The notes beneath the pieces were generated by a model that ran no database searches, had not been told where the DNA came from, and saw only the letters and a program-made list of their open reading frames with translations. 64,000 nt of DNA from Mesobaculum littorinae. Lineage in GTDB: Bacteria > Pseudomonadota > Alphaproteobacteria > Rhodobacterales > Rhodobacteraceae. Every line of letters starts with the position of its first letter. Within the stretch, counting starts at the first letter, position 1. Below, piece after piece: positions 1-64,000 of this stretch. The DNA lies in the NCBI RefSeq assembly GCF_004011175.1, contig NZ_RQXX01000002.1, forward strand, positions 496,001-560,000, given 5' to 3'. The position numbers and the translations under genes were made by a program.

Positions 1-1
1 G

Positions 2-709
2 CCCACCGCCTTTTTCTGCGGCTCGCCCGGCGGTCTGATCGAAAGCATCACGCTGGGCGAACAGGCGGGTGCCAACGTGCAGCTACTGACGCTGCAGCAT
101 TTCCTGCGGATCATCCTTGTCGTCACCATCCTGCCGCTCGCCCTGTCGATCTGGCATGGCGAGGCGCTGGGCAGCGCCGCCGGTGTGCAGTTGAGCGGGC
201 ATCCCGTGGGCCTGGGCAGCCTGCCGCTTCTGATTGCCGTGGCCGTGGCGGGGCTGGTGCTGGGGATCAAGCTGAGGCTGCCGGCCGGGCAGCTTCTGGG
301 GCCGCTGGTCTTTGCCGCGCTGGCCAGCGGCAGCGGGCTTCTGACGGTCGAAGGGCCGGGCTGGACCATCGGCGTGGCGCAGATTGTCATCGGCGTGTCG
401 CTCGGGGCGCGCTTTGCCGGGGTCACGCGCCAGCTTCTGTTCCGCGGGCTGCGCCTGTCGGCGGTGTCGGCGGTGTCGATGCTGCTGATCGGGGCGGCCT
501 TTTCGGAGGGGCTGCACCTTGTCACCGGAAACGGGATCGAGGCGCTGCTGATCAGCTTCGCCCCCGGCGGCGTGTCCGAGATGGGGCTGATCGCACTGTC
601 GCTTGCGGTGAACCCGGCCTTCGTCACCTTCCACCACCTCTACCGCATCGCGGTCACGGTGATCGAGATCTCGATCGCCTCGCGCTGGTTCCGCCCGCGG
701 CAGGGGTGA
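2..709 (+). CDS. AbrB-family membrane transporter, 5' end cut by window edge
   Basis: The frame is open from base 2, so the true start lies before the window; a GTG at 77 is only an internal codon. The visible 235 residues are hydrophobic with about six membrane helices. A motif near the left edge (FFCGSPGGLIES) and a second one (SFAPGGVSEMGL) match the paired PGG(L/V)xEM signatures of the AbrB family, the old 'ammonia monooxygenase-like' membrane proteins. Family members are integral inner-membrane proteins whose substrates are poorly known. The gene ends in TGA and is followed by a separate secreted-protein gene with its own ribosome binding site. The substrate cannot be read from the sequence. 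Confidence 0.8.
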   Translation, partial: PTAFFCGSPGGLIESITLGEQAGANVQLLTLQHFLRIILVVTILPLALSIWHGEALGSAAGVQLSGHPVGLGSLPLLIAVAVAGLVLGIKLRLPAGQLLGPLVFAALASGSGLLTVEGPGWTIGVAQIVIGVSLGARFAGVTRQLLFRGLRLSAVSAVSMLLIGAAFSEGLHLVTGNGIEALLISFAPGGVSEMGLIALSLAVNPAFVTFHHLYRIAVTVIEISIASRWFRPRQG

Positions 710-816
710 TCGGCCCGCGTCCGGGCCGCGCGAATTAGCAAAGCGTCAATCCCCACGGCCTAGACCATGCAGGACCCGGCGGGAATCCCGCCGCCCTTCG
801 TGATAGGAGAGCCGCG

Positions 817-1389
817 ATGTTTCGCCCCTGCCTGACCGCTGCCGCGCTGGCGGTCGCCCTTGCCGCGCCCGCATCGGCGCAGGATCTGTCCGAATCGATG
901 CAGATCTACCTCGATACCTACGTGCGCCCTTGGATGCAGGACCCGGTGATCGTGCGCGCGATCCTTGCCCAGAACGCCGAGCATGCGGCGCTGACGCCTG
1001 CGCAGATCGATGCGCTGGACCAGCGCTGGCGGGCCGAGGCCGAAGAGGGGGAGGGCCGTCTGATCGCCGCGGTGCGCGGCACCGCCGCCTCGCAATTCCT
1101 CAACGACCGCATGGCGGAATCCGCTGGCGCGATTTCGGAGGTGATCCTGATGGACGCGGTCGGGCTGAACGTCGCCGCGACGGGCCTGCCCTCGGACTAC
1201 TGGCAGGGGGACGAGGCCAAGCATCAGGATACCTATCGCGTCGGGCCCGATGCCGTGCATATCGGCGAGATCGAGTTCGACCGGTCGAGCGATACGTTCC
1301 AGGGGCAGGTGTCGGCCACCATCGTCGGCGCGGACGGCCAGCCTATCGGGGCGATCACGCTGGGGATCGACGCAGAAAGCCTGTTCTGA
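817..1389 (+). CDS. Secreted PDC/Cache-like sensor-domain protein
   Basis: Encodes 190 residues. A classical signal peptide with an Ala-X-Ala site near residues 19-21 (cut before QDLSES) predicts a periplasmic protein. The start is supported by TAGGAG about 8 bases upstream of ATG. The C-terminal half (roughly residues 85-190) runs through a helix, then an ISEVILMDAVGLNVA strand, a DYWQGDE segment and a closing strand GAITLGIDAE. This order is typical of the small PDC/Cache fold that binds small ligands outside the cytoplasm. There is no membrane helix or signalling domain after it, so it would act as a free binding protein. No neighbour suggests a partner. The fold assignment is moderate; the ligand is unknown. 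Confidence 0.6.
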   Translation: MFRPCLTAAALAVALAAPASAQDLSESMQIYLDTYVRPWMQDPVIVRAILAQNAEHAALTPAQIDALDQRWRAEAEEGEGRLIAAVRGTAASQFLNDRMAESAGAISEVILMDAVGLNVAATGLPSDYWQGDEAKHQDTYRVGPDAVHIGEIEFDRSSDTFQGQVSATIVGADGQPIGAITLGIDAESLF

Positions 1390-1448
1390 TCCCCGGTAGG
1401 GGGCTGATAGGGAAGCTTCCCCTGGTAAGATCCGCGAATACGAAAGAT

Positions 1449-1476
1449 CCGCCCCCGGCCTGGTTGGCCGGGGCGG
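1449..1476 (+). terminator. GC-rich hairpin after the secreted-protein gene
   Basis: CCGCCCCCGGCC pairs with GGCCGGGGCGG across a five-base TGGTT loop, with one bulged C. No run of T follows, so intrinsic termination is uncertain. It lies between the plus-strand gene and the minus-strand tRNA. Confidence 0.45.
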
Positions 1477-1506
1477 CGATCTGTCCGCGATCTTTAGAGG
1501 AACCAT

Positions 1507-1581
1507 TGGAGCGGGCGATGAGATTCGAACTCACGACCCTTACCTTGGCAAGGTAATGCTCTACCCCTGAGCTACGCCCGC
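1507..1581 (-). tRNA. tRNA-Gly (GCC anticodon)
   Basis: On the minus strand the 75 bases fold into a full cloverleaf: acceptor stem GCGGGCG/CGCCCGC, D arm GCTC/GAGC, anticodon stem TTACC/GGTAA with loop TTGCCAA (anticodon GCC), T arm GTGAG/CTCAT with loop TTCGAAT, discriminator T and an encoded CCA end. It decodes GGC and GGU, heavily used glycine codons in this GC-rich genome. No intron and no integrase gene beside it. Confidence 0.98.
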
Positions 1582-1697
1582 CTCCGTTGGTGAGGGGGTG
1601 TTTAAGTCGAGCGCGGGGGCGCCGCAAGTGGAAAATCACGGTCACGCTCCGATTTCCTGAACGACTTTACGTAAGCGGCGGTGCGCGGTCACGAGGC

Positions 1698-1794
1698 GCC
1701 TCTGCCCGTCCGCCGGGCGGGCAGAGGCAGGGCCAATCGTGTCGATGGGGCCCCCCAAACCGACAGCGGGCCGCCCGATTCCCCGGACGGCCCG
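1698..1794. other. Two GC-rich hairpins between tRNA-Gly and terC
   Basis: The first hairpin is a perfect 11-bp stem (GCCTCTGCCCG with CGGGCAGAGGC, 1698-1728). The second pairs CGGGCCG at 1767-1773 with CGGCCCG at 1788-1794. They lie downstream of the minus-strand terC gene and could end its transcript, but neither has a T-rich tail on either strand. Confidence 0.4.
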
Positions 1795-1868
1795 ACCGTA
1801 ACTTGATAGCTGCCCGCCTGCGTCCCGGGCCGTGTCCCCGGGGCGAGGGCCGCGCGGCAGGGCCCGTG

Positions 1869-2618
1869 TCAGTGGCGCGGGTCGCCAGCCGCTACGGCGG
1901 GGATCTTCGCCCGCCGCCTGGCGCGCCAGAGGTTCAGTGCCTCGACCCCGCCGGCAAAGACCATGGCCGCATAGATGAACCCGCGTTCGATGTGGAAGTG
2001 CAGGCCGTCCGCGATCAGCGCCATGCCCACCATGACAAGGAAGGCGAGCGCCAGCATCTTGGTCGAAGGATGCGCTTCGACGAACTTGGCGATGGGTTCG
2101 GCGGCCAGCATCATCACCGCGATGGCCACGACAACGGCAGCGATCATCACCGGCAGGTGGTCGGCGATGCCCACGGCGGTAATCACGCTGTCGAGCGAGA
2201 AGACCAGATCGAGCAGCATGATCTGGAAGATCACCGAGCGCAGCGTCGCGTGGGTCTTGCCCTCGGGCGCATGGTGGCCGCTGCCCTCGACCTCGGAAAA
2301 GATCTCGGTCGAGGCCTTCCAGATCAGGAACAGCCCGCCTAGCAGCAGGATGATGTCGCGCCAGCTAAGCCCGAAGCCCATGATCGTGACGAAGGGTTCG
2401 GACAGGCCGATGATCCACGCGATCGAGAACAGCAGTAGCACCCGCAGCACCAGCGCGCCGCCAAGGCCGATCAGCCGGGCCCGCCGTCGCTGCGCCTCGG
2501 GCAGTTTCGCGGCAGCGATCGAGATGAAGATGACGTTGTCGACCCCCAGCACGATCTCAAGCACCGTGAGGGTGAGGAACGACGCCCAGACGGCGGGGTC
2601 GGAAAGGAGTTCGATCAT
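1869..2618 (-). CDS. TerC/YjbE-family integral membrane protein
   Basis: Encodes 249 residues from ATG at 2618. The segment starting MIELLSDPAVWASFLTL, followed by EIVLGVDNVIFIS and later LDLVFSLDSVITAVG, is the signature of the TerC family: each half carries an acidic (V)DNV or LDSV motif inside a membrane helix. About seven helices are visible. TerC-type proteins are linked to metal ion (manganese) export and to metal loading of secreted proteins, sometimes to tellurium resistance. The frame stays open further upstream, but that part is charged, low-quality sequence; the chosen start is where the family homology begins. No strong ribosome binding site is visible. It stands alone on the minus strand. 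Confidence 0.85.
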   Translation of the reverse strand: MIELLSDPAVWASFLTLTVLEIVLGVDNVIFISIAAAKLPEAQRRRARLIGLGGALVLRVLLLFSIAWIIGLSEPFVTIMGFGLSWRDIILLLGGLFLIWKASTEIFSEVEGSGHHAPEGKTHATLRSVIFQIMLLDLVFSLDSVITAVGIADHLPVMIAAVVVAIAVMMLAAEPIAKFVEAHPSTKMLALAFLVMVGMALIADGLHFHIERGFIYAAMVFAGGVEALNLWRARRRAKIPAVAAGDPRH

Positions 2619-2901
2619 GATGTCAGCCAGGGATCCAGGGAAGGGGAGCGTCCGGCGGAAAGTGGTGTTGCGGCCGGAAAATCCAAGAGCCCGGGCCGCG
2701 GTGCCGCGCAAAAACTATCGCGCGCCGAACACCGGCCCATAACGCCCTGCGCGGTCCCCGGAAAACCGGGGCTGCGCGGGATGTGGGGCGGAAGGTGCCC
2801 ATGCGTCAGGTACCCGTGCCACGGGGGCTCTCGCAATGTGTCCTCGCCATGGGCGGCCGGGCGAGGGGGGCGGCCCTCGTCGGGGCCGCCCGTGGCCACG
2901 A

Positions 2902-5900
2902 TCACTCGTCGAACTCGACCAGCAGGTCCTTGGCGTCGATCTGGGCGCCGGGCGTGACATGCACCGCCTTCACCTTGGCGTCGCGGTCGGCATGGATGCC
3001 GGTCTCCATCTTCATAGCCTCGATGGTCAGCAGCAGATCGCCCGCCTTGACCTGCGCGCCGGGCTGGATGCCGACCGAGGCGATGACGCCGGGCATCGGC
3101 GCGCCGATATGCAGCGGGTTGCCGGGCTCGGCCTTGGCCCGCGCCTGCGACGCCGCCCCCGCCCGCCGGTCGGGCACCCGCACCAGCCGGGGCTGGCCAT
3201 TCAGCTCGAAAAAGACCTTGGCCTCGCCCTCTTCGCTGGTCTCGCCCAGGGCCTGGCACCGGATTTCGAGCGTCTTGCCCGGGTCGATCTCCGCCGCGAT
3301 GCTTTCGCCCGGTTCCATCCCGTAAAAGAAGGTGTGCGTGGGCAGCACCCGCACCGGCCCGTAATCCTCGTGACGGCGGCGATAATCGAGGTAGACCTTG
3401 GGATACATCAGGTAGCCGTTCAGATCCTCGTCATCGAGTTCGAGCCCCCCAAGCTTGTCCGAGGCCTCGGCGCGCGCCGCCTCGGGGTCGACGGGGGCCA
3501 GCTTCTTGCCCGGCCGGTCGGCCATCGGCGCCTCTCCCTTCAGCACCTTGGCCACGATGTCTTCGGGAAAGCCGCCGGGCGGGCGCCCCAGCTCGCCGCG
3601 CATCATGCCGATGACGCTGTCGGGAAACGACACCTCGACCGCCGGATCCTCGACCTGGGCGCGGGTCAGTCCCTGGGCCACCATCATCAGCGCCATGTCG
3701 CCAACGACCTTGGAGGACGGCGTGACCTTGACGATGTCGCCGAACATGCGGTTCACCTCGGCATAGGTCTCGGCCACCTCGTGCCAGCGGTCCTCAAGCC
3801 CCACGGACCGGGCCTGCGCCTTGAGATTTGTGAACTGCCCGCCGGGCATCTCGTGCAGGTAGACCTCGGACGCAGGGGCCTGCAGTCCCGATTCGAAGGC
3901 GGCGTAGTGCGCGCGGACAGCTTCGAAGTAATTCGACACCTCGCGGATCGCGGTGATGTCGAGCCCGGTCTCGCGGTCGGTGTGGCGCAGCGCCTCGACA
4001 ATGGTGCCCAGCGTCGCCTGGCTGGTGTTGCCCGACAGCGAATCCATCGCGCAGTCGACCGCGTCGACCCCGGCCTCGGCGGCAGCAAGGATGGTGGCGC
4101 AGGCGATGCCCGCCGTGTCATGGGTGTGGAAGTGGATCGGCAGTCCGACCTCGTCCTTCAGCGCACGGATCAGCAGGCCGGCGGAGGCGGGTTTCAGCAG
4201 GCCCGCCATGTCCTTCAGCCCCAGCACATGCGCGCCGGCGGCCTTCAGCTCCTTGCCCATCGAGACGTAGTATTCGAGGTCGTATTTCGCGCGCTCGGGG
4301 TCGAGGATGTCGCCGGTGTAGCAGATCGTGCCCTCGCAGACCTTGTCCGCCGCGACCACGGCGTCCATCGCGACGCGCATGTTCTCGACCCAGTTGAGGC
4401 TGTCGAAGACGCGGAAGACATCGACGCCCGAGGTCGCGGCCTGGGCGATGAAGTTCTGCACCACGTTGTCGGGATAGTTCGTGTACCCCACGCCGTTGCT
4501 GGCGCGCAGCAGCATCTGGGTCATCAGGTTGGGCATCGCCGCGCGCAGGTCGCGCAGCCGTTGCCACGGGCATTCCTGGAGAAAGCGGTAGGCCACGTCG
4601 AAGGTCGCGCCGCCCCAGCATTCGACTGAAAAGAGCTGCGGCAGGTTGGCGGCATAGGCGGGCGCGGCGCGGATCATGTCGATCGAGCGCATACGGGTTG
4701 CCAGAAGCGACTGGTGCCCGTCGCGCATCGTGGTGTCGGTGATCAGAAGCTGCGGCTGCTCGGACATCCAGTCGGCCAGGGCCTGCGGTCCGAACTGGTC
4801 GAGGATCTGGCGCGTGCCGGGCTTCGGTGCATCCGTTCGCAGAGCCGGCGGCTTGGGGTCCCGGGCCTCGGCCGGGGGCATCTGGCGGCCCGCGGTCTCG
4901 GGGTGGCCGTTGACGGTGATGTCGGCGATGTAGCGCAGGATCTTGGTCGCGCGGTCGCGTCTTGCCTTGAATTCGAAGAGTTCGGGCGTCTGGTCGATGA
5001 ACTTGGTGTGGTACTCGTTCGACAGGAAGGTCGGGTGTTTCAGCAGGTTGATGACGAAATCGATGTTGGTGCTGACGCCGCGGATGCGGAATTCGCGCAG
5101 GGCGCGGTCCATCCGGGCGATCGCGGCCTCGGGCGTGGGGGCCCAGGCGGTGACCTTCTCCAGCAGCGAATCGTAGTATCGGGTGATCACCGCGCCGGAA
5201 TACGCGGTGCCGCCGTCCAGCCGGATGCCCATGCCGGTGGCGCCGCGATAGGCGGTGATGCGGCCGTAATCGGGGATGAAGTTGTTGTGTGGGTCCTCTG
5301 TCGTCACCCGGCACTGGATCGCGTGGCCGTTCAGGCGCACGTCGTACTGGGTGGCGACGCCCGTCGCCTCCATGAGGCTGGCGCCCTCGGCGATCTTGAT
5401 CTGGGCCTGCACGATGTCGATGCCGGTGACCTCTTCGGTCACGGTGTGTTCGACCTGCACGCGGGGGTTCACTTCGATGAAGTAGAAGTCGCCCGTCGCC
5501 ATATCCATCAGGAACTCGATGGTGCCGGCGCATTCATAGCCGACCTCTTCGGCGATCTTGCGGCCGAGATTGCAGATCTCTTCGCGCTGGGCGGGCGAAA
5601 GGTAGGGGGCGGGGGCGCGTTCGACGACCTTCTGGTTGCGCCGCTGGACGGAACAGTCACGCTCCCACAGGTGGTAGATATTGCCCTGGCTGTCGCCGAG
5701 GATCTGCACCTCGACATGCCGGGCCTTCAGGATCATCTTTTCCAGGTAACCCTCGCCGTTGCCGAAGGCGGCCTCGGCCTCGCGCCGGCCTTCCAGCACC
5801 TTTTCGCGCAGTTCCTCGGGCTTCATGATGGGCCGCATGCCGCGCCCGCCGCCGCCCCAGGAGGCTTTGAGCATCAGCGGATAGCCGACCTCTTCGGCCT

Positions 5901-6348
5901 GGCGCGCGATGGCGTCCATGTCGTCGCCCAGAACCTCGGTCGCGGGGATGACCGGCACGCCGGCGCGGATCGCGACCTGCCGGGCGCTGGCCTTGTCGCC
6001 GAGCGCGCGCATCGTTTCGGATTTCGGCCCGATGAAGGTGATCCCGGCCTCGCGGCAGGCATCGACGAAATCAGGGTTCTCCGACAGCAGGCCATAGCCC
6101 GGGTGAATCGCGTCGGCGCCCGACATGCGGGCCACGCGGATGATCTCGTCTATCGACAGATAGGCCGCGACGGGGCCCAGCCCCTCGCCGATCTGGTAGG
6201 CCTCGTCCGCCTTGAAGCGGTGCAGGCTCAGCTTGTCCTCGGCCGCGTAGACGGCAACCGTGCGTTTGCCAAGCTCGTTGGCCGCGCGCATCACCCTGAT
6301 GGCGATTTCCCCGCGGTTTGCGATCAGGATCTTCTTGAACTCGGCCAT
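2902..6348 (-). CDS. pyc: Pyruvate carboxylase
   Basis: Encodes 1148 residues, the normal length for single-chain pyruvate carboxylase, which makes oxaloacetate from pyruvate, bicarbonate and ATP in the cytoplasm. Domains in order: biotin carboxylase N domain and ATP-grasp (about 1-330, with a Gly-rich ATP loop around SWGGGGRGM and the EVNPRVQVEHTVTE block), biotin carboxylase C domain to about 450, HMG-CoA-lyase-like carboxyltransferase (about 530-810, TTMRDGHQSLLATR), a conserved PYC/OADA region, and a biotinyl domain ending in EAMKMETG with the biotin lysine at residue 1113. The start is backed by AAGGGGAAG just upstream of ATG. It is monocistronic and is the main anaplerotic enzyme seen here. 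Confidence 0.97.
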   Translation of the reverse strand: MAEFKKILIANRGEIAIRVMRAANELGKRTVAVYAAEDKLSLHRFKADEAYQIGEGLGPVAAYLSIDEIIRVARMSGADAIHPGYGLLSENPDFVDACREAGITFIGPKSETMRALGDKASARQVAIRAGVPVIPATEVLGDDMDAIARQAEEVGYPLMLKASWGGGGRGMRPIMKPEELREKVLEGRREAEAAFGNGEGYLEKMILKARHVEVQILGDSQGNIYHLWERDCSVQRRNQKVVERAPAPYLSPAQREEICNLGRKIAEEVGYECAGTIEFLMDMATGDFYFIEVNPRVQVEHTVTEEVTGIDIVQAQIKIAEGASLMEATGVATQYDVRLNGHAIQCRVTTEDPHNNFIPDYGRITAYRGATGMGIRLDGGTAYSGAVITRYYDSLLEKVTAWAPTPEAAIARMDRALREFRIRGVSTNIDFVINLLKHPTFLSNEYHTKFIDQTPELFEFKARRDRATKILRYIADITVNGHPETAGRQMPPAEARDPKPPALRTDAPKPGTRQILDQFGPQALADWMSEQPQLLITDTTMRDGHQSLLATRMRSIDMIRAAPAYAANLPQLFSVECWGGATFDVAYRFLQECPWQRLRDLRAAMPNLMTQMLLRASNGVGYTNYPDNVVQNFIAQAATSGVDVFRVFDSLNWVENMRVAMDAVVAADKVCEGTICYTGDILDPERAKYDLEYYVSMGKELKAAGAHVLGLKDMAGLLKPASAGLLIRALKDEVGLPIHFHTHDTAGIACATILAAAEAGVDAVDCAMDSLSGNTSQATLGTIVEALRHTDRETGLDITAIREVSNYFEAVRAHYAAFESGLQAPASEVYLHEMPGGQFTNLKAQARSVGLEDRWHEVAETYAEVNRMFGDIVKVTPSSKVVGDMALMMVAQGLTRAQVEDPAVEVSFPDSVIGMMRGELGRPPGGFPEDIVAKVLKGEAPMADRPGKKLAPVDPEAARAEASDKLGGLELDDEDLNGYLMYPKVYLDYRRRHEDYGPVRVLPTHTFFYGMEPGESIAAEIDPGKTLEIRCQALGETSEEGEAKVFFELNGQPRLVRVPDRRAGAASQARAKAEPGNPLHIGAPMPGVIASVGIQPGAQVKAGDLLLTIEAMKMETGIHADRDAKVKAVHVTPGAQIDAKDLLVEFDE

Positions 6349-6455
6349 GCGCTTCCCCTTCGGTGTCCCGGGGTCACTCTATGAGTTTCTGCGGTGCCGT
6401 AAATGCCCGCTGCATGTGCAGCCTGCGGAAAGGGCAGGGGCGGGACCGCGATCGG

Positions 6456-7271
6456 CTATCGCATTGTGCCGACGATCTGGCGCAGATCCTGCAGCGAGGC
6501 CGAGATATCCGTGTCATGCCCCGCCGGTATCTCTTTGCCGGAGGCAAGACCAACTGGGCGGGGGGTGTCCGAGGCAGGGGTGGCAGGGTCACCGGGGGCC
6601 GGTTGCGGTGCGTCTTCGTCATTGGCCGAGCCCGGACGACGGGCCGCGGTGGCCGCCACGACCGGCGGGGCATTCCCGACCGGTGATTCCCGGTCGGCCA
6701 GCACGCGAATATCGGACAGCACCCGTTCGATCGACCTGCAGATGCCGCTGACCGCGGCGACCGCGCCTGGCGCGGTCGATGCGCCCTTGGTGTTCTGTGC
6801 CACGGCGTCGAGGTAGGTCGCGACCTGCGACAGCTGGAAATTCGCCTGCGCGGAGAAGAACCGCACATCCTCCCAGGCGCGACTGGGCCGGGCGTCCTGA
6901 CCGGAGATCACGATGGCGGTGCCGATCACCCGTTCACGGGCATCGTTGGTAAAGACGGGCTGGATCGTCGTGTCCCATTCCTTGACCCCGGTGGGCAGCT
7001 CCAGCTTTTCGCGATAGCGCATTGCCGTGCCGGTCGCGACGCAGCGGCCGAAGCGGTCCAGCACATGCCGGGCGTCTTCGGCGCCCAGAAGCTCGGATAT
7101 CATGCGTCCGCGAACAGCGGCGCTGTCCATGCCCGAGATCCGGGCATGCGCGTCGTTGATACACAGCAGGCGAAACGGGGCGCCGGGGGCGACGCGTTCA
7201 ACGGCGAACATGGGCATCTGAAAGAAGTTCAGGACGGTCGCCAGAGAGTCGGAGTCTTCGGTGTTGAACAT
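6456..7271 (-). CDS. PAS-domain protein of unknown role
   Basis: Encodes 271 residues from ATG at 7271, chosen because GGAAGG lies nine bases upstream; an earlier in-frame codon has no such site. Residues about 8-125 form a PAS domain: NFFQMPMFAVERV, then INDAHARISGMD, then RYREKLELPTGVKEWDTTIQPVF and IGTAIVISGQD. A helical stretch follows (WEDVRFFSAQANFQLSQVATYLDAV), then a long Pro/Ala-rich linker and a short C-terminal helix (SASLQDLRQIVGTM). No kinase, cyclase or DNA-binding domain is present, so any output must come from a partner. It lies between pyc and the divergent helicase gene, with no clear functional link to either. Confidence 0.7.
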   Translation of the reverse strand: MFNTEDSDSLATVLNFFQMPMFAVERVAPGAPFRLLCINDAHARISGMDSAAVRGRMISELLGAEDARHVLDRFGRCVATGTAMRYREKLELPTGVKEWDTTIQPVFTNDARERVIGTAIVISGQDARPSRAWEDVRFFSAQANFQLSQVATYLDAVAQNTKGASTAPGAVAAVSGICRSIERVLSDIRVLADRESPVGNAPPVVAATAARRPGSANDEDAPQPAPGDPATPASDTPRPVGLASGKEIPAGHDTDISASLQDLRQIVGTMR

Positions 7272-7444
7272 GGGCGCAAACCTTCCGGAAGTATGGTTTA
7301 TCAAAACTTTCGTACGACAGGGTAAACAGAGCCTTTACCGCGTCGTCCGAAGCCCGCGGGGGACCGGCAGCGTGCCGCGGATTGTCTGGGAACGAAATGC
7401 GAACGCGGGCTTCCGCTTTGGTCTGCGCTGGGTTAGGAAGGGGC

Positions 7445-9913
7445 ATGAACGATTTCAGCGAGGAAGATGCCTTCGAACAGGCGGGCGACCGCGCCGGCGG
7501 TCTTGCGTCGCGTGCCATGGCGGCGCGTCCGGCCCCGTATCTCGATGGCCTGAACCCACAGCAGCGCGCCGCGGTCGAGGCGCTGGATGGCCCGGTCTTG
7601 ATGTTGGCGGGCGCCGGTACCGGCAAGACCAAGGCGCTGACGACGCGAATCGCGCATCTGCTGAATACCGGGCACGCGCGGCCGAACGAGATTCTGGCGG
7701 TGACCTTCACCAACAAGGCCGCGCGCGAGATGAAGACGCGGGTGGCGCGTCTTTTGGGCCAGACGGTCGAGGGGATGCCCTGGATGGGCACCTTCCACGC
7801 GATCTGCGTCAAGCTACTGCGCCGACATGCCGAGCTCGTGGGGTTGAAGACGAACTTTACCATCCTCGACACCGACGACCAGATCCGCCTGCTCAAGCAG
7901 CTGATCGCGGCTGAGGAAATAGATGAAAAGCGATGGCCCGCACGGCAACTGGCCGGCTTGATCGATCAGTGGAAAAACCGCGCCTGGACGCCTGCCCAGG
8001 TCCCCGCGTCGGAGGCGTCCGCCTACAACCACCGCGGCACCGAGCTTTACGATTATTATCAGCAGCGGCTGAAAACGCTGAACGCCGTCGATTTCGGCGA
8101 CCTTCTGCTGCACGTCCTGACGATCTTTCGCGAACATGATGACGTGCTGGCCCAGTATCAGCGCTGGTTCCGCTATATCCTCGTGGACGAATATCAGGAT
8201 ACCAACGTCGCGCAGTACATGTGGCTGCGCCTGCTGGCGCAAGGGCACCGCAACATCTGTTGCGTGGGCGACGACGACCAGTCGATCTATGGCTGGCGCG
8301 GCGCCGAGGTGGGCAACATCCTGCGGTTCGAGAAGGATTTCCCCGGCGCCACCGTGGTCAAGCTTGAGCAGAACTACCGCTCGACCCCTCACATCCTGGC
8401 CGCGGCCAGCGGCGTCATCGACGCCAACCAGGGGCGGCTGGGCAAGACGCTGTTCACCGACCTGACCGAGGGCGAGAAGGTGCGCCTGATCGGCCACTGG
8501 GACGGCGAGGAAGAGGCGCGCTGGATCGGCGAGGAGGTCGAGGCGATGAGCGGCGGCCGCCGTGGCGACACGCAGCGATCGCTGGACGACATGGCGATTC
8601 TGGTCCGGGCCAGCCACCAGATGCGGGCCTTCGAGGACCGGTTCCTCACCATCGGGTTGCCCTACCGGGTGATCGGCGGCCCCCGCTTTTACGAGCGGAT
8701 GGAGATCCGCGACGCGATGGCCTATTTCCGCCTCGCCGTAAGCCCCGATGACGACCTGGCCTTCGAAAGGGTGGTCAACACGCCCAAGCGGGGTCTTGGC
8801 GACAAGGCGCAGCAGAAGATCCAGGTGACGGCGCGCGAACACGGTGTGAACCTCGTCGACGGCGCGCGGATTCTTCTCTCCGAGAAGGGGCTGGGCGGCA
8901 AGGGTGCGGCCGAGCTGCGGGTGCTGGTCGATTCGATCGCGCGCTGGCACGATCTGGCCGTGGGGCCGGTACGCGCCGCCCCGGTCGAGGATGGGCTGGT
9001 GCTGGAGGACCTGTCGCAACCCGATCCGCGCACCCGGCTTAGCCATATCGAGCTGGCCGAGCAAATCCTCGAGGAATCGGGGTACACGGCGCACTGGCAA
9101 ACCGACAAGACGCCCGAGGCGCCGGGACGGCTGGAAAACCTCAAGGAACTGGTCAAGGCGCTGGAGCAGTTCGAGAACCTGCAGGGGTTCCTGGAACACG
9201 TCGCGCTGATCATGGACAACGAGACGGAAGAGCAGGGCGCCAAGGTGTCGATCATGACGCTGCACGCCGCCAAGGGGCTGGAGTTTCCCTGCGTCTTCCT
9301 GCCCGGGTGGGAGGATGGCCTGTTCCCGTCGCAGCGGTCGATGGACGAAAGCGGGCTCAAGGGGCTCGAGGAAGAGCGGCGGCTGGCCTATGTTGGTATT
9401 ACGCGGGCCGAAGAGGTGTGCACCATCTCCTTTGCCGCGAACCGTCGGGTCTACGGGCAATGGCAGTCGGCGCTTCCTTCCCGGTTCATCGACGAACTGC
9501 CCGAGGCGCATGTCGATGTGCTGACGCCGCCGGGGCTTTACGGCGGCGGCTACGGCGCGGCGGGCATGTCGGCCAGCGCCTCGCCCAAGGTGATGGCCGA
9601 AGCCGGGTCGAACCTGCACGACCGGGCCGCCGGGGCGAATGCCTATAATTCCCCCGGATGGCGCCGGATGCAGGAGCGCAGCCAGAGCCGCCCGATGAGC
9701 CAGCCGCGCGAAAGCCGGAACATGGTGATCGACATGACCGCGAGTTCGTCCTTCACCGAAGGCGACCGGGTGTTTCACAACAAGTTCGGGTATGGCACCG
9801 TCGCGGGCATCGAGGGCGACAAGCTGGATATCGAGTTCGAGAAGGCCGGACGCAAGAAAGTCGTTGCGAAATTCATCATCGAAGCGGATCGGGCCGATGA
9901 TGTTCCCTTCTGA
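7445..9913 (+). CDS. uvrD: UvrD/PcrA-type ATP-dependent DNA helicase
   Basis: Encodes 822 residues of a superfamily 1A 3'-5' helicase used in nucleotide excision and mismatch repair. Motifs in order: Q-motif region LNPQQRAAVEALDGP, Walker A AGAGTGKTK, TFTNKAAREMK (Ia), Walker B VDEYQDTN (II), GDDDQSIYGWRG (III), LEQNYRS (IV), TLHAAKGLEFPCVFLPGWEDG (V) and EERRLAYVGITRA (VI). The last 45 residues, FTEGDRVFHNKFGYGTV onward, form the Tudor-like tail typical of PcrA/UvrD. ATG at 7445 is preceded by AGGAAGG. The frame is open upstream to 7382, but that part lacks a ribosome binding site. It reads alone, divergent from the PAS gene. Confidence 0.95.
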   Translation: MNDFSEEDAFEQAGDRAGGLASRAMAARPAPYLDGLNPQQRAAVEALDGPVLMLAGAGTGKTKALTTRIAHLLNTGHARPNEILAVTFTNKAAREMKTRVARLLGQTVEGMPWMGTFHAICVKLLRRHAELVGLKTNFTILDTDDQIRLLKQLIAAEEIDEKRWPARQLAGLIDQWKNRAWTPAQVPASEASAYNHRGTELYDYYQQRLKTLNAVDFGDLLLHVLTIFREHDDVLAQYQRWFRYILVDEYQDTNVAQYMWLRLLAQGHRNICCVGDDDQSIYGWRGAEVGNILRFEKDFPGATVVKLEQNYRSTPHILAAASGVIDANQGRLGKTLFTDLTEGEKVRLIGHWDGEEEARWIGEEVEAMSGGRRGDTQRSLDDMAILVRASHQMRAFEDRFLTIGLPYRVIGGPRFYERMEIRDAMAYFRLAVSPDDDLAFERVVNTPKRGLGDKAQQKIQVTAREHGVNLVDGARILLSEKGLGGKGAAELRVLVDSIARWHDLAVGPVRAAPVEDGLVLEDLSQPDPRTRLSHIELAEQILEESGYTAHWQTDKTPEAPGRLENLKELVKALEQFENLQGFLEHVALIMDNETEEQGAKVSIMTLHAAKGLEFPCVFLPGWEDGLFPSQRSMDESGLKGLEEERRLAYVGITRAEEVCTISFAANRRVYGQWQSALPSRFIDELPEAHVDVLTPPGLYGGGYGAAGMSASASPKVMAEAGSNLHDRAAGANAYNSPGWRRMQERSQSRPMSQPRESRNMVIDMTASSSFTEGDRVFHNKFGYGTVAGIEGDKLDIEFEKAGRKKVVAKFIIEADRADDVPF

Positions 9914-10003
9914 TCGCGATGATTGTTCCTGATAAATAGATTCGGAAACCTTCGCTTAACCTCTTGGCCGCAATTGTGTCTCAAATTCGACGGAGATACC
10001 GAG

Positions 10004-10456
10004 TTGCAGGTCTTAATCGCAAACTGTGATACTGAAAACTCCAACGCCTGGTCGACGGTCTTCGAAGCCGCGGGGCACCGAGTCGTCTGCGCCAGCACCG
10101 TGTGGGAAGCTGAGCAGAAGCTGCTGTGCCAGCGCTTTGACCTGCTGATCGCTTGCCTCGAGCTGGGCGACGACAGCGGCCTGTCTCTGGTGACAATGGC
10201 CGGATTGCGCACGCCGCCCACGATGGTCCTGCTGATGACCGCGTCTCGTACCTTCTGCCGGGGTGAGCTTTTCGGGTTCGGCAACAACATCGAGGTGGTG
10301 TTGCCTGAGTCGATCCCGCCCGAGGAATTGCTGGCTGTCGGCGAATACCGCGCCTGCCTGCGCTGCGGCGGCTGCGTCGCGACATGCGTTCTGAACACGC
10401 CATCCTGCCCGCCCTCTTTCCTCCGCGTGAACGGCGGCCGGTCCGTGCTGGGCTAG
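10004..10456 (+). CDS. Degenerate receiver-like protein with cysteine-rich tail
   Basis: Best read as 150 residues from TTG at 10004, with CGGAGA just upstream; a longer reading from 9923 adds unlikely residues and has no ribosome binding site. Residues 2-112 follow the receiver fold (strand QVLIAN, helix, strand FDLLIACLELGDDSG, strand MVLLMTA, ending PPEELLAVGEY). The phosphoacceptor aspartate of the third strand is replaced by Cys51, the acidic pair after strand 1 is not standard, and the conserved lysine before the last helix is missing, so it is probably a pseudo-receiver. The tail carries C118, C121, C124, C128 and C135, spaced like a metal site. It converges on the sRNA array. Function unknown. 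Confidence 0.55.
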   Translation: MQVLIANCDTENSNAWSTVFEAAGHRVVCASTVWEAEQKLLCQRFDLLIACLELGDDSGLSLVTMAGLRTPPTMVLLMTASRTFCRGELFGFGNNIEVVLPESIPPEELLAVGEYRACLRCGGCVATCVLNTPSCPPSFLRVNGGRSVLG

Positions 10457-10460
10457 GGCG

Positions 10461-10502
10461 GAAAAGAAAAACGGCGGCGCCCGGGAGGAGGTGGACGCCG
10501 CC
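10461..10502 (-). terminator. Rho-independent terminator closing the sRNA array
   Basis: The last hairpin of the array (stem 10473-10482 with 10493-10502, loop carrying CCTCCTCCC on the minus strand) is followed on the minus strand by TTTTTCTTTT. Stem plus T-run is a standard intrinsic terminator, so the last sRNA hairpin doubles as the transcript end. Confidence 0.8.
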
Positions 10503-10548
10503 GCTCTTCACCACGGGCCAACTCCAGGGAGGAGGAGGGAGCGACCCG
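10473..10548 (-). ncRNA. CcsR-like sRNA, eighth and last copy (repeat unit 1)
   Basis: Loop motifs at 10527-10535 and 10483-10491. Its second hairpin is the most stable of the repeat units (GGCGGCG against CGCCGCC) and leads into the T-run that ends the transcript. Confidence 0.82.
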
Positions 10549-10585
10549 CATATCGTCGGGGTCTCGCGACCCCGGGTGAGAGGCC

Positions 10586-10661
10586 GGCGACGTCCGGGAG
10601 GAGGTGGACGCCGCCGCTCTTCACCACGGGCCAACTCCAGGGAGGAGGAGGGAGCGACCCG
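10586..10661 (-). ncRNA. CcsR-like sRNA, seventh copy (repeat unit 2)
   Basis: Loop motifs at 10640-10648 and 10596-10604; same layout as the other repeat units. Confidence 0.8.
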
Positions 10662-10698
10662 CATATCGTCGGGGCCTTGCGACCCCGGGTGAGAGGCC

Positions 10699-10774
10699 GG
10701 CGACGTCCGGGAGGAGGTGGACGCCGCCGCTCTTCACCACGGGCCAACTCCAGGGAGGAGGAGGGAGCGACCCG
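10699..10774 (-). ncRNA. CcsR-like sRNA, sixth copy (repeat unit 3)
   Basis: Loop motifs at 10753-10761 and 10709-10717; appears identical to the units on either side. Confidence 0.8.
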
Positions 10775-10811
10775 CATATCGTCGGGGCCTTGCGACCCCG
10801 GGTGAGAGGCC

Positions 10812-10887
10812 GGCGACGTCCGGGAGGAGGTGGACGCCGCCGCTCTTCACCACGGGCCAACTCCAGGGAGGAGGAGGGAGCGACCCG
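10812..10887 (-). ncRNA. CcsR-like sRNA, fifth copy (repeat unit 4)
   Basis: Loop motifs at 10866-10874 and 10822-10830; appears identical to the units on either side. Confidence 0.8.
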
Positions 10888-10924
10888 CATATCGTCGGGG
10901 CCTTGCGACCCCGGGTGAGAGGCC

Positions 10925-11000
10925 GGCGACGTCCGGGAGGAGGTGGACGCCGCCGCTCTTCACCACGGGCCAACTCCAGGGAGGAGGAGGGAGCGACCCG
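10925..11000 (-). ncRNA. CcsR-like sRNA, fourth copy (repeat unit 5)
   Basis: Loop motifs at 10979-10987 and 10935-10943; same two-hairpin layout and 44-bp loop spacing as the neighbouring repeat units. Confidence 0.8.
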
Positions 11001-11037
11001 CATATCGTCGGGGCCTTGCGACCCCGGGTGAGAGGCC

Positions 11038-11113
11038 GGCGACGCCCGGGAGGAGGTGGACGCCGCCGCTCTTCACCACGGGCCAACTCCAGGGAGGAGG
11101 AGGGAGCGACCCG
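11038..11113 (-). ncRNA. CcsR-like sRNA, third copy (repeat unit 6)
   Basis: Loop motifs at 11092-11100 and 11048-11056. The upstream hairpin has an interrupted stem (CGGG...CTCC with GGAG...CCCG), the downstream one a 10-bp stem. Sequence upstream of it on the minus strand differs from the other repeat units because the tandem array ends here. Confidence 0.8.
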
Positions 11114-11152
11114 TATCTCGTTGAGACCCAGAAGAGGGCCCCGGAATTCGGC

Positions 11153-11223
11153 GCGACGACACCAGGGAGGAGGTTGGTGCCGTCGCTCTGAACAGGACGC
11201 CCCGGGAGGAGGTGGGGGCCCTG
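11153..11223 (-). ncRNA. CcsR-like sRNA, second copy
   Basis: Hairpin one pairs 11193-11203 with 11214-11223 (one bulge) around the loop at 11204-11213; hairpin two pairs 11153-11164 with 11175-11186 around 11165-11174. Compensating stem differences from the first copy with conserved CCTCCTCCC loops argue for selection on structure. Confidence 0.83.
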
Positions 11224-11267
11224 AACCTTCGATCCGTCACCCTCGGGCCCGGATCAGTTGTAGGGGT

Positions 11268-11340
11268 GCGGCGACATCGGGGAGGAGGTCGATGTCACCG
11301 CGGGCTTCGGTCACGCCGGGAGGAGGTGGCGTGGCCGAGG
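11268..11340 (-). ncRNA. CcsR-like sRNA, first copy after DUF1127 gene
   Basis: Two hairpins on the minus strand, each with CCTCCTCCC in a ten-base loop. The first has an unbroken 13-bp stem (11305-11317 with 11328-11340, G-T pairs included); the second pairs 11268-11279 with 11290-11301 with one mismatch. It starts 9 bases past the DUF1127 stop codon, as expected for a co-transcribed, processed CcsR RNA. Stem sequences differ from all other copies while the loops are the same. Confidence 0.85.
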
Positions 11341-11349
11341 CCGAAAACC

Positions 11350-11565
11350 TTATTGGCCGTAAGCCGCTTCCAGAGCGACGCGGCGGATCATCGAACGACC
11401 CAGGCCCAGGTCGGCCAGCTCGCGGTTGCTCAGGGCATCCAGTTCGCTCAGCGTTTCGCGGTAGACGCGATACTGGGCCATCCGCTGACGGACCGACCGG
11501 ATCGCCGCCGACGCACGCTGCGTCGCACCGGTTTCGAAGTTGTTCGAAGCGCTAACAAAAGCCAT
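11350..11565 (-). CDS. DUF1127 small protein, CcaF1-like
   Basis: Encodes 71 residues from the second of two adjacent ATG codons (11565), with GAGG six bases upstream. The C-terminal 40 residues (YRVYRETLSELDALSNRELADLGLG split over the domain, then RSMIRRVALEAAYGQ) are the DUF1127 domain, a basic helical module. In Rhodobacter sphaeroides a DUF1127 protein (CcaF1) is co-transcribed with the CcsR sRNAs from RpoHI/RpoHII stress promoters and binds RNA to help their maturation. The same order, DUF1127 gene then CCTCCTCCC hairpins, is seen here, so I infer the same role. I could not identify a convincing heat-shock-sigma promoter by eye. Divergent from mrp. Confidence 0.88.
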   Translation of the reverse strand: MAFVSASNNFETGATQRASAAIRSVRQRMAQYRVYRETLSELDALSNRELADLGLGRSMIRRVALEAAYGQ

Positions 11566-11843
11566 CATCTGCCTCATACGTCTGTGCGGCGGTACCCTCG
11601 GCCCCGGACCCTTCCGGTTGCTGTGTCCGCCGCTGTTGACGCAAACATCGCCATTATGCTGCGGTTGCACAATCCCGGAAAAGGTCAATGCTGCCATGCG
11701 GCAAATGCATATGACGTGCTGACCTATTTTTTAATCTTTCGGGCGCCAAGGCTGCTGCTTCGCCGGGCATCCCGTGTCTGTCCCCGCCCTTGTCTGCCCC
11801 CGCGATCCGTGGTCCCACTCGGGCAGAACCAAGGAGAGTGTCC

Positions 11844-12974
11844 ATGCCCGTGTCCCGCGACGATATTCTGTCCACCCTTCGCGGCACTGCCCTGCCTGAC
11901 GGGGGGGATCTGGTGTCGCGTGACATGATCCGCGCCCTCACGGTTGAAGGCGGGGTCGTGCGTTTCGTGATCGAGGCGCCCTCGGCCGAGCAGGCCCAGA
12001 CCTACGGCCCCGCGCGCGATGCGGCCGAGGCCGCCGTCCGTAGGCTGCCCGATGTCGCGCAGGTCTCGGTCGTTCTGACGGCGCATGGCCCGGCGGCCCG
12101 GCCCGGCCCCGGCTCCTCCGGGGCGCCGGCGGGTGCAGGGGGCGGCGCGGGCGGGGACGAGCCGCCCAGCCTCAAGGTGGGACGGCATCCCACGCCGCAG
12201 CAGGGGCAGGGGCCGCAGCGAGTCGCGGGGGTCGACCGGATCATCGCCGTAGCCTCGGGCAAGGGCGGGGTGGGCAAATCCACCGTCGCGTCGAACCTCG
12301 CCGTTGCTTTGGCACGCGAGGGGCGCCGCGTCGGGCTGCTCGACGCCGACATCTACGGGCCCTCGCAGCCGCGGATGATGGGGGTCAGCCAGCGCCCGGC
12401 CTCGCCCGACGGCAAGACGATCATTCCGCTGCAGGCGCATGGCGTCACGATGATGTCGATCGGGCTGATGGTCGATCCCGATCGCGCGGTCGTCTGGCGC
12501 GGGCCGATGCTGATGGGCGCGTTGCAGCAGATGCTGGGGCAGGTGGCCTGGGGCGAGCTGGACATCCTGATCGTCGATCTGCCGCCCGGCACCGGCGACG
12601 TGCAGCTGACGCTGTGCCAGCGCACGGCGATGACCGGCGCGCTGGTGGTGTCGACGCCGCAGGACGTGGCGCTGCTGGATGCGCGCAAGGCGCTCGACAT
12701 GTTCCGCACGCTCAAGACCCCGGTCCTGGGGCTGATCGAGAACATGGCCGTCTACCACTGCCCTCATTGCGGGGAGGCGTCGCATCCCTTCGGCGAAGGC
12801 GGCGTGCAGGCCGAGGCCGAAAAGCTGGACCTGCCGTTTCTCGGGGCGCTGCCGCTGGCGCTGGACGTGCGCACGGGCGGGGACGACGGCCGTCCCATCG
12901 CGGCGGGGGATACGCCCGATGCAGCCCCCTACCGCGCGCTTGCCCGCCGCCTGGTCGCGGGTGGGATGGCGTGA
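11844..12974 (+). CDS. mrp: Mrp/ApbC-family iron-sulfur cluster carrier ATPase
   Basis: Encodes 376 residues from ATG at 11844 (AAGGAGAG upstream). An N-terminal MIP18/DUF59 domain (about 1-90) is followed by a Pro/Gly-rich linker and the NTPase domain with the deviant Walker [17 protein letters not shown] near residue 140, a [14 protein letters not shown] switch, and the metal-binding CxxC in YHCPHCG near the C-terminal third. Mrp proteins hold a bridging Fe-S cluster between two subunits and hand it to target enzymes in the cytoplasm. Fe-S enzymes in this window that could use it include SoeA/SoeB and serine dehydratase. It lies directly before the dcw leader. Confidence 0.95.
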
Positions 12975-12984
12975 TCGCGTAACC

Positions 12985-13012
12985 CCCGGGTCCGTCCAGC
13001 GTCGGACCCGGG
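12985..13012 (+). terminator. Hairpin after mrp
   Basis: Perfect 10-bp stem CCCGGGTCCG/CGGACCCGGG with an eight-base loop, eleven bases after the mrp stop. No T-run follows. Its right arm abuts the first MraZ-type box. Confidence 0.55.
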
Positions 13013-13056
13013 TGGGAGATCATGGGACGTGCTGGGCCTTATGGGAAACCATGGGA
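13013..13056 (+). promoter_or_regulatory. Five direct TGGGA/C repeats, candidate MraZ operator
   Basis: TGGGA at 13013, TGGGA at 13023, TGGGC at 13033, TGGGA at 13042 and TGGGA at 13052, so spacing is 10, 10, 9 and 10 bp. MraZ in E. coli and mycoplasmas binds direct repeats of TGGGN separated by five bases upstream of its own operon. The match in sequence and phase is strong; the 660-bp distance to mraZ is unusual. Confidence 0.75.
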
Positions 13057-13121
13057 CAGATCCGGGTCTTGCGGGGCGGACTTGCGGTGCCGGGGCCTGT
13101 CGTAACGCGTCTGGCCCCGCA

Positions 13122-13178
13122 GAATCCGGTAGAAGCCGCCCAAAAGTTCCCTCCGGCAGAATCACGACTCGGTGAATC
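13122..13178. promoter_or_regulatory. Cluster of four GANTC methylation sites
   Basis: GAATC at 13122, GAATC at 13159, GACTC at 13166 and GAATC at 13174. GANTC is the target of the cell-cycle methyltransferase CcrM in alphaproteobacteria; at this base composition one site per roughly 300 bp is expected. A link to dcw timing is inference. Confidence 0.5.
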
Positions 13179-13262
13179 GGCGGCTTGTGGCCCGCTGAGG
13201 GGGCAAAGTGCCTGCCGTGGACACCGGATCGGGGCAAGATGTTCCCTGATGTCCGCCCGCGT

Positions 13263-13311
13263 TAAGTAAAAAAGCGGAACTTTTTTGCCACACGAGGCGT
13301 GGCTATATATA
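13263..13311 (+). promoter_or_regulatory. AT-rich candidate promoter in the dcw leader
   Basis: The segment has an A-run, a T-run (13281-13286) ending in TTGCCA, and CTATATATAT at 13303-13312. CTATAT fits the alphaproteobacterial -10 element, but no good -35 box sits at 17 bp, so the exact promoter is uncertain. A short inverted repeat GCCAC...GTGGC lies between. Confidence 0.35.
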
Positions 13312-13367
13312 TGGCCGCTTTTCGGCTGGCCGCCTACATATGGTGTAAAATCCGGGTTATCCCCGTG

Positions 13368-13376
13368 TTATCCACA
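13368..13376 (+). promoter_or_regulatory. Consensus DnaA box
   Basis: TTATCCACA matches the strict DnaA box at all nine positions; a weaker copy (TTATCCCCG) lies about a dozen bases before it. It is inside the dcw leader, not near a replication origin gene. Confidence 0.6.
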
Positions 13377-13396
13377 AATTTGGGCGGCGACCCGAA

Positions 13397-13427
13397 GGCC
13401 GTCCGGCGGGAAACCGGCCCGTTTTTC
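13397..13427 (+). terminator. Terminator-like hairpin inside the dcw leader
   Basis: GGCCG (13397-13401) pairs with CGGCC (13415-13419), with further possible pairing inside the loop (CCGG with CCGG), followed by CGTTTTTCG. Orientation is that of the dcw genes, about 290 bp before mraZ. It fits the 3' end of an UpsM-like sRNA or an attenuator. Confidence 0.6.
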
Positions 13428-13433
13428 GTTGCG

Positions 13434-13458
13434 TCCCATGTTTTCCCATGGCATCCCT
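13434..13458 (-). promoter_or_regulatory. Inverted set of three MraZ-type boxes
   Basis: TCCCA at 13434, TCCCA at 13444 and TCCCT at 13454 on the plus strand, which read as TGGGA, TGGGA and AGGGA on the minus strand, exactly 10 bp apart. This is the MraZ repeat pattern in the opposite orientation to the set at 13013. Confidence 0.55.
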
Positions 13459-13715
13459 TGGTCATCGAAAGGCAGACGGGCAACGACGCAAACAAAGGCA
13501 TCCAAGACCTTAAGGCGGCACAATAAAAGAAACGCAGGTTTCATACAGGCAGCCCCCTTCCTGACGATACTGAAATCCGGCGCGCGGGCGAGCAGACATC
13601 CCCCCAGGTGGCGCGCGCAGTCGGACGACCCCGGCGACGGGAGAGCGGCGGCGGATCGAAGAATGGCAGCTCTTCGGTCCGCCGTTTCGCGTTCAAATAC
13701 CAGAATTCCGGGGGC

Positions 13716-14222
13716 ATGAATAGAGCGGGGATCCGGGCTGTGGTCCAGACCTTCAGAGGCGATCACACGAACCCGCTGGACAGCAAGTCCCGTGTCTCGA
13801 TTCCGGCCGATTTCCGCAAGGTGCTCGACATGGGCGATCCCGACCGCGAGGCGGGAACGCACCCCCGCGTGGTCATCGTCTACGGCGATCACAAGCGGCA
13901 TCACCTGGAATGCTACACGATCACCGCCATCGATGAAATTGACGAGATTATCAAAGGCATGTCGCGCGGCTCTAAGAGGCGGCGTGCCCTGCAACGGCTG
14001 TTCAACGGCCAGTCGGTCACGGTGTCGATGGACGAAACCGGGCGGCTGGTTCTGTCCGCGCGGCTGCGTGCCGAGGCGGGGCTCGACAAGAAGGCCTACA
14101 TCATCGGCAACGGCGACACCTTCCAGATCTGGAACCCGGAGACCTTCGACGAACTGGCCGACGCGGATCTCGATGCGGACGAGGATTTCGATCCCGACAT
14201 CGATCCGACGGCCTACCTCTAG
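13716..14222 (+). CDS. mraZ: Transcriptional regulator MraZ
   Basis: Encodes 168 residues if ATG 13716 is used; a GTG at 13740 just before VVQTFRGDH would give a protein closer to the usual MraZ start, and neither has a strong ribosome binding site. Two SpoVT/AbrB-like half-domains are present, each with the DxxxR signature: DSKSRVSIPADFR and DETGRLVLSARLR. MraZ binds DNA as a ring-shaped multimer, recognises TGGGN repeats and tunes the dcw operon that it heads. A poly-acidic tail (DADLDADEDFDPDID) is extra. It is followed after nine bases by rsmH. Confidence 0.93.
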   Translation: MNRAGIRAVVQTFRGDHTNPLDSKSRVSIPADFRKVLDMGDPDREAGTHPRVVIVYGDHKRHHLECYTITAIDEIDEIIKGMSRGSKRRRALQRLFNGQSVTVSMDETGRLVLSARLRAEAGLDKKAYIIGNGDTFQIWNPETFDELADADLDADEDFDPDIDPTAYL

Positions 14223-14231
14223 GTCCGGGGT

Positions 14232-15230
14232 ATGACGGTCGACCGTTCCTCCGACGCTGCCGCACCGCACGTCCCGGTGCTGATCGGCGCGATCCTCGAT
14301 CACGCGGCCCCGATCGCGGGCCGCTGGCTGGATGGCACCTTCGGCGCGGGGGGCTACACCCGCCGGCTGCTGGACGCCGGAGCCGAGACGGTCGTGGCTG
14401 TTGACCGCGACCCCAGCGTGTTCGATATGGCCCGCGACTGGGCCCCCGCCTACGGCGACCGGCTGCGGATGGTCGAGGGGCAGTTTTCGGACCTCGACAC
14501 CCATGCCGGCGGGCCGCTCGACGGGGTGGTGCTGGATCTCGGCGTGTCCTCGATGCAGCTGGACCAGGCCGAGCGGGGCTTTTCCTTCCAGAAGGACGGC
14601 CCCCTCGACATGCGGATGAGCGGGCAGGGCCCCTCAGCCGCGGATCTGGTGAACGGGGCCGAAGAGCAGGTGTTGGCCGACATCCTGTTCCACTACGGAG
14701 AAGAGCGCGCGGCGCGGCGCATCGCCCGCGCCATCGTCGCCGCCCGTGCCACCGCCCGGATCGAGACGACGCGCGCCCTGGCGCGGATCGTCGAATCCTG
14801 CCTGCCGCGCCAGAAACCCGGGCAAAGCCATCCCGCCACCCGCAGCTTCCAGGCGATCCGCATTGCGGTGAATGATGAATTCGGCGAACTGGAGCGCGGG
14901 CTCGAGGCCGCCGAACGGGCGCTGGCCCCCGGCGGCTGGCTGGCCGTCGTCAGCTTTCATTCAATGGAGGACCGGGTGGTCAAACGGTTCTTTCAGCAGC
15001 GCGCGGGCGGCGGCGGCGGCGGCAGCCGGCACGCCCCCGTGGTCGAGGCCGAGCCGCTGCGCTTTGTGGAGGTCAGCAAGGGCATCACCGCCGACGCGGC
15101 CGAGCGCGAGGCCAATCCGCGCGCCCGCTCGGCGCGGCTGCGCATGGCACGGCGCACCGACGTGCCGTCGGGCGAGGTCGATCGCACGCGGCTGGGCCTG
15201 CCCAGGTTCGAGATCAGGGGGAAGATCTGA
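14232..15230 (+). CDS. rsmH: 16S rRNA m4C1402 methyltransferase RsmH
   Basis: Encodes 332 residues. The protein N4-methylates C1402 in the ribosomal P site using S-adenosylmethionine. Visible motifs are [12 protein letters not shown] at the N terminus, the cofactor loop [24 protein letters not shown] with the following GFSF segment, and [13 protein letters not shown] near residue 245. A glycine run (GGGGGG, around residue 260) is a small insertion. It is the second gene of the dcw run; its stop is directly followed by the ftsL start with no gap. Confidence 0.96.
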
Positions 15231-15644
15231 ATGCGCAACATCCTCTACATCCTCTCGGCGATGGCGGTCATGGGGCTGGCCTTCTGGGCCTACCAGGAAA
15301 ATTACCGCACGCAGGAAACGCTGAACCGGGCCGAAGGGCTGCGGGCCGATATCCGCGACGCCCGCGAGGAGCTGGCCATCCTGCGCGCGGAATGGGCCTA
15401 TCTGAACCGCCCCGACCGACTGCTGGACCTCACGATCATGAACTACGACCGGCTGGGTCTTCTGCCGCTGGCGCCCGAGCAGTTCGCGCTGATTTCTCAG
15501 GTGTCGTTCCCGCCGCCGCCCGAACCCGAACCCGAGGTCCCCGAACTTAGCGCTGCCGACATCGCCGAGGGCAAGCTGAACGGCGTCTCGCCGGTTTCGA
15601 TCAACCCAGGGCTCAACGCCCCGGAACAAGGACTCTTCCCATGA
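15231..15644 (+). CDS. ftsL: Cell division protein FtsL
   Basis: Encodes 137 residues. A single membrane helix at about 3-21 is followed by a periplasmic helix with a heptad pattern (about 25-60, including RAEGLRADIRDAREELAILR) and a WAYLNRPDRL motif typical of alphaproteobacterial FtsL. The C-terminal half is Pro/Glu-rich. FtsL forms a complex with FtsB and FtsQ and recruits and activates FtsI/FtsW at the septum. Identification rests on position between rsmH and ftsI plus this topology. Its stop overlaps the ftsI start (ATGA). Confidence 0.9.
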   Translation: MRNILYILSAMAVMGLAFWAYQENYRTQETLNRAEGLRADIRDAREELAILRAEWAYLNRPDRLLDLTIMNYDRLGLLPLAPEQFALISQVSFPPPPEPEPEVPELSAADIAEGKLNGVSPVSINPGLNAPEQGLFP

Positions 15645-17431
15645 TCCGTACGCCCCTTCGTCCGCTCGCGCGGGTGCTTCGTGCGCGCGAGACGGGCGAG
15701 AATCCCGACGCCATCGAACGCGAGAACCTGCGCCTGCGCCACGAGGAGATGCGCGACAAGTCGCGGGTGCGTGCCGAGGGTCGGCTGATGGTGCTGGCGC
15801 TGATCTTCTTCTGCGCCTTCGGCACGATCGGCGGGCGCATGGGGCTGATGGCAGCCTCGGAACCCGAAGAGCCGCGCGCCGCCGCCTCGGGCACCGCGAT
15901 CACCGCGCAGCGGGCCGACATCACCGACCGCACCGGCCGGATCCTGGCGACGAACCTGCACACCTATTCGCTTTATGCCCAGCCGCCGCTGATGATCGAC
16001 AAGGTCGAGTCGGCCGAGAAGCTGGTGCAGATCTTCCCCGATCTCGACCGCGACCGGCTGGTCAAGGATTTCACCGGCACGCGCAAGTTCCTGTGGATCA
16101 AGAAGCGCATCAGCCCCGAGCAGATGCAGGCCGTCCACGACATCGGCGATCCGGGCCTGCTGTTCGGCCCGCGCGAGATGCGGCTTTATCCCAACGGCAA
16201 GCTGGCCGCGCATATCCTGGGCGGCAGCCGCTTCGGCGAACAGGGCGTCAGCTCGGCCGAGGTGATCGGCGTCGCGGGCGTCGAGAAGGCATTCGATTCG
16301 TGGCTGCGCGACCCCGCCAACGAAGGCAAGCCGCTGCAGCTGTCGATCGACCTGACCGTGCAGTCCGCGGTCGAGCGGGTGCTTTACGGCGGCATGAAGC
16401 TGATGAACGCCAAGGGCGCCGCCGCGGTGCTGATGGATGTCCACACGGGCGAGGTGATCTCGATGGTCAGCCTGCCGACCTTCGATCCCAACGACCGGCC
16501 GCGCCCGCTGACCAAGGGCGACGCTTCGGACAGCCCGCTGTTCAACCGGGCGGTGCAGGGGGTCTACGAGCTAGGCTCGACCTTCAAGATCTTCGCCGCC
16601 GCGCAGGCGATGGAGCTGGGGCTCGTCGGGCCCGACACGCTGGTCGATGCCGACGCGCCGATGACCTGGGGCCGCTACCGGATCAAGGAATTCGAGGGCC
16701 ACAACTACGGGCCGATGCTGTCGGTCCGCGGGATCATCGAGAAATCCTCGAACGTCGGCACCGCGCACCTGGCGCTGCAGATCGGCGCCGACCGGCAGCA
16801 GGATTTCCTGCGCAGCCTCGGGTTCTTCGACCCCACCCCGGTCGAGCTGATCGAGGCGCCCGGCGCCGCGCCGCTGATCCCGAAGAAGTGGAGCGACATC
16901 GTCACGATCACCACCTCCTACGGGCACGGCATGTCGGCCAGCCCGCTGCACCTGGCGACGGCCTATTCCTCGCTTCTGAACGGCGGGCACCGGGTCAAGC
17001 CGACGCTGATCAAGAACGAGACGCCGCAGCTGGGGCCCCGCATCGTCTCCGAACAGGTCAGCCGCGATTCGCGCGACATGCTGCGCGGCGTGGTCGAAGA
17101 AGGCACCGCCAGCTTCGGCGAGGTGCGCGGCTATCAGGTGGGCGGCAAGACCGGGACGGCGGACAAGCCCAAGCCGACGGGCGGCTACTACCACGACAAG
17201 GTGATCGCCACCTTCGCCAGCGTGTTCCCGGCCTCGGACCCGAAATACGTCCTGATCCTGACGCTGGACGAACCGGTCGAAACCTCGGGCGACAAGCCGC
17301 GGCGGACCGCGGGCTGGACCGCGGTGCCGGTCGCGGCCGAAACCATCCGTCGGGTCGCGCCGCTGCTGGGGCTGCGGCCGATCATTGAACCCGTGCCGGC
17401 CGATGAGCTAACACTCGTCTCGAACCAATGA
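15641..17431 (+). CDS. ftsI: Septal peptidoglycan transpeptidase FtsI (PBP3)
   Basis: Encodes 596 residues. A membrane anchor lies at about 47-72 after a basic cytoplasmic tail. The pedestal domain runs from about 85 (RADITDRTGRILATNL) to 230, and the transpeptidase domain follows. Catalytic motifs are all present: S313-TFK, S369-S-N and K503-TGT. The enzyme cross-links septal peptidoglycan on the outer face of the inner membrane and is the target of beta-lactams. It overlaps ftsL by four bases. A 21-bp gap separates it from murE. Confidence 0.96.
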   Translation: MIRTPLRPLARVLRARETGENPDAIERENLRLRHEEMRDKSRVRAEGRLMVLALIFFCAFGTIGGRMGLMAASEPEEPRAAASGTAITAQRADITDRTGRILATNLHTYSLYAQPPLMIDKVESAEKLVQIFPDLDRDRLVKDFTGTRKFLWIKKRISPEQMQAVHDIGDPGLLFGPREMRLYPNGKLAAHILGGSRFGEQGVSSAEVIGVAGVEKAFDSWLRDPANEGKPLQLSIDLTVQSAVERVLYGGMKLMNAKGAAAVLMDVHTGEVISMVSLPTFDPNDRPRPLTKGDASDSPLFNRAVQGVYELGSTFKIFAAAQAMELGLVGPDTLVDADAPMTWGRYRIKEFEGHNYGPMLSVRGIIEKSSNVGTAHLALQIGADRQQDFLRSLGFFDPTPVELIEAPGAAPLIPKKWSDIVTITTSYGHGMSASPLHLATAYSSLLNGGHRVKPTLIKNETPQLGPRIVSEQVSRDSRDMLRGVVEEGTASFGEVRGYQVGGKTGTADKPKPTGGYYHDKVIATFASVFPASDPKYVLILTLDEPVETSGDKPRRTAGWTAVPVAAETIRRVAPLLGLRPIIEPVPADELTLVSNQ

Positions 17432-17452
17432 CCACATCGTAAAGGCACGTGG

Positions 17453-18943
17453 ATGCAGGGCGAGACGCGAAACGCCACGCTGGCCGAGCTGGGCCTGACC
17501 CTGCCCGGCGGTAAAAGTCAGGAGATCACGGGCATCTCGGTCGACAGCCGCCTTGTCGACGCGGGGCATCTGTTCGCCGCGCTGCCGGGCACCCGGCTGC
17601 ACGGTGCCGAACACGCGGCCGCGGCACTCGACCGCGGCGCGGTCGCGGTGCTGACCGACCGCGCCGGGGCCGAGGTCGCGCGCGACGCGCTGGCCGGGCG
17701 CGACGTGCCGGTGATCCTGGCCGAGGATCCGCGCCAGACGCTGGCCTTCGCCGCCGCGCTGTTCTACCGCCGCCAGCCCGAAACGATGGTCGCGGTGACG
17801 GGGACCAACGGCAAGACCTCGGTCGCCACCTTCGCCCGCCAGATATGGGAGGCGCTGGGTCTCAGTGCCATGAACCTCGGCACCACCGGGGTCGAGGGCG
17901 CCTATGCCGCGCCGCTCGGGCATACCACGCCCGAGCCCGTGACCCTGCACCGCCTGCTGTCCGAGGCCGCGCAGGCCGGCGTGACCCACGCCGCGATGGA
18001 GGCGTCCAGCCATGGGCTGGAGCAGCGCCGGCTGGACGGCGTGCGGCTGGCGGCGGCCGCCTTCACCAACTTCACCCAGGACCACCTGGACTACCACGTC
18101 GATTTCGACGCCTATTTCGCGGCCAAGGCGGGGCTTTTCGCCCGGGTGCTGCCCGAGGACGGCACCGCGGTCATCGACATCGACGATCCCCGCGGCCCCG
18201 AGATGGCCGCGATCGCCCAGGCCCGCGGGCAGGACCTGCTGACCGTCGGCCGGGCCGAGGGCGCGGCGCTGCGCATCATCGGCCAGCGGTTCGATCCCAC
18301 GGGGCAGGAGCTGCGATTTACCTGGAACGGAGAGGTGCGGCAGGTTCGGCTGAACCTCATCGGCGGGTTCCAGGCCGAAAACGTGCTCGTCGCCGCGGGG
18401 CTCGCCATCGCCAGCGGGGCCGAGCCGGAGCAGGTCTTCGCCGTCCTGTCGCAGCTTTCGACGGTGCGCGGACGGATGCAGCTGGCCGCGCAGCGCAGCA
18501 ACGGCGCGGCGGTCTTCGTCGACTACGCCCACACCCCTGCCGCGCTGGAAACCGCGCTGGCGGCGCTGCGCCCGCACGTCATGGGCCGGCTTGTGGTCGT
18601 CTATGGCGCGGGCGGGGATCGCGACCGCACCAAGCGGCCCCTGATGGGTGCCGCCGCGGCGGCGGGGGCCGACGTGCGCATCGTGACCGACGACAACCCG
18701 AGGTCCGAAGATCCGGCGGCGATCCGGTTGCAGATCACTGCCGCCGACGGTGCCGCGCTCGACATCGGCGACCGGGCCGAGGCGATCCTGCGCGGCGCCG
18801 CGGCGCTCGAGCCGGGCGACGCCCTGCTGATCGCGGGCAAGGGACATGAGACGGGGCAGACCGTGGGCGACGACGTGTTTCCCTTCGACGACGTCGAACA
18901 GGCCAGCCTGGCCGTTGCCGCCCTGGACGGTCACATCGCATGA
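17453..18943 (+). CDS. murE: UDP-MurNAc-L-Ala-D-Glu:meso-DAP ligase MurE
   Basis: Encodes 496 residues. MurE adds meso-diaminopimelate to the muropeptide precursor in the cytoplasm with ATP. The ATP loop is GTNGKTS at 117-123, and the DNPR motif at 414-417 is the marker for meso-DAP rather than lysine specificity, consistent with a Gram-negative wall. An N-terminal UDP-binding domain (about 1-100), central ligase domain and C-terminal domain (MGRLVVVYGAGGDRDRTKRP onward) are intact. It ends in ATGA overlap with murF. Confidence 0.96.
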   Translation: MQGETRNATLAELGLTLPGGKSQEITGISVDSRLVDAGHLFAALPGTRLHGAEHAAAALDRGAVAVLTDRAGAEVARDALAGRDVPVILAEDPRQTLAFAAALFYRRQPETMVAVTGTNGKTSVATFARQIWEALGLSAMNLGTTGVEGAYAAPLGHTTPEPVTLHRLLSEAAQAGVTHAAMEASSHGLEQRRLDGVRLAAAAFTNFTQDHLDYHVDFDAYFAAKAGLFARVLPEDGTAVIDIDDPRGPEMAAIAQARGQDLLTVGRAEGAALRIIGQRFDPTGQELRFTWNGEVRQVRLNLIGGFQAENVLVAAGLAIASGAEPEQVFAVLSQLSTVRGRMQLAAQRSNGAAVFVDYAHTPAALETALAALRPHVMGRLVVVYGAGGDRDRTKRPLMGAAAAAGADVRIVTDDNPRSEDPAAIRLQITAADGAALDIGDRAEAILRGAAALEPGDALLIAGKGHETGQTVGDDVFPFDDVEQASLAVAALDGHIA

Positions 18944-20376
18944 CACCTCTATGGACCGCGGCCGAAGCCGCTGCCGCCACGGGTGGCACGGCCACCACCG
19001 ACTGGACCGCCACCGGCGTCTCGATCGACACCCGCAGCCTTCAGCCGGGCGACCTTTTCGTCGCGCTGGCCGACGTGCGGGACGGCCACGACTTCGTCGC
19101 GCAGGCGCTGGCACGCGGGGCCGCCGCCGCTCTGGTGTCGCGCCGACCCGACGGCGTGGCCGAGAACGCGCCGCTATTGGTCGTGGACGACGTGCTGCCC
19201 GCGCTCGAGGCGCTGGGTCGCGCGGGCCGGAACCGCAGCGCGGCCCGGGTCGTGGCGGTCACCGGCTCGGTCGGGAAGACCTCGACGAAAGAGATGTTGC
19301 GCACGGCTCTGGCGGGGCAGGGCCCGATCCACGCCGCGGAGAAGAGCTTTAACAACCACTGGGGCGTGCCGCTGACGCTGGCGCGGCTGCCGCAGGACGC
19401 CGCCTACGCGATCATCGAGATCGGCATGAACCACCCCGGCGAAATCGCTCCGCTGGCGCGTCTGGCCCGGCCGCATGTCGCGATGATCACCACCGTCGCC
19501 GCCGCGCATCTTGAGGCCTTCGAGAATATCGAGGGCATCGCCCGGGAAAAGGCGTCAATCTTCGACGGGTTAGAGCCGGGCGGGCTGGCGGTGGTCAACG
19601 GCGACCTGCCCACCACGCCGATCCTGGTCGACGCCGCGCGCGCCGCGGGCGCCCGCATCGTCACCTTCGGAGAGGGCCGGGCGCTGCACCACAGGGTGAC
19701 CGAGATATCTCTGGCATCCGACAGCACGACGGCCCGCGCCCGGGCCTGGCGCACGCCGCTTCTGCTGAAGGTGGCGACGCCGGGGCGGCATTTCGCGGTC
19801 AACGCCCTGGGCGTACTGGCCGTGGTGCGCGGCATCGGCGCCGACCGGGCGCGCGCGCTTTGCAACCTTGCCGCCTGGGTCCCGCCCGAGGGGCGTGGCC
19901 TGCGCGAAACGCTGGTGCTGGACGAGGTCGACGATCACCTCCGCTTCGACCTCATCGACGACGCGTTCAACGCCAACCCCAGTTCGATGGCCGCCGCGCT
20001 CGACACGCTTGCCGCGGCCGAACCCACAGACGGCCTGGGCCGTGTCAGCCGCGGGCGGCGCATAGCGGTGCTGGGCGACATGCTCGAGCTTGGGGATACC
20101 GAGCGCGACCTGCACGCTGCGCTGGCGGATTTGCCGGCGATGACGCGGATCGCCCAGGTGCATTGCGTGGGCCCGCGGATGCAGGCCCTGCACGACGCCC
20201 TGCCCGAGGACAAGCGCGGCGAATGGGTCGAGGATGCGACGACCCTCGCGGCCCGGGCGCACCAACTGGCGGACGCCGGCGACATCGTGCTCGTGAAGGG
20301 GTCGAAGGGCAGCCGGGTGTCGCTAGTCGTTGACGCCATTCGTAAACTGGGTCATCGCGTCGCCCACGATGGCTAA
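18940..20376 (+). CDS. murF: UDP-MurNAc-tripeptide:D-Ala-D-Ala ligase MurF
   Basis: Encodes 478 residues. MurF finishes the cytoplasmic muropeptide by adding D-Ala-D-Ala. Visible are the ATP loop GSVGKTSTKEM near 109, NNHWGVPLTLARLP, the EIGMNHPGEI carboxylate-binding stretch and DDAFNANPSSM in the C-terminal half. It starts within the murE stop (4-nt overlap) and is followed 12 bases later by mraY with its own AAGGGGA site. Confidence 0.95.
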   Translation: MTPLWTAAEAAAATGGTATTDWTATGVSIDTRSLQPGDLFVALADVRDGHDFVAQALARGAAAALVSRRPDGVAENAPLLVVDDVLPALEALGRAGRNRSAARVVAVTGSVGKTSTKEMLRTALAGQGPIHAAEKSFNNHWGVPLTLARLPQDAAYAIIEIGMNHPGEIAPLARLARPHVAMITTVAAAHLEAFENIEGIAREKASIFDGLEPGGLAVVNGDLPTTPILVDAARAAGARIVTFGEGRALHHRVTEISLASDSTTARARAWRTPLLLKVATPGRHFAVNALGVLAVVRGIGADRARALCNLAAWVPPEGRGLRETLVLDEVDDHLRFDLIDDAFNANPSSMAAALDTLAAAEPTDGLGRVSRGRRIAVLGDMLELGDTERDLHAALADLPAMTRIAQVHCVGPRMQALHDALPEDKRGEWVEDATTLAARAHQLADAGDIVLVKGSKGSRVSLVVDAIRKLGHRVAHDG

Positions 20377-20388
20377 GGGGAACGCCTA

Positions 20389-21474
20389 ATGCTCTACTGG
20401 CTGACCGAATTCTCGGACGGCGGCGACCTGTTCAATCTGTTTCGCTACATCACCTTCCGGGCCGGCGGAGCGTTCTTCACCGCGCTGATCTTCGGCTTTC
20501 TCTTCGGGCGACCGCTGATCGCCCTGCTGCGCAAACATCAAAAGCGCGGCCAGCCGATCCGTGCGGACGGGCCGGAAGGCCATATCACCACCAAGGCCGG
20601 CACGCCCACCATGGGCGGGATGCTGATCCTGGGCGCGCTCGTCGTCTCGACGCTGCTCTGGGCGCGGCTCGACAATCCCTACGTGTGGGAGGTGCTCTTC
20701 GTCACGATGGGCTTTGGTGCCATCGGGTTCGCCGATGACTGGGCCAAGGTGACAAAGAACACCCATGCCGGCGTTTCGGGCAAGGTGCGGCTGGGCCTTG
20801 GCTTTGCCATCGCCGCCATCGCGACGACATGGGCGTCACTCTTCCACCCGCCCGAGCTCTCGTGGCAGCTGGCTTTCCCGGTGTTCAAGGAGGCGCTCCT
20901 TTATCTTGGCCTGGCCTTTGTACCGTTCGGGATGCTGGTGATCGTCGGCTCGGCCAACGCCGTGAACCTCACAGACGGGCTCGACGGCCTGGCAATCATG
21001 CCGGTGATGATCGCGGGGGGCACGCTGGGCGTGATCGCCTACGCGGTGGGCCGGGTCGACTTCACCGACTACCTCGACGTCCACTACGTTCCGGGAACGG
21101 GCGAGATCCTGATCTTCACCTCTGCCCTCATCGGCGGCGGGCTCGGGTTCTTGTGGTACAACGCGCCGCCGGCGGCCGTCTTCATGGGCGACACGGGCAG
21201 CCTCGCCCTCGGCGGCGCCCTGGGCGCGATCGCCGTCGCGATCAAGCACGAGATCGTTCTGGCCATCGTAGGCGGGCTCTTCGTGGTCGAGGCGCTCAGC
21301 GTGATCATCCAGGTGCTCTACTTCAAGCGCACCGGCAAGCGCGTCTTCCTGATGGCACCGATCCACCACCATTTCGAAAAGCGGGGATGGGCGGAGCCCC
21401 AGATCGTGATCCGGTTCTGGATCATCTCGGTCATCCTGGCGCTGATCGGGCTTGCGACGCTCAAGATTCGCTGA
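20389..21474 (+). CDS. mraY: Phospho-MurNAc-pentapeptide translocase MraY
   Basis: Encodes 361 residues with about ten membrane helices. MraY transfers phospho-MurNAc-pentapeptide to undecaprenyl phosphate, making lipid I at the inner membrane. Key motifs are [17 protein letters not shown] with the DD pair, [13 protein letters not shown] and the histidine-rich [11 protein letters not shown] loop. In related genomes murD, ftsW and murG normally follow; here the strand switches and an amine ligase gene follows instead, so this is the last dcw gene in the window. Confidence 0.96.
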
Positions 21475-21493
21475 CAGCGATCCACGTCGCGCC

Positions 21494-21514
21494 GCGGGGG
21501 TTTCACACCCCCGC
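21494..21514 (+). terminator. Hairpin after mraY
   Basis: GCGGGGGT and ACCCCCGC form a perfect 8-bp stem with a five-base loop 20 bp after the mraY stop. The T-run is missing. Confidence 0.5.
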
Positions 21515-21520
21515 ACCCCC

Positions 21521-21627
21521 GTGGAGTATTTGAACAAGAGAAGAAACAGCCGGTGACGGGCTTGTGGGCCTTTCTTCCCGCCGCCGAGCCTTGCTTCTTC
21601 TCTTTCCAAAATACTCCCGCCGGAGGC
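21521..21627. repeat. Intergenic repeat in inverted pair
   Basis: The right arm, 21595-21627, reads TTCTTCTCTTTCC followed by AAAATACTCCCGCCGGAGGC. The left arm, 21521-21546, carries a degenerate inverted copy (GTGGAGTATTTGAACAAGAG then AAGAA). A close copy of the right arm lies at 58645-58680. It is non-coding and sits between the convergent mraY and glutamine-synthetase-like genes. Confidence 0.65.
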
Positions 21628-21704
21628 GAGGTCGCGCGCAGGCTCCGGAACGGAGCCGGAGCGCCAGATGGTGTGCGCCGCGAGGCGCTCAATTATTTCG
21701 AGAG

Positions 21705-23036
21705 TCAGACGGTGTCGAGGTAGAGGTCGACGCGCTCTTCCGGGGTAAGTTCGGCGATGTAGTGCCGCTCCTGCCGCTTCGTAGCGACGTAATTCTCGAT
21801 CAATGCTGGGGGGAATATGCGGGCGATGCGGGCGTCGGTCTCGAACAGGTCGATGGCCCGGCCCCAGTCGTCGGGCATCCGCGGCAGGCTTTGGGTATAG
21901 GCGCTGCCCGTGATCGGGGCAGGGGGGGCGAGGCCGTCCTCGATCCCGGTAAGGGCAGCGCCGAGAATGGCTGCGAGCATCAGGTAGGGGTTCACGTCGC
22001 CGCCGGCCACGCGATGTTCGACCCGTCGGGCCTGGGGGGCGCCGGCAGGGATGCGGACCGCGGCGGTACGGTTCTCGTATCCCCAGGCGATGGCGGTGGG
22101 CGCATGCGCGTCGGGAACCAGCCTGTCGTAGCTGTTGGAATGCGGCGCGAAGACCAGCGTCGAGCCGCGCACCGCATCGAGGCACCCGGCGACGGCGTGC
22201 CGCAGAAGCTCGGTCCCCTCGGGGCCGCCATTGTCGAAGACGTTCCTGCCCTCGCGATCCAGCAGCGAAAAATGCACATGCATCCCGTTGCCTGCGTAGT
22301 TCTCGTAGGGCTTCGCCATGAAGCTGGCCGCGAAGCCGTGCCGCCGGGCCAGACCGCGCACCAGAAGCTTGAAGAACCACGTGTCGTCCGCTGCCTTAAG
22401 GGCGTCGGCCTGGTGGGTCAGGTTGATTTCGAACTGCCCCAGGCCCGCCTCCGAGATCATCGTCTCGGCGGGAATGTCCATCGCCTCGCAGCCGTCGTAG
22501 AGTTCGGTGATGAAGCCGTCCCACGCATCGAGCGCGCGAAGGCTCAGGATCTCGGCCCCCTGCCGCCGCTTGCCCGACCGGGGCGAGGCCGGCATCCGCA
22601 ACGTCTTGCCGCTGTCGTCGATCAGGTAGAACTCAAGCTCGGTCGCGACCACCGGCGTCAGGCCCATCTCGGCAAACCGTGCCTGCACGCGGGCCAGCGC
22701 GTGGCGCGGGTCGCCGTCGAAGGGGCGCCCGTCCTCGTGGTACATCCACAGCGGCAAGAGCGCGGTGGGTGTGTCGAGCCACGGCATGGGAACGAAGCCG
22801 CGCTCGGTCGGGTGCAGCACGCCGTCGGGATCGCCAGCGGCGAAGACAAGCGGGCTGTCGTCGATGTCCTCGCCCCAGATGTCGAGGTTCATCACCGACA
22901 GCGGAAACCGCGTGCCTTCGACGGCGACCTTGTCGGCGAACCGCGCGGGCATGCGCTTGCCCCGCGCCTGCGCATTGAGGTCGGCTGCGGCCACGCGGAT
23001 GGTGCGGACCTCGGGATTGTCTTGCAGAAAGCTCAT
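21705..23036 (-). CDS. Glutamine synthetase-family amine/glutamate ligase
   Basis: Encodes 443 residues of the GlnA superfamily, closest in layout to gamma-glutamyl-putrescine synthetase-type enzymes. N-terminal beta-grasp segment covers about 10-110; the catalytic domain shows TELEFYLID (metal-binding glutamates), SEAGLGQFEINL, GNGMHVHFSL and APHSNSYDRLVP, then YENRTAAVRIP and RRVEHRVAGGDVNPYLMLAA. True nitrogen-assimilating GlnA has a differently built C-terminal part and adenylylation loop, which I do not see. It overlaps the permease gene by ATGA and is the last gene of an ABC transporter operon, so it probably gamma-glutamylates the imported amine or amino acid. Confidence 0.85.
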   Translation of the reverse strand: MSFLQDNPEVRTIRVAAADLNAQARGKRMPARFADKVAVEGTRFPLSVMNLDIWGEDIDDSPLVFAAGDPDGVLHPTERGFVPMPWLDTPTALLPLWMYHEDGRPFDGDPRHALARVQARFAEMGLTPVVATELEFYLIDDSGKTLRMPASPRSGKRRQGAEILSLRALDAWDGFITELYDGCEAMDIPAETMISEAGLGQFEINLTHQADALKAADDTWFFKLLVRGLARRHGFAASFMAKPYENYAGNGMHVHFSLLDREGRNVFDNGGPEGTELLRHAVAGCLDAVRGSTLVFAPHSNSYDRLVPDAHAPTAIAWGYENRTAAVRIPAGAPQARRVEHRVAGGDVNPYLMLAAILGAALTGIEDGLAPPAPITGSAYTQSLPRMPDDWGRAIDLFETDARIARIFPPALIENYVATKRQERHYIAELTPEERVDLYLDTV

Positions 23037-23857
23037 CTGATGATCTGGGGGCGGATGCGCAGGCGCGTCCGGCTCTCCGGCATGTGACGGTTAAGCCGCA
23101 GGTTCGCCCGGCCGAACAGCCAGATGACGACCAGCGTCAGCAGGATGAAGTAGCCTGCGAGGATGGGGTAGGGGACGAAGGGGTTGAACGTCTTATCGGC
23201 GAAATAATTCGCGTAGTAAAGCGCGTCGCCCTTTTGCTGCCACGCGGGGAAACCGGAGAAGAACACCAGCGTGGTGGCGTGGAAGAGAAAGATCGCCTCG
23301 TTCGTGTAGGAGGGCCAGGCCAGGCGCAGCATGGTGGGCCACAGGATCCGGCGGAACCGGCTCCACCCGGCCATGCCGTAGGCGTCGGCGGCCTCGATCT
23401 CGCCCTGCGGGACCGAGCGCAGGGCGCCGTAGAAGATCTGCGCCGAATAGGCCGAGGTGTTGAGGAACAGCACGATCAGCGCCCCCGCCCATGCCCGCGT
23501 CAGCCAGCGGGTGTCGGCGGTGATGCCAAAGATCTCGATCCCGTTGCGGGGAAGCAGGACGAAGGCTTCGTAGGCCAGGAAGAACTGGATGAAGAGCGGC
23601 GAGCCGCGGAAGACGAAGACGAACCAGTCCGCCGGTTTCGACAGCCAAGGCGATGCGGCGTTCTTCGCCACCGCGACGGCGGTGGCCAGGAAGAACCCCG
23701 CCAAGAGCGCGAGGGCCCCGAAGTAGATGTTCCAGATCATGCCCGAGCCGATCAGCGTCACCTGTTCGCACAAGGTAAAGCCCTCGCGGGGCAGCAGCCG
23801 CTCGCCGAAGCCCAGCGAGCGCAGGCCGTAGGCCTGTATCGTCTCAATGCAGCTCAT
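23033..23857 (-). CDS. Polar amino acid ABC transporter permease (HisM type)
   Basis: Encodes 274 residues. Five membrane helices and the HisM/GlnP-family signature are visible: FRGSPLFIQFFLAYEAFVLLP, then NTSAYSAQIFYGALRSVPQGEIEAADAYGM, the EAA loop that contacts the ATPase. It forms the membrane channel with the partner permease upstream, with which it overlaps by ATGA. A 30-40 residue stretch before the first helix is unusual but not rare in this family. Confidence 0.9.
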   Translation of the reverse strand: MSCIETIQAYGLRSLGFGERLLPREGFTLCEQVTLIGSGMIWNIYFGALALLAGFFLATAVAVAKNAASPWLSKPADWFVFVFRGSPLFIQFFLAYEAFVLLPRNGIEIFGITADTRWLTRAWAGALIVLFLNTSAYSAQIFYGALRSVPQGEIEAADAYGMAGWSRFRRILWPTMLRLAWPSYTNEAIFLFHATTLVFFSGFPAWQQKGDALYYANYFADKTFNPFVPYPILAGYFILLTLVVIWLFGRANLRLNRHMPESRTRLRIRPQIIR

Positions 23858-24735
23858 GCGGCCTTGCCCCGTAGCGCGCGGCCACCCATCGTGGCCTGCC
23901 CGTGGCTCAGCCGCCGGGTGACGCGCTCAAGCACGATTTCCGAGATCTTGGTCAGCAGCAGGTAGAAGACCAGGAGAGCCAGGAAATACCAAAGCCGCCA
24001 GTCGGGGTGCGGATAGGCGTAGATCTGGGTCTTGGCCCCGCCCAGTTCGCGCGCCCAGTAAACGATGTCCTCGACCCCCAGAAGGAACAGCAGCGGCGTC
24101 GCCTTGATCAGGATCATCCAGAGGTTCGACAGTCCCGGCAGGGCGTAGACCCACATCTGCGGGATCAGGACGCGTCGGGTGGCCTGCCGCTGGGTCATGC
24201 CGTAGGCGGCGGCGGTCTCCAGCTGTGCCTTCGGCACGGCCCGCATCGCCCCGTAAAGGACGTTGGCCGCGAAGGCGCCGAAGACGATGGCGAAGGTCAG
24301 CACGGCAAGGGCAAAGCCATAGACCTCGTGCACCCATTGCGGCGCCGCCGACAGCGGCATCTTGGCGGCGGTACAGACGACGAAGTCGTTGCCCTGCCGG
24401 ATCGGCAGGTCCCAGTCGGGGCATTTCACCTGGTGGCGCAGCCATTCGATCCCCTGGTCGAGGGCGATGACGAAGAAGAGAAAGAACGCGATGTCGGGCA
24501 CGCCGCGAACGATGGCGGTATAGCCCTTGCCGATCCAGCGCAGCGGCGCGATGCGCGACCGCGCGGCCAGTGCGCCGCCAAAACCGAAGAGCAACGCCAC
24601 GGGCGCGGTCACGGCCAGAAGCAGAAGCACGGTGCCGAAGGAGGCATAGAACGCCATGTGCTTGCCCGTGGTCAGGTAGCAGGCCAGCCAGCGGCCCCCT
24701 TCGAGCAAGTCCGGATCGGTGCAGAAATCCAGCAT
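23854..24735 (-). CDS. Polar amino acid ABC transporter permease (HisQ type)
   Basis: Encodes 293 residues. It has the same fold as the downstream permease: a long first periplasmic region, IVRGVPDIAFFLFFVIALDQ, a loop with cysteines (VKCPDWDL...VVCTAAKM), and the EAA motif NVLYGAMRAVPKAQLETAAAYGMT. Together the two permeases make the heterodimer of a HisQM-type importer. A 264-bp gap separates it from the substrate-binding protein gene upstream; nothing recognisable is in that gap. Confidence 0.9.
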   Translation of the reverse strand: MLDFCTDPDLLEGGRWLACYLTTGKHMAFYASFGTVLLLLAVTAPVALLFGFGGALAARSRIAPLRWIGKGYTAIVRGVPDIAFFLFFVIALDQGIEWLRHQVKCPDWDLPIRQGNDFVVCTAAKMPLSAAPQWVHEVYGFALAVLTFAIVFGAFAANVLYGAMRAVPKAQLETAAAYGMTQRQATRRVLIPQMWVYALPGLSNLWMILIKATPLLFLLGVEDIVYWARELGGAKTQIYAYPHPDWRLWYFLALLVFYLLLTKISEIVLERVTRRLSHGQATMGGRALRGKAA

Positions 24736-24999
24736 CAGGCCGGGCCCCCGGATGATCCCGTAGCGCCGCCGATAGTAGGGCCTGATCTTCGGTGCAGGAC
24801 GCCCAGGCTTTCAGACACCGGCCCGCCGGTTCGTGCCTTGTTGCACCGGCCCGGGGCGGGCTGCGCGGCGTGGATCCGGGCCCGCCGCGACGGGCGGGCA
24901 CGGGGTGCGATCACGCGCGGCGATCCCCCGGCCGCGCCGGGGCGGCGGCCTCCGGTCATCGCCGGACGGGGTAATGGGAGGGAACGCCGCGCCATGGTC

Positions 25000-25725
25000 T
25001 TATTCGTAGGTCGTCGTGTCCTCGCCGAACCACTTGATCAGCAGCTCGTTCAGGGTGCCGTCCTCCTTCATCTCGGTGATCACGGCGTCGAAGGTGTCCT
25101 TGAGCTCGCCGTCGCTTTCGCGCAGGCCCATGCCGATCCCGTCGCCCAGCGGCACCGGCTCGCCCACGATCATCATGTCGGGATCTTCGTCCGCCACCGG
25201 CTTCAGGAAGTCGTAGTCGGCAAAGACGGCATCCGCCTCGCCGTTGCGCACCGCGGCGACGGTTTCGTCGGGCGTGGCGAACTCAAGCAACGTCGCGCCG
25301 GTCTCGGCTACGTGCGCGGCCTGGATGGTCGAGGCCTGGGCCGCGACCACGCCGCCCTCCAGATCGGCATCCTCGCTCATCGCGACATAGACCGACTCGG
25401 TCGGCGGATAGTAATCCTGGGTGAAGTCGATGACCTCGTCCCGCTCGTCGGTGATGCTCATCCCGGCGAGGATCGTGTCGTAGTTCGACGAGACGAGGTT
25501 GGGGATGATCGAATCCCAGTCGTTGGTGACCCATTCGCAGGTCAGCTCGGCCCGGGCGCAGAGTTCGTCGCCCAGCTCACGCTCGAACCCGTCAAGCTCG
25601 CCCGCGTCGTTGATGAAGTTGTACGGAGGGTAGGCCCCTTCCGAGCCCATGCGGATCGTGTCCTGCGCCATCGCGGCACCGGTGCCGAGCGCGAGCGCCG
25701 CGGCGCTGAGGATCAGGTGTTTCAT
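25000..25725 (-). CDS. Periplasmic substrate-binding protein, polar amino acid family
   Basis: Encodes 241 residues from ATG at 25725, with GGGAGA upstream. Signal peptide 1-20 ends in AMAQ. The mature part is a SBP_bac_3 domain: MGSEGAYPPYNFINDAGELDGFERELGDEL is interrupted by a short cysteine loop (CARAELTCEW), then DWDSIIPNLVSSNYDTILAGMSITDERDE, and DYYPPTESVYVA. The acidic, arginine-poor pocket region and the partner ligase suggest a cationic amino acid or amine ligand, but this is inference. The frame stays open through the ATPase gene upstream; that extension is not real. Confidence 0.9.
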   Translation of the reverse strand: MKHLILSAAALALGTGAAMAQDTIRMGSEGAYPPYNFINDAGELDGFERELGDELCARAELTCEWVTNDWDSIIPNLVSSNYDTILAGMSITDERDEVIDFTQDYYPPTESVYVAMSEDADLEGGVVAAQASTIQAAHVAETGATLLEFATPDETVAAVRNGEADAVFADYDFLKPVADEDPDMMIVGEPVPLGDGIGMGLRESDGELKDTFDAVITEMKEDGTLNELLIKWFGEDTTTYE

Positions 25726-25778
25726 CTCGGGTCTCCCTTGCTTGGTTCTTACTTGGTTCTTGCTGGTCTTGTTCGGTG

Positions 25779-26552
25779 TCACGCCGCCGTCGCGGAGAGG
25801 AAGGCGCGCAGCCGGTCTGTCTCGGGCTGGCCGAACAGCCGGGCGGGTGGGCCCTCTTCTTCGATCCGGCCCTGGTGAAGGAACACGACATGCGACGAGC
25901 AGTCCCGCGCCATCGCCATGTCGTGGGTGACGAGGATCATCGTCCGGCCTTCCTCGGCCAGCGCCTTGATCACCCGGATCACTTCCTGTTCCAGTTCGGG
26001 GTCGAGCGCCGAGGTCGGTTCGTCGAACAAAAGCGCGCGCGGTTCCATGCAGAGCGCCCGCGCGATGGCGGCGCGCTGCTGTTGCCCGCCCGACAACTCG
26101 GCCGGGTAGGCATCGCACTTGTTGCCGATGCCCACCTTGTCGAGATAGGCGCGGGCGCATTCCTCGACCTCGGCGCGGTCGCGGCGCAGCACGGTGACGG
26201 GCGCCTCCATCACGTTTTGCAGGATGGTCATGTGGGCCCAGAGGTTGAACTGCTGGAACACCATCGACAGGTTCGTGCGGATCCGCGTGACCTGCCGACG
26301 ATCGGCGGGGCGGCGGCCATGGCCCTCGCCCGTCCAGCGCACGGCCTCGCCTTCGAAAAGGATCTCGCCACGCTGGCTGTCCTCCAGAAGGTTGGCGCAG
26401 CGCAGAAGCGTGGATTTGCCCGACCCAGACGAGCCGATCAGCGATACGACCTGTCCCCTGGGCGCGGCGAGGTCGACACCCTTGAGCACCTCGATCGCGC
26501 CGAAGCTTTTGTGCAGATCGCGAATATCGATGACGTGCGGGGTGTGGGTCAC
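25779..26552 (-). CDS. Polar amino acid ABC transporter ATP-binding protein (HisP type)
   Basis: Encodes 257 residues from GTG at 26552. Walker A is GSSGSGKST, the Q-loop is MVFQQFNLWAHMTIL, the signature is ELSGGQQQRAAIARAL, and Walker B is ALLFDEPTSALDPE with the switch His in LVTHDM. It contains the HisP/GlnQ insertion before the Q-loop (DRRQVTRIRTNLS). It is the first gene of the operon; a 53-bp gap with a repeated AAGAACCAAG separates it from the binding-protein gene. Confidence 0.93.
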   Translation of the reverse strand: MTHTPHVIDIRDLHKSFGAIEVLKGVDLAAPRGQVVSLIGSSGSGKSTLLRCANLLEDSQRGEILFEGEAVRWTGEGHGRRPADRRQVTRIRTNLSMVFQQFNLWAHMTILQNVMEAPVTVLRRDRAEVEECARAYLDKVGIGNKCDAYPAELSGGQQQRAAIARALCMEPRALLFDEPTSALDPELEQEVIRVIKALAEEGRTMILVTHDMAMARDCSSHVVFLHQGRIEEEGPPARLFGQPETDRLRAFLSATAA

Positions 26553-26823
26553 GCGGGGCCTTGCCGTAAAGTTGGGGAAATTTGCGCGAAGGCGACGGCC
26601 AATTGCAACGCCTTATCACACGTCACGGGCGTGCAGAGCCCGATTTCATGGCAATTGCCCACGCTTTGTGCGGAAAACACGGATCATGGGAGTACATGCG
26701 AATGCAGGCCGGGTGCGTGCCATGGGGCTGCCCGAGGCCGCGTAACTCTCTGCGCCCAGGGTTCGCCGACGGCCCCCGAGCCACGGCGCCGATGTCCGAC
26801 GTCGCAGGCGGGCCGGCGGCCGT

Positions 26824-27276
26824 TCACGTGGCGCCGGGTCTCTTCGCCTCGACCCGTTGGCGGGCGAGGGCACTGTCGCGGTCGTTGACGCCCAGCATCG
26901 GCGCGACCAGCCGCAAAAGCGCATCCTCTTCCTCGTCGCGCACACCGTCGGCGAGCACGATCTCCCACAACGCCTCGATCACCTGCTCGCGGTCCTCGTA
27001 GGGCACGGCATCCTTGATCGCGCGGGTGAAACGGACGGTGTCGGGGGCCTCGGCCTCAAGCGTCTCGGCCTCGCCGCGCAGCTTCGACGCCTCGAAGGGC
27101 GACATCGCGTAGCGACGGGCCAGGATGCGGTCTATGCGCGACCTCTCGTCGGTCTCGTAACTGCCGTCCGAGCGGGCGATGCGCACCAGAAGGGCGGCCA
27201 TAGCCAGGCTGGCATCGGGCGAGGAAAGCGGGGCGGGGTCGGGCGCGGTCAGACGCTTGAGGAAATCGGCAAACAT
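26824..27276 (-). CDS. TerB-family protein
   Basis: Encodes 150 residues from ATG at 27276; another ATG at 27288 would add four. The domain is helical: ASLAMAALLVRIARSDGSYETDERSRIDRIL, then VIEALWEIVLADGVRDEEEDALLRLVAPMLGV. This is the TerB/DUF533-like fold with two acidic helix-loop segments (ARSDGSYxxxE and LADGVRDEEE) that bind metal. Such proteins are often annotated as tellurite resistance, but the function in isolation is unknown. It stands alone and is divergent from the outer-membrane protein gene. Confidence 0.8.
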   Translation of the reverse strand: MFADFLKRLTAPDPAPLSSPDASLAMAALLVRIARSDGSYETDERSRIDRILARRYAMSPFEASKLRGEAETLEAEAPDTVRFTRAIKDAVPYEDREQVIEALWEIVLADGVRDEEEDALLRLVAPMLGVNDRDSALARQRVEAKRPGAT

Positions 27277-27578
27277 GGCGATGAACATAACCCGTCCGAC
27301 GCGGTGGGCAACGTGTGTCAGCGGGGCGACCGCGCGGGGGCCGCGACGGGCGGTGCCACGGGGCGCAGGGGCGGGCGCGCAGGATGGGACCGGCACCGTC
27401 CCGGGACGCGGCCCGCAGGCTGCGAGAGGCGCCGAAAATGGCACGGATGCAACGGTCTGAAAGACAGTTTCGCGACGCATGCAACCAACTTGCATCCAAA
27501 GGCGCTTAGGCATCATGTACCTGTAACCGCTGCCACGGTTCCGCCCCTCGCGGGCGACCACTTTCTGAAAGCTTTCAC
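27277..27578. promoter_or_regulatory. Divergent intergenic region with TGCAA repeats
   Basis: The 302-bp region between terB and mipA holds GGATGCAA at 27445, GCATGCAA at 27477 and TTGCATCC at 27490; the outer two are exact inverted repeats. A perfect palindrome GAAAGCTTTC (27567-27576) lies two bases before the mipA start, where a ribosome binding site would be. No clear promoter was assigned. Confidence 0.4.
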
Positions 27579-28379
27579 ATGTCCGCCAAAACCCTCTCCG
27601 CCGCGCTCGGCCTGTCCGTCCTGACGCTGGGCGCCCTGCCGGCAGCCGCGCAGGACTACCTGTCGCAGTCCGCGGCCGGATCGCCCGACCTGATCTTCAA
27701 CCTGCGCGGCGGCGTCGCCGCCAAGCCCAGCTATTTCGGGTCGGATGATCTGGAGGTCGGTCCCGATCTGGGCTTTTCGCTGGGCTATGCGCGGCTGGGC
27801 GGGTTCGAGTTCGGCAACCCCGATCCCACCTTCGAACCGCGCGGCGTGAACCTGCGCGGCTCGTTCCGTTATGTCCCCGGCCGCGATGACGACGACGATG
27901 CCGAGCTGACCGGCCTCGACGACGTCGATTCCTCGATCGAGCTGGGGCTGGGCGTCGCCTACACCATGCAGAACTTCGAAGCCTTCGCGGACATGCGGTA
28001 CGGCGTCACCGGGCACAACACCTTCGTCGCCGACCTTGGCGCCGACGCGATCCTGCGTCCGACCGACCGCCTGACGCTGACGGCGGGTCCGCGGGTGTTC
28101 ATGGGCACCGATCGCTATGCCGACACCTATTTCGGGGTCAGCGGGGCGGAATCTCTGGCCAGCGGGCTGGACGCCTACGAGGCCGACGGCGGCATCCTGT
28201 CGGCCGGCGTCGAGGTGGGCGCGACCTACCAGATCAACGACGACTGGGGTGTCGAGGGCGCGGTGGCCTACCAGCAGTTCGTGAACGACGCCGAGGATTC
28301 GCCGATCGTTCGGCAGGGCAGCGACGAAGACGTGCGCGTCCGCCTGGGGATCACCCGCAAGATCACGCTCGACTTCTGA
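27579..28379 (+). CDS. MipA/OmpV-family outer-membrane protein
   Basis: Encodes 266 residues. A signal peptide (1-24, ALPAAAQ) leads into a beta-barrel-like sequence that begins FNLRGGVAAKPSYFGSDDLEVGPDLGF and ends with the aromatic C terminus KITLDF expected for outer-membrane insertion. The PSYFGSD block and alternating hydrophobic strands match MipA/OmpV proteins, which act as scaffolds for murein enzymes or as osmotically regulated porin-like proteins. An acidic loop (DDDDDAELTGLDDVD) is exposed. A strong terminator follows, so it is monocistronic. Confidence 0.88.
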   Translation: MSAKTLSAALGLSVLTLGALPAAAQDYLSQSAAGSPDLIFNLRGGVAAKPSYFGSDDLEVGPDLGFSLGYARLGGFEFGNPDPTFEPRGVNLRGSFRYVPGRDDDDDAELTGLDDVDSSIELGLGVAYTMQNFEAFADMRYGVTGHNTFVADLGADAILRPTDRLTLTAGPRVFMGTDRYADTYFGVSGAESLASGLDAYEADGGILSAGVEVGATYQINDDWGVEGAVAYQQFVNDAEDSPIVRQGSDEDVRVRLGITRKITLDF

Positions 28380-28458
28380 TCTCGTCCGGGTGCCACAGGG
28401 CACCCGACCATGCATGCCCCCCGGGCCCGCAGCGGCTCGCCGGGGCACCGAGGTTCAG

Positions 28459-28502
28459 GAAAAGCCCCGCCCGGCAGGAGATGCCCGGCGGGGCTTTTCT
28501 TT
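28459..28502 (+). terminator. Rho-independent terminator of the mipA-like gene
   Basis: AAAAGCCCCGCC and CCGGCA pair with the complementary right arm across GGAGA, giving a stem of about 17 bp that ends in CTTTTCTTTG. Both stem and T-run are textbook. Confidence 0.9.
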
Positions 28503-28613
28503 GTCCTGCGCCGCGATCCGGGTTCCGAGCCCCGCCGGGCGCAGTTTCAAGGTGCGCGGGGCTTTCTGCACCTCTCGGCGCAACCATCACGGGCCCGGGG
28601 CGTTCGGGGCAGG

Positions 28614-29774
28614 ATGACTGATCCGCACAGCCCCTTTTCCCCCGCCGTAGCCGCGCTCGCCGCCCTTCTGATCCTCGTTGCCGGGCAGGGGGGCGCGCAG
28701 GATGGCGCGCCCGTCACGCAACCGCCGGACGACAAGCCCGCCACACCCACCACGATCACCACGACCTCTGCCACATCCGCGTCCTCGTTCAGCCCGTCGG
28801 ATCCGATCGATGTCGCCGTGGCCGACTATCCGCCCTTCGCGATGCAGACGCAGGACGGCGCGTGGACGGGCGCCGCGCTGGACCTCTGGCGTCTTGCGGC
28901 CGAGGAGATGGGCGCAAGCTACAGGCTGACCCCGCTCGAAGGCGACGCGGCCCAGGCACTTCTGGGTGGCGCGGACCTGGTGATCCCGGTCACCGCCACG
29001 CCCGACCTGTCGCGGCAGGCCGACCTGACCCAGCCGATCTACACCGCGCGCATCGGCGTCGCGGCACCGCGTCCCTCGCGCCTGATGGCGGTGGTCACGG
29101 GGTTTGTCTCGTGGCAGTTCCTGCGGCTGATCCTGGGGCTTTCCGCGCTGCTTCTGATGGTCGGAGCACTGATCTGGGCGATCGAGCGTCGGGGCAATTC
29201 CGAGCAGTTTAACGAACGTCCGATCCGGGGCCTGGGCGATGGGTTCTGGTGGGCCGGCGTGACCCTGACCACCATCGGCTACGGGGACAAGGCGCCGCGC
29301 ACGGCGCTGGGACGCGGCATCGCCATGCTGTGGATGCTGGTGGGGCTGGCGGTCAGCGCGGCGCTGACCGCGGCGGTGGTGAACCTGTCGGGCGTCGACG
29401 GGCGCACCGACCTACCCGAAAGCCTCGAAGGTCGCATGGTGGGCGTGGTCGAGGGGTCGACCACGCAGCGGTTCCTTGCGCGCGAGGATGTGACGATGCG
29501 CAGTTATTCCGACGTGGGCGCGGCCTTGAAGGCACTGGACGAGGGCGCGCTGGACAGCGTGGCAGCGGCGGAACCCGCGCTGCGCCACGCCATTGATGCC
29601 AGTGGAACGCTGGAGCTGCGCATCGCCTCGACCCGGCTCGACCCGCATTACGTCGGCTTCGCAACGCCCGAGGGGTCGCCGCTGCGCGAAAGGCTGGACG
29701 AGATCCTGTTGACCCGCCTGACCAGCGAAAGCGGATGGGACCTGTTGAACCGCTACCTGCCGCAGGGCGACTGA
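28614..29774 (+). CDS. GluR0-like ligand-gated potassium channel
   Basis: Encodes 386 residues from ATG at 28614 (GGCAGG upstream). After a signal peptide (1-28) and a Thr/Ser-rich linker, residues 64-150 form the first lobe of an SBP_bac_3 ligand-binding domain (VAVADYPPFAM...). A pore module follows: helix at about 167-190, pore loop with K+ filter T219-TIGYGD225 and helix at about 232-256. Residues 262-386 complete the second ligand-binding lobe. This S1-M1-P-M2-S2 order is that of prokaryotic ionotropic glutamate receptors, which lack the third helix of animal receptors. The ligand is unknown. No operon partner. Confidence 0.88.
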   Translation: MTDPHSPFSPAVAALAALLILVAGQGGAQDGAPVTQPPDDKPATPTTITTTSATSASSFSPSDPIDVAVADYPPFAMQTQDGAWTGAALDLWRLAAEEMGASYRLTPLEGDAAQALLGGADLVIPVTATPDLSRQADLTQPIYTARIGVAAPRPSRLMAVVTGFVSWQFLRLILGLSALLLMVGALIWAIERRGNSEQFNERPIRGLGDGFWWAGVTLTTIGYGDKAPRTALGRGIAMLWMLVGLAVSAALTAAVVNLSGVDGRTDLPESLEGRMVGVVEGSTTQRFLAREDVTMRSYSDVGAALKALDEGALDSVAAAEPALRHAIDASGTLELRIASTRLDPHYVGFATPEGSPLRERLDEILLTRLTSESGWDLLNRYLPQGD

Positions 29775-29810
29775 CACCAGTTCCGAACGGCGACCGGCCC
29801 CGCGTTGCGA

Positions 29811-29833
29811 CCGTCCCCCCGGGGGGGGGACGG
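29811..29833. terminator. C6/G9 hairpin between convergent genes
   Basis: CCGTCCCCCC followed at once by GGGGGGGGGACGG folds on itself; it separates the channel gene from ppk2, which converge here. There is no T-run. The nine-G run is a likely site of length variation or read error. Confidence 0.4.
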
Positions 29834-29874
29834 CAGTCATCCCTTCACGCACCGGCCAAACCACGGCCTTCGCG

Positions 29875-30783
29875 TCAGTACCGAGAGGGCACGTAAAGTT
29901 CGGGCGGCAGCACGGCGCGTTCGTAGTCGGGGTTGAAGACCCGTTCGGGCAGTTCGACGTCTTCCTGCGCGACCTCCTCGTAGGGGACGAGGCTCAGCAG
30001 GTGGTCGATGCAGTTCAGCCGCGCGCGCTTCTTGTCGTTGCCGGGGACGATGTACCACGGCGCCTCGGGGATGTTGGTGCGGGCGAACATCTCTTCCTTG
30101 GCCTTGGTGTAGTCTTCCCAGCGAATGCGCGACTGCAGGTCCATCGGGCTGAGCTTCCACTGCTTCAGCGGGTCGTGGATGCGGATCTGGAACCGCATCT
30201 GCTGTTCCTCGTCGGTGATCGAGAACCAGTATTTCACGACCCGGATGCCCGAACGGACCAGCATGCGTTCGAATTCGGGCACGTCCTCGAAGAACTGTTC
30301 GACCTGGTCGTCCGAGGCAAAGCCCATCACCCTCTCGACGCCCGCGCGGTTGTACCATGACCGGTCGAAAAGAACGATTTCGCCGCCCGCGGGCAGGTGC
30401 GGCACGTAACGCTGGAAATACCACTGCGTCTTCTCGCGGTCAGACGGGGCCGGCAGGGCAACGACCCGCACGATCCGCGGGTTCAGCCGCTGGGTGATGC
30501 GCTTGATCACGCCGCCCTTGCCGGCGCTGTCGCGTCCTTCGAACAAGACGACGATCTTCTCACCCGTCCGCGCGACCCAGTCCTGAAGCTTGATCAGTTC
30601 GGCCTGCAGGCGCAAAAGCTGGGTGAAATACTCGCGTCGGGGAATCGAGGGGCCTTGCGTGCGCTCGTAGATCTCGCGGATCTTCAACGACAGGACGGCA
30701 TCCTCAAGCTCGATCTCGTAATCTTCGTCGAGCGTGTTCTTCAGCTCGACGTCGAGCCAGTCCTCGGTGATTTCTTCTTTCAT
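29875..30783 (-). CDS. ppk2: Polyphosphate kinase 2 (PPK2 family)
   Basis: Encodes 302 residues. PPK2 uses polyphosphate to phosphorylate nucleoside diphosphates (or the reverse). The single-domain class I layout is seen: Walker A EGRDSAGKGG, the lid segment NPRIVRVVALPAPSDREKTQWYFQRY split across the lid, and Walker B-like VLFDRSWYNRAGVERVMGF. The C-terminal part (WKLSPMD, YTKAKEEMFARTN, WYIVPGNDKKRARLNCI) completes the catalytic core. An acidic 60-residue N-terminal stretch precedes it. It stands alone. Whether it prefers ADP or GDP cannot be told from sequence. Confidence 0.94.
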   Translation of the reverse strand: MKEEITEDWLDVELKNTLDEDYEIELEDAVLSLKIREIYERTQGPSIPRREYFTQLLRLQAELIKLQDWVARTGEKIVVLFEGRDSAGKGGVIKRITQRLNPRIVRVVALPAPSDREKTQWYFQRYVPHLPAGGEIVLFDRSWYNRAGVERVMGFASDDQVEQFFEDVPEFERMLVRSGIRVVKYWFSITDEEQQMRFQIRIHDPLKQWKLSPMDLQSRIRWEDYTKAKEEMFARTNIPEAPWYIVPGNDKKRARLNCIDHLLSLVPYEEVAQEDVELPERVFNPDYERAVLPPELYVPSRY

Positions 30784-30935
30784 TCCCGCCCTCTTGGTGG
30801 TCGTCGCAACGCGTAGATCATGAATATGTAACGCGGCTGTTGCAGGATGGGATGCGCGGTTTCACCGCGGAGGAACAGGGGCTGCCCTGGGCGGACCCGT
30901 GGACCTTCGCCCGGCCCTCACCACACGAGGCAGAA

Positions 30936-30970
30936 TAGAAAACGCCCCCGCGCCGGGGGGCGCGGGGGCG
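30936..30970 (-). terminator. Rho-independent terminator of the CsbD gene
   Basis: A perfect 10-bp stem CGCCCCCGCG/CGCGGGGGCG is followed on the minus strand by TTTTCTATT, just after the CsbD stop. Confidence 0.85.
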
Positions 30971-30995
30971 ATGATAACGGGTCAGTGGGGGGCGG

Positions 30996-31172
30996 TCACC
31001 GGTCGCCGGACAGCTTGTCCTTGAGCTTGCCGATCCCCTTCTGGACCTTGCCTTCGGCCTGGTCGGCCTGGCCTTCGGTCTGAAGATCCTCGTTCCCGGT
31101 CACATCGCCGGCGGTTTCCTTGATCTTGCCGGCGGTATCTTTCGCAGTGCCTTCGGTTTTGTCATCGGCCAT
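30996..31172 (-). CDS. CsbD-family stress protein
   Basis: Encodes 58 residues from ATG at 31172, chosen because AAGGAGGG precedes it. The hydrophilic, lysine- and glutamate-rich sequence with KDTAGKIKETAGDVTGNEDL and KVQKGIGKLKDKLSGD is the CsbD domain, abundant small proteins induced in general stress in many bacteria; molecular role unknown. It has its own terminator, so it is a single-gene unit between ppk2 and pyrG. Confidence 0.9.
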   Translation of the reverse strand: MADDKTEGTAKDTAGKIKETAGDVTGNEDLQTEGQADQAEGKVQKGIGKLKDKLSGDR

Positions 31173-31289
31173 TTTAGTGCCCTCCTTGGCTATGCAGGGA
31201 CAACACCGCGAGGGGGCGGCTGTTCCGTAGAGGGCCTGCACGACACGCAGCCGTGACCGATATCCGCAGGGCGATCCCGTGCCCGGCGC

Positions 31290-32942
31290 TTAGACGAGGC
31301 GCGACACCTCTTTCGCGGCGCGGACGAAATCCTTGAACAGCGGGTGCGGATCGAAGGGCTTCGACTTCAGCTCGGGGTGGAACTGGACGCCGATGAACCA
31401 GGGGTGATCCGTGACCTCGACGATCTCGGGAAGGCGGCCGTCCGGCGACAGGCCCGAGAAGCACAGGCCCGCCTCTTCCAGCTGCTTGCGATACTTGATG
31501 TCCACCTCGTAGCGGTGGCGGTGGCGTTCGTGGATCGCGGTGCGGTCATAGACCTCGGCCACCTTCGACCCCTCTTTCAGCGTCGCGTCGTAAGAGCCCA
31601 GCCGCATCGTGCCGCCCTTGTCGTCCAGCACCGACCGCGCCACCGTCTCGTTGTCCTTGATCCATTGCTTGAGGTGGAAGATCACGGGCTCGAACCGGGC
31701 CGAGGCGCCGTGCCCGGCCTCGTGGTCGAATTCCTGGCTGCCGGCCTTCGGCATGTTGGCAAGGTTGCGGGCCGCCTCGACCACCGCCATCTGCATGCCA
31801 AGGCAGATGCCCAGGTAGGGGATCTTGCGCTCGCGGGCAAAGCGGGCGGCGTTGATCTTGCCCTCGGTCCCGCGCTCGCCGAACCCGCCGGGGACGAGGA
31901 TGGCGTGGAAGCCTTCGAGATGCGGCGACGGATCCTCGCGTTCAAAGATCTCGGCATCGATCCACTCGGCCCGCACCTTGACCCGGTTGGCCATGCCGCC
32001 GTGGGTCAGGGCCTCGGCGATGGATTTGTAGGCGTCTTCCAACTGCGTGTACTTGCCGACGATGGCGACGCGCACCTCGCCCTCGGCGCTGTAGATGCGG
32101 TCGTAGACATCGTCCCAGCGCGCCAGGTTGGGCCGCGGTGCGGGCGAGATGCCGAAGGCATCCAGCACCGCCTGATCCAGCCCCTCGCGGTGATAGGCCA
32201 ACGGTGCCTCGTAGATCGACTTGAGGTCGTAGGCGGGGATCACGCTGTCGGGGCGGACCGAGCAGAACAGCGCCAGCTTCTCGCGCTCCTTCTGCGGGAT
32301 CGGCCGTTCCGATCGGCAGACAAGGATGTCGGGCGCGATTCCGATCGACCGCAGTTCCTTGACCGAGTGCTGCGTCGGCTTGGTCTTGAGCTCGCCCGAC
32401 GCCGCGATCCATGGCAGCAGGGTGAGGTGCATGAACACGCTCTGCCCGCGCGGCTTTTCCTGCGCGAACTGGCGGATCGCCTCGAAGAAGGGCAGGCCCT
32501 CGATATCGCCGACCGTGCCGCCGATCTCGCACAGCATGAAATCGACCTCGTCCTCGCCGATGCGGATGAAATCCTTGATCTCGTTGGTGACGTGCGGAAT
32601 CACCTGGATCGTCTTGCCCAGGTAGTCGCCGCGCCGCTCCTTCTCGAGCACGTTCTGGTAGACCCGCCCGGACGAGATGGAATCAGTCCGTCGCGCCGCG
32701 ACGCCGGTGAACCTTTCGTAGTGGCCGAGGTCGAGATCGGTTTCGGCGCCATCGTCGGTGACGAAGACCTCGCCATGCTCGAAGGGCGACATCGTGCCCG
32801 GGTCGACGTTCAGGTAGGGGTCGAGCTTGCGCAGCCGCACGGTGAAGCCACGCGCCTGCAACAGCGCACCCAGCGCCGCCGAGGCCAGCCCCTTGCCGAG
32901 CGAAGAGACCACACCGCCGGTGATGAAGACGAAACGTGCCAT
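31290..32942 (-). CDS. pyrG: CTP synthase
   Basis: Encodes 550 residues. The enzyme aminates UTP to CTP with ATP and glutamine. The synthase domain (1-270) begins [21 protein letters not shown] and holds the [12 protein letters not shown] block. The class I glutamine amidotransferase domain (about 290-545) has the nucleophile in [12 protein letters not shown] and the His/Glu pair in [12 protein letters not shown]. Length and both domains are normal. It is downstream of secG on the same strand, a neighbourhood common in Rhodobacteraceae, with a 258-bp gap that contains the secG terminator. Confidence 0.97.
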
Positions 32943-33137
32943 TTCTCGAGAAAGCTCCCGTGTACCTGTCGTTTGGAAAGGGGGCGATTCGGCGTGAATG
33001 TGCCCCCGGTCACGGGATTTGACCTATAGGCGCGAACCGGGCGCGTGGCAACCGGCGGCGACGTGGTCAGGGGCCCGCTAACCCCGGGTTATCCATCCCT
33101 AGTGGTTTGATCTCACTGGGAAAAACCCCGTTGAAAG

Positions 33138-33174
33138 GAAAAGCCCGCCGCGCCTGTTGCAGGCGGGCGGGCCC
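33138..33174 (-). terminator. Rho-independent terminator of secG
   Basis: On the minus strand GCCCGCC and CAGGC pair with the CGCCTG/GGCGGGC arm around a short loop, then CTTTTCC follows. It lies 26 bp after the secG stop. Confidence 0.75.
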
Positions 33175-33200
33175 TTGTCGGCCTGTGGTGGGCCGTCGGA

Positions 33201-33587
33201 TCAGTCGGCGCGCGGCGTGATCGGCGCGTCGGGTGCGGCGTCGCCGTCGGCCGGCGGGGGCAGCAGGTCGCCGCCCCCAAGCCCGGGCGCGTCGCCGATC
33301 GCCTCTTCCTCGACCGCGGGGGCCGAGGTGCCGACGCGGTCGAGCACCGACCCGGTCGACGAGCTTTGCGCGGCGATGATGGTCAGGCCCAACGACGTCA
33401 GGATGAAGGCGATGGCCAGGCCCCAGGTCATCTTGTTGAGCGCGGTTGCCGCGCCCCGCGACGACATCACGCCGCCACCGCCGCCGCCGCCCATGCCGAG
33501 CCCGCCGCCTTCGGAGCGCTGCAACAGCACCACGCCGATCAGGCACAGGGCGAGGATGAGGTGGACGATGAGAACGACGTTTTCCAT
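33201..33587 (-). CDS. secG: Preprotein translocase subunit SecG
   Basis: Encodes 128 residues from ATG at 33587 (GGAAG upstream). Two membrane helices (about 2-22 and 52-72) flank the conserved cytoplasmic loop VVLLQRSEGGGLGMGGGGGGG, in which the poly-Gly run is longer than usual. SecG stimulates SecYE-dependent export. The tail past residue 85 is acidic and Pro/Ala-rich and is probably disordered. Divergent from purA. Confidence 0.93.
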   Translation of the reverse strand: MENVVLIVHLILALCLIGVVLLQRSEGGGLGMGGGGGGGVMSSRGAATALNKMTWGLAIAFILTSLGLTIIAAQSSSTGSVLDRVGTSAPAVEEEAIGDAPGLGGGDLLPPPADGDAAPDAPITPRAD

Positions 33588-33911
33588 GGAGCTTCCCGCA
33601 GCGCGTGACCCGGCCCACTTAGGCAATTCGGCCGGGCGGTGCAACCGGGTAGCGCCCGCGCGCCCCGACGCGTCTTGCCGCCGCGCGCGCCTTGGGCCTG
33701 CGCGCGGCCCTTGCACCGCGCATCCCGGCTGCGGCTATGCGCAGGCGCCCGGTGGCGCGGAGGCCCTCCGCCACGCAGCGGTCGCGCAGCCGGACGTGCA
33801 GGGCGTGCAAGGGCAGGGGCACCGGCCCACGGGGCACTGCCGCGGCATTTCGCGGGTTTCACCGCCCGTCCCGCGGGGCTATAGAGGCGCCGTTTTGGCA
33901 GGAGTGACTTG
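33588..33911. promoter_or_regulatory. Divergent region between secG and purA
   Basis: A 324-bp GC-rich stretch without a credible gene. Near the purA side, TTTCAC (33857-33862) and CTATAG about 16 bp later give a weak candidate purA promoter ahead of the GGAG ribosome binding site. Nothing else is recognised. Confidence 0.3.
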
Positions 33912-35203
<1,292 letters not shown>

Positions 35204-35204
<1 letters not shown>

Positions 35205-35404
35205 TGGCGCTGGGACCGAAAGCACGGCGACGCTGGGCGATCTTCATCCTCGTGGTGCTGTTGCCCGTATACATCTTCGTCGCCGTGACGTTGGTGGGAT
35301 TTCTCGACCGGCCGCCGGTGCTGGTCGAACTGGCGATATACGTCGTGCTGGGGGTGCTCTGGGCGCTGCCCTTCAAGCGGCTGTTCCTAGGCGTCGGTCG
35401 CTAG
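35204..35404 (+). CDS. DUF2842 small membrane protein
   Basis: Encodes 66 residues starting inside the purA stop codon (TGATG). A basic N terminus (MALGPKARRRW) is followed by two membrane helices (about 12-33 and 40-60) with a short loop FLDRPPVLVE. This is the DUF2842 family of alphaproteobacterial membrane proteins; function unknown. The one-base overlap implies translational coupling with purA. Confidence 0.82.
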
Positions 35405-35783
35405 CCGCCGAAGTCCGTCCGGCCATCGTCCCGGCCCGCCGCCGCGGCTGTCGCCCTGCGTGCAATCCCGACCGGGCTGCAAACCGGCCCCGGGGCGCCG
35501 CCCTGTCAGCGCCTGTCGCGGGGCGGCAGGTTGGCCCCTTCAGGATGCGTGGAGTTTTTCCATTCGGCACAGGCGTCCACCCAGCCGCCTCCGCGGCACG
35601 GACGTGCTGCGGCGTTTGATCGCCCTGCGATTTCACGCTTCCAATCCTGCGCCTTGCAATCATGGCAGCGCCTCGTATCGCATGGCAGAGCTGAGCCGGT
35701 AAAATCCCCTGCCCGCCGCCCGCACCGCAGTTGGGGGGCGGTGCCAGCGCGTTCCCGTGCGCCCGCCCCGGGTGTCCGGCGCC
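35405..35783. other. Non-coding gap of 379 bp, nothing recognised
   Basis: Between the convergent DUF2842 and acidic-protein genes. No gene, tRNA, strong hairpin with T-run or repeat was seen. Short open frames on both strands lack ribosome binding sites and family features. Confidence 0.5.
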
Positions 35784-38700
35784 TTACTCGCCCACCGCCC
35801 TGGCCTGTGTGGCGTAGCGGGTATCTTCGGCGATGGCGAAGCGGCCCTGTCCCAGCTTGCGGATTCGGCCTTCGCGCAGCAGCTGGCCGAAGCTCTTCAG
35901 CCCCTCCTCGCGGCTGATCTCCTCGTCCTGAGCCACCGTGGCCGCACGACGCAGAAGCTGCGGGCGCGACAGCTCGGGCTGGCCCTCGACATAGGTTGCG
36001 TAGGCGGCGGCGGCCTCGAGGATGTCGGGCAGGTTCTTGGCCCCCACGCGTGCCGCGAAGTCGGAGAAGCTGACCGACTGATCCGCTGCCGTCAGCGTGT
36101 CGGCGCCCAGGCCCGGCGCGGGATCGGGGGCGGCGACGCGCCGGGGGCGCACGGCGTCGCGCCGTGCCGCGACCTCGGCCGGATCATCGATGCGCTGCTC
36201 GCGCACCAGCATCAGCGGCGCCGGGCGGTCTGCGATCGGGTTGCGCGGACGCGGCGTGGGCGTGCCGCCCTCGACCGGGCGGCGCGGGCGCACCACCTTG
36301 GCCAGGTCGTCGCGGTAGCGGTTCATCGCCTCGACCTCGGCCGGATCGGGGCGGTTGCCCTTCAGCAGCCGGTCGGCGCGCGTCGCGGCGACCGCGGCCT
36401 TGAGATGCGCGATGGCCGAGCGGCGGCGCGTGTTCTCGCCGTTGGTCAGCTTTGCGTTGGTTTCGGACAGTAGCCGGTCCAGCGATTGCTCGTCGCCGTT
36501 CTGCTGGTTGGCCGGTTCGTCGTCCGCATGTTCCTCGGCCGCCTCTTCTGGGGCCTCGGCCAGGTCGGCATAGCGGGCGCGGCGCTCCGTCTCGGCGCGG
36601 GCGGCATCGCGGGCCGCCGCCTCGGCCGCGTCGCGTTCGACCTGCGCCAGCTCGGCGGCCAGCGCGTCCTCTTCCTCGGGGTCAAGGCTGCTGTCGCCGA
36701 TCAGGTCGCGGATGCCGCGGGTCAGGTCGTCCTCGTCCGCCTGACCGAGGGTCGGTGCGGCGTCCTCAGCGGTCTTTTCGGTCGCATCCGAGCTGTCTTC
36801 GTCCTCGATTTCCTCGATCTCGCCGGCGGCGAGCGCAGCTTCGAATTCGCTGCGCTTCATGCGGATGACCCGGGCCTGCGGGCGGCCGTCGGGGGCGGCT
36901 TCTTCGGTTTCGACCTCGATCTCGTCTTCGTCCAGTGCGACGGCGTCTTCGGTCAGCTCGAACGCGGCCTCCGGCTCGGTCACGGCATCGTCGTCGTGGG
37001 TGTGGCTTTGCGTTGCGTCCGTCTCGATCGCATCGGTTTCGGCCACGTCGCTTTCAGCCGCGTCGCGTTCGGCGGGCGTCTCGGTCAGGCGGACCGCCGC
37101 GATACGGGTTTCGCGCACCTCGGCGAACAGCGCGGTGACAGCGGCGCCCGTGGCAGCGTCATCCTCGTCCGTCACCTCGGGGTCTGCGACCGGATCCGCA
37201 TCGAGTTCGCCGTCCAGATCCTCATTCAGGACTTCGGCCAGATCCTGGGCCACATCCTCTGGGCTGTCGGCCGCGACCTCTGCGTCCGGGGCATCCGGGG
37301 CAATACCCTCGGCGCTCCGATCTTCGCGGGCAAGGCTGTCGCGCAGCGCGGCAAAGAGGGCCTCGGGGTCCTCGTCCTCTGCCTCGGCTTCGAACCCGTC
37401 CGCATCCCCCGCGGTGTCGGTCCCGGCGGTTTCCGCGTCGGGGGCGTCAAAGTCAGGGGCGTGGCGACCCTCGGTCTGATCCTTGGTCTTTCCTGCGGTC
37501 TCACCTGCGTCCAGCACGTCGGGCGTGGCGGGGGCGTCGCCCGCCGCCAGGTCAGCATCGGTTCCGCCCGCCTCTTCGCGCTCGAGAGCGGCGAACATGG
37601 TCTCCAGCTCGTCGCCCGATCCGGCAGGTTCGGCGGAGTCCTCGGCGTCGTCCCGCGGGGCGACGGTCGCCGCGGAGGCAGGGTCGGCCAGGGCTTCGAT
37701 CGCGGCTTCCAGCACGGTGTCGACGGCCGGGTCGTGCGCGGTGCCAGGGGCCGCCTCGGTCTCGTTCGCGGCGTCGGGCGCGGCGTCGGACGTCTCGTCC
37801 GCGTCCCGGGCTTCGTCCGCGGCAAGGGCGATCAGCGTTTCGGCGGCGATCAGCGCTTCAGCTTTGTCCTCGGCATCGGCGGTGTCGACCTCACCCTTGT
37901 ACTCGGCGACCTCGGCGGCCAGCGCGGCGCTGACCAGAGACCGCATGTCGGGGGAGGCGGCGGCGTCGGACACGGCGTGCTCGGGCGTGGCGCGGTCCGG
38001 GACGGAAACGGAATCGGTCACGGCGGTTTCGGGATCGGGGTCGGCCTCCAGCGCCTCCGTCATCTCATTAGATGCACCGCGGGGCTTTGCCCCGTCGATC
38101 GCGGCAGGCTCGGCCGGTGTGTCCGCTTGCCCGTCAGTGTCGTCCGTCGCGGCGCCATCGTCCGGCGTCGTGTCCTGCGTGGGGGCCGGTTCGGTGCGGT
38201 CGACGAGGTGGTCGGCGACGGTCAGCCGCGATTCGGTCTCGTCATCCTCGGGCGTCACGTCAAAGTCTTGCGCAGCCTCCGGTTCGGCAGCGGCGGCATC
38301 GACGGGCGTCTCGTCGTCGGGGGTCGCGAAGGCGTCGGCGATCGAGCCCATGAAGGCCGGTTCCGTCGGCTCATCCTCTTCGAAGGTCGCGGCCATCGGA
38401 TCGGGGCGGTTGCGCGCGCGGGCCACGGCGGCACGGATGCGGGCCAGCTTGGCGGCAACGCTGTCGGCAGCGGGGTCGACCTCGGCCCCCGTCGCGGCTT
38501 CGGCTGCGGCGGGCGACACCTGTGCGGCCCCGGGCGCGGCGTGGTCCGCGGCGGGCTGGGCGCCTTCGTGGTGCGAGGCTGGCGCCGTCGCCGGGGCGAT
38601 GGCGGTCGAAGGGCGATCTTCGGAGGACTGGGGCGCCGTTGCGTCGGGCGTGGCCGGCTGCGATGCCGACTGAACGGCGGGCTGCTCGACCGGCCGGGCG

Positions 38701-39002
38701 GAGGCCTCCGGGGTGGGCTGCTGGGCGGCGAGCGGACCGGTGCCGGAGCTTTGCCGCAGAACCAGCCCCTGTTCGCGGTCGATCCGCGCCTCGACCTGCG
38801 CGCGGCTTTCGCGTTCGGCGATGCGGTGCAGCATTTCGGCGTCGGGCTGCGGCGGTTCGGCGCCGAAATACCGGTCATGCGCCGCCAGATCGCGGAAGTA
38901 CTCGGCGATGGACCGCATCGTGTTGAAGGGATCGTCGAACCCCTCCAAGGTGCACGAGAAGGTCCCGTATGACACGGTGAGAATTTTGCTCGTCCCAACC
39001 AT
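35784..39002 (-). CDS. Very acidic 1072-residue protein of unknown function
   Basis: The N-terminal 60 residues (MVGTSKILTVSYGTFSCTL, then EGFDDPFNTMRSIAEYFRDLAA) look conserved and folded. Residues about 60-790 are dominated by Ala, Asp, Glu, Thr and Pro and should be disordered, with many degenerate D/E-A-T blocks. Residues about 790-870 are charged and helical (EEDALAAELAQVERDAAEAAARDAAR), and the last 200 hold a compact-looking domain (SFSDFAARVGAKNLPDILEAAAAYATYVEGQ, with RRAATVAQDEEISREEGLKSFGQLL). No signal peptide, membrane helix or enzyme motif. AGGAAG lies 12 bases before ATG. I do not recognise a named family; it may be a Rhodobacterales-specific scaffold or cell-envelope factor. 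Confidence 0.75.
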   Translation of the reverse strand: MVGTSKILTVSYGTFSCTLEGFDDPFNTMRSIAEYFRDLAAHDRYFGAEPPQPDAEMLHRIAERESRAQVEARIDREQGLVLRQSSGTGPLAAQQPTPEASARPVEQPAVQSASQPATPDATAPQSSEDRPSTAIAPATAPASHHEGAQPAADHAAPGAAQVSPAAAEAATGAEVDPAADSVAAKLARIRAAVARARNRPDPMAATFEEDEPTEPAFMGSIADAFATPDDETPVDAAAAEPEAAQDFDVTPEDDETESRLTVADHLVDRTEPAPTQDTTPDDGAATDDTDGQADTPAEPAAIDGAKPRGASNEMTEALEADPDPETAVTDSVSVPDRATPEHAVSDAAASPDMRSLVSAALAAEVAEYKGEVDTADAEDKAEALIAAETLIALAADEARDADETSDAAPDAANETEAAPGTAHDPAVDTVLEAAIEALADPASAATVAPRDDAEDSAEPAGSGDELETMFAALEREEAGGTDADLAAGDAPATPDVLDAGETAGKTKDQTEGRHAPDFDAPDAETAGTDTAGDADGFEAEAEDEDPEALFAALRDSLAREDRSAEGIAPDAPDAEVAADSPEDVAQDLAEVLNEDLDGELDADPVADPEVTDEDDAATGAAVTALFAEVRETRIAAVRLTETPAERDAAESDVAETDAIETDATQSHTHDDDAVTEPEAAFELTEDAVALDEDEIEVETEEAAPDGRPQARVIRMKRSEFEAALAAGEIEEIEDEDSSDATEKTAEDAAPTLGQADEDDLTRGIRDLIGDSSLDPEEEDALAAELAQVERDAAEAAARDAARAETERRARYADLAEAPEEAAEEHADDEPANQQNGDEQSLDRLLSETNAKLTNGENTRRRSAIAHLKAAVAATRADRLLKGNRPDPAEVEAMNRYRDDLAKVVRPRRPVEGGTPTPRPRNPIADRPAPLMLVREQRIDDPAEVAARRDAVRPRRVAAPDPAPGLGADTLTAADQSVSFSDFAARVGAKNLPDILEAAAAYATYVEGQPELSRPQLLRRAATVAQDEEISREEGLKSFGQLLREGRIRKLGQGRFAIAEDTRYATQARAVGE

Positions 39003-39140
39003 TACTCGCTCACTTCCTGCTCCGCTCCGGCAAGGGTGTATTTACCACGCATTGGTTCGCAAATCCGAACAGAACTGGGTTCATTGCGGCTTCTTTTCAG
39101 GGCCAATTTGTGACGACGTCTGCCTTACGCGGTCAAGATC

Positions 39141-39830
39141 GTGACCAGCGCTCCGGTTCTGAGCAGCGCCGCACCCGTGACTTTGCTGGGCGGGGGCGCC
39201 GTGACGGCCACGGATCTCGCGCTGGCGCTGCGGATCGCGCCGCAGCTTGTCGCCGCGGATGGCGGGGCGCAGGCGGCGCTGGATTGTGGCGTCTGTCCCG
39301 ACGCGGTGGTGGGCGATTTCGACTCTCTGGGGGAGGCCGCGCGCGCCGCGTTGCCCGCCGACCGGCTGCACCATGTCGCCGAACAGGAGAGCACGGATTT
39401 CGACAAGTGCCTGCACGCGGTCGAGGCGCCGCTGCTGCTGGCGCTGGGGTTCACCGGCCTGCGGCTGGATCACACGCTGGCGGCGCTGAACGCGCTGGTA
39501 CGCCACGGCGCACGGCGCGTGGTGATGCTGGGCTCGGACGACATCTGCTTTCACGCCCGCGGGGACGAGCGGTTGGACCTGCCGCCGGGTCTGCGGCTGT
39601 CGCTGTTCCCGATGGCTGCGGTCACGGGCCGCTCGGAGGGGCTGGAATGGCCCATCGACGGGCTGAAGCTTGCGCCCGACGGGCGGGTCGGCACGTCGAA
39701 CCGGGTCACGGGGCGGGTCCGGCTGCGGTTGTCGGGGCCGGGGATGCTGGTCCTGCTGCCCCGGGCGGCACTGGCGCCGGTGCTGGCGGGGTGGGGCTTT
39801 GCCGGGCCAGGCGACGTTCGCGCAGGATGA
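39141..39830 (+). CDS. thiN: Thiamine diphosphokinase
   Basis: Encodes 229 residues from GTG at 39141. The enzyme makes thiamine diphosphate from thiamine and ATP, the cofactor of Xsc in this window. Family motifs are LVAADGGAQAAL, AVVGDFDSLG, EQESTDFDKCLHA and LGFTGLRLDHTLAALNAL, followed by the thiamine-binding C-terminal beta domain ending around EGLEWPIDGLKL and GTSNRVTG. No strong ribosome binding site is seen at the GTG. Its last 125 bases overlap the end of the convergent transporter gene. Confidence 0.93.
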   Translation: MTSAPVLSSAAPVTLLGGGAVTATDLALALRIAPQLVAADGGAQAALDCGVCPDAVVGDFDSLGEAARAALPADRLHHVAEQESTDFDKCLHAVEAPLLLALGFTGLRLDHTLAALNALVRHGARRVVMLGSDDICFHARGDERLDLPPGLRLSLFPMAAVTGRSEGLEWPIDGLKLAPDGRVGTSNRVTGRVRLRLSGPGMLVLLPRAALAPVLAGWGFAGPGDVRAG

Positions 39831-40689
39831 CGTAAAGCCCCGCGGCCACCGTGACGGCGATGCCCGCCGCGGCGGGGCCGTTGGGCAGGTCGCGAAACAT
39901 CGCGAAGCCCACCACCGTGGCGACCGGGATTTCGAGATATTGCATCGGCGCCAGCGTCGCGGCGGGGGCATAGCGCAGGCTGGCGGTCATCAGCAGATGT
40001 CCCCCGGTGCCGAGCGCGCCCATCAGCAGCGCCAGCCAGATCACCGTCGCGTCGTCGGGCCGGACCGGGGCCAGCGCGGCATCGCCCGTCGCGGCGAAGA
40101 GCGCGAGCAAGGGCAGCAGCACAGCCGAGGCCATGAGCCCGTTCAGGAACTGCATCGAAACGGCATCGACCTGCCGCGCGACCCGGCGCGTGACCAGCAT
40201 GAACAGCGCAAAGCTGAGCGCCACCGCGAGGGGCAGCAGGGCAGGGGCGCCGACCTCGGCGAAATTGGGCTGCACCACCAGCAGCGTGCCGGCAAAGCCC
40301 GCGGCGCAGGCGGCCAGCCGGTGGGGGCCGACCTCTTCGCCCAGGAAAAGGCGCCCCATCAGCAACAGAAGGAAAGGCATGACGAAGACGATGGCTATGC
40401 AGTCGGCCAGCGGCAGAACCCGCAGCGCGAGGAACATCGCGGTGATGCCGACCATGTGCAGGGCGGTGCGCAAGGCCATCAGCCCCAGCATCCGCCGGTC
40501 ATAGCGCAGGGGCAGCCGCCACAGCCAGACCAGCGGCGCGAGGTAGAGCGCCTGCAGAACGAAGCGCGCGGCGACAAGCTCGGCCATCGGCAGCCGGGTG
40601 CCCAGCAGCTTTGCCACGCCATCGCCCGTGGGCGCGATCACGCAGAAGCCGAGCATCAGGAGGATGCCGAGAAGCGGGCGGTCGGTCAT
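39706..40689 (-). CDS. DMT/EamA-family drug-metabolite transporter
   Basis: Encodes 327 residues from ATG at 40689. Ten membrane helices in two EamA repeats; recognisable pieces are LVAARFVLQALYLAPL, ALRVLPLADCIAIVFVMPFLL and SLRYAPAATLAPMQYLEIPVATVVGF. Proteins of this kind export small metabolites; the substrate is unknown. The last 35 residues are Pro/Ala-rich and lie over the 3' end of thiN on the opposite strand, so the tail may have grown by loss of an earlier stop. The frame stays open far upstream, but that part is antisense to the phosphate transporter gene. Confidence 0.88.
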   Translation of the reverse strand: MTDRPLLGILLMLGFCVIAPTGDGVAKLLGTRLPMAELVAARFVLQALYLAPLVWLWRLPLRYDRRMLGLMALRTALHMVGITAMFLALRVLPLADCIAIVFVMPFLLLLMGRLFLGEEVGPHRLAACAAGFAGTLLVVQPNFAEVGAPALLPLAVALSFALFMLVTRRVARQVDAVSMQFLNGLMASAVLLPLLALFAATGDAALAPVRPDDATVIWLALLMGALGTGGHLLMTASLRYAPAATLAPMQYLEIPVATVVGFAMFRDLPNGPAAAGIAVTVAAGLYVILRERRLARQSPTPPAPAPVPPGAAGPASPAPTTAAGPAP

Positions 40690-40967
40690 ACCCCCGAACC
40701 CTAGGCGTGGGTCGTCCCGAGGGCAACGCACGTCGAACGTGTGCGGCCTGTCAGCCGCGTGGTTCCGAGGCGCCGAAGGGGAGGGGGCCGCGTCCGGCGG
40801 TTCGCGCCCCCCGCGGCCGTCGTTGCAGGATGCGACGCCTCTTGTCGCGCCGGGACACGCACGCGCCGTGGCCGGCCCCGCAACGCGTCCCGCTGAGGGA
40901 ACACCCCTTGGGCCCGATGGTCCGGGGGGCTGCGCGCGGTTTGTCCGGGCGTTGCCCGGGGCGGGGG

Positions 40968-42440
40968 TCAGAGCAGTTGCGACAGGATCAGCGAGGTCGC
41001 GGCAGATAGAAGGGCCGCCGCGGGCACGGTGATCAGCCATGCCGCGATGATCGTCAGGAAATGCGAGCGGCGCACCAGCTTGCGGCGGCGCCGCTCTTCC
41101 TGCGCCATGGTGCGGTCGCGGCGGCGGGTCTTCTTGAGCCTGCGCACCCGCCGCTCGGCATGCCATTCGCGGTAGAAGCCGACGCCGAAGATGCCGCCGA
41201 TAGCGATGTGGGTCGAGCTGACCGGCAGGCCCAGCCACGACGCGGCGATGACCGTCACCGCCGCCGACAGCGCCACGCAGTAGGCCCGCATGGGATTGAG
41301 CTTGGTGATCTGGTTGCCCACCATTCGGATCAGCTTGGGCCCGAAGAGGATCAGGCCAAAGCTGATCCCCGCGGCCCCGATCACCATGACCCAGAGCGGG
41401 ATCGCGACCTGACCGGAAACCAGTCCGCTGGCATCCGTGCCGACGATGGCGGCCAGCGGCCCCACCGCGTTGGCCACGTCGTTGGCGCCATGGGCAAAGG
41501 ACAGCAGCGCCGCCGACACGACCAGCGGCAGCCGGAACAGGGCGTTGAGCGATTTCTCCTCGTCGGGCAGGCCCTGCGACTGGACCCGGATCAGCGGCCG
41601 GCTGATGATGCCGGCGATCAGCCCCAGCGGCAGCGCGATGGCCAGGGCGGTGCCGACGCCGATATCGGCCACGTGGCTCAGTCCCTTGATGGCGAGGTAG
41701 CCGGTAAAGGCCGCGGTCATCACCCCGATCAGGGCGGGCACCCATGTCCGCGCCGCCTCGATCCGCTGCGGGCGGTAGACGATGGCAAGGTTGATGAAGG
41801 CCAGCATCAGCGCCGCGATGACGCCGCCCATGAAAGGCGAGATCACCCAGCTGGCCGCGATGGCGCCCATCGTGGACCAGGACACGGCGGAAAAGCCCGC
41901 CGCCGCCACGCCCGCGCCCAGCACCCCGCCCACGACCGAATGCGTGGTCGAGACCGGGGCACCGATCCACGTGGCAAGGTTGACCCAGATCGCCGCCGAC
42001 AGAAGCGCGGCCAGCATCGCGACGATGAACGCCTCGGGGCTGGCAAAGCTCGCCGGACTGACGATGCCCTTCGAGATGGTCGAGACGACGTCGCCGCCCG
42101 CCAGCAGCGCGCCTGCGCTTTCGCAGATTGCGGCGATGGCGATCGCGCCCATCATCGACAGCGCCTTGGCGCCCACGGCGGGGCCCATGTTGTTGGCGAC
42201 ATCGTTGGCGCCGATGTTCAGCGCCATGTAGGCGCCGAAGGCGGCGGCGACCACGACGTAAAGCGACCCCTGCGTCGTGACCATCCCGGCCGCCAGCGCG
42301 GCGAGGCCGATCAGCAAAAGCGACATGCCCACACCCACCAGCGGGCGCGACACGAACATCGTCGCGGATTCGACGCGAGAGACCCGGTTCAGGTCGGAAT
42401 CTAGGGTTTTCCAGCGGTAGGTATTGTCCGTGCTGCTCAC
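40968..42440 (-). CDS. PiT-family inorganic phosphate transporter
   Basis: Encodes 490 residues from GTG at 42440. Both PiT signature repeats are present: MALNIGANDVANNMGPAVG and FAHGANDVANAVGPLAA, plus APVSTTHSVVGGVLGAG and LPVSSTHIAIGGIFGVG. About eleven membrane helices; phosphate (or metal-phosphate) is moved with a cation. A very basic cytoplasmic stretch (RRVRRLKKTRRRDR, then EERRRRKLVRRS) lies before the last helix. The start is placed 14 bases after the Nudix gene stop; upstream in-frame codons would lie inside that gene. Confidence 0.92.
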   Translation of the reverse strand: MSSTDNTYRWKTLDSDLNRVSRVESATMFVSRPLVGVGMSLLLIGLAALAAGMVTTQGSLYVVVAAAFGAYMALNIGANDVANNMGPAVGAKALSMMGAIAIAAICESAGALLAGGDVVSTISKGIVSPASFASPEAFIVAMLAALLSAAIWVNLATWIGAPVSTTHSVVGGVLGAGVAAAGFSAVSWSTMGAIAASWVISPFMGGVIAALMLAFINLAIVYRPQRIEAARTWVPALIGVMTAAFTGYLAIKGLSHVADIGVGTALAIALPLGLIAGIISRPLIRVQSQGLPDEEKSLNALFRLPLVVSAALLSFAHGANDVANAVGPLAAIVGTDASGLVSGQVAIPLWVMVIGAAGISFGLILFGPKLIRMVGNQITKLNPMRAYCVALSAAVTVIAASWLGLPVSSTHIAIGGIFGVGFYREWHAERRVRRLKKTRRRDRTMAQEERRRRKLVRRSHFLTIIAAWLITVPAAALLSAATSLILSQLL

Positions 42441-42453
42441 GTATCCGTCCCGG

Positions 42454-42930
42454 TCAGAGGTCTTGCAAGCCGCGCAGGCGCGGTTCGACGCCGCGCAGCA
42501 GCGTGGCAAGGTCGGGTTCGTCCACCATGTCCGCGGCCTCGGCCGGCGCGATCCACCGGCGGGTGCGCTCGGAGGCCTCGGGGAAGTCGTCGGACTGCGC
42601 GACCAGCCGGAACGCGAAGACGTCGACCTCGGTATGGACGGGCACGCCGCCGCGCATCCGCTTGGCGTAGGTATAGCGTCCGATGGCCCGGGCCTCGGGG
42701 GCGAGCGTCACGCCGCCTTCCTCCCACGCCTCTTCGCGCGCGGTGTCCTCGGCGTCGAGCCCGGTCTTGGGCCAGCCCTTGGGCAGGACCCAGCGCCCGG
42801 TTCCGCGAGAGGTCAGCAACAGGATTTCAATCCCCGACTCCCCGGCGCGCCAGCAGAGCGCCGCCACCTGGTAACGCGGCGGGCGGCGCAGGATCGGCGA
42901 CAGGTAGTCGGTCCAGAGACTGCGGAACAT
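42454..42930 (-). CDS. Nudix hydrolase
   Basis: Encodes 158 residues from ATG at 42930, preceded by CGGAGGG. The Nudix box is read in GWPKTGLDAEDTAREEAWEEGG (here split: G..., then AREEAWEEGGV), which holds the metal-binding glutamates. Nudix enzymes split nucleoside diphosphates linked to other groups; members of this size next to phosphate genes often act on diphosphoinositol-like or diadenosine polyphosphates. It reads into the PiT gene and is likely co-transcribed with it, though no regulator is visible. Confidence 0.88.
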   Translation of the reverse strand: MFRSLWTDYLSPILRRPPRYQVAALCWRAGESGIEILLLTSRGTGRWVLPKGWPKTGLDAEDTAREEAWEEGGVTLAPEARAIGRYTYAKRMRGGVPVHTEVDVFAFRLVAQSDDFPEASERTRRWIAPAEAADMVDEPDLATLLRGVEPRLRGLQDL

Positions 42931-43011
42931 GGAAACAGACGCCCTCCGGGGCTCAAGCGATCGGCAAAGGCTGCCTATAAAGCGTAATGCCGAATATGAC
43001 AAATGTGACAG

Positions 43012-44133
43012 TCAGATCCGCGGGACGATGAAATCGGGCGTGATCCCGGCGCGGGCGATGGCGTGGTCCACGTCGAGCCCTGCCAAGGATCCCTCGTCCG
43101 TGACCAGCGCCGTGGCGAACCCGGCCTGCGCCCCGCCCAGGATATCGGTGTGCAGCGTGTCGCCCACCATCAGCACCCGCGCGGGGGCGAGTCCCGGCGC
43201 GCACCTCGCCAGCGCGAGGTCGAAGATCTCGGGGAAGGGTTTTCCCAGGAACCGCGGCGCGATCCCGGTCGCGTCGGTCAGCGCGTGGGCGAACCAGCCC
43301 GGTTCGCGCGACAACCCGCCTTCGCGCGGGGCGACAAGGTCGGGGTTGCCCACCCAGACCGGGCGGGGACGGGCGCGCAAGGCGTCCTCAAGCAGGGATT
43401 GCCGCGCCGCGGTCCAGCCGTCAGATCCCACCAGCAGAAAGCCCTCGGCCCGGTCATAGGCCGCGGGATCGTCGCCCAGCCACAGAGGGTCCAGCGCCGC
43501 CAGCTCGCCCGGATCGGTGGCGGGGTTCATCATCGCGCCCCAACGCCGCGGCGGCGCCTTGGCCAGCGCGGCCAGCAACGCGTCGCGGCTGGTCACGACC
43601 TCCGCCTCGTCCAGGTCGAAGCCCAGCCGGTGCAGGCGGGCCATCATGTGCGCCTTGGGATAGCCGGCCGAGTTCGAGACCACGGCGATGGCCTTGCCTG
43701 CCGCCCGCAGCGCGGCAAGGCGCGCGACCGCGCCCGCGATCGCGGTATCGCCTACGTTCAGCACGCCATAGGCGTCGAAGAGGATCAGGTCGTAGCCCGC
43801 GGCCACCGGACCCAGATCCGCGCGGCGGATCGGGCTGCGGGGCCGGGTGGGGGCGGCGAGGGGCGGCAGGCGGTGCCGGACCTTCCGGTAAAGCTCGAAA
43901 GCCTCGGCCGGCGCGACGGTAGCCGGGGTCCCGTCTTCGCCCGCCTGATCGCTGCCTCCCTGACCGCCGACCTGCGGATTGCCGAGCCCGTAATCGCCGG
44001 GCCGGACAGGGTTTGGGCCCGACGCTGGATCGGGCGCCAGATCGGCCTCTTGGTCGGCCACCGGATCGGGCGCGTGGTCCGCCCGGCGCCCGGTTGCGGG
44101 CGGCGGGCGGCGGGCGGCGTCGGTCCCGCTCAC
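43012..44133 (-). CDS. HAD-superfamily (class IIA) phosphatase
   Basis: Encodes 373 residues from a GTG that overlaps the permease stop (GTGA), so translation is coupled. Residues 1-68 are Pro/Asp/Gly-rich and likely disordered; a helix with EAFELYRKVRHRLPPLAAP follows, then the HAD core: motif I YDLILFDAYGVLNVGDT, motif II VVSNSAGYPK, the class IIA cap, and motifs III/IV KPFPEIFDLAL and VLMVGDTLHTDILGG. Such enzymes hydrolyse small phosphomonoesters (NagD, glycerol-phosphate or pyridoxal-phosphate phosphatases). As last gene of a Phn-type transporter operon it may dephosphorylate the imported compound. A shorter start (GTG 43806) is possible but would lose the conserved helix. Confidence 0.82.
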   Translation of the reverse strand: MSGTDAARRPPPATGRRADHAPDPVADQEADLAPDPASGPNPVRPGDYGLGNPQVGGQGGSDQAGEDGTPATVAPAEAFELYRKVRHRLPPLAAPTRPRSPIRRADLGPVAAGYDLILFDAYGVLNVGDTAIAGAVARLAALRAAGKAIAVVSNSAGYPKAHMMARLHRLGFDLDEAEVVTSRDALLAALAKAPPRRWGAMMNPATDPGELAALDPLWLGDDPAAYDRAEGFLLVGSDGWTAARQSLLEDALRARPRPVWVGNPDLVAPREGGLSREPGWFAHALTDATGIAPRFLGKPFPEIFDLALARCAPGLAPARVLMVGDTLHTDILGGAQAGFATALVTDEGSLAGLDVDHAIARAGITPDFIVPRI

Positions 44134-44939
44134 AGGATGCGACGCCGCAGGAAGGCCGAGACGACCTCGCCCAGGATCACCAGCGCGAGGATGGCCAGCA
44201 GCACCGTCGCCGCCTCGGGCCAGTTGAAGGTGTCGATGGCGCCTTGCAGGATGATCCCGATGCCGCCCGCGCCGACCAGCCCCAGCACGGTGGATTCGCG
44301 CAGGTTGATGTCCCAGCGCAGGATCGCCACCGCCCAGAAGGTCGGCATAACCTGCGGCACGATGGCGTAGGCGATGACCTTCAGCCGCGACGCGCCCGTG
44401 GCCTCCAGCGCCTCGACCGGGCGCTTGTCGATCTCCTCGATCGCCTCGCCCAGCAGCTTGCCTATGAACCCGATCGAGCGGAACATGATCGCCACGATCC
44501 CGGCCACCACGCCGGGCCCGAAGATCGCCACAAAGAGCAGCGCCCAGATGATCGTGTTGACCGACCGCGAGGTCACCAGGATCAGCCGCCCCAGCCACAG
44601 CGTCGCCTGGTTGGGCGTGGTGTTCTGGGCGGCGAGGTAGGCCACCGGCAGCGACATCAGCACGGCGAAGGCGGTGGCGAAGGTGGCGATGTTCACCGTG
44701 TCCCACAGCACGTTCAGGATGGTGCCGAGGTTGCTGGCGTCGGGCGGGTACATCCGCCCGAACAGGTCGCCCATCTGCGCGGGCGCCCCCCAGACCCACA
44801 TCCACACGACTTCGATCGAGGACAGCGACCAGACGATGGCGATGGCACAGGCGGCAAGGATCGCCCAGCGGCGCAGCTTCTGTTTCGGGGTGAAGCGCGT
44901 CCACTCGTCGCGCCCGAATTGTTCGGAAATCGAGGTCAT
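44130..44939 (-). CDS. Phosphonate-type ABC transporter permease (PhnE), second copy
   Basis: Encodes 269 residues with about six membrane helices. The PhnE signature is clear: FRSIGFIGKLLGEAIEEIDKRPVEALEATGAS as the EAA loop region and ILRWDINLRESTVLGLVGAGGIG near the C terminus. It overlaps the first permease by ATGA and the HAD gene by GTGA. The pair forms a heterodimeric channel. Confidence 0.92.
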   Translation of the reverse strand: MTSISEQFGRDEWTRFTPKQKLRRWAILAACAIAIVWSLSSIEVVWMWVWGAPAQMGDLFGRMYPPDASNLGTILNVLWDTVNIATFATAFAVLMSLPVAYLAAQNTTPNQATLWLGRLILVTSRSVNTIIWALLFVAIFGPGVVAGIVAIMFRSIGFIGKLLGEAIEEIDKRPVEALEATGASRLKVIAYAIVPQVMPTFWAVAILRWDINLRESTVLGLVGAGGIGIILQGAIDTFNWPEAATVLLAILALVILGEVVSAFLRRRIL

Positions 44940-45766
44940 TGGATGCGCTTCCTGATCTGTCCGCTCACGCCCTCGGACACGAGGATCACGCCGACGATGA
45001 CGATGGTGATGGCGAAGGCAAAGTCGTAGTCATAGCGGCCGAAGGCATTGGCCAGCGTCGCGCCGATGCCGCCCGCGCCCACGATCCCCACCACCGCCGA
45101 GGCGCGAAGGTTGCTGTCGAGCTGGTAGATCGACAGACCGATCTGGCGCGGCATGATCTGCGGGAAGATCGCGTAGACGAGGGTCGAGAGATAGGGCGCG
45201 CCCGCGGCGCGCATCGCCTCGACCTGACCGTAATCGATCTCTTCGATGCGTTCGGCCAGCATCTTGGCGACGAAGCCGATGGAGTAGACGATCAGCGTCA
45301 GCACCCCCGCGAAGGGGCCGAAGCCCACCGCCTTGACGAAGATGATCGCCACGATCACCGGGTGGAAGCTGCGGGCGACGATGATGATCGCCCGGCCCAG
45401 GTAGAACACCGGCAGGGGCGCGATGTTGCGCGCCGCCATGAAGGCGATGGGGATCGACAGAAGCACCCCGCCCACGGTCGCGAGGATCGCGATCTTGAGG
45501 CTTTCGAGGAAGCCGTCGATCAGCAGCCCGCTGCGTTCGAAGCTCGGGGGGATGGCGCCGCCGAAGATGTTGGCGGCCCGGCCCAAGCCCTCGGCCACGC
45601 GGCCCCAGTCGATGGGCATGGTGACGCCCACCCAGCCGAAATAGAGGATCGCGCCCAGGTAGACCGCCCACCGCAGCGCGGGGTTGGCGATGAAGGGCGG
45701 GCGGGACCAGGTGTCGCGCGGCGTGCCTTGCGGCGCGGCGGAACGGGGCGGGGTATCGGCGGTCAT
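44936..45766 (-). CDS. Phosphonate-type ABC transporter permease (PhnE), first copy
   Basis: Encodes 276 residues. It is homologous to its neighbour, with FLESLKIAILATVGGVLLSIPIAFM, the EAA region MLAERIEEIDYGQVEAMRAAGAPY and QLDSNLRASAVVGIVGAGGIGATLANA. A hydrophilic N-terminal 30 residues precedes the first helix. It overlaps the ATPase gene by ATGA. Confidence 0.92.
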   Translation of the reverse strand: MTADTPPRSAAPQGTPRDTWSRPPFIANPALRWAVYLGAILYFGWVGVTMPIDWGRVAEGLGRAANIFGGAIPPSFERSGLLIDGFLESLKIAILATVGGVLLSIPIAFMAARNIAPLPVFYLGRAIIIVARSFHPVIVAIIFVKAVGFGPFAGVLTLIVYSIGFVAKMLAERIEEIDYGQVEAMRAAGAPYLSTLVYAIFPQIMPRQIGLSIYQLDSNLRASAVVGIVGAGGIGATLANAFGRYDYDFAFAITIVIVGVILVSEGVSGQIRKRIQ

Positions 45767-46539
45767 GACGCCTCCTTCAGCGGGTCGCTGCGGTCGGCGT
45801 GGGGGCTGCCCGAGTAGATTTCGTCCATTGCCGCCTTGTCGAGCGCGGCGGGCTGGTCGTCGAAGATGATCCGCCCGTAGCGCATGCCGACGATGCGGTC
45901 GGTATATTCCTTGGCCTCGGTCACGTTGTGGATGTTGATCAGCACCGGCAGCTTCAGTTCGCGCGCGAGGTCGCGCAGAAGCCCCATGATCTGCTCGGAG
46001 GTCTTGGGGTCCAGCGAGGCAGTGGGTTCGTCGGCCAGCAGGATCTCGGGCTCCTGCATCAGGGCGCGGACCACGCCCACGCGCTGGCGTTCGCCACCCG
46101 ACAGCTGGTCAGCGCGGGTATCGGCATAATGCGCGATGCCCACCCGCTCCATCAGCTCGAAGGCGCGGCGGATGTCGGCCTTGGGGTAGGACCGGCTGAG
46201 CGCGGCCCAGGTCGAGATATAGCCCAGCCGCCCGGACTGGACGTTCTCCATCACCGTCAGACGGTCGACCAGGTTGAAGCCCTGGAACACCATCCCGATC
46301 TTGCGCCGCGCGGTGCGCAGGGCGCGGCCGCGCAGGTGGGTCAGCTCGGTGCCGTTAAGCTCGATCGACCCCGAGGTGGGTTCGACCAGCCGATTGATGC
46401 AGCGCAGCAGGGTGGATTTGCCGGCGCCCGAAGATCCGATGATCGACACGACGCTTTCGCCTTCGATCATGAGGTCGAGGTTCTTCAGGACCGGATCGCC
46501 GCTGCCGTAACGTTTGACGAGGTCGGTAATCTTCAGCAT
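45763..46539 (-). CDS. Phosphonate-type ABC transporter ATP-binding protein (PhnC)
   Basis: Encodes 258 residues from ATG at 46539. Walker A GSSGAGKSTLLRCINRL, Q-loop MVFQGFNLVDRLTV, signature QLSGGERQRVGVVRAL, Walker B ILLADEPTASLDPK and the His switch NIHNVTEA. The IGYISTWAALSRSYPKAD-like insertion after the Q-loop is the PhnC subfamily mark. A 232-bp gap separates it from the binding-protein gene; no gene is seen there. Upstream in-frame sequence is low quality. Confidence 0.92.
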   Translation of the reverse strand: MLKITDLVKRYGSGDPVLKNLDLMIEGESVVSIIGSSGAGKSTLLRCINRLVEPTSGSIELNGTELTHLRGRALRTARRKIGMVFQGFNLVDRLTVMENVQSGRLGYISTWAALSRSYPKADIRRAFELMERVGIAHYADTRADQLSGGERQRVGVVRALMQEPEILLADEPTASLDPKTSEQIMGLLRDLARELKLPVLINIHNVTEAKEYTDRIVGMRYGRIIFDDQPAALDKAAMDEIYSGSPHADRSDPLKEAS

Positions 46540-46771
46540 GAGATCGCTTTCGTTGCGGGGGCCGCTGCCAGGGGGGTGCCGACACGGGGCACCGGCGGGC
46601 GCAGGGCCGGTGAGGCGGCCATGAACCCGGCCTTCCAGTCGGCCGGAGACGGGGGCAGGGTCGCGCGTCGGGCCACGGGCGGCACCGCGCCGGATCAATC
46701 GCCGGGGTGGTGCCTGTCGCGCAGACGGCGGTGGGCAGGGCCGGCGGCAGTGCCGCCAGCCCCGCGCCGGT

Positions 46772-47755
46772 TCACTCGGCGGCCAGGCCCTGCGGCGTGT
46801 ACTCGACGCCGTTCGCGGCCTGGATCTGCCGGATCACCGCCCACTGCTTTTCATAGGTCACGGGGATGAACTTCGACACGCCCGTGAATTCCTCGCCCAG
46901 CTCGGTGCCCGCGAAATCGAAGGTAAAGAACGCCTCCTCGATCTTGTCCTTCAGCTCGGGCGTCAGGTCGTGCGCATAGGTGTAGGAGGTCGTCGGGAAG
47001 GGATCGCTTTCCCACACGATGCGCACATCCTCGGGGTCGTAGAGCCCGCGCTCGGCCATCCGGTCGACGACCTCCGACGCCACCGGCGCGGCGTCGTAGT
47101 CGCCCGCCACGACGCCCAGCATCGACTGGTCGTGGCTGCCGGAATAGGTGACCTCGTAATCCTCGTCGGGCACGACACCGAGGTCGGGGAACAGCGCGCG
47201 CGGCGCCTGGTTGCCCGAGTTCGAGGTGGGCGAGGTATGCGCGACCCGCTTGCCGGCAAGGTCGGGCATTTCCTGGATGTCGCTGTCGGCCTGGGTGTAG
47301 ACCTGCAGCTTGTAGCCGAACTGCCCGTCATCGCCGCCCATGATCGCGAAGGGCACCGCGCCGGCGAGGTTCACCGCGAAGGGCGTGGGCCCGGTCGAGA
47401 ACCCCGCGATGTGCAGGCGGCCCGAGCGCATCGCCTCGACCTCGGCCGAGTTCGACTGCACCGCGAAGAACTGCACGTTCTTGCCGGTGACCTCTTCGAG
47501 ATGTTCGATGAACGGGGTCCAGATATCTTCGTAGATCGCCGGATCTTCGACCGGGGTATAGGCAAAGACCAGCGTTCCGGGATCCTGAAGCTCGCTTTCG
47601 TCGGTGGGCGCATCGGCGACCAGGTCGCCGTCGGCATCGCAGTACATCGCGTCCAGCGCGCCGCGGTTCTCGCAGTCGTCCTGCGCCTGGGCTGCACCGG
47701 CGGACAGGGCCAGGGCGGCCAGAATCGCGGCGGTCGAGGTCAGTTGCGGTTTCAT
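46772..47755 (-). CDS. Phosphonate/phosphate-type periplasmic binding protein (PhnD-like)
   Basis: Encodes 327 residues from ATG at 47755 with GGAGG seven bases upstream. Signal peptide 1-24. The mature N terminus carries two cysteines (DCENRGALDAMYCDADG) that could form a disulfide. The PhnD fold is seen in LVFAYTPVEDPAIYEDIWTPF, VQFFAVQSNSAEVEAMRSGRLHIAGFSTGP, AHTSPTSNSGNQAPRALF and YSGSHDQSMLGVVAGDYDAAPV; the Ser/Thr/His-rich segments match the oxyanion pocket of this family. Ligand could be a phosphonate, phosphite or phosphate ester. First gene of the operon, divergent from the DeoR gene. Confidence 0.9.
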   Translation of the reverse strand: MKPQLTSTAAILAALALSAGAAQAQDDCENRGALDAMYCDADGDLVADAPTDESELQDPGTLVFAYTPVEDPAIYEDIWTPFIEHLEEVTGKNVQFFAVQSNSAEVEAMRSGRLHIAGFSTGPTPFAVNLAGAVPFAIMGGDDGQFGYKLQVYTQADSDIQEMPDLAGKRVAHTSPTSNSGNQAPRALFPDLGVVPDEDYEVTYSGSHDQSMLGVVAGDYDAAPVASEVVDRMAERGLYDPEDVRIVWESDPFPTTSYTYAHDLTPELKDKIEEAFFTFDFAGTELGEEFTGVSKFIPVTYEKQWAVIRQIQAANGVEYTPQGLAAE

Positions 47756-47812
47756 ATGGTTTCCTCCCATTGCGGCGCCCCGCTCCCTCAGGGCGCCTGA
47801 TTTTCAGGAGAA

Positions 47813-47851
47813 CACCACTTAAATGTGGGAGTTGCAACATTTACGTTACAA
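47813..47851. promoter_or_regulatory. Candidate DeoR operator between phnD-like and regulator genes
   Basis: GTTGCAA at 47831 and GTTACAA at 47845 are near-identical direct repeats 14 bp apart, and CCAC...GTGG (47815-47828) is an inverted repeat beside them. DeoR-type proteins often use direct or inverted short repeats in the gap to the operon they control. The gap is 142 bp and less GC-rich than its surroundings. Confidence 0.4.
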
Positions 47852-47897
47852 AACTCTGGCTTTATCCATATCGGACTGTTTCCGGGGTGCGCGGGCG

Positions 47898-48689
47898 ATG
47901 ACCGAAGACACGAAGCGGCGGCTTCGCAAGGGCGAGCGGCGCGATCAGATCCTTCTGGAGCTGCGGCTTGCCCCGCATGTGCGGGTGGCCGAGCTGGCCG
48001 GGCGCTTTGGCGTGACCACCGAAACCATTCGCCGCGATATCGATGACCTGGGCCGCGCGGGGCTTCTGGACCGGTCCTACGGCGGGGCATCGGCGCGGGC
48101 GCCGGGCGGGTATCGCGGGCTCGACGAACGCAGCCGCGAACGGGTGAGCGAACGCGACCGCCTTGCCCGGCTCGCCGTGGCCGAGGTGCGCGAAGGCGAC
48201 AGCCTGATGATCGACGCGGGCTCGACCACCATGGCGTTCGCCCGGGCGCTGGCGCTGTCCGACATGGCGGTGACGGCGGTCACCAACAGCCTTCAGGTGG
48301 CGATGATCCTGGGCAGCGCGCCGCGGGCCCGGGTGGTGCTGGCGCCGGGCGGCTACCGCCATGACGAGGCGGCGGTGATCGGCACCGCCACGGTGGATTT
48401 CCTGCGCGGCTACCACGTCGACGCCTGTTTCCTGGGCGCGGCGGGCATCGGCGTGCAGGGCGTGAGCGAGGCGGTCGAGGGCTTCGCGGCGATCAAGCAG
48501 GCGATGCTGGCGCAGTCCGCGCGCCGGCATTTCATCCTCGACGCCAGCAAGTTCGGGCGCGTGCACCTGTCCCACGTCGCCGCACCGGGCGAGATCGGCA
48601 CGCTGGTCTCGGACGCCGCACCCACCCCCGACCTGCACGCGGCCCTGTCGGCCGCGGGTGCCCGGATGCTCTACCCCGACGGAGGGTGA
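47898..48689 (+). CDS. DeoR/GlpR-family transcriptional regulator
   Basis: Encodes 263 residues from ATG at 47898; longer readings add sequence that overlaps the operator region. The winged helix (about 17-70) has VRVAELAGRFGVTTETIRRDIDDLGRAGLLDRSYGGA, typical of DeoR. The C-terminal sugar-phosphate sensor domain shows MIDAGSTTMAFARAL, VTAVTNSLQVAMIL, CFLGAAGIGVQGVSE and FILDASKFGR. DeoR proteins sense phosphorylated sugars or polyols. It is divergent from the Phn-type operon and is its probable regulator. Confidence 0.9.
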   Translation: MTEDTKRRLRKGERRDQILLELRLAPHVRVAELAGRFGVTTETIRRDIDDLGRAGLLDRSYGGASARAPGGYRGLDERSRERVSERDRLARLAVAEVREGDSLMIDAGSTTMAFARALALSDMAVTAVTNSLQVAMILGSAPRARVVLAPGGYRHDEAAVIGTATVDFLRGYHVDACFLGAAGIGVQGVSEAVEGFAAIKQAMLAQSARRHFILDASKFGRVHLSHVAAPGEIGTLVSDAAPTPDLHAALSAAGARMLYPDGG

Positions 48690-48897
48690 GGGCCGCCTGC
48701 GGCAGGCGGGGGGGCGCGAGGGTCGACAGGCACCGGCTCCGCGCGCCGTCTGGTCCGCCCGGTGCACCAGTCGCTTGCCGACATGGGCGAGACGCCCGCC
48801 ATGGTCGTTCCGGCGGTCGCTGTGGCGGCAATCCCGCAGGGGTGCCGAAGGCGCGCGGCCGGGCGGTGCGTCCGACGCGGCGCCCGGAGCCCGCCCG

Positions 48898-50271
48898 TCA
48901 GCAGTTCGGCACGTTCACGGCAAGACCGCCGAGCGAGGTTTCCTTGTACTTCTCGCTCATGTCCCGGCCGGTCTGGCGCATCGTCTCGATCGCGGCGTCG
49001 AGCGGGACAAGGTGGCTGCCGTCGCCGCGCAGGCTGAGCGAGGCCGCCGACACCGCCTTGATCGCGCCCAGCCCGTTGCGTTCGATGCACGGCACCTGCA
49101 CGAGCCCGCGCACCGGGTCGCAGGTCATGCCCAGGTGATGCTCAAGCGCGATCTCGGCGGCGTTCTCGATCTGCTCGGGGCTGCCGCCCAGCACCGCCGC
49201 CAGCCCCGCCGCGGCCATGGCCGAGGCGCTGCCGACCTCGGCCTGGCAGCCGCATTCGGCGCCCGAGATCGAGGCGTTGAACTTGATCAATCCGCCGATC
49301 GCGGCGGCGGTCAGCAGGAACTCGGGCACCCCGGCGGGCGTGGCGCCCGGCACATGCGTCAGCCAGTAGCGGATGACCGCCGGGATCACCCCCGCCGCCC
49401 CGTTGGTCGGCGCGGTCACGACCTGGTTGCCGGCGGCGTTCTCTTCGTTGACCGCCATGGCATAGGCGCTCATCCAGTCGTTGATGACGTGCGGCGGGGC
49501 AAGGTTGCGGCCCCGTTCGGCCAGCAGGCTGTCGTGGATCCCCGCCGCGCGGCGCCGCACGTTCAGCCCGCCGGGCAGGGTGCCGCTGGTCGCCAGCCCG
49601 CGGTCGAGACAGTCCGACATCGTCTCCCAGATCCGCGCAAGCCCGCGGTCCAGCGCGGCAGGGGTGCGGCGGCTAAGCTCGTTGGCCCGTTTCAGCGCGG
49701 CGATGCTGTCGCCCGTGGCGGCGCACATCTCCAGCATCTCGGCGGCGGTCTTGAAAGGGTACGGCACGGGCGGACCGTCGTCGCGGGCCGCACCCTCGGC
49801 CAGCTCGGCCTCGGTCAGGACGAAACCGCCGCCGACGGAGTAGTACGTCTCGGACAGGATGGCGTCGCCCTGCGCATCGGTGGCGGTCAGGATCATGCCG
49901 TTGGCGTGGCCGGGCAGGGTGCGGTCGTAGTCGAAAACCAGATCGGTCGCGGGATCGAAGGCCAGCGGCCCGAGGTCGGGCGGCGTGACCTGCCGGTCGC
50001 GGCGGATCTCCTCCAGTGCCGTCTCGGCGGCTTCGGCGTCGTAGGTTTCGGGCGACAGGCCGGCGAGCCCCAGAATCGTGGCGCGGTCGGTCGCGTGGCC
50101 CGCGCCGGTGAAGGCCAGCGATCCGTGCAGCGAGGCCCGCACCCCCGCGGCCGCGAAGGGAGAGCCGCGCAGGCGGTCGAGGAACCGGCCTGCGGCCACC
50201 ATCGGCCCCATCGTGTGGGATGAGGACGGGCCGACGCCGATCTTGAAGAGGTCGAGGACGGAAAGGAACAT
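48898..50271 (-). CDS. sdaA: L-serine dehydratase (iron-sulfur, single chain)
   Basis: Encodes 457 residues. It turns L-serine into pyruvate and ammonia with an oxygen-sensitive 4Fe-4S cluster. The beta part begins [22 protein letters not shown], and the alpha part contains [16 protein letters not shown], the cluster cysteines in [16 protein letters not shown] and [18 protein letters not shown], and the closing [14 protein letters not shown]. Length and order match SdaA/SdaB. No clear ribosome binding site precedes ATG at 50271; the frame stays open upstream but without homology. It stands alone. Confidence 0.95.
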
Positions 50272-50837
50272 TGGGACAGCATGGCGCCGCAGGCCCCGGC
50301 CGGCCTGTCCGGTTGCGACCATTCGGGCGGGGAAAGCGCAATCTGCCCCGACGGTAGGCGTCAGCGTCCGGGGGACGTTTCCATGGCCCGGGCCGTTTCC
50401 GCGGTCGCGGTCGCGCTTACGGTCGCGTTCCCGGCAGGGGCCGGGCCGGGCCGAGGCGGGGCGAACGGCGATCTGGCCCGGTGCGGAGCAGGCGCCCGTG
50501 CGAAACGTCGTCGTGCCGGCTCTGTCGGGGGCAGCAAAGCTGGCGCAAGTCTCCTTCTGTGCCCCACTGACCGATGCAGGCCATCGATCGGCGGGAGGCT
50601 TTCGTGAAAGGAGTTTGCCGTCGCCTCGGTCTGTCTGCCGGCGGCCATCCAGCGGCCACGAACATCCGCTCGGCGCGCCCGGGGGGCAGCAGACCGAAAC
50701 TGCGTGGGGACCGGACGCCGCAGCATGCAGGCACCGGTGAGTGAGGCGCAGCCGACAGGCCGCGCTGCGGACTGACCAGCGTGGGACCCCGGGGACCGCC
50801 CCCTGCGCCGGGCGGGCGGCCCGCTTCGGCCCGGCGG
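50272..50837. other. Non-coding gap of 566 bp, nothing recognised
   Basis: Between sdaA (starts here on the minus strand) and the end of the lactonase gene. GC-rich, with short open frames on both strands that show no ribosome binding site or family feature. The sdaA promoter should lie in its left part; I could not assign it. Confidence 0.5.
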
Positions 50838-51722
50838 TTAGTCCAGACGCACGCGGGGCTCGGGGCGGCCCTGTCCGGCGTTGCGCAGCTCGAATGTCTG
50901 GCCGGGGCCGGGACGGGCCTGCTCGGTCCCGCTGCCGTCGCCGCCCGCGGTGGTGCAGAAAAGCGTCGTCAGGTCCGGGCCGCCGAAGGCGGGGCAGGTC
51001 GCCAGGGGGGCCGCGGCGCAGCTGACGGTGTGCAGCAGCGCCCCGTCGGGGGCATGGCAGGCCACGCGCGCGCCTTCGTATTCGGCGACCCACAGGTTCC
51101 CCACCGCGTCGGTCACCGCCCCGTCGGGTTTGCGCGCCGTGCCGGTAAGGTCGAGGAACGTCTCGCGTCCACCTTCTGGCCAGCCCTGGGCGTCGAGCGG
51201 CTGGCGCCAGATGATCTGGGCCCGGGTGTCGGTGAAATAGGCATGAGCCCCGTCCGGGGCAAAGCAGATCGCGTTGGGGATGCTGATGCCGCCGAAGAGC
51301 TTGCGCAACTCGCCGCGATGCCAGCGGTAGATCGCCCCGCGACCGGTGTCGGCCTCTTTCGACATGGTGCCGATCCAGAACCCGCCCAACGGGTCGGCGC
51401 GGCCGTCGTTCGACCGCGTCTCGGGGTCGTCGGCCTCGAGCGGGCACAGCAGCGTCTCGGTGCCGCTGTCGAGGTCCAGCACGAAGAGCCGGGTTTCCGA
51501 GGCCACCACCATGCGGCTGTCGTCGACGATCCCCATGGCCGAGATCATCTCGTCCATGTCGCGGTGTCCGGGGCCGTCGGGGCCGTGCCACATCAGGCGC
51601 GAGCTGAGGATGTCGACCCAGAAGAGCTGCGCCCGGCCCGGGTGCCACAAGAGCCCCTCGCCCAGCTGGCAGGGCCGGGCGTCAAAGCGGTCCGCGGCGG
51701 TGTCGTGGGGAACGTCTGTCAT
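50838..51722 (-). CDS. SMP-30/gluconolactonase-family sugar lactonase
   Basis: Encodes 294 residues. The six-bladed propeller begins CQLGEGLLWHPGRAQLFWVDI, where the first metal glutamate sits, and continues with RSNDGRADPLGGFWIGTM (Asn and Arg of the active site), ISIPNAICFAPDGAHAYFTDT and RKPDGAVTDAVGNLWVAEY (the Asp ligand). Enzymes of this family open aldonolactones. Beside the KDGal kinase and KDPGal aldolase genes, the natural substrate is probably galactono- or a related lactone. It is downstream of them on the same strand with a 252-bp gap. Confidence 0.9.
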   Translation of the reverse strand: MTDVPHDTAADRFDARPCQLGEGLLWHPGRAQLFWVDILSSRLMWHGPDGPGHRDMDEMISAMGIVDDSRMVVASETRLFVLDLDSGTETLLCPLEADDPETRSNDGRADPLGGFWIGTMSKEADTGRGAIYRWHRGELRKLFGGISIPNAICFAPDGAHAYFTDTRAQIIWRQPLDAQGWPEGGRETFLDLTGTARKPDGAVTDAVGNLWVAEYEGARVACHAPDGALLHTVSCAAAPLATCPAFGGPDLTTLFCTTAGGDGSGTEQARPGPGQTFELRNAGQGRPEPRVRLD

Positions 51723-51974
51723 GTCGTCTCTCCTCCTCGTCTTGTCTCGGGCCCCGCCACGGGGGCGTCACGGGGGGCGATGCGGGACGCCGTGCCAGCC
51801 CGGCCCGGCCTGCGTCGGGCGAAGACGGTCCCGCCAGGGGCCCTGCCGGGCGGGGAATCGCGGCGGGCAACCCGCCCGATTGCCGCCACCGCCCCGACGC
51901 GCCGGTTTCCGCACTGCGGGCCCCCGGCAGGTCGCCCCGGGCGCGGGACGCCCGGGGCGCGTGTGCGCCCGGCT

Positions 51975-52610
51975 TCAGGCGCCGGCGATCTCGTCCCAGG
52001 CGGCGACCACGTCGCGGGCGCGGGCGGCGATGTCGGCGGTGCTGTCGCCCGGCCTGTACAGCGAGGTGCCAAGGCCGAATCCCGTGGCCCCCGCGCGGCG
52101 CCATTCGGCAAAGTGGCGCGGGCCGACGCCGCCCACCGCGTAGACCGGCAGCGTGGCGGGCAGCACGGCGCGCAGCGCCTCCAGCCCGTCAGGCCCCAGC
52201 TTGAACGCGGGAAACAGCTTGAGCCCCGTGGCACCGGCCTTGATCGCGGCGAAGCACTCGGTCGCCGTGTAAACGCCCGGCAGGGTTTCAAGCCCGAGGT
52301 TGCGCGCAGCCGCGATGACCGCGGGATCGGCGTTGGGCGCCACGACCATGCGGCCACCGCGCCGCGCGACCTCGGCGACCTCGGCCGGGTCCAGCACGGT
52401 GCCGGCGCCGATCAGCGCCGCCTCCCCGTGCGCCGCGACCATGGCCGACAGGCTGTCATAGGGCGCGGGAGAGTTCAGCGGCACCTCGATCCGGGTGATC
52501 CCGGCCTCGATCAGGGCGCCCGCCGCGGCGGCGGCCTCGGTCGGGTCGATCCCGCGCAGGATCGCGACAAGGGGGCGGCTATCGGCGATGACGGCGGCAA
52601 GGGTTCCCAT
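51975..52610 (-). CDS. dgoA: 2-dehydro-3-deoxy-6-phosphogalactonate aldolase
   Basis: Encodes 211 residues. The KDPG/KDPGal aldolase barrel shows [21 protein letters not shown] with the catalytic Glu, [13 protein letters not shown], and the Schiff-base lysine in [25 protein letters not shown] closes the phosphate site. PLNSP instead of the KDPG-type TLRTP-like segment points to the galactonate series. The product is pyruvate plus glyceraldehyde 3-phosphate. Start ATG overlaps the kinase stop (TGATG). Confidence 0.92.
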
Positions 52611-53551
52611 CACGCGGCCCCCTTCAGGCGGGCCCGCGCGGCGGTCAGCCCGGCGGTGATCAACGGATCGGGGGGCACGACCGTCACCTGCACGCCCTGA
52701 CCTTCGAGCGCGCGCGCGTAAAGCCGCATGGCGTCGCCTTCGCCCACAAGGGCGACCTCGCGTCCCAGCCAGTAGGGGCGCGAGGCGGCAAGTTCGGCCC
52801 CCAGAAGCAGGCCCATCAGCCGGGCCGAGGCGGTTTCGGGCGGCATCGCGTTCAACAGCCCCTCGGCCCGCAGCGCGAACATCCGGCTGGCCAGCGCCTC
52901 GGGGCGCGACATCGTCTCGCCCACCGCGGCATCGAAGGCGGGGTCGTCGCGACCGCCGGGCTCCAGCGTCAGGCGCAGGATCGACTCGCTGGCCAGAAGC
53001 GCGAAAAGCTCGCCCGTCATCGCGGTCTGGAAGCTGACGACCTCGCCCGCGCTGACATGCGCCCAGCGGGTCTGGTCGCCGGGCAGGCAGACCACGCCGT
53101 CGAAGTCGGGACGCCCGGCAAGGTAACCGGCGATCAGCGTCTCTTCGCCGCGCATCACGTCGGCGGGCTTGTCCTGCCCCAGGCCGCCGACGATGCGCAG
53201 GTCCAGGCCGTCGCCAGCGGGCGCGATGGTCAGCCCGTCGCCCAAGGGGGAACAGGGCACGCGGGCATAGGGCGCCTCGGCCCAGCCGTGGCGCGCGCCG
53301 ACGGATCCGCAGGCCAGGACAAGGCAGGGGCTGGGCAGCTGCCAGTCCCAGACCAGCGCCCGCAGCGCCGGTTCGAACCCGGCGGCGTCCAGCGCCGCCG
53401 ACCCGAGGTCCGAGCGGCGGTCGTCCAGCACCGTGCCGTCCTCGGCCATGGCCCAGGCCCGCAGGCCGTCCATGTTCCAGTCCAGCGCGATCCAGTCCGG
53501 CGTCACCGGGTCCTGCGCGGTGGTGTCGAAGCTTTCGCTATGGGTGTTCAC
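52610..53551 (-). CDS. dgoK: 2-dehydro-3-deoxygalactonokinase
   Basis: Encodes 313 residues. It phosphorylates KDGal before the aldolase step. Recognisable blocks are [16 protein letters not shown] (phosphate loop-like start), [54 protein letters not shown] and [14 protein letters not shown], in the usual DgoK order. Translationally coupled with the aldolase. No galactonate dehydratase or regulator gene is within the window, so the pathway is incomplete here. Confidence 0.93.
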
Positions 53552-53738
53552 TGCCTCTCCCCTCGGGCTGCTCGGGCCGTATCCTTGCAGGCTGCGGCGG
53601 GGCCTGCAACCTGTGCCGTGCCCTCACGGCGCGCGGCGGAGCAAGGCAGGCGGCAGAGGCGGGGCCGGGGCGGTCCGTTCGTCGCGGCCCGTGCCTATCG
53701 GAGCTGCGCCCCCCAAGCTACGCGCCCGGGCCGGGGGA

Positions 53739-54623
53739 TCAGCGCCGCACGGGATCACGCCCGTAATACAGGCCCACGACGTGCTCGGCCTCGGCGAAGA
53801 ACAGCCAGCGGATGACCACCACGCCCGCGACATGGCTGACCACGGCCAGCGCGGCGAGGATGTGCGAAAACGGCAGGACCAGCAGACCCACGGGCAAGAG
53901 GACTGCCAGAGCCAGGCCGATCACGCGCAGCTTCGCCACGTGCTTGCGGGCAACGACGAACACCATCTCGCGCGTCAGGTAGTTGCTGCCCGTGTGCGGC
54001 GGCTCGAACTGGCGAATGCCTCCGGGGGCACCAAGCCCCGTGGCCGAGGGGATCGAATGCCGTCGCGCGGCGAAGCGGCGGTCGCCGTCCATCCAGGCGG
54101 CGATCTGCGCGCCGCCGGTCAGGATCAGAAGAAGGAGGGCCGCCGTGACCTGCCCCGCCAGAAGCGCCCCGCCCGACAGCGCGTAGCCAAGAAACAGGGC
54201 GGTCGTCGACCAGTGGTTCCAGCGTGGCACGGTCCGCAGCTGCGCATAGATGCGTGACGTCGCCACGACCGTGCCCAGGCAAAGCGCCGTCCCCAGCCAG
54301 CCCAGCGGCGCCACCCGCAGGCCCCATAAGAGGTGCAGCACGGCATAGATCCCCATCACGGCAAGCGTCGCGGCCGAGGCCCAGGCTTCACGCGACAACC
54401 AGCTGCTGCGCCATTCGCGGAACGCCTTCAGCGCGCGCTCGGGGTGGCCCAGATGCGCGGTCGAGGCAAGCAGCCCGCCACAGGCCAGTGCGAAGCCCAA
54501 GGAGTAGAAGGCCCAGGCGCTCAGCCCGTCGAACCGGGGCAGCCCGACCCCCAGCAGAGCCAGCAGGCCGAAGCCCAGGCCGCTGGCGGTGGTAAAGATC
54601 AGAAGCGACGCGGCGGGATGCAT
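53739..54623 (-). CDS. soeC: Membrane anchor subunit, DmsC/SoeC type
   Basis: Encodes 294 residues from ATG at 54623 inside the iron-sulfur subunit's stop (TGATG). About eight membrane helices; HPAASLLIFTTASGLGFGLLAL and STAHLGHPERALKAFREWRSSWLSREAW are hallmarks of the DmsC family, with the HLGHPERA segment near the quinone site. Late in the protein EMVFVVARKHVAKLR and AEHVVGLYYGRD follow. In sulfite dehydrogenase SoeABC this subunit passes electrons to the quinone pool. The substrate assignment depends on the neighbours. Confidence 0.85.
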   Translation of the reverse strand: MHPAASLLIFTTASGLGFGLLALLGVGLPRFDGLSAWAFYSLGFALACGGLLASTAHLGHPERALKAFREWRSSWLSREAWASAATLAVMGIYAVLHLLWGLRVAPLGWLGTALCLGTVVATSRIYAQLRTVPRWNHWSTTALFLGYALSGGALLAGQVTAALLLLILTGGAQIAAWMDGDRRFAARRHSIPSATGLGAPGGIRQFEPPHTGSNYLTREMVFVVARKHVAKLRVIGLALAVLLPVGLLVLPFSHILAALAVVSHVAGVVVIRWLFFAEAEHVVGLYYGRDPVRR

Positions 54624-55375
54624 CAGAGCCGCTCCAACGCGCGGTCGAGCCACCCCAGAAAGCCGCGCGGCTCTTGCGCGACCGGCTCCAGCAGGGGGGC
54701 CAGCACGTCGATCTCGTCGTCCTTGGGCCGGGGGGGCAGGTACTTGTTCACCGGCCGCGTGCCCAACTCGGGCATCAGGTCATAGCCGCCACGCGCGGCC
54801 ACCAGCTGCGACACGTCGCTGTCGGGGTCGCCCAGGTCTCCGAAATGCCGCGCGCCCGCAGGGCAGGTGCGCACGCAGGCGGGGGTGCGGTCCTCTTCGG
54901 GCAGGCTTTCGTTGTAGATCCGGTCGACGCAAAGGGTGCATTTCTTCATCACCTTCTCGGACGGGTCCTGTTCCCGTGCGCCGTAGGGGCAGGCCCAGGC
55001 GCAGAGGCCGCAGCCGATGCAGTCGGATTCGTTGACCAGCACGATGCCGTCCTCGGCCCGCTTGTAGCTGGCCCCGGTGGGACAGACGGTGACGCAGGGC
55101 GCATCCTCGCAATGCAGGCAGGACTTCGGGAAATGCACGATCCGCGCGGGCGCGTCCTCGGGCGTGATCTCGTAGGAGTGCACGCGGTTCAGGAACGCGC
55201 CCTCGGGCGCCGCGCCATAGGGATCGGTTTCGGCCAGCGGGGCGCCGTAATTCTCGGTGTTCCAGCCCTTGCAGGCGATCACGCAGGCATGACAGCCGAC
55301 GCAGGTATCGAGATCGATGACGAGGCCGAGCTTGACCGCGGCACCCTCGCCGGATTGGGGCGGCAATTGCGTCAC
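54623..55375 (-). CDS. soeB: Four-cluster ferredoxin subunit, DmsB/SoeB type
   Basis: Encodes 250 residues from GTG at 55375, which overlaps the stop of the large subunit (GTGA). Four cysteine sets for 4Fe-4S clusters are present: CVGCHACVIACK, CLHCEDAPCVTVCPTGA, CIGCGLCAWACPYGAR, and CTLCVDR with CVRTCPAGARHFG. It relays electrons from the molybdenum subunit to the membrane anchor. No signal peptide, so the complex faces the cytoplasm, as SoeB does. Longer in-frame readings are antisense-like, Pro/Arg-rich sequence. Confidence 0.9.
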   Translation of the reverse strand: MTQLPPQSGEGAAVKLGLVIDLDTCVGCHACVIACKGWNTENYGAPLAETDPYGAAPEGAFLNRVHSYEITPEDAPARIVHFPKSCLHCEDAPCVTVCPTGASYKRAEDGIVLVNESDCIGCGLCAWACPYGAREQDPSEKVMKKCTLCVDRIYNESLPEEDRTPACVRTCPAGARHFGDLGDPDSDVSQLVAARGGYDLMPELGTRPVNKYLPPRPKDDEIDVLAPLLEPVAQEPRGFLGWLDRALERL

Positions 55376-58300
55376 GTCTCGCGGTCCTCCTCTGTCGCGG
55401 TCTGGGCATCGGGGCCGCGCGGGATGGGGGCCTCGGGCGCCCGGGGCGCGGGGGCGGCGGCGTCTTGCGCCGGGGTGGCGCGGGGCCGGCCCGCGCCGCG
55501 CCATGCCGCGCCCACGCGCCGCAGCATCCCCGCGATACCGCCTCCCTCGGCCTGCGGCGCATCCGTGGCCGGCTCGGTGGAGGTGCCGGCGGAGGTACCG
55601 GCGGAGGTGCCGGGCGATGGGCCAGTGCCGACCGCGCCGTCGGGGCCCGCTCCCGCCTCGCTCTTCCGCTTCGCCGCCGTCGCCCGGCGCAGCACACCCG
55701 GCCCCCGCCCCACGGGCGAGGCCTGCGGCGGGGTCACCGGAAACGCCTCTCCGGGGTTCTTCACCTTCTCGATCCGCACCCGCAGGTCGAACCATGCCGC
55801 CTGCCCGGTGATCGGGTCCGAGTTGGACCAGCGGTAGCCATCGCCACGCTCGGGCAGAAGCTCGGGGATCAGGTGGTTCAGCAGAAAGCCCTTCTTAGCC
55901 TCGGGCGCGCCGTCCTTGAGGGCCCAGGCGCCCTTGCGCTTGCCGATGGCGTTCCATGTCCAGACGGTGTTCTCGTTCAGCGCCGCCATGTGCGCAACCG
56001 GCACCACGATCTCGCCCGTGGCGGACGACAGCCGGGCCCAGTCGCCTTCGGCAAAGCCATGCGCCTGCCAGACCTTCGTCGGCACGAAAAGCGGGTTCAC
56101 CCCGTGGATCTGGCGCAGCCACGCGTTCTGCGATCCCCAGGAATGGTACATCGCCATGGGCCGCTGGGTCAGCGCGTGCAGGGGGTATTCCACGGGGTCG
56201 GCCAGCCCGTCCGACAGCGGCGGGTACCAGATCGGCAGCGGGTCGAAGACCAGCTTGACCTCTTCGCGCAGCCGCTCGGGCGGGGGCGGGGCGGCCCTGC
56301 CTTCGGCCGCCATCTGGAACCGCCGCAGCGGTTCGCACCAGAGCTGGAAGAGGTAGGGCTGCGGCGTGTCGTAGAACCCCATCGACACGGCCCAGTCCTG
56401 GTAGGCCGCGTTCCAGGGTTTGAAATACCGCGCCTCCTCCGGCACATGCGCCTGAAAGAAGCCGCCGTTCTTGATGTAGCTGTCGATCTGTGCGGCATTG
56501 GGCGCGCCGCGCCCAGGGGTCTGCCCGCGCTCGCCCACCCGCCAGCCGGCCAGCGGCCCGACCCCGGGGCGGCGTTCGTGGTTGGCGATGTAGTCGGCGT
56601 AGTTCTCGTACTTCGCGGAGCCGTCCTCGACGAACCCCGGCAGCTCCAGCCTGTTCGCCAGCTCGATCAGCACCGACTGGAACCCGCGCACGCCCGCGTG
56701 GCCCGCACGCTCGGGCTCGACCACCGGCCAGCGGATCGCGTCCGCCGCAGCGTCGGGTTCGGAAATCGGGCGGTCGAGCAACGAGATGCAGTCGTGCCGC
56801 TCAAGGTAGGTCGTATCGGGAAAGACCAGGTCGGCAAAGGCCACCATCTCGGACGAATAGCTGTCGGCGACGATGATATGGGGGATGCGGTAGGCACCGT
56901 CTTCGTCCGTATCGGTCAGCATCTCCATCGTGGCGCCGGTGTTCATGGACGAATTCCACGCCATGTTCGCCATGTAGAGCATCAGCGTGTCGATGCGGTA
57001 GGGATCGCCCGCATGCGCGTTGGCGATGACCATGTGCATCAGCCCGTGCGCTGACAGCGGCGCGTCCCAGGTAAAGGCCTTGTCGATGCGCCTGGCCCGG
57101 CCGGCCCCGTCGATCAGCAGGTCCTCGGGGCCCTGCACGAAGCCCAGGTGCGGCCCGTCCAGCGGCTGTCCCGGGCGGCATCCGGCATGCGGTTTCGGGT
57201 GCGCGGTCGCGGGCTTGGGGTAGGGCGGCTTGAACCGCATGCCGCCCGGGGTCTCGACGCTGCCGATCAGGATCTGCAGCAGATGAATCGCGCGGGCGGT
57301 CTGGAACCCGTTCGAATGGGCCGAGATGCCGCGCATCGCGTGCATCGCCACAGGCCGCCCGGTCATCGTCTCGTGCCGCTCGCCGCGGAAATCGGTCCAG
57401 GGCTGGTCGATCGTCACCGCCCGGTCGAAGGCCGCCGCCGCGATCTCGGCCGCGATGCGGCGTATGCGGCCTGCGTCGATCCCAAGCTCCGGCGCCACCG
57501 TCTCGGGCGCATAGTCGGACGACAGGTAGCGCTCGGCTATCAGCTGGAACGCCGCGCGATGGGTAACGCCCGCGCGCCGGATCTTGCCCGACAGGTCTGG
57601 CCTCACGCCGGGGGCGTCGTAGGGCGCGGGCTTGCCCGTGCGCCGGTCGATCACCAGCTGCCGGCCTTCATCGTCGCGCAGGGCCAGACCATGGGTCGCG
57701 GATTTCGGATCACCGTCGATCAGTACCGGCGCATTGGTCCAGCGCGCAAGGTAATCGAGGTCGATTTTCCCCGCCTCCAGCAGGCAATGCACGAGGCTCA
57801 GCACCAAAAGCCCGTCGGTCCCGGGCGTCACGCCGACCCATTCGTCGGCCACGGCGTTATAGCCCGTGCGGATCGGGTTCACGGCGATGGTCTTGACGCC
57901 CCGCGCCTTCAGTCGCGACATCCCCATCTTGATGGGGTTGCTGTCATGGTCCTCGGCCACGCCGAACAGCAGGAAAAGCTGCGTCTTCTCCCAGTCCGGG
58001 CTGCCGAATTCCCAGAAGGCGCCGCCCATGGTGTAGATGCCCGCCGCCGCCATGTTGACCGAGCAGAAGCCGCCATGCGCGGCATAGTTCGGCGTGCCGA
58101 ACCCCTGCGCCCAGAGGCTGGTGAAGCTCTGGCTCTGGTCCCGCCCGGTGAAAAAGGCCAGCTTGTCCGGCGCCGCGTCGCGCAAGGGGCGCAGCCACGA
58201 AAGCGCCGTCTCGAACGCCTCCTCCCACGAGATCTCCTCGAACTCCGCCGCACCCCGCGGCCCCACCCGCCTCAGTGGCGCCCGCAGCCGGGCGGGCGAG

Positions 58301-58506
58301 GTGTGCTGCATGATCCCGGCGGCCCCCTTGGCGCACAGGACGCCGCGGTTCACCGGGTGGTCCCGGTTGCCCTCGATATAGGCGACCTCGCCGTCCTTGA
58401 GGTGCACGTTGATCCCGCAGCGGCAGGCGCACATGTAGCAGGTCGTCTGCCGCACCTCGTCCGAAGGCGCGGGCGACAGGTCAAGTTCGGGATCGGGCAA
58501 GCTCAT
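55372..58506 (-). CDS. soeA: Molybdopterin oxidoreductase, likely sulfite dehydrogenase SoeA
   Basis: Encodes 1044 residues; AAGGAGG precedes ATG. The N-terminal 4Fe-4S site uses C23, C26, C30 and C58 (TTCYMCACRCGINV, GVLCAKG). The bis-MGD enzyme core follows, with Cys148 in HGGFCSVNMA as the likely molybdenum ligand. No twin-arginine signal peptide, so it stays in the cytoplasm. Lack of that signal, the DmsB/DmsC-like partners, and the xsc-pta-ackA genes beside it support SoeABC, which oxidises sulfite to sulfate; polysulfide/thiosulfate reductase or another DMSO-reductase relative remains possible. After about residue 920 there is a disordered tail of some 120 residues with GTSAGTSAGTS-type repeats. 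Confidence 0.82.
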   Translation of the reverse strand: MSLPDPELDLSPAPSDEVRQTTCYMCACRCGINVHLKDGEVAYIEGNRDHPVNRGVLCAKGAAGIMQHTSPARLRAPLRRVGPRGAAEFEEISWEEAFETALSWLRPLRDAAPDKLAFFTGRDQSQSFTSLWAQGFGTPNYAAHGGFCSVNMAAAGIYTMGGAFWEFGSPDWEKTQLFLLFGVAEDHDSNPIKMGMSRLKARGVKTIAVNPIRTGYNAVADEWVGVTPGTDGLLVLSLVHCLLEAGKIDLDYLARWTNAPVLIDGDPKSATHGLALRDDEGRQLVIDRRTGKPAPYDAPGVRPDLSGKIRRAGVTHRAAFQLIAERYLSSDYAPETVAPELGIDAGRIRRIAAEIAAAAFDRAVTIDQPWTDFRGERHETMTGRPVAMHAMRGISAHSNGFQTARAIHLLQILIGSVETPGGMRFKPPYPKPATAHPKPHAGCRPGQPLDGPHLGFVQGPEDLLIDGAGRARRIDKAFTWDAPLSAHGLMHMVIANAHAGDPYRIDTLMLYMANMAWNSSMNTGATMEMLTDTDEDGAYRIPHIIVADSYSSEMVAFADLVFPDTTYLERHDCISLLDRPISEPDAAADAIRWPVVEPERAGHAGVRGFQSVLIELANRLELPGFVEDGSAKYENYADYIANHERRPGVGPLAGWRVGERGQTPGRGAPNAAQIDSYIKNGGFFQAHVPEEARYFKPWNAAYQDWAVSMGFYDTPQPYLFQLWCEPLRRFQMAAEGRAAPPPPERLREEVKLVFDPLPIWYPPLSDGLADPVEYPLHALTQRPMAMYHSWGSQNAWLRQIHGVNPLFVPTKVWQAHGFAEGDWARLSSATGEIVVPVAHMAALNENTVWTWNAIGKRKGAWALKDGAPEAKKGFLLNHLIPELLPERGDGYRWSNSDPITGQAAWFDLRVRIEKVKNPGEAFPVTPPQASPVGRGPGVLRRATAAKRKSEAGAGPDGAVGTGPSPGTSAGTSAGTSTEPATDAPQAEGGGIAGMLRRVGAAWRGAGRPRATPAQDAAAPAPRAPEAPIPRGPDAQTATEEDRET

Positions 58507-58644
58507 GATCGGCCTCCTTGCAGGGGCGTCGGGATATCTCGCAAAGACGGCATCATCACGGGCCCCACCTCATCCGCCCCGTCGGCAAAGAGCAACCCCC
58601 GGCGCATCACATTGCGCCCATGCCCTACCCCCTTGCGCGCCCTG

Positions 58645-58680
58645 CGTTTCTTCTCTTCCCGAAATACTCCCGCCGGAGGC
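58645..58680. repeat. Second copy of the ATACTCCCGCCGGAGG repeat
   Basis: TTTCTTCTCTTCCCGAAATA followed by CTCCCGCCGGAGGC matches the element at 21595-21627 with few changes; CTCCCGCCGGAG includes the short palindrome CTCC-CGCC-GGAG. It sits between soeA and ackA in a 212-bp gap, near the start of the soeA transcript. Confidence 0.65.
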
Positions 58681-58718
58681 TCCAAGGCCGGCCAAGCGCG
58701 CCTCCCTCCGGCCCTGCA

Positions 58719-59783
58719 TCACGCCGCCAGGACCCGCGCGGTATCCCGTGCGATCCGTCCTTCCTCGTCGGCGGGGACGACATGCACCGGCACCTCTCCG
58801 GCCCAACGCAGGCCCGCGACGATGCGATCCCGCACGGTGTCCGCGTTCTCGCCGATTCCGCCGGTGAAGGCGATGGCGTCCAGCCCCTCCATCGCGGCGA
58901 TCAGGCTGCCGGCCTGCCGCACCGCCCAGTAGCAGAAATGGTCCACCGCGAACCGCGCCGCGGCGTCGTCGCGTGCCAGCAGCGCGGCCATGTCGGACGC
59001 CCCGGCCAGACCGCGCAAGCCGCTCTCCCGGTTCAGCAGCCGGGCCGCCTCGTCCTGCCCGAAGACCTCGACCAGCCGCAGCACGGCGTTGCCGTCGATT
59101 TCGCCTGTGCGGGTGCCCATGGTGGTGCCCGAAAGCGGCGAATACCCCATGCTGGTGGCGACCGACCGGCCGTCGCGAATCGCGCAGAGCGAGGCGCCGT
59201 TGCCAAGGTGCAGCGCCAGAAGCCGGTCGGGCAGGGGATCCAGGGCCTCGACCAACCCCGCGTAGCTCAGCCCGTGAAAGCCGTAGCGGCGCAGGCCCAG
59301 GGCGCGCGCCGGCTCGGGCAGGGCGTAGGTGGTCGCGACCTCGGGGTTGGTCGCGTGAAAGGCGGTATCGAAGCTCGCGCATTGCGGAAGTCCTGGCGCC
59401 GCGGCGGCCAGTGCCCGGATGGCGGACAGGTTGTGCGGGTTGTGCAGCGGCGCCAGCGGGATGCAGGCCTCGATCCCGGCCATGACCTCCGCGTCGATCC
59501 GGCAGGGGGCGGTCAGCTCAGCCCCGCCATGGACGACGCGGTGCCCAGCCGCGTCCAGATCGCCCGGGCCGCATCCCCGGTCCGAGAGGTCGGCCAGCAG
59601 CAGCCCCAGCGCGGCCGCGTGGTCGGGCGCGCTGACGGGCCGTCGCGCCTGGCCCAGCACCAGCTGCCCGGAACCGCCGATCTCGGTCACGCTGCCTGAC
59701 AGCTCGGGCACGAGGTCGGGTCCGAAAAGCTCGACCTTGACCGAGGAGGATCCCGCGTTGACGACCAGTATGCGCCCGCTCAT
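58719..59783 (-). CDS. ackA: Acetate kinase
   Basis: Encodes 354 residues, somewhat short of the usual 390-400. It makes ATP from acetyl phosphate. Motifs: ILVVNAGSSSVKVELF, GHRVVHGG, SFDTAFHATNPEVA, YGFHGLSY, LALHLGNGASLCAIRDGRSVATSMGYSPL (split over the phosphate loop), GTRTGEID and AIAFTGGIGENADTVR. The shortening falls in the N-terminal third and C terminus; the catalytic residues look complete. It overlaps pta by ATGA. In this setting it can drain acetyl phosphate made by Xsc. Confidence 0.93.
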   Translation of the reverse strand: MSGRILVVNAGSSSVKVELFGPDLVPELSGSVTEIGGSGQLVLGQARRPVSAPDHAAALGLLLADLSDRGCGPGDLDAAGHRVVHGGAELTAPCRIDAEVMAGIEACIPLAPLHNPHNLSAIRALAAAAPGLPQCASFDTAFHATNPEVATTYALPEPARALGLRRYGFHGLSYAGLVEALDPLPDRLLALHLGNGASLCAIRDGRSVATSMGYSPLSGTTMGTRTGEIDGNAVLRLVEVFGQDEAARLLNRESGLRGLAGASDMAALLARDDAAARFAVDHFCYWAVRQAGSLIAAMEGLDAIAFTGGIGENADTVRDRIVAGLRWAGEVPVHVVPADEEGRIARDTARVLAA

Positions 59784-60820
59784 CGCCGCGCGCTCCGGGC
59801 CAAGTTCTGGCCGAAGTCCTGACCCGCGTCTCGTCCGGCAGCGGTCAGGGGACCGCCTCCGGTCAGCGCATCGGTCGCGTCGCTGCCTGCGGTTGCGGCG
59901 ATGGCGCCCAGCGCGGCGGTGGCGATCCGCGCGCCGGCCTTCTGCGATCGGCTGGTCAGCAGGATCGGCACCCGGGCCCCCAGCACGATCCCGGCGGCGC
60001 AGCAGCCCATCCCCAGCACCATCAGTTTGAACACCGCGTTGCCGGTGGTGATGTTGGGCGTCAGCAGGATGTCGGCATCCCCCGCGACGGGACTGTCGTA
60101 CCCCTTGTCCAGTGCAGCCTGCCGCGAAAACGCCAGGTCCAGCGCCATCGGCCCGGCGACATCGGCGCCGGGGAGGGCGGTCTGCGCCCAGGCCGCGATC
60201 TCGACCGCCTCGACCGAGTTCGGAAGCGACGCGATAGGGTCTTCGGTGGCGCTGAGGATCGCGGCGCGGGGACGGTCGGTGCCCAGCTGGCGCGACAGCG
60301 CGACGGCGTGGGCCAGGCAGGCCTGCCGCGTCTCGATATCGGGGTCGACGTTCAGGGCCGCGTCGGTCAGTAGCAGCGGACGCTCGGCCCCGGGCGCTGT
60401 GATGTGGAAGATGTGACCGCAGCGGGCCCCCGGCGCGCGAAGCCCGGCAGCGCTGGGCAGAAGACCCTTGAGAAAGGTCGATGTGTGGATCTGTCCCTTC
60501 ATGATCGCATCGGCCTCGCCCGCGCGGGCCAGAGCGGCGGCGCGGGGGGCTGCGGCCTCCATCGGCGCCTCTTCGATGCGCAGGTCCTGCAGGTCCCAGC
60601 CGATCTCGTCGGCGATGGCGCGGATCTTGGCGGGATCGCCGATCAGGATCGGTTCGGCCAACCCCAGCTCGGCTGCTTCGCGGATGCCCTGCATCGGGTT
60701 CACGGCGCCCGCGTTGACGACCGCCACCCGCGGCGGCGGCAGGGTCTGCGCCCGCGACAGAAGCCCCGGCGGGCAGGCAGGCTCGACGGGCGACAGGAAG
60801 GGAAAGGCGGGGCGGGTCAT
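59780..60820 (-). CDS. pta: Phosphate acetyltransferase (single-domain Pta)
   Basis: Encodes 346 residues from ATG at 60820 (GGGAGA upstream). It converts acetyl phosphate and CoA to acetyl-CoA. The PTA/PTB domain shows VAVVNAGAVNPMQGIREAAELGL, DAIMKGQIHTSTFLKGLL, LLLTDAALNVDPD and ILLTPNITTGNAVFKLMVLGMG. The MaoC-like extension found in some relatives is absent. It overlaps ackA. A phosphate butyryltransferase identity cannot be excluded by sequence alone, but xsc upstream supports acetyl phosphate as substrate. Confidence 0.88.
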   Translation of the reverse strand: MTRPAFPFLSPVEPACPPGLLSRAQTLPPPRVAVVNAGAVNPMQGIREAAELGLAEPILIGDPAKIRAIADEIGWDLQDLRIEEAPMEAAAPRAAALARAGEADAIMKGQIHTSTFLKGLLPSAAGLRAPGARCGHIFHITAPGAERPLLLTDAALNVDPDIETRQACLAHAVALSRQLGTDRPRAAILSATEDPIASLPNSVEAVEIAAWAQTALPGADVAGPMALDLAFSRQAALDKGYDSPVAGDADILLTPNITTGNAVFKLMVLGMGCCAAGIVLGARVPILLTSRSQKAGARIATAALGAIAATAGSDATDALTGGGPLTAAGRDAGQDFGQNLARSARR

Positions 60821-61245
60821 GGCAGTCTCCCGGAGGTGGTAGATACCCGTCCGAGATGGACGCGGAAGCGGGAAAAGGTCAACGTCTCCCGCCCCTTGCG
60901 TGGCGACCGCGGCTGTCGTGCCGCACGCCCGCGCTGCGTCCGCCGACAGCCGGCAAACCCCTTGCCCACTGGCCCGTGCGCCCCTCTGCCGCGCCTGCCG
61001 CAGCGCGGGCATGCACCGCGGCGATGGCGGGAATGCGGAGGGTGCATCGGGGGGCAGCGCAGTCAGGGGGCGGGATGTGGCGCGGCTTCGCCCCGGACTG
61101 ACGGCGCCGCGGCGCAGGTTCGTGGGCCGGGACGTGACCGTGGGGCGCCGGGCCGACGCGCAGCAAGGTGCCTGCGCGACCCGGGGGCCACACGCCGACC
61201 GCGGGCGCGCAGAGCCGGGCACCCCGCTGCGCGTGGCGGGCGGTT
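60821..61245. other. Non-coding gap of 425 bp between xsc and pta
   Basis: Very GC-rich and without a recognisable gene or T-tailed terminator. Short open frames here are not supported. It is unusually long for a gap inside what looks like one functional unit, so pta-ackA may have their own promoter. Confidence 0.5.
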
Positions 61246-63000
61246 TCACCCCGCCATATCCGCGGCCGAGATCCCGGCCACGCGCTCGGGCTTCTTCATC
61301 GCGTCACGGCGGAAGGGTTCGCCCAGTTCCTGGTTCAGGATGACCTCGATGAAGGTGGTCCGGCCCTCTTTCTGCAGCTCGATCGCGCGGTGCAGCGCCT
61401 GCGTCAGGTCATCCATCGTGGTCGCCTGCACGCCTTCCAGCCCGCAGGCCCGGGCGATCGCGGCGTAGGACACGCCGGTGTCGAGTTCCGTGCCCACGAA
61501 GTTGTCGTCGAACCACAGCGTCGTGTTCCGCTTCTCCGCGCCCCACTGGTAGTTGCGGAAGACCACCATGGTGATCCCCGGCCAGTCGTCGCGTCCGCAG
61601 GCCGTCATCTCGTTCATCGAGATGCCGAAGGCCCCGTCGCCCGCGAAGCCCACGACGGGCGTGTCGGGGCAGCCGATCTTGGCGCCCAGGATCGCCGGAA
61701 AGCCGTAGCCGCAGGGGCCGAAGAGGCCGGGGGCAAGATACTTCCGCCCCGCCTCGAAGGTGGGGTAGGCGTTGCCGATGGCGCAGTTGTTGCCGATGTC
61801 GGTCGAGATGATCGCTTCGGCGGGCAGGGCGGCGGTGATCGCGCGCCAGGCCTGGCGCGGGCTCATCCGCTCGGGGTCGCGGTCGCGGGCGCGTTCGTTC
61901 CAGGTCGTGCCCTCGTCGTCGTCCTCGTGGTCGAGGCTGGTCAGCTCTTGCGCCCAGCGCGATTTCGTCTCGGCGATCAGGTCGCGGCGGCTGCGGTCGC
62001 CCACCCCCTCGGGCAGGGCGTCGCGGATCGACTGCGCGACCTGCTTCGCATCGCCCACGATCCCCACCGTCACGGCCTTAGTCAGGCCGATGCGGTCGGG
62101 GTTGAGGTCGACCTGAATGACCTTCGCGTCCTTCGGCCAGTAGTCGATGCCATAGCCCGGCAGGGTCGAAAAGGGGTTGAGCCGCGTGCCCAGCGCCAGC
62201 ACCACGTCGGCGCGCGCGATCAGCTCCATCGCCGCCTTCGACCCGTTATAGCCCAGCGGGCCCACCGACAGCGGATGCGAGCCCGGGAAGGCGTCGTTGT
62301 GCTGGTAGCCGCAGCAGACCGGGGCATCCAGCGCCTCGGCCAGCTCGGCCACCGACGGGATCGCGCCCGACAGCACCACGCCCGCGCCGTTCAGGATCAC
62401 GGGGAACTTGGCGCTACCCAGAAGCTCGGCCGCCCGTGCCAGCGCGTCGGCGCCGCCCGCGGGACGCTCGAACTCGACGATGGCGGGCAGGTCGATGTCG
62501 ATCACCTGCGTCCAGAAATCGCGCGGCACGTTGATCTGCGCGGGGGCCGAGGCACGTTTCGCCTTCTGGATCACGCGGTTCAGCACCTCGGCGATGCGCG
62601 ACGGGTCGCGTACCTCTTCTTGGTAGGCGACCATGTCCTCGAACAGCTTCATCTGCTCGACTTCCTGGAACCCGCCCTGACCGATGGTCTTGTTGGCGGC
62701 CTGCGGCGTGACCAGCAAAAGCGGCGTGTGGTTCCAGTAGGCGGTCTTCACCGCGGTAACGAAGTTGGTGATGCCGGGGCCATTCTGGGCCACCATCATC
62801 GACATCTTGCCGGTCGCGCGGGTATAGCCGTCGGCCATCATGCCCGCGTTGTTCTCATGCGCGCAGTCCCAGAAGCGGATGCCGGCCGCGGGAAAGAGAT
62901 CCGAAATCGGCATCATCGCCGACCCGATGATCCCGAAGGCATGCGCGATCCCGTGCCGTTGCAGCACTTTCACGAAAGCTTCTTCGGTGGTCATGCGCAT
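61246..63000 (-). CDS. xsc: Sulfoacetaldehyde acetyltransferase
   Basis: Encodes 584 residues from ATG at 63000, with AAGGAGA nine bases upstream. Xsc is a thiamine-diphosphate enzyme that splits sulfoacetaldehyde with phosphate into sulfite and acetyl phosphate, the key step of taurine and isethionate use. It starts MRMTTEEAFVKVLQRHGI like other Xsc proteins; AHENNAGMMADGY carries the cofactor-activating Glu, and GDGAFGISMNEMTAC plus FRNYQWGAEKRN form the thiamine-diphosphate/Mg motif and an Xsc-specific stretch. Acetolactate synthase is the general relative but lacks these Xsc-type blocks. Confidence 0.95.
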   Translation of the reverse strand: MRMTTEEAFVKVLQRHGIAHAFGIIGSAMMPISDLFPAAGIRFWDCAHENNAGMMADGYTRATGKMSMMVAQNGPGITNFVTAVKTAYWNHTPLLLVTPQAANKTIGQGGFQEVEQMKLFEDMVAYQEEVRDPSRIAEVLNRVIQKAKRASAPAQINVPRDFWTQVIDIDLPAIVEFERPAGGADALARAAELLGSAKFPVILNGAGVVLSGAIPSVAELAEALDAPVCCGYQHNDAFPGSHPLSVGPLGYNGSKAAMELIARADVVLALGTRLNPFSTLPGYGIDYWPKDAKVIQVDLNPDRIGLTKAVTVGIVGDAKQVAQSIRDALPEGVGDRSRRDLIAETKSRWAQELTSLDHEDDDEGTTWNERARDRDPERMSPRQAWRAITAALPAEAIISTDIGNNCAIGNAYPTFEAGRKYLAPGLFGPCGYGFPAILGAKIGCPDTPVVGFAGDGAFGISMNEMTACGRDDWPGITMVVFRNYQWGAEKRNTTLWFDDNFVGTELDTGVSYAAIARACGLEGVQATTMDDLTQALHRAIELQKEGRTTFIEVILNQELGEPFRRDAMKKPERVAGISAADMAG

Positions 63001-63053
63001 GATGCCGGTCTCCTTGCTGTGGCGGGGCGAAGGTAGGCGCGCGCCGCGTCCTC

Positions 63054-63088
63054 GGATAGGGCCAGCCATGCCCGCGGGATAAGACCAG
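63054..63088 (-). promoter_or_regulatory. Candidate TauR operator upstream of xsc
   Basis: On the minus strand CTGGTCTTATCC (63088-63077) and CTGGCCCTATCC (63065-63054) are direct repeats with 10 of 12 bases equal, 23 bp apart. They resemble the CTGGACTTAA-type repeats bound by TauR of Rhodobacter capsulatus. They lie about 55-90 bp before the xsc start. Confidence 0.55.
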
Positions 63089-63193
63089 TTTATGCCGTGA
63101 GGCGACGTGCCCCAGCGCTCCTGCCCGTGCCCCGGGCGGAGCCAGCCAGAGCGTGCAGAGCCTACCAGGTCTCGGTCGCCCTCGGACCCCCGC

Positions 63194-64000
63194 CTAGGCC
63201 AGCGCGGCGGCGATGCGGGCCACGCCCTCGGGAATGCGGTCGGCGGAGATCGAGGAATAGGCCAGCCGGTAGTGATCGCGCGGCGGCCGGGCCCCGGAAA
63301 AGAAGGCCCCGCCCGGTTCGATCAGCACGCCCGCGCTGCGCAGCCGCATCGCCGCCTCTTCGGTGTCGCGGCCCGGGGCGCGCATCCACAGGGACGATCC
63401 GCCATAGGCTCCGCCGCCACCCGCCCGGGTCAGGCCATGCGCAGCGATTGCCTGTTCCAGCACGCGGCGGCGATCGTGCAAGGCCCTCGAGACCCGGCGC
63501 ACCATCGCGTCGTGATGGCCGAGTGACAGGAAATGAGCCGCCGTTCGTTGCACGTGCCCCGGCGGATGGCGCAGCACCGCCAGCCGCAGCGCCCGCGCCT
63601 CGCGGATGAAGGCGGCCGACCCGACGAGGTATCCAAGCCGCAGCCCCGGGAAGAGCGATTTCGAGAACGAGCCGACATGGATCACCCGCCCCTCGGTATC
63701 CAGCGCCTTGAGCGCGGGCAGGGGAGCGGCGGCAAAGGACATCTCGAACTCGTAGTCGTCCTCGACGATCAGGAAATCCTCGGACGCCGCGCGGGCCAGC
63801 AGCGTCTCGCGCCGGTCTCGCGGCATGGTGATCCCGGTGGGGCAGTGATGGCTGGGCGTGACGAAGACGGTGTGCACGCCCTCGGGTATCGCCTCGGCAT
63901 CGAGGCCGCGGTCGTCGACCGGCACGGGCAGCACGGTGCAGCGCGACTGGCCGAGGATGTCGCGCAGGCCCGGGTAGCCCGGCTCCTCGATCACCGCGGT
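63194..64000 (-). CDS. tauR: MocR-type regulator, TauR-like, 5' part beyond window
   Basis: About 269 residues of the C-terminal part are visible; the frame runs off the right edge, so the N-terminal GntR-type DNA-binding domain is outside. The visible part is a fold type I aminotransferase-like domain: VFVTPSHHCPTGITM, IVEDDYEFEM, HVGSFSKSLFPGLRLGYLV with the PLP lysine, and GAYGGSSLWM near the end. MocR regulators couple this domain to DNA binding. Placement directly upstream of xsc on the same strand and the repeat pair in between support TauR, the activator of taurine use. Confidence 0.85.
   Translation of the reverse strand, partial: TAVIEEPGYPGLRDILGQSRCTVLPVPVDDRGLDAEAIPEGVHTVFVTPSHHCPTGITMPRDRRETLLARAASEDFLIVEDDYEFEMSFAAAPLPALKALDTEGRVIHVGSFSKSLFPGLRLGYLVGSAAFIREARALRLAVLRHPPGHVQRTAAHFLSLGHHDAMVRRVSRALHDRRRVLEQAIAAHGLTRAGGGGAYGGSSLWMRAPGRDTEEAAMRLRSAGVLIEPGGAFFSGARPPRDHYRLAYSSISADRIPEGVARIAAALA

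Follow-up and report, generated by a model that had tools for sequence, protein, structure and literature searches.

The window analysed here is a 64-kb stretch of Mesobaculum littorinae DNA. On its minus strand it carries a short DUF1127 gene, which is followed by eight tandem two-hairpin units and a terminator-like hairpin. The elements of this part of the locus are given below, with bit scores for the Rfam model CcsR1 (RF02791).

11350..11565, minus strand: DUF1127 (CcaF1-like) reading frame, 71 aa (PF06568, E 1.3e-12)
11263..11348, minus strand: CcsR-type unit 1, two hairpins with CCUCCUCCC loops (fold; 42.8 bits, below gathering)
11148..11227, minus strand: CcsR-type unit 2 (fold; 45.5 bits, below gathering)
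11031..11118, minus strand: CcsR-type unit 3, first 113-bp repeat (27.8 bits; 1-3 nt from units 4-7)
10918..11005, minus strand: CcsR-type unit 4 (31.7 bits; identical to units 5 and 6)
10805..10892, minus strand: CcsR-type unit 5 (31.7 bits; identical to units 4 and 6)
10692..10779, minus strand: CcsR-type unit 6 (31.7 bits; identical to units 4 and 5)
10579..10666, minus strand: CcsR-type unit 7 (31.7 bits; 2 nt from units 4-6)
10466..10553, minus strand: CcsR-type unit 8, whose second hairpin is also the terminator (34.4 bits)
10462..10502, minus strand: terminator-like hairpin and U tract, with the CCUCCUCCC motif in the loop (sequence, fold)

The initial annotation had placed the array directly behind a 71-residue DUF1127 gene on the same strand and had it end in a terminator, and both statements hold. 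The distance from the DUF1127 stop (reading frame 11565-11350) to the first motif is 23 nt, and the last array hairpin runs into TTTTTCTTTT, a U tract (10462-10502, minus strand). A simple terminator scan restricted to loops of 3-8 nt found no terminator at the array end because the loop of this hairpin is larger than the 8-nt limit of the scan. The best-ranked named relatives of the DUF1127 protein, from Gemmobacter and Tritonibacter, are 58-60% identical to it. Protein-coding repeats were considered and rejected, since the long open reading frames on both strands of the array follow the repeat; the one array frame scanned against Pfam (10384-10689, plus strand) gave no match.

The initial annotation had suggested a search with Rfam covariance models, and its outcome was divided. 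In a permissive scan all eight units matched CcsR1 (E 3e-9 to 5e-4), and no other CcsR1 match was reported among the 150 of 4263 candidates scored for the 3.97-Mb genome, but every unit stayed below the gathering score (27.8-45.5 against 65.3 bits). A match to ar14 (RF02344) overlaps unit 8, where both the ar14 and the CcsR1 matches are below gathering; at 43.4 bits it is the best ar14 score and does not reach the cut-off of 58.8 bits. The RF02791 gathering score was passed in 17 of 394 family genomes, and a match at E 0.001 was found in 324. Since sub-threshold CcsR1 matches were also obtained in 1 of 14 control genomes, they need genomic context as support. Such context is present. Among 80 named loci, which were found through their DUF1127 protein, a motif lies within 200 nt behind the DUF1127 stop in 77 and at least two motifs in 73. 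The window locus likewise has two-hairpin units with CCUCCUCCC loops, a short same-strand DUF1127 gene directly upstream and an intrinsic terminator. The array is thus a CcsR/cuckoo ("CIN1") locus, a known kind, and a new RNA class was rejected on the grounds of the CcsR match at every unit and the DUF1127 linkage. The arrangement is the one that had been recognized from the sequence as that of Rhodobacter sphaeroides, in which four CcsR RNAs are reported to be cotranscribed with ccaF1 (PMC10253847; the papers cited here are represented by excerpts).

Hairpin units, spacer hairpins and copy number

The motif CCTCCTCCC occurs 17 times in the window, 16 times on the minus strand (10483-11326) and once on the plus strand at 58218; 100 shuffled windows averaged 1.08 copies and never had more than 5. 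The 16 copies form the eight pairs described in the initial annotation; its spacings also agree with the measured start-to-start distances. Within pairs, 38 and 39 occur once each and 44 six times; from one pair to the next, 76 and 73 occur once each and 69 five times. The flanks can pair around the loop in 16 of 16 motifs (15 at the preset score), and each pair is predicted to fold as two hairpins, so that all 16 motifs lie in loops. Compared with shuffled sequences, units 1, 2 and 8 fold with unusual energy (z -8.2, -5.1 and -3.7), and the signal is weak in units 3-7, which are GC-rich (z about -1.3 to -1.4).

Pairing is kept despite stem changes among units 1, 2, 3-7 and 8. Between units 4-7 and unit 8 a G-U pair is replaced by G-C and a U-A pair by U-G with pairing and loop unchanged, and further paired stem changes are found towards units 1 and 2. 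The same covariation was seen across relatives. With one fixed register, 197 of 532 motifs from the window and the 80 named loci form 8 or more of 10 pairs, against a mean of 31 and a maximum of 45 when the arms were re-paired at random as a control. This gapless count is restricted to motifs that reach this number; stem pairing percentages therefore arise by selection, and the re-paired control is the actual test. Among the 128 distinct stems, each position from pair 2 to pair 11 is occupied by 5 or 6 different standard pair types. Wide gaps contained 14 one-mismatch hairpins (mismatch at the first base in 11) against 503 exact array motifs. As the stems vary while pairing is kept and near-miss loops are few, the loop is strongly constrained, unlike the stem sequence.

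Between the units lie short hairpins that lack the motif:

11231..11255, minus strand: spacer hairpin between units 1 and 2, no motif (fold, sequence; z -0.1 alone)
11123..11142, minus strand: spacer hairpin between units 2 and 3, no motif (fold, sequence; z -0.45)
11010..11025, minus strand: spacer hairpin between units 3 and 4, GGGGUC-GCAA-GGCCCC (fold, sequence)
10897..10912, minus strand: spacer hairpin between units 4 and 5, GGGGUC-GCAA-GGCCCC (sequence)
10784..10799, minus strand: spacer hairpin between units 5 and 6, GGGGUC-GCAA-GGCCCC (sequence)
10671..10686, minus strand: spacer hairpin between units 6 and 7, GGGGUC-GCAA-GGCCCC (fold, sequence; z -1.4)
10558..10573, minus strand: spacer hairpin between units 7 and 8, GGGGUC-GCGA-GACCCC (fold, sequence; z -1.3)

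Taken singly, the four window spacers that were folded are not significant (z -0.1 to -1.4), and in a longer fold of the spacer between units 2 and 3 another pairing wins. The last spacer differs from the other distal ones by two pairing-neutral changes and has a GNRA loop. Across 145 spacers of named relatives the mean z was -2.26, with 94% under -1 (mononucleotide shuffles), against a mean of -0.14 and 19% under -1 in 160 control stretches. Spacer hairpins are present as well in the locus with the top Rfam CcsR1 score (G386, L031). The spacer hairpin, in the window and in most of the relatives' spacers, was overlooked in the initial annotation and appears to be new; it likely separates the units and bounds the cuts.

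Units 3-8 form a 113-bp tandem repeat. Units 4, 5 and 6 are identical, unit 3 is one nt off and unit 7 two, so that units 3-7 differ by 0-3 nt; unit 8 diverges in its 3' part, where the terminator forms, and units 1 and 2 are of different sequence. Because units 3-7 are nearly identical and 366 nt recur exactly at a distance of 113 nt, the number of copies could be wrong in an assembly from short reads, and the real array would then be shorter or longer. In a congener (G394) the matches are distributed over several contigs, 3 of the 7 within 200 nt of contig ends. We nevertheless regard such an artefact as quite improbable, as the contig is continuous across the array, the flanking units differ, and long arrays are also found in a single-contig genome (G300).

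Whether eight units are many was judged from a census of 394 Rhodobacteraceae genomes for two motifs 24-46 nt apart. Per-genome tallies take in incomplete genomes and are also given for genomes at least 90% complete; the reversed-pattern control gave 0 in most genomes and up to 8 in one (G311). Paired loops were found in 295 of the 394. The window genome has 8 pairs, 17 genomes have more and 7 others equal it. The highest counts are 25 (G165), 17 (G300) and 15 (G006 and G050), the 25 pairs of G165 being 26 loops in a row because pairs overlap in evenly spaced arrays. Among the 80 named DUF1127 loci the longest array has 16 loops, equal to the window. The window array therefore lies at the long end of a wide range: eight copies are a high number, ordinary for a long-array member of the family. 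The array had at first been called expanded; eight is indeed twice the four of R. sphaeroides, but with at least 8 pairs in 24 of 393 other genomes an exceptional expansion was rejected.

A conserved PhaR-like operator upstream of DUF1127

Upstream of the DUF1127 gene, two palindrome-like sites and a promoter were assigned:

11691..11701, minus strand: PhaR-like operator site 1, CCGCATGGCAG, one mismatch to CTGCNNNGCAG (sequence; conserved context)
11659..11670, minus strand: PhaR-like operator site 2, GTGCAACCGCAG (GTGCN4GCAG; sequence)
11644..11673, minus strand: predicted RpoH-type promoter, ATTGTGC ... CGATGTT, overlapping site 2 (from conservation)

In the relatives these elements belong to a conserved block that reads ATGCAnTTgCTGCATrGCAGCATTG, about 12 variable bases, ATTGTGCAnnyGCAGCAT and then CCcTAnnTT/CCCCATnTT. 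The -10 region is CCCCATnTT or CCTAnnTT in many relatives, and that of the window differs from most of them. The last part of the block looks like what we take to be an RpoH -10 element, and a sigma-70 scan of the region gave no match. An RpoH-like -10 element agrees with what is known of ccaF1 in R. sphaeroides, for which an RpoHI/RpoHII promoter is reported (PMC10253847).

The PhaR binding sequence in R. sphaeroides is reported as CTGCNNNGCAG, and PHB titrates the protein (PMC12542648). The exact form CTGCN3GCAG is found in 51 of 81 DUF1127 upstream regions of 330 nt (the window and the 80 named loci), where the background would give 0.0043 per region, or about 0.35 in total. GTGCN4GCAG is found in 76 of the 81 (background 0.033 per 330 nt, both strands). 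The two sites are 30 or 31 bp apart in 72 of the 74 regions that have both. After removal of near-identical sequences, 52 of these 74 remained (<75% identical), in which mean information was 1.66 bits in the sites and 0.18 in the flanks. As the alignment was chosen for both sites, independent conservation can be read only from flanking columns, and it is seen in ATGCA before and CATTG after site 1, and in ATT before and CAT after site 2. The window promoter itself has no exact CTGCNNNGCAG; both its sites deviate and are near-matches. Two congeners have an intact site 1 and a degenerate site 2. Site 1 has A or G at the pyrimidine position of the PhaR motif of Sinorhizobium meliloti (PMC12542648).

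Of the 394 family genomes, 293 carry the composite operator, 272 of them in a single copy, against 3 hits for the reversed pattern. A stricter pattern was found once each in 16 of 37 family genomes and in 0 of 24 outside the family, and each of these 16 loci has its first loop 331-438 nt downstream of the operator. The window genome (G000) has a phaR gene (PF07879, E 9.1e-28, at G000:C1:106197) that adjoins a phasin-like gene, whose match is just under the Pfam cut-off, and the genes for PHB synthase and PHB depolymerase. The upstream regions of phaZ/phaC and phaP in the same genome hold three exact PhaR sites. A search of the open-licence literature, partly swamped by 'pharm-' words, returned no paper linking PhaR to DUF1127 or CcsR. 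The PhaR-like operators at the DUF1127-CcsR promoter, likewise overlooked in the initial annotation, appear to be new.

PhaR is encoded in 379 of the 394 family genomes, and the operator is lost where PhaR is absent. Among array-bearing genomes it was found in 252 of 288 with PhaR and in 2 of 7 without (p 7e-4); at a completeness of at least 90% the figures were 232 of 265 and 0 of 4 (p 3e-4), where the p-values treat genomes as independent and the PhaR-less near-complete genomes number four. The two with operator and without PhaR are 71% (G166) and 84% (G098) complete, and another incomplete PhaR-less genome (G344) retains an exact site 1. The four near-complete ones (G003, G150, G309 and G362) have visibly mutated sites upstream of the array and neither of the two site forms; a GCATnGC core is still recognisable in three of them (G150, G003 and G309), and in G309 no DUF1127 can be recognised between this core and the three loops that follow. 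A tree of the neighbouring Mrp protein, with a mostly unresolved backbone, places G150 with Gemmobacter-like loci and G003 and G309 elsewhere; the AU test did not reject the three as one clade (p 0.11; pairs p 0.38 and 0.19). The correspondence has exceptions in the other direction too. The composite pattern is absent in 33 of the 265 array-bearing genomes with PhaR (at least 90% complete). Six array-bearing genomes without it were inspected: one keeps site 1 (G290), one keeps half of site 1 (G007), one has a decayed form (G300), and three (G373, G062 and G035) have no site 1 in the stretch read. The operator pattern also occurs in 39 of 99 genomes without a motif pair.

The alternative that survives best, unlikely as we consider it, is a plain CcsR/cuckoo array under RpoH control only, in which the conserved element is the binding site of a different regulator, such as a LysR-type protein like rhizobial VtlR (linked to sRNAs). 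It draws on the R. sphaeroides CcsR papers, whose excerpts name RpoHI/RpoHII control alone (PMC10253847), on a partial resemblance of the VtlR box GCAT-N3-TG-N3-T (PMC7486931) to GCATrGCnGCATTG, and on the persistence of the GCATnGC core in three of the four PhaR-less genomes. However, the element holds the exact published PhaR site in those 51 of 81 loci, this site is common to phaP and phaZ/phaC of the same genome, and the element is lost in PhaR-less genomes. LsrB/VtlR is moreover said to be unique to Rhizobiales (PMC11975290), and a LysR-type VtlR/LsrB regulator was considered for the promoter element and set aside. That the operators serve mrp instead of the sRNA operon could be supposed since in most of the loci compared mrp and DUF1127 diverge from the region that holds them (mrp match of >300 residues in 22 of 28), but it is very improbable, as site 2 overlaps the DUF1127-directed promoter at a near-fixed distance to its -10-like bases and two genomes with the operator (G005 and G031) have no mrp match in a 4-kb stretch.

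Proposed control of the array and comparison with known systems

The loop resembles what is presumably the anti-Shine-Dalgarno sequence of 16S rRNA, the mRNA-binding tail of the ribosome; a pattern for the 16S 3' end had no match in the genome. With SD-like oligonucleotides the calculated duplex energies of the loop were -6.4 to -20.3 kcal/mol. The loops might instead act like CsrB/RsmZ and titrate a protein, for example Hfq or the DUF1127 protein. Constant loops, variable stems and variable number would suit such a sponge as well as antisense RNAs. Moreover, CcaF1 is reported as an RNA-binding protein that affects the CcsR RNAs, and CcsR to interact with Hfq (PMC8307010). Against this stand the complementarity of the loop to SD-type sequences and the mRNA targets that have been reported for CcsR (PMC8307010) and predicted for NfeR1 (PMC10746234), and we hold titration of a protein to be improbable.

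The explanation that we favour, and regard as fairly probable, is a CcsR/cuckoo array that lies behind an RpoH-type stress promoter, is gated by PhaR and makes anti-Shine-Dalgarno sRNAs. Stress sigma factors would start transcription of the DUF1127 gene together with a 3' UTR of tandem hairpin units. Free PhaR would bind the two sites, which lie three helical turns apart on one face of the DNA with one of them over -35/-10, and would repress the promoter without PHB. When PHB accumulates, PhaR would leave for the granules, and the operon could then respond to stress. Both the binding of PhaR at the window promoter and the direction of control are predicted here from the sites. The precursor may be cut in the linkers by RNase E and other nucleases into RNAs of about 80 nt, PNPase following RNase E, as RNase E and then PNPase are reported to process or turn over the CcsR RNAs in R. 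sphaeroides (PMC8307010, PMC8625941, PMC7866481); such processing into unit RNAs is thus expected in M. littorinae. The DUF1127 protein would take part in maturation, and the motif-free spacer hairpin would stop adjacent units from folding together and may direct or delimit the cutting. The two CCUCCUCCC loops of each RNA would pair with Shine-Dalgarno sequences and lower the translation or stability of target mRNAs. Reported effects of CcsR on C1 metabolism, the glutathione pool and pyruvate dehydrogenase (PMC8307010, PMC8625941) would fit a switch that reads carbon storage.

For a wider reading the case is evenly balanced. DUF1127-CcsR arrays would be direct PhaR targets across the family, their anti-SD RNAs, with a few to >20 loops, would be released when carbon storage is full and would damp the translation of carbon-entry genes, and the repeat would be a three-hairpin unit whose motif-free third hairpin sets processing. 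If true, a single operon would, through its PhaR operator, tie post-transcriptional control to stress sigma factors and to the carbon store. As an array the locus is nothing unusual in the family; the operator occurs in about three quarters of the sampled family genomes and is absent from the near-complete array-bearing ones that lack PhaR.

The closest known system is ccaF1 (RSP_6037)-CcsR1-4 of R. sphaeroides, which also has a 71-aa DUF1127 gene, same-strand tandem CcsR RNAs and a terminator (PMC10253847), and the two hairpins with CCUCCUCCC loops are those of the Rfam CcsR1 model. Unlike CcsR1-4, the window has eight units instead of four, six of which form the 113-bp repeat, and sub-gathering Rfam scores; in its excerpts the R. 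sphaeroides account mentions neither PhaR-like operators nor spacer hairpins (PMC10253847). The locus also agrees with the cuckoo family/CIN1 of alphaproteobacteria, a short DUF1127 gene with CcsR-like sRNAs (Reinkensmeier and Giegerich 2015), and the comparison, made through citing descriptions, gave no defining difference. Rhizobial ar14/NfeR1 sRNAs (RF02344) share hairpins with the CCUCCUCCC anti-SD motif, but they are described with three hairpins and their own promoter (PMC10746234), whereas the window has tandem units behind DUF1127 that score below gathering. The proposed control resembles that of MmgR in S. meliloti, an sRNA gene controlled by the PHB-sensing repressor PhaR (PMC12542648); MmgR is a different RNA from CcsR, and here the same kind of control is predicted from the operator sites.

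Array variants in related genomes

Three loops of the motif CCTCCTCCC per unit were found at loci L017 (genome G331) and L027 (genome G358), with spacings of 41, 44-45 and 41, 40, 29, and this three-loop unit is a variant of the two-loop unit. Locus L164 (G165:C1:334500-338500) carries 26 tightly packed CCTCCTCCC loops spaced at about 46 bp, the highest number among the arrays listed; its near-identical three-loop repeats recur with a period of about 140 bp.

PhaR-like operator and promoter core in the family

The predicted composite operator, two sites resembling those of the PHB sensor-repressor PhaR, was also observed in 39 of the 99 Rhodobacteraceae genomes without a CCTCCTCCC motif pair (two loops 24-46 nt apart) in the census. 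These operator-bearing genomes may contain diverged or single-loop loci. At L153 (G309:C1:1578000-1582500), in a genome without PhaR, the promoter core directly precedes three CCTCCTCCC loops, and no recognisable DUF1127 gene was found between core and loops.

Gene surroundings of the window array

The following features lie near the array or, in the last case, elsewhere in the window.

9923-10456, plus strand: 177-aa ORF oriented convergently to the array; its response-regulator match is weak and under the Pfam cut-off
11790-12974, plus strand: gene for a P-loop ATPase of the Mrp/ApbC type, oriented divergently to DUF1127
13608-14222, plus strand: mraZ, about 2 kb from the array locus
58218-58226, plus strand: lone CCTCCTCCC copy outside the array

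A long mrp match was present at 22 of the 28 loci compared. The ORF downstream of mraZ is presumably rsmH-like. In R. sphaeroides the mraZ 5' UTR is reported to be the source of the sRNA UpsM.
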